From positions 1-15,547 of the forward strand of contig CAMUZC010000034.1 in NCBI GenBank assembly GCA_947165105.1: DNA of 15,547 bases. Direction: 5' to 3'. Of this stretch, positions 1 to 15,547 are shown one piece after another (the stretch's first letter is position 1; every line of letters starts with the position of its first letter). Both the position numbers and the translations under genes were made by a program. Source of the stretch: an uncultured Lachnospiraceae bacterium. Its GTDB lineage: Bacteria > Bacillota_A > Clostridia > TANB77 > CAG-508. Below the pieces are notes generated by a model. It saw nothing but the letters and a program-made list of their open reading frames with translations, was not told the origin of the DNA and made no database searches.

Positions 1-263
1 TCTAATTCTATTTTTTCATTTACGTTTATAGAAAATACTTTTCCCTGTATATCTATTTTATATTTTGATATATTAATATTATTTAACAGTTTTGCAAATC
101 TATTTATATTATATTCACTTTCCGTTGAATACTTTATTTTATTATTTCTTACATTGATATTGTTTGTAATTAAATATCCTATCAATTCAGCTTTTACGAC
201 ATCTTTATTTGCTAAATTACTTATCTTACTTAATTCTTCTTTCACATTTTTAGAAAATGACAT
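1..263 (-). CDS. whiA: WhiA N-terminal part, cut by the window edge
   Basis: A leftward frame opens with ATG at 261-263 and stays open to the window edge (about 87 codons). It begins MSFSKNVKEELSK and contains the stretch STESEYNINRFAKLL. Both resemble the N-terminal LAGLIDADG-like domain of WhiA/DUF199, where family members start MSFS..VK.EL and carry a TEN/TES...A.K.FKLLK-like stretch. WhiA is a DNA-binding protein of Gram-positive bacteria, linked to sporulation control in actinomycetes and to division and chromosome segregation in Bacillus. The start is preceded by GGTGA with 5 bases between it and the ATG, and by a good promoter (297-325). Usual partners rapZ (yvcJ) and yvcK are not upstream: whiA has its own promoter and faces away from a synthetase gene. 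The C-terminal helix-turn-helix part lies outside the window. The family call rests on the N-terminus only. Confidence 0.72.
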   Translation of the reverse strand, partial: MSFSKNVKEELSKISNLANKDVVKAELIGYLITNNINVRNNKIKYSTESEYNINRFAKLLNNINISKYKIDIQGKVFSINVNEKIEL

Positions 264-296
264 TATTTCACCAACTTTCTAACATTATTTATGATA

Positions 297-325
297 ATAT
301 TATTTCATTTTATGTAAAATGTCAA
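297..325 (-). promoter_or_regulatory. Promoter of whiA (sigma-A type)
   Basis: On the minus strand a TTGACA -35 box (320-325) is separated by 17 bases from a TAATAT -10 box (297-302). Predicted transcription start is near 290, leaving a leader of about 27 bases before the whiA ATG. Confidence 0.75.
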
Positions 326-391
326 ATTATTTAGAATAGTTCCTATACCAGATCTATTTTGTTCGTAGAAAGTTCGAATTGCTTCGCTAAT

Positions 392-420
392 TTGACATAA
401 TATTATAATAATGGTATAAT
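392..420 (+). promoter_or_regulatory. Consensus promoter of the alarmone-synthetase-like gene
   Basis: A perfect TTGACA (392-397) and a perfect TATAAT (415-420) are 17 bases apart. TGG directly precedes the -10 box, giving an extended -10 character. This is the strongest-looking promoter in the window. Predicted start is near 427, leaving a leader of about 40 bases with an AAAGGAG ribosome site at 451-457. Confidence 0.85.
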
Positions 421-466
421 CAAGTGTACACAATTTCATAAAAAATCAAAAAAGGAGATCAAAACC

Positions 467-1327
467 ATGGCAAAATATTCATCCACCGACCTTCTCACAA
501 CCGCTTTATACAACCCCGAAAATACGAATGTAAAGCTCTTTCTTGATAATTACATTGAGTTACTTCGGAACAGAGGTTCAGAGAATGACATTACACATGC
601 CAATCGTTTACAGCAGTACAGTATTGAAAGATGCGAAGAGGATATTTTAGAATATCAGAATTACGCAACTAATCTGCGAGCTGAAATAAAAACCAACTAC
701 CCTCATTTGAATTCCATTCTTTTTGGTCGAATAAAATCTGCTATCAGTATCGACAAAAAGATAGTAAAAAATATTAATGAAGGTAAGTCAGTAGATAGAA
801 TTCGCGATACTTTCGCTTTTCGTCTAATTTTATTCAGCAACAAGTTTACAGAAATGGAGCTTATTAACGCATGTTATGTGATTATGAACTTCGTAATCGA
901 GTACACTAGGAAAAATTATATTCTCTGCGATGCTGAACCTGTTCAGGCAACCACGATTGATACATCAAATTTTCCAGATATAATAATTCCTAAAAAATCC
1001 TTGATACATCCTAAGTATCTGGATAGTGTAAAGGATTATATCTGCAATCCTAAAGAAAACTCTTATCAGTCATTGCACACAGTGTTTAGATTCCTGACAG
1101 GAGGAAAATATTTTGAATTCCAAATACGTACACTCGATATGCATAAACGTGCCGAATCAGGCGATGCTGAATGGTCATCATACAAAAAGAGAAAATATAG
1201 TTCTTCTTTAAAGATTGACCGTTCCCTTGTGCATATCCCTGGGTTTGGCGCAGATCATAGCGGTAAACCATTTGATTATGTTGGTCTTGAAGAAGGACTC
1301 CCTATTTTCGTTAGTCCAACAATTTGA
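467..1327 (+). CDS. RelA/SpoT-type (p)ppGpp synthetase domain protein, single domain
   Basis: The protein has 286 residues and contains one RelA/SpoT nucleotidyltransferase domain (about residues 80-245). It has no HD hydrolase domain and no TGS/ACT tail, so it resembles a small alarmone synthetase, which transfers pyrophosphate from ATP to GDP/GTP. Synthetase landmarks are present: the G-loop GRIK (87-90), acidic D114 in DTFAFRLIL, the NPKENSYQSLH segment (194-204), and E217, R221 and H226 in the EFQIRT..MH segment ending in AEW. A serine replaces the usual glycine in the N-G-Y-Q part. ATG at 467 follows AAAGGAG with nine intervening bases. The gene is monocistronic, with its own promoter and terminator. 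Its base composition is clearly richer in G+C than prmC or whiA, which suggests later acquisition. Catalytic residues look intact, so an active enzyme is likely. Whether it is a housekeeping SAS or a toxic one (toxSAS) cannot be told from sequence alone, and no obvious antitoxin gene adjoins it. Confidence 0.82.
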   Translation: MAKYSSTDLLTTALYNPENTNVKLFLDNYIELLRNRGSENDITHANRLQQYSIERCEEDILEYQNYATNLRAEIKTNYPHLNSILFGRIKSAISIDKKIVKNINEGKSVDRIRDTFAFRLILFSNKFTEMELINACYVIMNFVIEYTRKNYILCDAEPVQATTIDTSNFPDIIIPKKSLIHPKYLDSVKDYICNPKENSYQSLHTVFRFLTGGKYFEFQIRTLDMHKRAESGDAEWSSYKKRKYSSSLKIDRSLVHIPGFGADHSGKPFDYVGLEEGLPIFVSPTI

Positions 1328-1333
1328 TTTTTA

Positions 1334-1368
1334 GGCATTCCCATTATATTTCGGGAATGCCTTTTTTT
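1334..1368 (+). terminator. Intrinsic terminator of the synthetase gene
   Basis: GGCATTCCC (1334-1342) pairs perfectly with GGGAATGCC (1353-1361), a 9-bp stem with a 10-base loop, followed by seven T. It starts 7 bases after the stop codon. The minus-strand side has no clean T-run, so it is a weaker stop for the convergent ung gene, whose stop codon overlaps the T-run. Confidence 0.9.
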
Positions 1369-2032
1369 ATAAAATATTTTCAATCTGCCAATCAATTGGC
1401 TCTAATCCATTTTTTTCTAAAAACTCATTTGCTTTAACAAAATGATTATTTCCAAAGAAACCATTTCTAGCAGAAAACGGACTTGGATGAGCTGATTGCA
1501 ATACTAAATGATTTGGATTTTTTAACAAAGACTCCTTTGATTTTGCAAAATTTCCCCAAAGCATAAAAACAACTGGTTCTTCTTTTTTATCAATTTCCTT
1601 AATAATTCTATCTGTAAAAATTTCCCAACCCTTTCCTCTATGAGATGCAGGCATGTCTTTTTGAACAGTAAGTACTGAGTTTAGAAGTAATACCCCTTGT
1701 TCTGCCCACTTTACAAGATATCCATTGTTTGGAATATAACATCCAAGTTCATTATTTAGTTCCTTATATATATTTTTTAGTGATGGTGGAATTTTTACTC
1801 CAGGACACACTGAAAATGAAAGTCCATGTGCCTCCCCCTCACCGTGGTATGGGTCTTGTCCAAGTATTACAACTTTAACTTTATCAAAAGGTGTATATTT
1901 TAGAGCAGCATATATATTTTTCTTTTCAGGAAATACGGTATGATTTTCATATTCATTTTCTACAAAATCATGTAACTTAATATAGTAATCTTTTTTTGCC
2001 TCTTCTTCTATTATATTTTTAAAATTATTCAT
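1367..2032 (-). CDS. ung: Uracil-DNA glycosylase, family 1
   Basis: The 221-residue protein removes uracil from DNA, the first step of base-excision repair. Family-1 signatures are present: GQDPYH at 58-63 with catalytic Asp60, followed by GEGEAHGLSFSV; LLLNSVLTV around 115-123; FMLWGNFAKSK; and the HPSPFS loop at 182-187. Length is normal for the family. The frame is open upstream to 2131, but I place the start at ATG 2032 (MNNFKN): it has a GAAGGAGAACG ribosome site at the right distance, and the extra 33 residues are not family-like and overlap the divergent 6S promoter. It is transcribed leftward alone, converging on the synthetase gene. No convincing promoter was found. A TATAGT -10-like element lies near 2080-2090 without a good -35. 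Confidence 0.95.
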   Translation of the reverse strand: MNNFKNIIEEEAKKDYYIKLHDFVENEYENHTVFPEKKNIYAALKYTPFDKVKVVILGQDPYHGEGEAHGLSFSVCPGVKIPPSLKNIYKELNNELGCYIPNNGYLVKWAEQGVLLLNSVLTVQKDMPASHRGKGWEIFTDRIIKEIDKKEEPVVFMLWGNFAKSKESLLKNPNHLVLQSAHPSPFSARNGFFGNNHFVKANEFLEKNGLEPIDWQIENIL

Positions 2033-2112
2033 TTTTCGTTCTCCTTCTACATATCTTTTTTGTTTGTAAAATCTCATACATATACTATAACAAAAAATTC
2101 CAAAAATTACTA

Positions 2113-2141
2113 TTGCTATTTTTAAAATCATATGATAATAT
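2113..2141 (+). promoter_or_regulatory. Promoter of the 6S RNA gene
   Basis: TTGCTA (2113-2118), a 17-base spacer and TAATAT (2136-2141) give a good sigma-A-type promoter. It places the transcription start near 2148-2150, shortly before the structured RNA. Confidence 0.65.
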
Positions 2142-2159
2142 ATAGTTAAGTAATAAATA

Positions 2160-2358
2160 AATTACAAATAATCCCTGCGTAGTGCGTGTAGATTGGAATT
2201 TTAGAACCAACAAACGATAAACGGGAGTCCGCCTTTGGATGTGGCGTGTAGGCTTGCATTTATGTAAGAAACCCAGGAGCATTCAACAAGACACCCACCT
2301 GTGAAAGCAGGTCCTTAAAATTTCACTTGGACTTACGGCTAATGTGGGGCTTTTTTTT
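2160..2358 (+). ncRNA. ssrS: 6S RNA (RNA polymerase regulator)
   Basis: No gene is encoded in the 346 bases between ung and prmC. The rightward strand instead carries a structured RNA. CCCTGCGT (2173-2180) can pair with ATGTGGGG (2342-2349) over 8 bp with G-U pairs, closing the molecule. Internal hairpins include CTTGCA/TGTAAG with a 4-base loop and ACCTG/CAGGT with a 6-base loop. The GACACCCACCTG...CAGGTCC block resembles the conserved GACACatTCACCTTG...CAAGGG part of E. coli 6S RNA, and the long closed rod with a central bubble fits that family. Eight T follow the closing stem at 2351-2358. 6S RNA mimics an open promoter and binds the housekeeping RNA polymerase holoenzyme in stationary phase. 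The 5' end is inferred from the promoter and may lie near 2149. The call is from memory of the family, not from a covariance-model search. tmRNA, SRP RNA and RNase P RNA do not fit. Confidence 0.8.
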
Positions 2359-2378
2359 GTTCAAAAAGGAGAAATAAA

Positions 2379-3231
2379 ATGAACATAAATGACCTATTAA
2401 TTGAAGGAAGAAAATATTTACTAGATTCACGGAATTGAAGATATCCCGCTAAAAATTCGACTTTTAGCAGAACATGTTCTAAACATGAATAAATTCGAAC
2501 TAGTAATTAATCATACTCAAGAAATTCCAGAAGAAAAGATAAATGAATTTAAATCTGGGTTAGAAAAATTAAAAAACAATACACCAATTCAATACATAAC
2601 AAATCATCAAGAATTTATGAAACTAGATTTTTATGTGGATGAAAATGTACTAATACCACAACCTGACACAGAAATTTTGGTTGAAGAAGTTTTAAAATAC
2701 GTCGAACATATTGATAAAACCAAATCTTCAAAAATAAAAATTTTAGATTTGTGTACAGGAAGTGGTGCTATTGCAGTTTCACTTGCCAAATATATTGATA
2801 ATTGTGAAATAACCGCAACAGACATAAGCAATAAAGCAATTCAGATTGCAAAACTTAATGCAGAAAAAAATTTAGTGCATACTAAAATAAATTTCATTGA
2901 ATCAAATATGTTTGAAAATATACCCGAAACCAAATATGATATTATAGTATCAAATCCACCATACATTGAAACAGATATTATTAATACTTTATCACAGGAA
3001 GTTCAAAAAGAACCTCATCTTGCTTTAGACGGTGGATATGATGGATTAAAATTTTATAAAATAATTGCAAATAACTCTTATAATTATTTATCTGAAAATG
3101 GAAAAGTATTCTTAGAAATAGGCTTTAATCAAAAAGATAAATTATACGATATCATCAATAATTCAGAGCATTTTAAGAATCCTACTTGTATAAAAGATCT
3201 GGAACAAAATGACAGAGTTATTATATTTTAG
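2379..3231 (+). pseudogene. prmC: Release-factor glutamine methyltransferase with a 5' frameshift
   Basis: PrmC/HemK methylates the glutamine of the GGQ motif in release factors RF1/RF2, using SAM. The initiator fits ATG 2379 (AGGAG at 2367-2371), which encodes MNINDLLIEGRKYLLDS and then meets TGA at 2436-2438. The family-like continuation (HGIEDIPLKIRLLAEHVL, then MNKFELV from 2485) is in the +1 frame, so one extra base lies in about 2424-2433. The rest is intact: IPQPDTE, the SAM loop DLCTGSGAIAVSLA and the catalytic NPPY. From ATG 2485 alone a 248-residue protein lacking about 35 N-terminal residues of the release-factor-binding domain could be made, but that ATG has no clear ribosome site. 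This is a true lesion, a sequencing error or a translational frameshift. The methyltransferase domain shows no sign of decay. Confidence 0.85.
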
Positions 3232-3238
3232 ATAAAAC

Positions 3239-3280
3239 AAAAGTGACGTATATCTTAAGTAAAAGATATACGTCACTTTT
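3239..3280. terminator. Bidirectional intrinsic terminator between prmC and the acyltransferase gene
   Basis: A perfect 16-bp stem (3241-3256 with 3263-3278), extendable by two A-T pairs, has a 6-base loop. A-rich on one side and T-rich on the other, it serves both the rightward prmC and the leftward lipid operon, whose last stop codon is at 3283-3285. Confidence 0.92.
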
Positions 3281-3282
3281 AT

Positions 3283-4065
3283 TTATACCTGTTCTATTTT
3301 TCTATACTCAATAACTTCTATATTACTATTCTTACTTCTCTCAACCATACACTCATACACTCTATTTCTCAAATCTTCCTTTTTCTCTTTTACTGATTCC
3401 AAACTATCATCAGCATAAAAAGGACCATCAATATAGCTAACAATCTGAACCTTATCCCCATTTTTTCCACGTTTTTGATACGTATTTGTAACACAAAAAA
3501 CAGGTTTTCCTAAGTCCACTGGATACTTAAAAGACACAGACTTAAATGGTCTAATCTTTGTATAATATGGCCAAATATGAGCTTCCGGATAGATAGTAAT
3601 AGAATATTTCTTTTGAATCTTTTCATCAATACATGCTAAAAAATTCTTCATAGCCCCTTTATTTCCCGGAACAGGAACTGCTCCAAGCATTTCAACTAGC
3701 CAACCAAAAGGCTTAACAGAAATATTTTCAGGATTTACAATCAAAAAATTTCTCTTTGGATAATTAGCAAGACTTGGAATAAAAGTATCTGCAAAAACCT
3801 GAGTATGATTTGCATACATAAAATAGCCAGTTTTACTGCAACTTTTAAGCTTCTCCCTTCCAACAAACCTAATTCTAAACTTCAGCTTAGCATACCCCCA
3901 TTTAATAGGCATACTAACAACATTCTGAATGAACAATGAACACAAATTCCATAGCATTCCATGACGATACCTATACCCCTCATCAATAACCCTCGGAACA
4001 ATCTTAGCACTCGAAAACTCATCATTCAATTCATCACTATAAAAAATAACCTTCTTATCATCCAT
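3283..4065 (-). CDS. PlsC-like glycerophosphate/lipid acyltransferase
   Basis: The protein has about 260 residues and resembles the PlsC/LPLAT superfamily, which transfers fatty acyl groups to lysophospholipids or related acceptors at the membrane. Visible motifs are NHTQVFAD (residues 86-93), the NFLIVNPE/GAVPVPGNKGAMKNF region (substrate-binding block) and YPEAHIWPYY (159-168). The first motif is unusual: five residues separate His87 and Asp93 instead of the canonical four. The frame is open to 4185, but residues 1-37 of that longer version are encoded largely by repeat copy A, so a start at ATG 4065 (upstream GGGATGAG) or ATG 4074 is more likely. It is the last gene of the leftward lipid operon, after the GT8-PlsC fusion, from which repeat A separates it. 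Substrate unknown. Confidence 0.75.
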   Translation of the reverse strand: MDDKKVIFYSDELNDEFSSAKIVPRVIDEGYRYRHGMLWNLCSLFIQNVVSMPIKWGYAKLKFRIRFVGREKLKSCSKTGYFMYANHTQVFADTFIPSLANYPKRNFLIVNPENISVKPFGWLVEMLGAVPVPGNKGAMKNFLACIDEKIQKKYSITIYPEAHIWPYYTKIRPFKSVSFKYPVDLGKPVFCVTNTYQKRGKNGDKVQIVSYIDGPFYADDSLESVKEKKEDLRNRVYECMVERSKNSNIEVIEYRKIEQV

Positions 4066-4112
4066 AACACTCATCCCATTTTTATAAATACTTAACTTAC
4101 CTCCGTAGAGTA

Positions 4113-4271
4113 GTCCAAATGTCAAAAAAGGTCGACTAGCTAAATTTATTAATGCGCAGTGGAGTGCGCAGTTTGGCGCCCCCACCTACCGTCTTCATCG
4201 ACACTCCAACGCCAGCAAACGAACGGAGCATTAATAACATTTAGCTAATCGACTTTTTTCGACATTTGGAC
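4113..4271. repeat. Palindromic intra-operon repeat, copy A
   Basis: An imperfect palindrome of 159 bp. The outer arms (4113-4145 and 4239-4271) pair over 33 positions with three near-misses that become G-U pairs on one strand or the other. The inner arm TTATTAATGC/GCATTAATAA continues the stem after a one-base bulge. The GC-rich core contains TGCGCA-GTGGAG-TGCGCA, a 6-bp hairpin, then TTTGGCG...CGCCAGCAAA. It lies 14 bases past the stop of the GT8-PlsC gene and about 47 bases before the acyltransferase start. CCGTAGAGTA (4103-4112) precedes it, as in copy C. Confidence 0.9.
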
Positions 4272-4285
4272 GGCTCCCTAAAAAA

Positions 4286-6085
4286 CTAAACCGTTTCTTT
4301 ATCTTCAAGTATATCATACTCAAGTGGAACCCCATAAAAATCCTCATATATATCTTTCCAAACTTGATAATTCTTATCCCTCATCATAACAGTATTATCT
4401 TTCTCACTCAAATTACAATCAGGATAAATTGGCTTACCAATATTAACAATATACTCTTGAATAGGAAATCCATCTTCACCAATAATATCACTATCTTCCA
4501 TAGTAATAAAAATAGGAATAACCGGAACCTTACTTCTAGCAGCGAAATTAAAAGCACCATTTTTCAAAGGCTTTGGTTTTCTATAATTCCACCACATACT
4601 TTGTTCTGGATAAACTAATATAAAATCTCCTCTTTTTAAAATAACATCAACAGCTTTAATAAATTCCATCATTGTTCTTTTATTAGAACTTAATGGTAAC
4701 GTATCACAATTTCTAAAGAAGAAACCATATAACCCTGGAAAATTAGTATAATTTCCTTCTCTTATAACCTTAAATAATTTTTTATACTTATCTTGTCCTG
4801 CAATTCTAAATACTTTTTCAACTGTAAATGAATCATATGGATTAAAATGGTTACAGGTAATAATTGCACCTGATTTAACACTCTGTAAATTTTCAATTCC
4901 TCTTATTTCTTTAATTATCAATTTATTTTCTTTGATTAAATCATTAACTAATCTTTCAGCCATTTTAGTAGCCATTTTACTTTTTATTTGACTCATTTTA
5001 CTTGATTTTAAATAATCAATATCATCTGGTTCAAGTGGTATTGTTGGTGGATCATCTTCAACATCTACATCAAAAACTCCACTTTCTTCCAATTTTCTTA
5101 TTTTTTCTAAAACCTCTAATCTATCCTTAGATTTTTCAACAGTTTCTGTATTTTTTTTATTCAATCTATCATCTCCAACGCAATCAGCTTCATATTTTGC
5201 AAGTTCAACAAGCCTTTTTGCATTTTCAAAATCATCAAATTTTTGCTTTTCTGTATAATTTTTTTGCATTTTAATGATTTCATCATAAAATTCCGTTTTT
5301 TGTGCATATTTCCAGAAGAAATCTTGATATAGAACATTGTCATAATGCCATGGTTTATAATTTAAATTATAATGCACCAATTTTACATCATTTGCATCTA
5401 TTCCTAATTCAGGCATTGGCATTGCATTCCATACATTATCTACGATTTTTACTCTACCTTTACACAATCTATTTAAGTAGTCCTGATCTTGTGCTACAGT
5501 GAATTTCATATTTTCTAATAAATATAAAAATTTTTCTTGAAACTTGAATCTTCTTAGTTCACTTAAGTTCATAAGTAAAATTCCAGCATTGAAATAGTTA
5601 TTGTAATCTCTTACTCCTACAACTTTTTCAACATATTCTTTAAATATATCTACGGTTTGAACTGCTCCATCTGGAACACCTGCTACTAAATTACTTCCCA
5701 TATCTATATTATATAATTCAGCTATATCACCCATAATTGTTATATCACTGTCGAGATATAATGCTTTTGAATATTGAGGATATAAATCAGGCACAAACAA
5801 TCTAAAGTATGTTGTTTTTGTATAATAATCCCTAGTGTATAATTTGTCTTTTACTCTCTCTATATAATAATTTAAATCTACAAATTCTATATTAACATTC
5901 TCTCTTTGATATTTATTTATTTTTCTTTTGTTTTCTTCACTTACATTTGTATGTAAAACTTTAACTGAATAGTAATAATTCTTTGATGAATTATCTATTA
6001 ATGATTCCAATGTTACTGCTAAAAATGGTATATATCCATCATCTACTGCAAAAAATATTGGTATTACTTCTAAATTATTTTCCAT
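4286..6085 (-). CDS. GT8 glycosyltransferase fused to a PlsC-like acyltransferase
   Basis: A 599-residue two-domain protein. Residues 5-270 form a GT-A glycosyltransferase of family 8: an IPIFFAVDDGYIPFLAVTLESL N-terminus, the metal-binding DSD at 112-114 in ALYLDSDI, the YFNAGILLMNL block, AQDQDYLN (198-205) and a late metal-ligand motif H238...KPW. Residues 275-345 are a charged helical linker. Residues 385-590 form an acyltransferase with canonical NHFNPYDS (HX4D, His413/Asp418), the TLPLSSNKRTM block and YPEQSMWW (492-499). No signal peptide or clear membrane segment is seen. The start follows GAGGGAG at good spacing and lies 12 bases after the preceding GT8 gene. A sugar transfer and an acylation on the same acceptor are inferred, for example on a glycolipid or lipoglycan. 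The acceptor is not known. Confidence 0.88.
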   Translation of the reverse strand: MENNLEVIPIFFAVDDGYIPFLAVTLESLIDNSSKNYYYSVKVLHTNVSEENKRKINKYQRENVNIEFVDLNYYIERVKDKLYTRDYYTKTTYFRLFVPDLYPQYSKALYLDSDITIMGDIAELYNIDMGSNLVAGVPDGAVQTVDIFKEYVEKVVGVRDYNNYFNAGILLMNLSELRRFKFQEKFLYLLENMKFTVAQDQDYLNRLCKGRVKIVDNVWNAMPMPELGIDANDVKLVHYNLNYKPWHYDNVLYQDFFWKYAQKTEFYDEIIKMQKNYTEKQKFDDFENAKRLVELAKYEADCVGDDRLNKKNTETVEKSKDRLEVLEKIRKLEESGVFDVDVEDDPPTIPLEPDDIDYLKSSKMSQIKSKMATKMAERLVNDLIKENKLIIKEIRGIENLQSVKSGAIITCNHFNPYDSFTVEKVFRIAGQDKYKKLFKVIREGNYTNFPGLYGFFFRNCDTLPLSSNKRTMMEFIKAVDVILKRGDFILVYPEQSMWWNYRKPKPLKNGAFNFAARSKVPVIPIFITMEDSDIIGEDGFPIQEYIVNIGKPIYPDCNLSEKDNTVMMRDKNYQVWKDIYEDFYGVPLEYDILEDKETV

Positions 6086-6097
6086 TTTTACTCCCTC

Positions 6098-6928
6098 TCA
6101 TTTGTTTACTTTCATAAATTCTTCTTTTACTTTCAAATATTCATTTAAATCATCATCAAACGCATAACATTTTAAAACTTTATGTACTTCATTTATATGC
6201 CATTGTTTAAAATTTTCTGTATGAGGATATGGTAAAAACATTAATCTTTTACAGAAATGACATACTACTGTATCTTTTCTATTGAATTTTGATTGTTCAT
6301 TAAATCTACGTGGCAATAATAATTTTTTTGTTGTTGACCAAAAAATTGCATCTTGATCAGCAAAAAGCATTTTCTTATTTTTTATTCTTTCTCTTGCTTT
6401 AGCAAGTAAACATGTTTCTGCAATTTTATTCATATTCAATAATAACATTCCTGCATTAATATAATCAGGTCTTATAAGCCAACATCCATATTTTTCCTTA
6501 ACAGCTGCATATTCGTAATCTGTAACATCAATATTATATAATTTTGAAATGTCATCACCTATCATCATATCGATGTCTAAATATAATAATTTTTCTGGCA
6601 TATCTGGTACTAAATCTGCTAATAAACGTAATAAAGTATATGGTGTGCAATATGCATTTTCATTTTTACAATTTGCAAATTCTTTCTCATATATATCAGT
6701 TACATCAACTTTTATTACTCTATTATTTTCATTTTTTGATTTGACCACATGGTCTAAAAAGTCAACCTGTTCATCTGTTATTGAAACAAAATCTGGATTG
6801 AGTCTTGAAACATCCATTGTAAATATATAACATGTTATATCCTCTTTTGTTCTATTAGTCATTGATATTAGCTGTGTTAAAGCTCCATCAAAGACTTTTT
6901 TATTTCCACATAAAAGTATATTTACCAT
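6098..6928 (-). CDS. GT8 family glycosyltransferase
   Basis: This 276-residue protein is a stand-alone GT-A glycosyltransferase of family 8, using a nucleotide sugar and a divalent metal. It begins MVNILLCGNKKVFDGALTQL, carries the DID metal motif at 118-120 in LLYLDIDMMIG, INAGMLLLNMN around 157-167 and ADQDAIFW around 190-197. A later HFCKR...PH region may supply the distal metal ligand. The frame extends to an upstream ATG at 6955, but the promoter predicts transcription from about 6953, and AGAGGAG precedes ATG 6928, so 6928 is the start. It is the first gene of a leftward operon with the GT8-PlsC fusion and the lone acyltransferase. Acceptor unknown. It may add a sugar before or after the fusion protein acts. 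Confidence 0.87.
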   Translation of the reverse strand: MVNILLCGNKKVFDGALTQLISMTNRTKEDITCYIFTMDVSRLNPDFVSITDEQVDFLDHVVKSKNENNRVIKVDVTDIYEKEFANCKNENAYCTPYTLLRLLADLVPDMPEKLLYLDIDMMIGDDISKLYNIDVTDYEYAAVKEKYGCWLIRPDYINAGMLLLNMNKIAETCLLAKARERIKNKKMLFADQDAIFWSTTKKLLLPRRFNEQSKFNRKDTVVCHFCKRLMFLPYPHTENFKQWHINEVHKVLKCYAFDDDLNEYLKVKEEFMKVNK

Positions 6929-6959
6929 CTTTTCTCCTCTTTTTTTATAATTCATTGTT

Positions 6960-6988
6960 ATTATATACTATATTACTTTTTTTTGCAA
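6960..6988 (-). promoter_or_regulatory. Promoter of the glycosyltransferase/acyltransferase operon
   Basis: On the minus strand TTGCAA (6983-6988), a 17-base A-rich spacer and TATAAT (6960-6965) form a near-consensus promoter. It gives a leader of about 25 bases and excludes the longer upstream start of the first gene. Confidence 0.78.
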
Positions 6989-7053
6989 ATTAATATTCTA
7001 TTTTTAAGTACAATTCAAAAACTTTGAGAATTTCTTTTAAAAATATAATTATA

Positions 7054-7091
7054 TAAAAAAACTGCCAGGAAATAAACATATCCTGACAGTT
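7054..7091 (-). terminator. Intrinsic terminator of the kinase-like gene
   Basis: On the minus strand AACTGTCAGGA (7081-7091) pairs with TCCTGGCAGTT (7060-7070), an 11-bp stem with one U-G pair, followed by seven T (7054-7060). It begins 6 bases past the stop of the gene ending at 7098. Confidence 0.88.
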
Positions 7092-7097
7092 AAATTA

Positions 7098-7685
7098 TTA
7101 CAATGTAATAATTTTGTTGAATACAATATCTGCTACCTCGCTTTTACTGAGATTTGTAGTATCTAAATAGAGTTTTGATTCAATACACTCAGCAAATTCA
7201 TCAAATTTTCTTTTGTAGTTAGTTAGAAAATCTTTTTTTGTGAAAGTTACTGGCTCTCCTGAAGCAATTCTTCTTTTGATTGATTCCTCAACGTCTACGT
7301 CGATTATATACAACAAATCTGGAAAAACATTATACTTCTTACCAAACGTTTCCATAAACTCAGTTATATACTTAGAATACTCTGAATCTTTATCATTGTA
7401 CATATTAGCCCAAAAAAGCTGATTATAAAAGCCTCTGTCAAGTAAAATGTAATCTGCATTTGACGTATACTTTATTTCTAAGCTTTTCTGCAATGTTTCC
7501 AATGTGATCCAAAGGTTCTGTTCTATTGAGCCTTTTGGAATTGTCGTAGGAAGAAGTTCCGCGGGTTCCTGCATAATTATTGCGTTAACATCATTGTCTT
7601 TGCACATCTTGTCAATGTTTTTTAACAATGTTGTTTTTCCAGAATTGGGTAATCCTGAAAATTCAACAATTATAGGCCGTTTCAT
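7098..7685 (-). CDS. P-loop kinase-like protein (deoxynucleoside or thymidylate kinase fold)
   Basis: The 195-residue P-loop NTPase begins MKRPIIVEFSGLPNSGKTT with Walker A at 11-18. It then shows MQEPAEL (38-44), like the acidic-Pro motif of nucleoside/nucleotide kinases, LLDRGFYNQLFW (DRG at 83-85, the Asp-Arg motif typical of dNK/TMK folds), and an arginine-rich lid-like segment IKRRIASGEP. These fit a phosphotransferase acting on a nucleoside, nucleotide or small molecule, with no membrane part. AGGAGGCG precedes the ATG at good spacing. It has its own promoter and terminator and no functional link to its neighbours. Close relatives are often annotated only as AAA-family ATP-binding proteins, so the substrate is not assigned. 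Confidence 0.7.
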   Translation of the reverse strand: MKRPIIVEFSGLPNSGKTTLLKNIDKMCKDNDVNAIIMQEPAELLPTTIPKGSIEQNLWITLETLQKSLEIKYTSNADYILLDRGFYNQLFWANMYNDKDSEYSKYITEFMETFGKKYNVFPDLLYIIDVDVEESIKRRIASGEPVTFTKKDFLTNYKRKFDEFAECIESKLYLDTTNLSKSEVADIVFNKIITL

Positions 7686-7718
7686 GAAAACGCCTCCTTT
7701 AAATAATTTTATACTGTG

Positions 7719-7747
7719 AATATATCATATGAATTTTTTTAAGTCTA
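7719..7747 (-). promoter_or_regulatory. Promoter of the kinase-like gene
   Basis: On the minus strand TAGACT (7742-7747), a 17-base spacer and TATATT (7719-7724) make a plausible sigma-A-type promoter 34 bases before the ATG at 7685. Confidence 0.55.
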
Positions 7748-7766
7748 TACTTTTATCGAAATTTGT

Positions 7767-7799
7767 CGAAAAAAGTAAGGGTGAATTATCACCCTTACT
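7767..7799 (-). terminator. Intrinsic terminator of the M41 protease gene
   Basis: AGTAAGGGTGA (7774-7784) pairs perfectly with TCACCCTTACT (7789-7799), an 11-bp stem with a 4-base loop. A T-run follows it on the minus strand. The stop codon (7795-7797) lies inside the stem. Confidence 0.88.
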
Positions 7800-9186
7800 C
7801 TTCATTTTTTTTACTTTGCGAATACTTTTCCCACATATCATAAACTTTGTGCTTAGATAACACTAATTCTTTGAATAATTCTTCAGACAAACTTTTAACA
7901 AATTCCTGATGTTCAAAAATCTGATTTTCTGCATATTTTTCTGATTTTTTTAAGATTTCTCTCTTTTCGTCTTCCAACTGCATTTTTGTTTTTTCAGAAA
8001 TATACTTTTCATCATCTAATATTACATAGTTTTTGCCAATGCTTTCTGAAAAACCATATCTTGTAACCATGTCATTTATCTTTTGCATAGCAGCCTTCAA
8101 ATCAGAAGAGGCACCTGTATTAGATTTAACATTTGGATTCAGTTTTTGTTCCGCAATTCTTCCAGCTAAGCACTCTGAAACTTCTTTAATAAGTAAATCC
8201 TGATTTTTATAATAACTTGCAATCCTTTTCGAACCTTCAAAACTTGTAACACCATTATTGCTTCTTCCAGGAATAATGGATACATATCGAATATCCGAAA
8301 GACTAGAATTTATTAATCTTATTAAAGTATGCCCAGCCTCATGAATTGCAGTATTTTTTAAAGCTTCTTCCGAAGTGTCATCTAAATACTTGAATGAATC
8401 TGGATAAATTAGTTTTGCAATATCCTTTTCTAATTTAGTTTTTTCGCTCTTTTTAGATAGTAAAAATGCATACTCTATAACATTAAGATACGAATTGATA
8501 TTATAACAATTTTCAGTCCAACCAGATTCTATTGCAATAAAAAACAGCAACATATCCCTAGTGTAACTAACATCATATTTTTTTGATAGCTCATCCACTC
8601 TGGGAGCCATCATATCAATTAATAAATCAATGTCTCTTTTTTGTACACAATCAACTACTATGTAAGAGCTTTTTAACTTCTTTTGAAGAATTTCCAAATC
8701 ATTTGGACTTGCCACAGAAAGTTCAAAAATAATTTTAAGGAACTTAATATCGTAATATTTTTTAATTTCATCTAAATATAAATCCATTACATTTAGAGCC
8801 TTATTTATCATTTCCAAGCTTTCAAATTCTGCATACAAAATCAGTGATGCTGAATTATATTCATTGATAAGATTTGAAATTATTTCAAGCATTTTATCAA
8901 CATCTAAATTTACAATTGTCCATATTGGCTTAATATAAACAACTTTCATTGATTCAACGCCTAATAACTTATTCAAATCTTGCTGGATAAAATTCCGCAT
9001 TAATGCAGTTTTTCCACAGCCTTTAGGACCTGCTATTATTACACCATTTTTAGAATCACATTGCAAAATATCGTTTATCAGTTGTAATTCTTCAACAGCA
9101 TAATACTTTTTTCCATCATCCTTCAGCTCTGCATATGGCTTCATAAGATTCTTCCAAAAAAGTTTTTTGTCTTCTGTCTCATTCAT
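7795..9186 (-). CDS. Soluble FtsH-like M41 metalloprotease with degenerate AAA domain
   Basis: A 463-residue protein. The N-terminal half looks like an AAA+ module: Walker A GPKGCGKT at 53-60, a Walker-B-like strand ASLILYAEFE (113-122) with the usual Asp-Glu pair not conserved, and a helical lid region (about 180-255) reminiscent of the Clp AAA-1 lid. No arginine-finger or second-region-of-homology motif is evident. The C-terminal half is an M41 peptidase: zinc motif HEAGH (282-286), SIIPGR...GVTSF, LAGRIAEQ (340-347), NTGASSDLKAA with the likely third zinc ligand D362, and MVTRYGFS. Membrane segments, present in canonical FtsH, are absent. It probably degrades cytosolic proteins, or its ATPase part serves as a regulatory or binding module. 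AAGGAG lies 13 bases before the ATG. Monocistronic, with its own promoter and terminator. Confidence 0.83.
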   Translation of the reverse strand: MNETEDKKLFWKNLMKPYAELKDDGKKYYAVEELQLINDILQCDSKNGVIIAGPKGCGKTALMRNFIQQDLNKLLGVESMKVVYIKPIWTIVNLDVDKMLEIISNLINEYNSASLILYAEFESLEMINKALNVMDLYLDEIKKYYDIKFLKIIFELSVASPNDLEILQKKLKSSYIVVDCVQKRDIDLLIDMMAPRVDELSKKYDVSYTRDMLLFFIAIESGWTENCYNINSYLNVIEYAFLLSKKSEKTKLEKDIAKLIYPDSFKYLDDTSEEALKNTAIHEAGHTLIRLINSSLSDIRYVSIIPGRSNNGVTSFEGSKRIASYYKNQDLLIKEVSECLAGRIAEQKLNPNVKSNTGASSDLKAAMQKINDMVTRYGFSESIGKNYVILDDEKYISEKTKMQLEDEKREILKKSEKYAENQIFEHQEFVKSLSEELFKELVLSKHKVYDMWEKYSQSKKNEE

Positions 9187-9225
9187 CTATGAAAAACTCC
9201 TTTCATGATTATTAATATATATAAA

Positions 9226-9240
9226 CTGGTGCTTGACCAG
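9226..9240. other. Short hairpin in the leader of the protease gene
   Basis: CTGGT and ACCAG form a 5-bp stem with a 5-base loop, midway between the promoter (9261-9289) and the ribosome site of the protease gene. It may be an operator or a leader structure. It matches neither CIRCE nor a complete CtsR site. Confidence 0.35.
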
Positions 9241-9260
9241 AAATTTAGATTTACATAAAT

Positions 9261-9289
9261 ATATTATCACGTTTTTCCATATATTTCAA
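9261..9289 (-). promoter_or_regulatory. Promoter of the M41 protease gene
   Basis: On the minus strand TTGAAA (9284-9289), a 17-base spacer and TAATAT (9261-9266), with TG one base before the -10 box (extended -10). Predicted start near 9254 gives a leader of about 70 bases. The promoter lies just after truB, so the protease is separable from that operon. Confidence 0.7.
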
Positions 9290-9329
9290 GCAATTTGTGC
9301 ATTTTAGACATTCTTCGCTATACTTTTTT

Positions 9330-10208
9330 CTATTCTATTATTATTTTTCTCTTTAATTTTCCATCAACACATATTGCAATTCCTATAAATGAATGATTTT
9401 GATTGTAAATCTTTACAAGATCACCATTATAGTCTTCACCTATCATAACACCATTTAAAAATAAATTAAGTTGTTTTTCGTTTAGAATAACATTTTCTTT
9501 TTGTTTGAAAAAATCTTCTATGCTGATAAGCTTTTCATTTATAAAATCTGCATTTGTAAAATTATCTTTAAGTTCTTGAATTGTAATTGCATCATCAATT
9601 TTAAAATCTCCTACCATCGTTCTTTTCAATTCTTTCATATACCCAACAGTACCTAAAGATTCTGCAATTTTTTCGCATATAGATCTTACATACGTACCTT
9701 TTGAACAATATATTTCAAATGTAAGTAACTTTTCATCATTACTAATATCTAATAATTTCAAATCATAAATTTCAATTTCTCGCTCTGGAATATTCACAGA
9801 TTTTCCACTTCTTGCATACTCGTACAATTTTTTTCCATTTACTTTTATTGCAGAATACATTGGAGGAACCTGCCTCTGCTTACCAATCAATCTTTTTAAA
9901 ACTATTTCCACATTTCTATTGTCTAAGGCATCTTCATCAACCTCTTTTTCCTCAATAACATTTCCTTCAACATCAGCAGTATCAGTCTTAACCCCAAGTT
10001 TAAGAGTTGCCACATACTTTTTATCATGATTAATCAAAAATTGAGAAAGCTCAGTTCCTTTTCCAATAAGAACTGGAAGTACCCCAGTAGCATTAGGATC
10101 CAAAGTACCAGTATGTCCTACTTTTTTACCAAATAACTTCTTCACCTGATGAACAACATCATGAGAAGTGCACCCCTTCTCCTTATTCATAACCAAAATT
10201 CCATCCAT
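9330..10208 (-). CDS. truB: tRNA pseudouridine-55 synthase
   Basis: TruB converts U55 of the tRNA T-loop to pseudouridine. The 292-residue protein has the family motifs: GILVMNKEKGCTSHDVV at the N-terminus, GHTGTLDPNATGVLP with catalytic Asp37, KTDTAD, MYSAIKVNGKKLYEYAR and CSKGTYVRSI. Length is normal and the C-terminal part resembles a short PUA-like region. GAGGTG precedes the ATG. It is the last recognisable gene of the leftward nusA-infB cluster. It follows nrnA, with repeat copy B between them. ribF, often next in this cluster, is absent. No clear terminator was found after the stop at 9330. Confidence 0.97.
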   Translation of the reverse strand: MDGILVMNKEKGCTSHDVVHQVKKLFGKKVGHTGTLDPNATGVLPVLIGKGTELSQFLINHDKKYVATLKLGVKTDTADVEGNVIEEKEVDEDALDNRNVEIVLKRLIGKQRQVPPMYSAIKVNGKKLYEYARSGKSVNIPEREIEIYDLKLLDISNDEKLLTFEIYCSKGTYVRSICEKIAESLGTVGYMKELKRTMVGDFKIDDAITIQELKDNFTNADFINEKLISIEDFFKQKENVILNEKQLNLFLNGVMIGEDYNGDLVKIYNQNHSFIGIAICVDGKLKRKIIIE

Positions 10209-10292
10209 CTTCTAACACCTCACTTTATTTGAAATAAAATAATAAAAAACATATATATATTATTTTCCTAAAACACTATAAATAACAGAGTA

Positions 10293-10451
10293 GTCGAAAT
10301 GTCGAAAAAGGTCGATGAGCTAAATTTATTAATGCGCAGTGAGTGCGCAGTTTGGCGCTCCACACTTATGTCTTTCTTCCAAACTCCCACGCCAGTAAAC
10401 GAACGTAGCATTAATAACATTTAGCTCATCGACCTTTTTCGATATTTCGAC
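10293..10451. repeat. Palindromic intra-operon repeat, copy B
   Basis: A 159-bp imperfect palindrome related to copies A and C. The outer arms (10293-10325 and 10419-10451) pair over 33 positions with one G-U on the plus strand. The inner arm TTATTAATGC/GCATTAATAA is the same as in copy A. The core hairpin is TGCGCA-GTGAG-TGCGCA (loop one base shorter), then TTTGGCG...CGCCAGTAAA. GTCG...CGAC at the outer end replaces GTCC...GGAC of copy A, a paired change. It starts 18 bases past the nrnA stop and ends 84 bases before the truB ATG. Confidence 0.9.
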
Positions 10452-10469
10452 GGCCAATTCCAAAATGCT

Positions 10470-11429
10470 TTATTTCAAATAAGCCTTAACCTCATTCATA
10501 ATTTTATCTTTTACATGTTGTAAATCTCCCTGAATAGTGCATCCCGCAGCACGAGGATGACCTCCTCCACCAAATAGCAATGCAACATCAGAAACATTTA
10601 CATACTCATTAGAACGTAAAGAAACTTTCCATCCTTTACCATTCTTCAACTCTCTAATAAATGCAGAAACTTCAACACCTTCAATACATTTTCCAATATT
10701 AACAATACCTTCGTGATCACCAGTTTCACTATGTACTTTTTCTTCATCTTCAAGAGTTATATATGTAAATGTAGCCTTATTATCATAGAAAAATTCCAAT
10801 CTAGATTCAGCAATTCTTCTTAATTCAAAACTTGTTCTAGTAGTAGTTTCTAAAACTCTTCTATATATTTTTGAAACATTAACACCTTTATTTAATAATT
10901 CAGCTACAAATTCAAATGTTTCAACATTTGTACCTTGGTATTTAAACCCACCTGTATCTGTTATAATACCAGTTAAAATACATGTACCAATTTCCTTTGT
11001 AATTGCCATTTTAAAATACTCTAAAAGTACAATTAATATTTGAGCACAAGCTGGTGAGTCAGGGTTTACATAGTTAATATCACCATACATAGTATTTGTT
11101 CCATGATGATCAATAACTACGCTTGTTTTAGCTTCTTCAAAGTATTTTCCCCAACCATTAAGCATTTTTAATGTTGCAGCATCTACTGAAATTGCTAAAT
11201 CATATTGTTCAACACTACTCTCTTTTTTTATTTCAGCAGCTCCTGGTAAAAACTCAAAACATCTAGAGTACTCAGGAATAATAACATCTACATTTTGCTT
11301 TCCGTAATTTTTCAAAGCATTATACAATGCTAAACTACTTCCAATAGCATCACCATCAGGATTCTCGTGTGTTAATATTACTATTGAATCTGCATTATTT
11401 ATTTGTTCTATAATATTATCTAAAGTCAT
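10470..11429 (-). CDS. nrnA: Bifunctional oligoribonuclease/PAP phosphatase (DHH family)
   Basis: NrnA degrades short RNA oligomers (nanoRNA) and dephosphorylates pAp to AMP, in the cytosol with Mn2+. The 319-residue protein shows the DHH order: HENPDGDAIGSSLA (21-34, DGDA), SVDAA (81-85), VIDHHGTN (DHH at 107-109), a later LTGIITDTGGFK block, and the DHHA1 signature GGGGHPRAAG (287-296). AAGGAAG precedes ATG 11429. Placement between rbfA and truB is common in Firmicutes. It is transcribed with rbfA (67-base gap) and followed by repeat B. Confidence 0.95.
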   Translation of the reverse strand: MTLDNIIEQINNADSIVILTHENPDGDAIGSSLALYNALKNYGKQNVDVIIPEYSRCFEFLPGAAEIKKESSVEQYDLAISVDAATLKMLNGWGKYFEEAKTSVVIDHHGTNTMYGDINYVNPDSPACAQILIVLLEYFKMAITKEIGTCILTGIITDTGGFKYQGTNVETFEFVAELLNKGVNVSKIYRRVLETTTRTSFELRRIAESRLEFFYDNKATFTYITLEDEEKVHSETGDHEGIVNIGKCIEGVEVSAFIRELKNGKGWKVSLRSNEYVNVSDVALLFGGGGHPRAAGCTIQGDLQHVKDKIMNEVKAYLK

Positions 11430-11496
11430 TCCATAACTTCCTTATCTTTGTGAAAATTTAGGTTTTTTTGGTTTTACCTATAAACCCATTTAAAAT

Positions 11497-11841
11497 TTAT
11501 TTTAAATCTTTCAAAATATTATCAATTCTAGCACCATATTCCAAAGAATCATCTATTTCAAAAACTAACTCAGGAGTAATTCTTAAATTAACTTCTTTAG
11601 CTATTCTACTTCTAATAAATCCAGCAGATTCCTTCAAACCAGCCATAGTTTTATCAATGTCTTTAGAATTTAAGATACTAACATACACTTTTGCATATTT
11701 AAAATCAGGAGTAATCTTAACCTTAGTAACACTAAGCATCCCCGTAATATTAGGATTCTTTAATTCATACGCTAAAATGCTACTTAATTCCTTCCTCAAC
11801 TCCTCATTTATCCTATTCAAACGAGCCTCATTCTTAGCCAC
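11497..11841 (-). CDS. rbfA: Ribosome-binding factor A
   Basis: RbfA binds the 30S subunit and assists 16S rRNA maturation. The protein shows the KH-type RbfA pattern: RINEELRKELSSIL, LKNPNITGMLSVTKVKITPDFKYAKVYVS, and RITPELVFEIDDSLEYGARIDNIL at the C-terminus. I prefer GTG 11841 (AKNEARLNR, 114 residues): it follows AAAGGAG with 11 intervening bases, and residues before it are not family-like. A TTG at 11865 would give 122 residues but has no ribosome site. It lies after infB, with repeat C in between, and before nrnA. Confidence 0.93.
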   Translation of the reverse strand: MAKNEARLNRINEELRKELSSILAYELKNPNITGMLSVTKVKITPDFKYAKVYVSILNSKDIDKTMAGLKESAGFIRSRIAKEVNLRITPELVFEIDDSLEYGARIDNILKDLK

Positions 11842-11900
11842 GTCACTCTCATCTCCTTTACTCAAAAATAATTTTTTCTAAAACTCTAAACCGTAGAGTA

Positions 11901-12061
11901 ACCGAAAAATATCGAAAAATATCAACAAGCTAAATTTTTAACGCGCAGTGGAGTGCGCAGCTTGGCGCCCCCACCTAATGTCTTTATAGAAATCACAACG
12001 CCAGCAAACGAACGGAGCGTTAAAACATTTAGCTTGTTGGTGTTTTTCGTTATTTTTCGGT
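11901..12061. repeat. Palindromic intra-operon repeat, copy C
   Basis: A 161-bp imperfect palindrome, the most divergent copy. Outer arms (11901-11935 and 12027-12061) differ strongly from A and B in sequence but still pair, with two U-G pairs and one mismatch. The inner arm TTTTAACGC/GCGTTAAAA replaces the TTATTAATGC/GCATTAATAA of A and B, a paired change. The core is conserved: GCGCA-GTGGAG-TGCGC, TTGGCGCC, CGCCAGCAAACGAACGGAGC. It starts 22 bases past the infB stop and ends about 59 bases before rbfA. CCGTAGAGTA (11891-11900) precedes it as in copy A. Confidence 0.88.
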
Positions 12062-12083
12062 GGTCCACTGCAAGTCGAAAAAA

Positions 12084-15000
12084 TTATCTCTTAACTTCCT
12101 CCATAACGAAAGCCTCAATAATATCATCTTCCTTAATATCGTTATAATCCTCAATTTGAACACCACATTCAAATCCCTTTGTAACTTCTTTAACATCATC
12201 TTTAAAACGTTTCAAAGATGCAAGTTTACCTTCATGAATTACAACGCTATCACGAATAACCCTAACGCCAGCATTTCTCTCAATTCTACCGTCCAATACA
12301 AAGCATCCTGCAATAGTACCAACACTAGAAACTTTAAATGTTTGTCTAACTTGAGCATTACCAATAATTTTTTCTTCATATACTGGATCAAGCATACCTT
12401 TCATGGCAGCTTCAACATCTTCAATTGCTTGATAAATAATAGAATATAATTTAATTTCTACTCCTTCTCTATCAGCTAATTCTTTGGCTGTTCCCACAGG
12501 TCTTACATTAAATCCTATAATAATTGCACCTGCTGCTTTTGCAAGTTGAACATCAGATTCATTAATAGCACCTGGAACAGAGTGTATAACTTTGACCTTG
12601 ACTTCATCATTAGATAATTTCTCAAGTGATTGTTTAACCGCTTCTGCAGAACCTTGAACATCAGCTTTAACAATTAAATTCAATTGTTTCAACTCATCGC
12701 TAGCCATTTTTTCGAATAAATTACTCAAAGTTACTGTACTTGATTTCAACATTTTTTCTCTTTCTTGAGCACGTCTCTTCTCAATTAAATGTTTAGCCAT
12801 TTTTTCGTTTTTAACTTCATAGAATGTATCTCCAGCTTCTGGAACTTCTGTTAATCCCATAATTTCAACAGGAGTTGAAGGACCAGCTTCTCTTACATTT
12901 TGACCTTTATCATTTTTCATTGCTCTAATTCTACCAATTGATGTACCAACAACAACTGTATCACCCACATCTAATGTACCTCTTTGAACTAGTACAGATG
13001 CAATTGGACCTTTAGCTTTATCCAAACGAGCCTCAATTACAACACCTTTAGATTGTTTCTTTGGATTTGCTTTTAATTCTTGCATATCAGCAACTAATAG
13101 TACCATTTCTAATAAAGTATCAAGATTTGTGTGATTTTTAGCAGAGATTGGAACAAATATTGTATCTCCACCCCATTCTTCTGAAACTAATTCATATTGC
13201 ATTAATTCTTGTTTTACTTTATCAACATTAGCTTCTGGTAAATCAATTTTGTTTACTGCTACTATAATTGGAATATTTGCTGCTTTAGCATGATTAATAG
13301 CTTCAACTGTTTGAGGCATTACACCATCATTTGCTGCAACTACCAATATTGCAATATCAGTAATTTGAGCACCTCTGGCTCTCATACTTGTGAAAGCTTC
13401 ATGTCCTGGTGTATCTAAGAAAGTAATTTCTCTACCACTTACATTAACTTTATATGCACCAATATGTTGTGTAATTCCTCCAGCTTCACCTTCAATAACA
13501 TTTGTGCTTCTAATAGCATCTAGCAAAGATGTTTTACCATGGTCAACGTGTCCCATAACTACAACAACTGGTGGTCTTGCTTCTAATTCTTCTTCACTAT
13601 CTTCAGATTCATCAAATAAAATATCTTCTTCATTAACAACTTCTTTTTTGTTAGCTGTAACACCAAATTCTGAAGCAATTAAATATGCTGTATCAAAATC
13701 AACTTCATTATTAATTGTAGCCATTATTCCTAAACCAAATAGTTTTTTAATAACTTCACTACTTGTTTTCTTTAATTCCATTGCTAAATCTTTTACTGTA
13801 ATTTTTTCAGGAATACTAATTTCTTTTAATTCAAAGATTTTTTGTTTAGATTCACCATCTTCAGTTTTGTTTGCTTTCTTTTTGTTCTTTTTAATTCTTC
13901 CACTAGACATATCATAATAATCTAGCATTCCACCATCTTGATCATCAAACATATTTGATAATCCACTTTCTCTTTTTAGTCCTTTTAATTTTCCACCATC
14001 AAAATCTTCAAATCTACCATTTTTCTTTCCTTTTGTAGTTTTCTTATTTCCCTTATTCTCTTCAAACTTGATTTGTTTAGCTTTGTCAATTGATCTGCTA
14101 TTATAATCTCTTTGAGATTCTTTTTCTACAATTTCAGTTGACATGATATCTTTTATGTTCTTGTCAATTCCCTTTTCATCAAGTGGTCTTTTTCCATTTC
14201 TATTGAAATCATTTCTATTATTGTCTCCTCTGTTATTAAAGCCATTTCTTTGAAACTTACCATTTTGATTTCTATTGAATCCATTTTCACCATTATTTCT
14301 TCTGTCTTGATTATTATAACCATTATTGTAATTATTATTTCTATTATTGAAATTTCCATTTCTATCATTTTGGAATCTATTATTTCTATTTCCATCTTGA
14401 TTAAATCTAGTTCTTTCACCTGAATTATTTCTGTCATTATAATTATTTCTATTTTGATTATAATTATCATTTCTTCTGTATCCGTTATTATTTACATATT
14501 CTTTTTTTACTGCTTGCTCCATAGTCTTATTATCAGTTAAATCTGGTTTCTCCTTTTCAAAATTCTTTTGACTTGATATATTTTTTTCTTCAGCTACTTT
14601 TTCTTGTATTTCTATATCTTTTTGAGTATTTTTATTTTCCTCTATTGGTTTTGATTTTTTCTCATCATTGTTAACTTTTACTTCAGAAGTTTGTTTAGTC
14701 TCTTCAACCTTTTTCACAGTTTCTGTCTTTTTTGTTTCATTTTTTTCTTTCTTGTTGTCTTTTATTCCAAATAATTCACTAAATGTCATAGGTTTAGTGG
14801 TTTTATTTCTATAGACAATATTGTAATCTTGATTTTTATTTCTTTCTACAAATCCAACGTCATTTCTGTTAGTTTTAGGTTTTTCTTCAACTTTTTTTGG
14901 TTCATCATTAATAATAACTTCTCTTCTTATAATAACAGGTGTTACATTTTTCTTGTCTGTTTTATTTTTAGAAGATTTATCTGTTTTACTATCTCTTGAT

Positions 15001-15188
15001 TTGCTTTCAGGTTTAGATTCATTATTTTGGCTACCTTTAAAACTATCTTTAATAGACTTGGCTTGCTTTTCATCTACTGAACTTAAGTGACTAGAAACCT
15101 CTATCCCCAAACTATTTGCTTTCTCAATTATTTGTTTACTGGTTAAGCCTAATTCTTTTGCAATTTCATGTATTTTTATCTTACCCAA
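12084..15188 (-). CDS. infB: Translation initiation factor IF-2
   Basis: IF-2 is the GTPase that places initiator fMet-tRNA on the ribosome. From the TTG start the protein has 1034 residues, long for the family. Order: an N-terminal IF2_N helical domain (about 1-50, [14 protein letters not shown]); a charged Lys/Glu stretch; an Asn/Arg/Gly-rich low-complexity segment (about 233-334); a second IF2_N-like domain (about 464-515); and the G domain with GHVDHGKT (546-553), DTPGH (592-596) and NKID (646-649). Domains II, III and the C-terminal fMet-tRNA-binding domain follow. TTG 15188 is chosen because GGGGGTGA lies five bases upstream and [10 protein letters not shown] is family-like. The frame is open to a GTG at 15203, but that lies within or upstream of the ribosome site. 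Confidence 0.97.
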
Positions 15189-15232
15189 TAAGTTCACCCC
15201 CACTTATATTTTTTTTATTCTCTTTTGAAAAA

Positions 15233-15493
15233 TTATTTACCACTAATCACACCTCTTAAATTCTCATAGACTTCATTATTAATTTCCATTTTAAAACTTT
15301 TTTCAATCTTCTTATTTTTTATAGCTTTTTCCAAACATTCTATATTATCACATATATATGCGCCTCTACCATTTGCTTTACCTGTTCTATCAATACTTAT
15401 GTTATTTTGATTATCTTTAACTATACGTATAAAATCATTTTTATCTTTTTTTACATTACATCCTATACATGTTCTTTGTGGTATACTTTTCAA
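15233..15493 (-). CDS. rnpM: YlxR/RnpM, RNase P modulator
   Basis: An 86-residue YlxR-family protein. In Bacillus, YlxR (RnpM) binds RNase P RNA and modulates the enzyme. Family pattern is clear: PQRTCIGCNVKKDKNDFIRIV, then D.TGKANGRGAYIC and a C...A.K..KIEKSFK tail. I place the start at TTG 15493 (MKSIPQR), eight bases after AAGGAAG. A GTG at 15502 would overlap that ribosome site. It lies between nusA and infB, as usual. The L7Ae-like ylxQ gene often found between it and infB is missing (45-base gap to the infB start). Confidence 0.95.
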   Translation of the reverse strand: MKSIPQRTCIGCNVKKDKNDFIRIVKDNQNNISIDRTGKANGRGAYICDNIECLEKAIKNKKIEKSFKMEINNEVYENLRGVISGK

Positions 15494-15512
15494 AATATTC
15501 ACTTCCTTTTAA

Positions 15513-15547
15513 TTATTCTTCTGAAGTTTCAACTTCTTCAGCATTTT
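15513..15547 (-). CDS. nusA: C-terminal end of NusA (partial)
   Basis: The last 35 bases hold a leftward frame ending in TAA (15513-15515) that encodes an acidic tail (NAEEVETSEE). An acidic C-terminus and a position just before rnpM and infB fit NusA, the transcription elongation/termination factor. The identification is by gene order, because only about 11 residues are visible. Confidence 0.6.
   Translation of the reverse strand, partial: NAEEVETSEE

What the first reader, a model, noticed from the sequence alone, without database searches (positions are those of the whole stretch)
4113..12061. A family of three structured palindromic repeats with pairing-preserving changes
Copies at 4113-4271, 10293-10451 and 11901-12061 share a GC-rich core but differ in the AT-rich arms. 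The differences keep pairing: outermost GTCC/GGAC (A), GTCG/CGAC (B), ACCG/CGGT (C); inner AATGC/GCATT (A, B) against AACGC/GCGTT (C). This suggests selection for a folded RNA or DNA form. I do not recognise the family. It recalls ERIC or BOX elements in size and palindromy but not in sequence.
Basis: seen in the sequence. Interest (0 to 1): 0.82.

Follow-up and report, generated by a model that had tools for sequence, protein, structure and literature searches.

The report
Mobile hairpins with self-matching arms
Three 160-base palindromes between genes belong to a family of small mobile hairpins in one group of Clostridia: their matching arm changes look like a DNA-copying artefact rather than RNA selection, but the hairpin cap keeps a conserved strand-specific fold whose job is unknown.

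Summary
The three copies are real members of a dispersed repeat family (29 places in one relative; 8 of 16 genus genomes by blastn). Intact copies are MITE-like: about 161 or 225-230 bp, GTTAC terminal repeats, 8-bp target duplications, empty sites in relatives. Two layers must be kept apart. 15 of the 24 are transversions, and their rate equals that of the core. Arms also convert and extend into host flank. This fits template switching, not RNA selection. (2) CAP: GCGCAGTTTGG / CAGYAA beside a covarying short helix with tandem G.A pairs (92 G.A against 2 C.T cells) persists where arms and inner hairpins are unrelated. One strand must fold; I favour ssDNA over RNA, weakly, from orientation. 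No Rfam match over a cap and no transposase found. 22 of 195 family genomes match; of 391 class genomes only two known carriers do. New variant of a known kind.

The parts
4108..4276 (+). Copy A of the hairpin element, between an acyltransferase gene and the stop codon (4286) of a GT8-acyltransferase fusion gene, both on the - strand
   Evidence: not present in any of the 8 relatives in which both flanks were found
10288..10456 (+). Copy B, between truB and an nrnA-like gene (both - strand)
   Evidence: of 15 relatives, G001 (L161) holds a short-form and G004 (L160) a long-form element at this site
11896..12066 (+). Copy C, between rbfA and infB (both - strand)
   Evidence: 14 of 15 orthologous sites lack it, G001 keeps a remnant
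4113..4155 (+). Copy A left arm (P1, 5' side), pairs with about 4229-4271
   Evidence: 42 aligned positions, 3 mismatches
4229..4271 (+). Copy A right arm (P1, 3' side)
4159..4176 (+). Copy A cap strand 1: P2 side GTGGAGT (4159-4165), then loop strand GCGCAGTTTGG (4166-4176)
   Evidence: sequence; motif scan
4177..4212 (+). Copy A variable inner region (P3), 36 nt
   Evidence: 16 to 91 nt in the other copies listed there; the 106 printed for L223 spans two tandem units
4213..4224 (+). Copy A cap strand 2: CAGCAA (4213-4218), then P2 side ACGAAC (4219-4224)
   Evidence: sequence
10339..10355 (+). Copy B cap strand 1: GTGAGT (P2 with tandem G.A) + GCGCAGTTTGG
   Evidence: sequence
10393..10404 (+). 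Copy B cap strand 2: CAGTAA + ACGAAC
   Evidence: sequence
11948..11965 (+). Copy C cap strand 1: GTGGAGT + GCGCAGCTTGG
   Evidence: sequence
12002..12013 (+). Copy C cap strand 2: CAGCAA + ACGAAC
   Evidence: sequence

Best explanation
A family of non-autonomous, MITE-like mobile hairpins. Intact copies are moved in trans by an unseen transposase that acts on GTTAC terminal inverted repeats and leaves 8-bp duplications (shown: repeats, duplications, empty sites; inferred: the enzyme). During replication the long palindrome folds and nascent strands switch template between the arms; this rewrites one arm from the other, keeps the arms matched whatever their sequence, and now and then extends them into neighbouring DNA (shown as a pattern at orthologous sites; the enzymology is inferred from established quasipalindrome work). 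The cap, an asymmetric loop GCGCAGTTTGG/CAGYAA on a short helix with tandem G.A pairs, is the part conserved across the family. It is most likely read as a single-stranded DNA hairpin by a protein of the element's life cycle (inferred; RNA is not excluded). The covariation of the arms is thus not a sign of RNA function.
For: Mobility: 8-bp duplications exact in 9 of 16 (13 of 16 at 7/8 or better) elements with one repeat type and in 12 of 14 with the other; shuffled partners give a mean below 1 and at most 5 at 7/8; sites without the element in relatives; 14 G012 copies with one and the same blastn score. Arms: 9 orthologous pairs, 386 arm pairs: 24 both-side and 8 single changes where 0.68 matched double changes are expected by chance; 6.2% per pair against 7.2% in the core (p 0.61); in the six closest pairs 12 of 258 against 58 of 1033 in flanks (p 0.65); 15 of 24 transversions, not different from flanks and core (p 0.39). 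14 fetched G014 copies: 23 both-side cells, 3 single; 3.9% against 4.8% in the core. L009 has 22 nt more than its ortholog L039 on the right, a reverse copy of its own left flank; L061 has its right end replaced by the exact complement of the left. G-T 42 and A-C 39 mismatches in arms: no wobble bias. Cap: 57 distinct sequences, covariation 0.377 against 0.162 shuffled (0 of 500 as high) and at most 0.166 slid; 92 G.A against 2 C.T cells; tandem G.A in seven sequence contexts. Orientation: 42 antisense to both neighbours against 9 sense in genus-type copies, 17 against 16 elsewhere.
Against: No transposase or autonomous partner was found. Many copies, the window's included, have no clear terminal repeats. 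Nothing shows that the cap works as ssDNA rather than RNA; there are no expression data. Over all nine pairs the paired rate (6.2%) is below the flanks (10.7%, p 0.007), and so is the core (7.2%, p 0.0097), so some local constraint, or flank misalignment, is possible. With the three pairs that I left out, one search counts 27 paired and 34 single changes (23 of the singles in L023/L037, whose arms match over about 20 nt only). The short cap helix forms standard pairs in only 56.8% of cells.
Confidence: 0.55

Rival explanations
1. A structured RNA family: the + strand is transcribed, the cap binds a protein or ligand or is catalytic, and the arms are kept paired by selection on the RNA; copies spread as RNA-bearing repeats.
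For: Strand-specific G.A pairs and a covarying P2 helix; a conserved internal loop with variable stems, the usual signature of a structured RNA; core and arms change somewhat less than flanks over all nine pairs.
Against: Both-side arm changes are mostly transversions, as fast as core changes, with few intermediates and no wobble bias. Genus-type copies lie mostly antisense to both neighbours, others at random. Arms share no sequence across branches that could be a promoter (I did not scan for promoters). No Rfam match over a cap.
Confidence: 0.27
2. An ordinary MITE family whose core is conserved only because copies are recent; nothing in it is selected to fold.
For: Terminal repeats, 8-bp duplications, high copy number; cores of orthologous copies drift.
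Against: The cap survives between copies whose arms, ends and inner hairpins are unrelated, in 22 of 195 family genomes, and its helix covaries with strand-specific G.A pairs.
Confidence: 0.12
3. Both-arm changes come from recombination or gene conversion with other copies elsewhere in the genome, not from arm-to-arm copying.
For: Dozens of similar copies per genome; hybrid elements with one arm of each type exist (L059_3627 and L126). For several paired changes both variants occur in other copies.
Against: At L075/L100 one variant of each change occurs in no other fetched copy, and at L118/L121 neither variant of any of the three changes does (only fetched copies were compared). L009's longer right arm copies its own flank.
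Confidence: 0.12
4. REP-like elements moved by a RAYT (Y1 tyrosine transposase) that cuts next to GTAG at a single-stranded hairpin.
For: Many genus-type copies begin GTAGAGTAGTC; Y1_Tnp genes with open frames of 241-331 codons in 10 of 16 genus genomes; REP recognition is single-stranded (passages of PMC3733652).
Against: Of 16 Y1_Tnp loci none has a convincing cap within about 1.5 kb; the nearest thing is one string with two mismatches in L322. Three copy-rich genomes (G012, G014, G016) have no Y1_Tnp hit. Fixed 8-bp duplications are not a RAYT feature (recalled). The GTAG start is missing in other branches.
Confidence: 0.06

Closest known systems
Bacterial MITEs with strong hairpins (bcr1 of Bacillus cereus, RUP, NEMIS, ERIC, QMITEs)
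   Same: 70-300 bp, no coding capacity, terminal inverted repeats, target duplications, stable fold (passages of PMC3733652 and PMC10969869).
   Different: No blastn match in E. coli genomes, plasmids or phages; bcr1, RUP, NEMIS and QMITE sequences were not compared. Here arms differ wholly from copy to copy while a small internal-loop cap is conserved, and several arm types carry the same cap.
REP/RAYT elements (GTAG- and CGTC-tagged palindromes)
   Same: Palindromes, often just downstream of genes, possibly recognised as single strands.
   Different: Several times longer than the 20-40 bp given in the abstract of PMC3733652, with 8-bp duplications, no consistent GTAG tag and no RAYT gene seen beside copies.
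Quasipalindrome correction / template-switch mutation (PMC8794818; PMC8604942)
   Same: One-step arm homogenisation that gives compensatory changes without selection (abstract and passages of the first; abstract of the second).
   Different: Those studies use RNA genes and yeast coding DNA; PMC8794818 calls its strongest evidence for maintenance of short stems circumstantial. Here dispersed copies with flanks as a neutral control allow a direct count.
Integron attC sites (recalled, no call)
   Same: Works-like only: sequence-variable hairpins with conserved unpaired features, read on one strand as ssDNA.
   Different: Different conserved bases; fixed target duplications; I did not search for an integrase.

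Membership tests
MITE (non-autonomous IS-type element) | Terminal inverted repeats | tested here: met
   GTTACWGTTTAAYA or GTTACARTTCAGGTGCC ends on both sides in 16 and 14 of the 121 core hits; degraded or absent in the window copies and in many others
MITE (non-autonomous IS-type element) | Target-site duplication of fixed length | tested here: met
   8 bp, exact in 9 of 16 and 12 of 14
MITE (non-autonomous IS-type element) | Multiple copies and sites without the element in relatives | tested here: met
MITE (non-autonomous IS-type element) | Related autonomous element with a transposase | tested here: inconclusive
   terminal-repeat searches and 40 fetched regions showed no pair of ends round a gene; the ORFs there were not scanned for transposase domains, and draft assemblies break at repeats
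REP / RAYT | GTAG tag at one end | tested here: not met
   seen in many genus-type copies, not in other branches
REP / RAYT | Y1 transposase gene flanked by the repeat | tested here: not met
   16 Y1_Tnp loci, no convincing cap within about 1.5 kb
ERIC | Sequence similarity to enterobacterial copies | tested here: not met
   copy A: no blastn match at E<=0.01 in 20,395 E. coli records
BOX (pneumococcus) | boxA/boxB/boxC sequence | not tested
   no pneumococcal genome collection was searched
Described structured RNA (Rfam 15) | Match to a covariance model | tested here: not met
   window and ten loci at E<=1: no match over a cap; two below-threshold microRNA matches to the long inner hairpin of L135 and a group II intron inserted in L126
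Structured RNA, undescribed | Transcription of the folding strand | not testable with these tools
   no expression data
Structured RNA, undescribed | Covariation in the core helix | tested here: met
   shuffles do not keep relatedness, slid controls do; no phylogeny-aware test was run

The most novel reading that the evidence does not exclude
The cap is a portable self-palindromising module. Folded as single-stranded DNA, it makes a replicating strand fold back and copy whatever lies beside it, so that any adjacent sequence, including one end of an insertion sequence, becomes a perfect inverted repeat and hence a mobilisable MITE. This would explain one cap under many unrelated near-perfect arms and ends (GTTAC types, GGGACACCTCC in G002, unique arms of about 40-100 bp in G004).
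Probability: 0.15. Interest if true: 0.85.

Novelty: new variant of a known kind. Interest (0 to 1): 0.6.

Why it matters
Covariation in stems is treated as the best evidence for functional RNA. Here dispersed hairpins with alignable flanks let one count how often arms change together without selection: as fast as the core, with transversions as common as elsewhere. This makes the disputed role of template switching in keeping stems paired directly measurable, and warns RNA-motif pipelines about long palindromes. The cap is a separate strand-specific motif, spread through one bacterial family, for which I found no description, with an unknown partner.

Tried and rejected
Counting in the window's own genome was not possible, so relatives were used. 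Plasmids and phages gave no blastn match; one viral contig matched the pattern by chance (L004) and two longer patterns matched none. Of three genome-contig hits to the pattern only L001 was real; L002 and L003 are chance matches inside unrelated sequence. Searches for a transposon with a gene between GTTAC ends failed. A broader covariance model (R2) came out without base pairs, because trimmed arms of unequal register blur the alignment, and was not used. Order-level blastn with one G001 copy over 287 genomes gave, outside four known carriers, only matches of 23-33 bases at E 7e-5 or weaker in 12 genomes, taken as chance. Group II introns were considered (one is inserted in a copy, L126; the family is no intron), as were integron attC (recalled) and REP/RAYT. 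I first took the arms as possible RNA evidence and dropped this.
Full report
WHAT IS THERE. The window has three palindromic copies in the same orientation between genes of the - strand. Rfam gives no match there at E<=1; its only hit in the window is 6S RNA. NCBIfam names the genes round B and C as infB, rbfA and truB, with nrnA below its cut-off.

A FAMILY. A 21-base pattern from the core found one true relative in the genome contigs, L001, a MAG contig labelled Lachnospiraceae, with the element in the same truB-nrnA gap as copy B. Its genome (G001) has 29 distinct places by blastn, some of them fragments (32 matches, 3 of them the reverse strand of a listed copy). With copy A as query 8 of 16 genomes of the genus have matches, up to 39 in one. 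Iterated nhmmer found 121 cores in the loci fetched by then. These are fetched regions, not an unbiased census.

MOBILITY. Intact copies in G001, G012 and G014 run out to terminal repeats GTTACWGTTTAAYA...TRTTAAACWGTAAC (mostly 224-230 bp); G012 also has a type of 161-163 bp ending GTTACARTTCAGGTGCC, 15 copies, and 14 G012 cores share one blastn score. With at most two (first type) or one (second type) mismatches allowed in each end, 16 and 14 elements qualify; their flanking 8-mers match exactly in 9 and 12; shuffled partners give a mean below one, at most 5, at 7/8 or better. At the infB-rbfA site 14 of 15 relatives lack the element and G001 keeps a right-hand remnant; at truB-nrnA 2 of 15 (G001, G004) have an element; at site A none of the 8 relatives with both flanks found has one, and three more showed one flank only. 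The window copies look like old, decayed insertions.

ARMS. In 114 copies the arms pair over 4,903 positions with 142 mismatches; 64 of 114 have no mismatch, although arm sequence differs from copy to copy. Mismatch types are G-T 42, A-C 39, other 61: no excess of wobble pairs on either strand. I compared the same insertion in two genomes. One search aligned 13 pairs; one search counted 12 (L065/L109 dropped, arms too different to align); one search counts 9, after I also left out L009/L039 (arms rearranged), L023/L037 (arms match over about 20 nt only) and L082/L083 (two places in one genome). In the 9, 386 arm pairs hold 24 changes made on both sides and 8 on one side; three of the 9 pairs have no change. 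By chance 0.68 matched double changes would be expected. With the left-out pairs the count is 27 paired and 34 single, 23 of the singles in L023/L037. Paired changes run at 6.2% per pair, like the core (48 of 668, 7.2%, p 0.61) but below the flanks (167 of 1562, 10.7%, p 0.007); in the six closest pairs they equal the flanks (12 of 258 against 58 of 1033, p 0.65). The core too is below the flanks (p 0.0097). 9 of 24 paired changes are transitions, against 83 of 167 in flanks and 21 of 48 in the core (p 0.39). In 14 fetched G014 copies against their consensus there are 23 both-side cells (18 distinct events, 8 of them transitions; nine cells in L096 alone) and 3 single ones: 3.9% against 4.8% in the core.

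WHY THIS IS NOT RNA SELECTION. Compensatory evolution through G-U intermediates should be slow, leave intermediates and favour transitions. Copying one arm from the other should give paired changes near the neutral rate, of any type, with few intermediates. The data fit the second. Two copies show larger steps: L061 has a 74-bp perfect palindrome, because its right end, asymmetric in the sister L062, is the exact complement of its left end; and L009 carries 22 nt on the right, absent from its ortholog L039, that repeat in reverse its own left flank. Template switching is known to do this: I saw the abstract and passages of PMC8794818, which calls its strongest evidence for maintenance of short stems circumstantial, and the abstract of PMC8604942. 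An older quasipalindrome-correction paper (van Noort and others, 2003) is recalled; one search shows only that papers hold those words. Exchange with other copies fits less well: at L075/L100 one variant of each change, and at L118/L121 both, occur in no other fetched copy; at other loci both variants do occur elsewhere.

THE CAP. A covariance model from 61 cores matched 22 of 195 genomes of the family at E<=0.001, some by one weak hit. Of 18 remote places that I read, 14 keep GCGCAGTTTGG (at most one change) on one side and CAGYAA on the other, with unrelated arms and inner hairpins; in the other four (L225, L228, L229, L230) strand 1 differs or is interrupted, while CAGCAA stays. A scan of fetched loci gave 141 distinct places, inner region 16 to 91 nt among those listed (it required the motif and matching arms). 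Outside the loop lies a 5-6 bp helix. In 57 distinct sequences its pairs covary: score 0.377 against 0.162 (sd 0.018) in shuffles, none of 500 as high, and at most 0.166 when slid; standard pairs fill 56.8% of cells. Of the 123 other cells 92 are G.A, 2 C.T and 9 A.C on the + strand (fixed register, so copies with an extra base, such as GTGGAGT, are partly misread). Tandem G.A occurs in seven contexts, such as GTGAC/GGAAC, GTGAT/AGAAC, GTGAG/CGAAC, GCGAC/GGAGC and ATGAC/GGAAT; other copies have full pairs (GTTTC/GAAAC, GTAAC/GTTAC, GTTCT/AGAAC). On the - strand the G.A cells would be C.T, so the + strand is the one that folds. Template switching would erase such mismatches, so this layer points to selection. 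Caveats: the sequences are related, and the scan asked for complementarity further than 3 nt from the loop.

RNA OR SSDNA. Of 77 genus-type places with both neighbours called, 42 lie antisense to both, 9 sense, 26 mixed; of 45 others 17, 16 and 12 (p 3.4e-6 for 42 against 9 and 1.0 for 17 against 16). Neighbours were called as ORFs of 100 codons or more, which misplaces some; the three window copies are not in these counts. Arms share no sequence across branches that could be a promoter, but I ran no promoter scan. This favours a DNA-level role, weakly. REP/RAYT was tested: Y1_Tnp genes in 10 of 16 genus genomes, no convincing cap near any of 16 loci.

SPREAD. R1 on 391 class genomes matched 2, G001 and G046, both already among the family's carriers (strict filters that lose weak matches). 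Plasmids, phages, E. coli and viral contigs gave no true copy. So it appears confined to one GTDB family, whose name the handles do not tell.

LITERATURE. Searches showed no description of this element; one search looked for the loop string itself and listed four papers on other subjects (titles and abstracts only). The library lacks most subscription papers. Nearest are MITEs and REPs (passages of PMC3733652, PMC2267715, PMC10969869).

UNSOLVED. The transposase; the origin of the long arms in G004 (L269: the orthologous site lacks the element in the relatives read, G014 and G015 having only 73 and 44 nt there; no other match to the arm stretch, which scored 24 candidates per genome; G001 keeps a short similar piece at the same site); and what reads the cap.

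Noticed in passing
window 2169-2354 (+): 6S RNA, Rfam RF00013, 100.5 bits.
   Followed up: no
window 7795-9186 (-): 463-codon gene with a Peptidase_M41 (FtsH-type) domain behind an ATPase_2-like stretch (just below Pfam's cut-off) instead of the usual FtsH AAA domain.
   Followed up: no
window 4286-6085 (-): Fusion of a GT8 glycosyltransferase with a PlsC-type acyltransferase; a separate acyltransferase gene follows.
   Followed up: no
L126 about 920-1525 (G012): A truncated group II intron (Rfam RF01999, RF00029) sits inside the cap of a hybrid copy with a type-1 left and a type-2 right arm.
   Followed up: partly
L223 about 250-500, - strand (G006): Three tandem copies of the cap hairpin, 91 bp apart, with a fully Watson-Crick P2 (GTAAC/GTTAC).
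   Followed up: partly
L198 298-372 (G012): 75-bp near-perfect palindrome with type-2 arms and no cap; the flanks printed read as an 8-bp duplication CAATTTTT: a cap-less mobile form.
   Followed up: partly
L160 (G004), truB-nrnA site: The site of copy B carries a long-form element in G004; whether it is the same insertion with a changed tip or a second insertion is open.
   Followed up: partly
L133 from about 1099 (G014): A different hairpin (GTTACTGTTTAACA end and GAGTAGCC flank, but no GCGCAGTTTGG cap) lies head-to-head with another repeat end.
   Followed up: no
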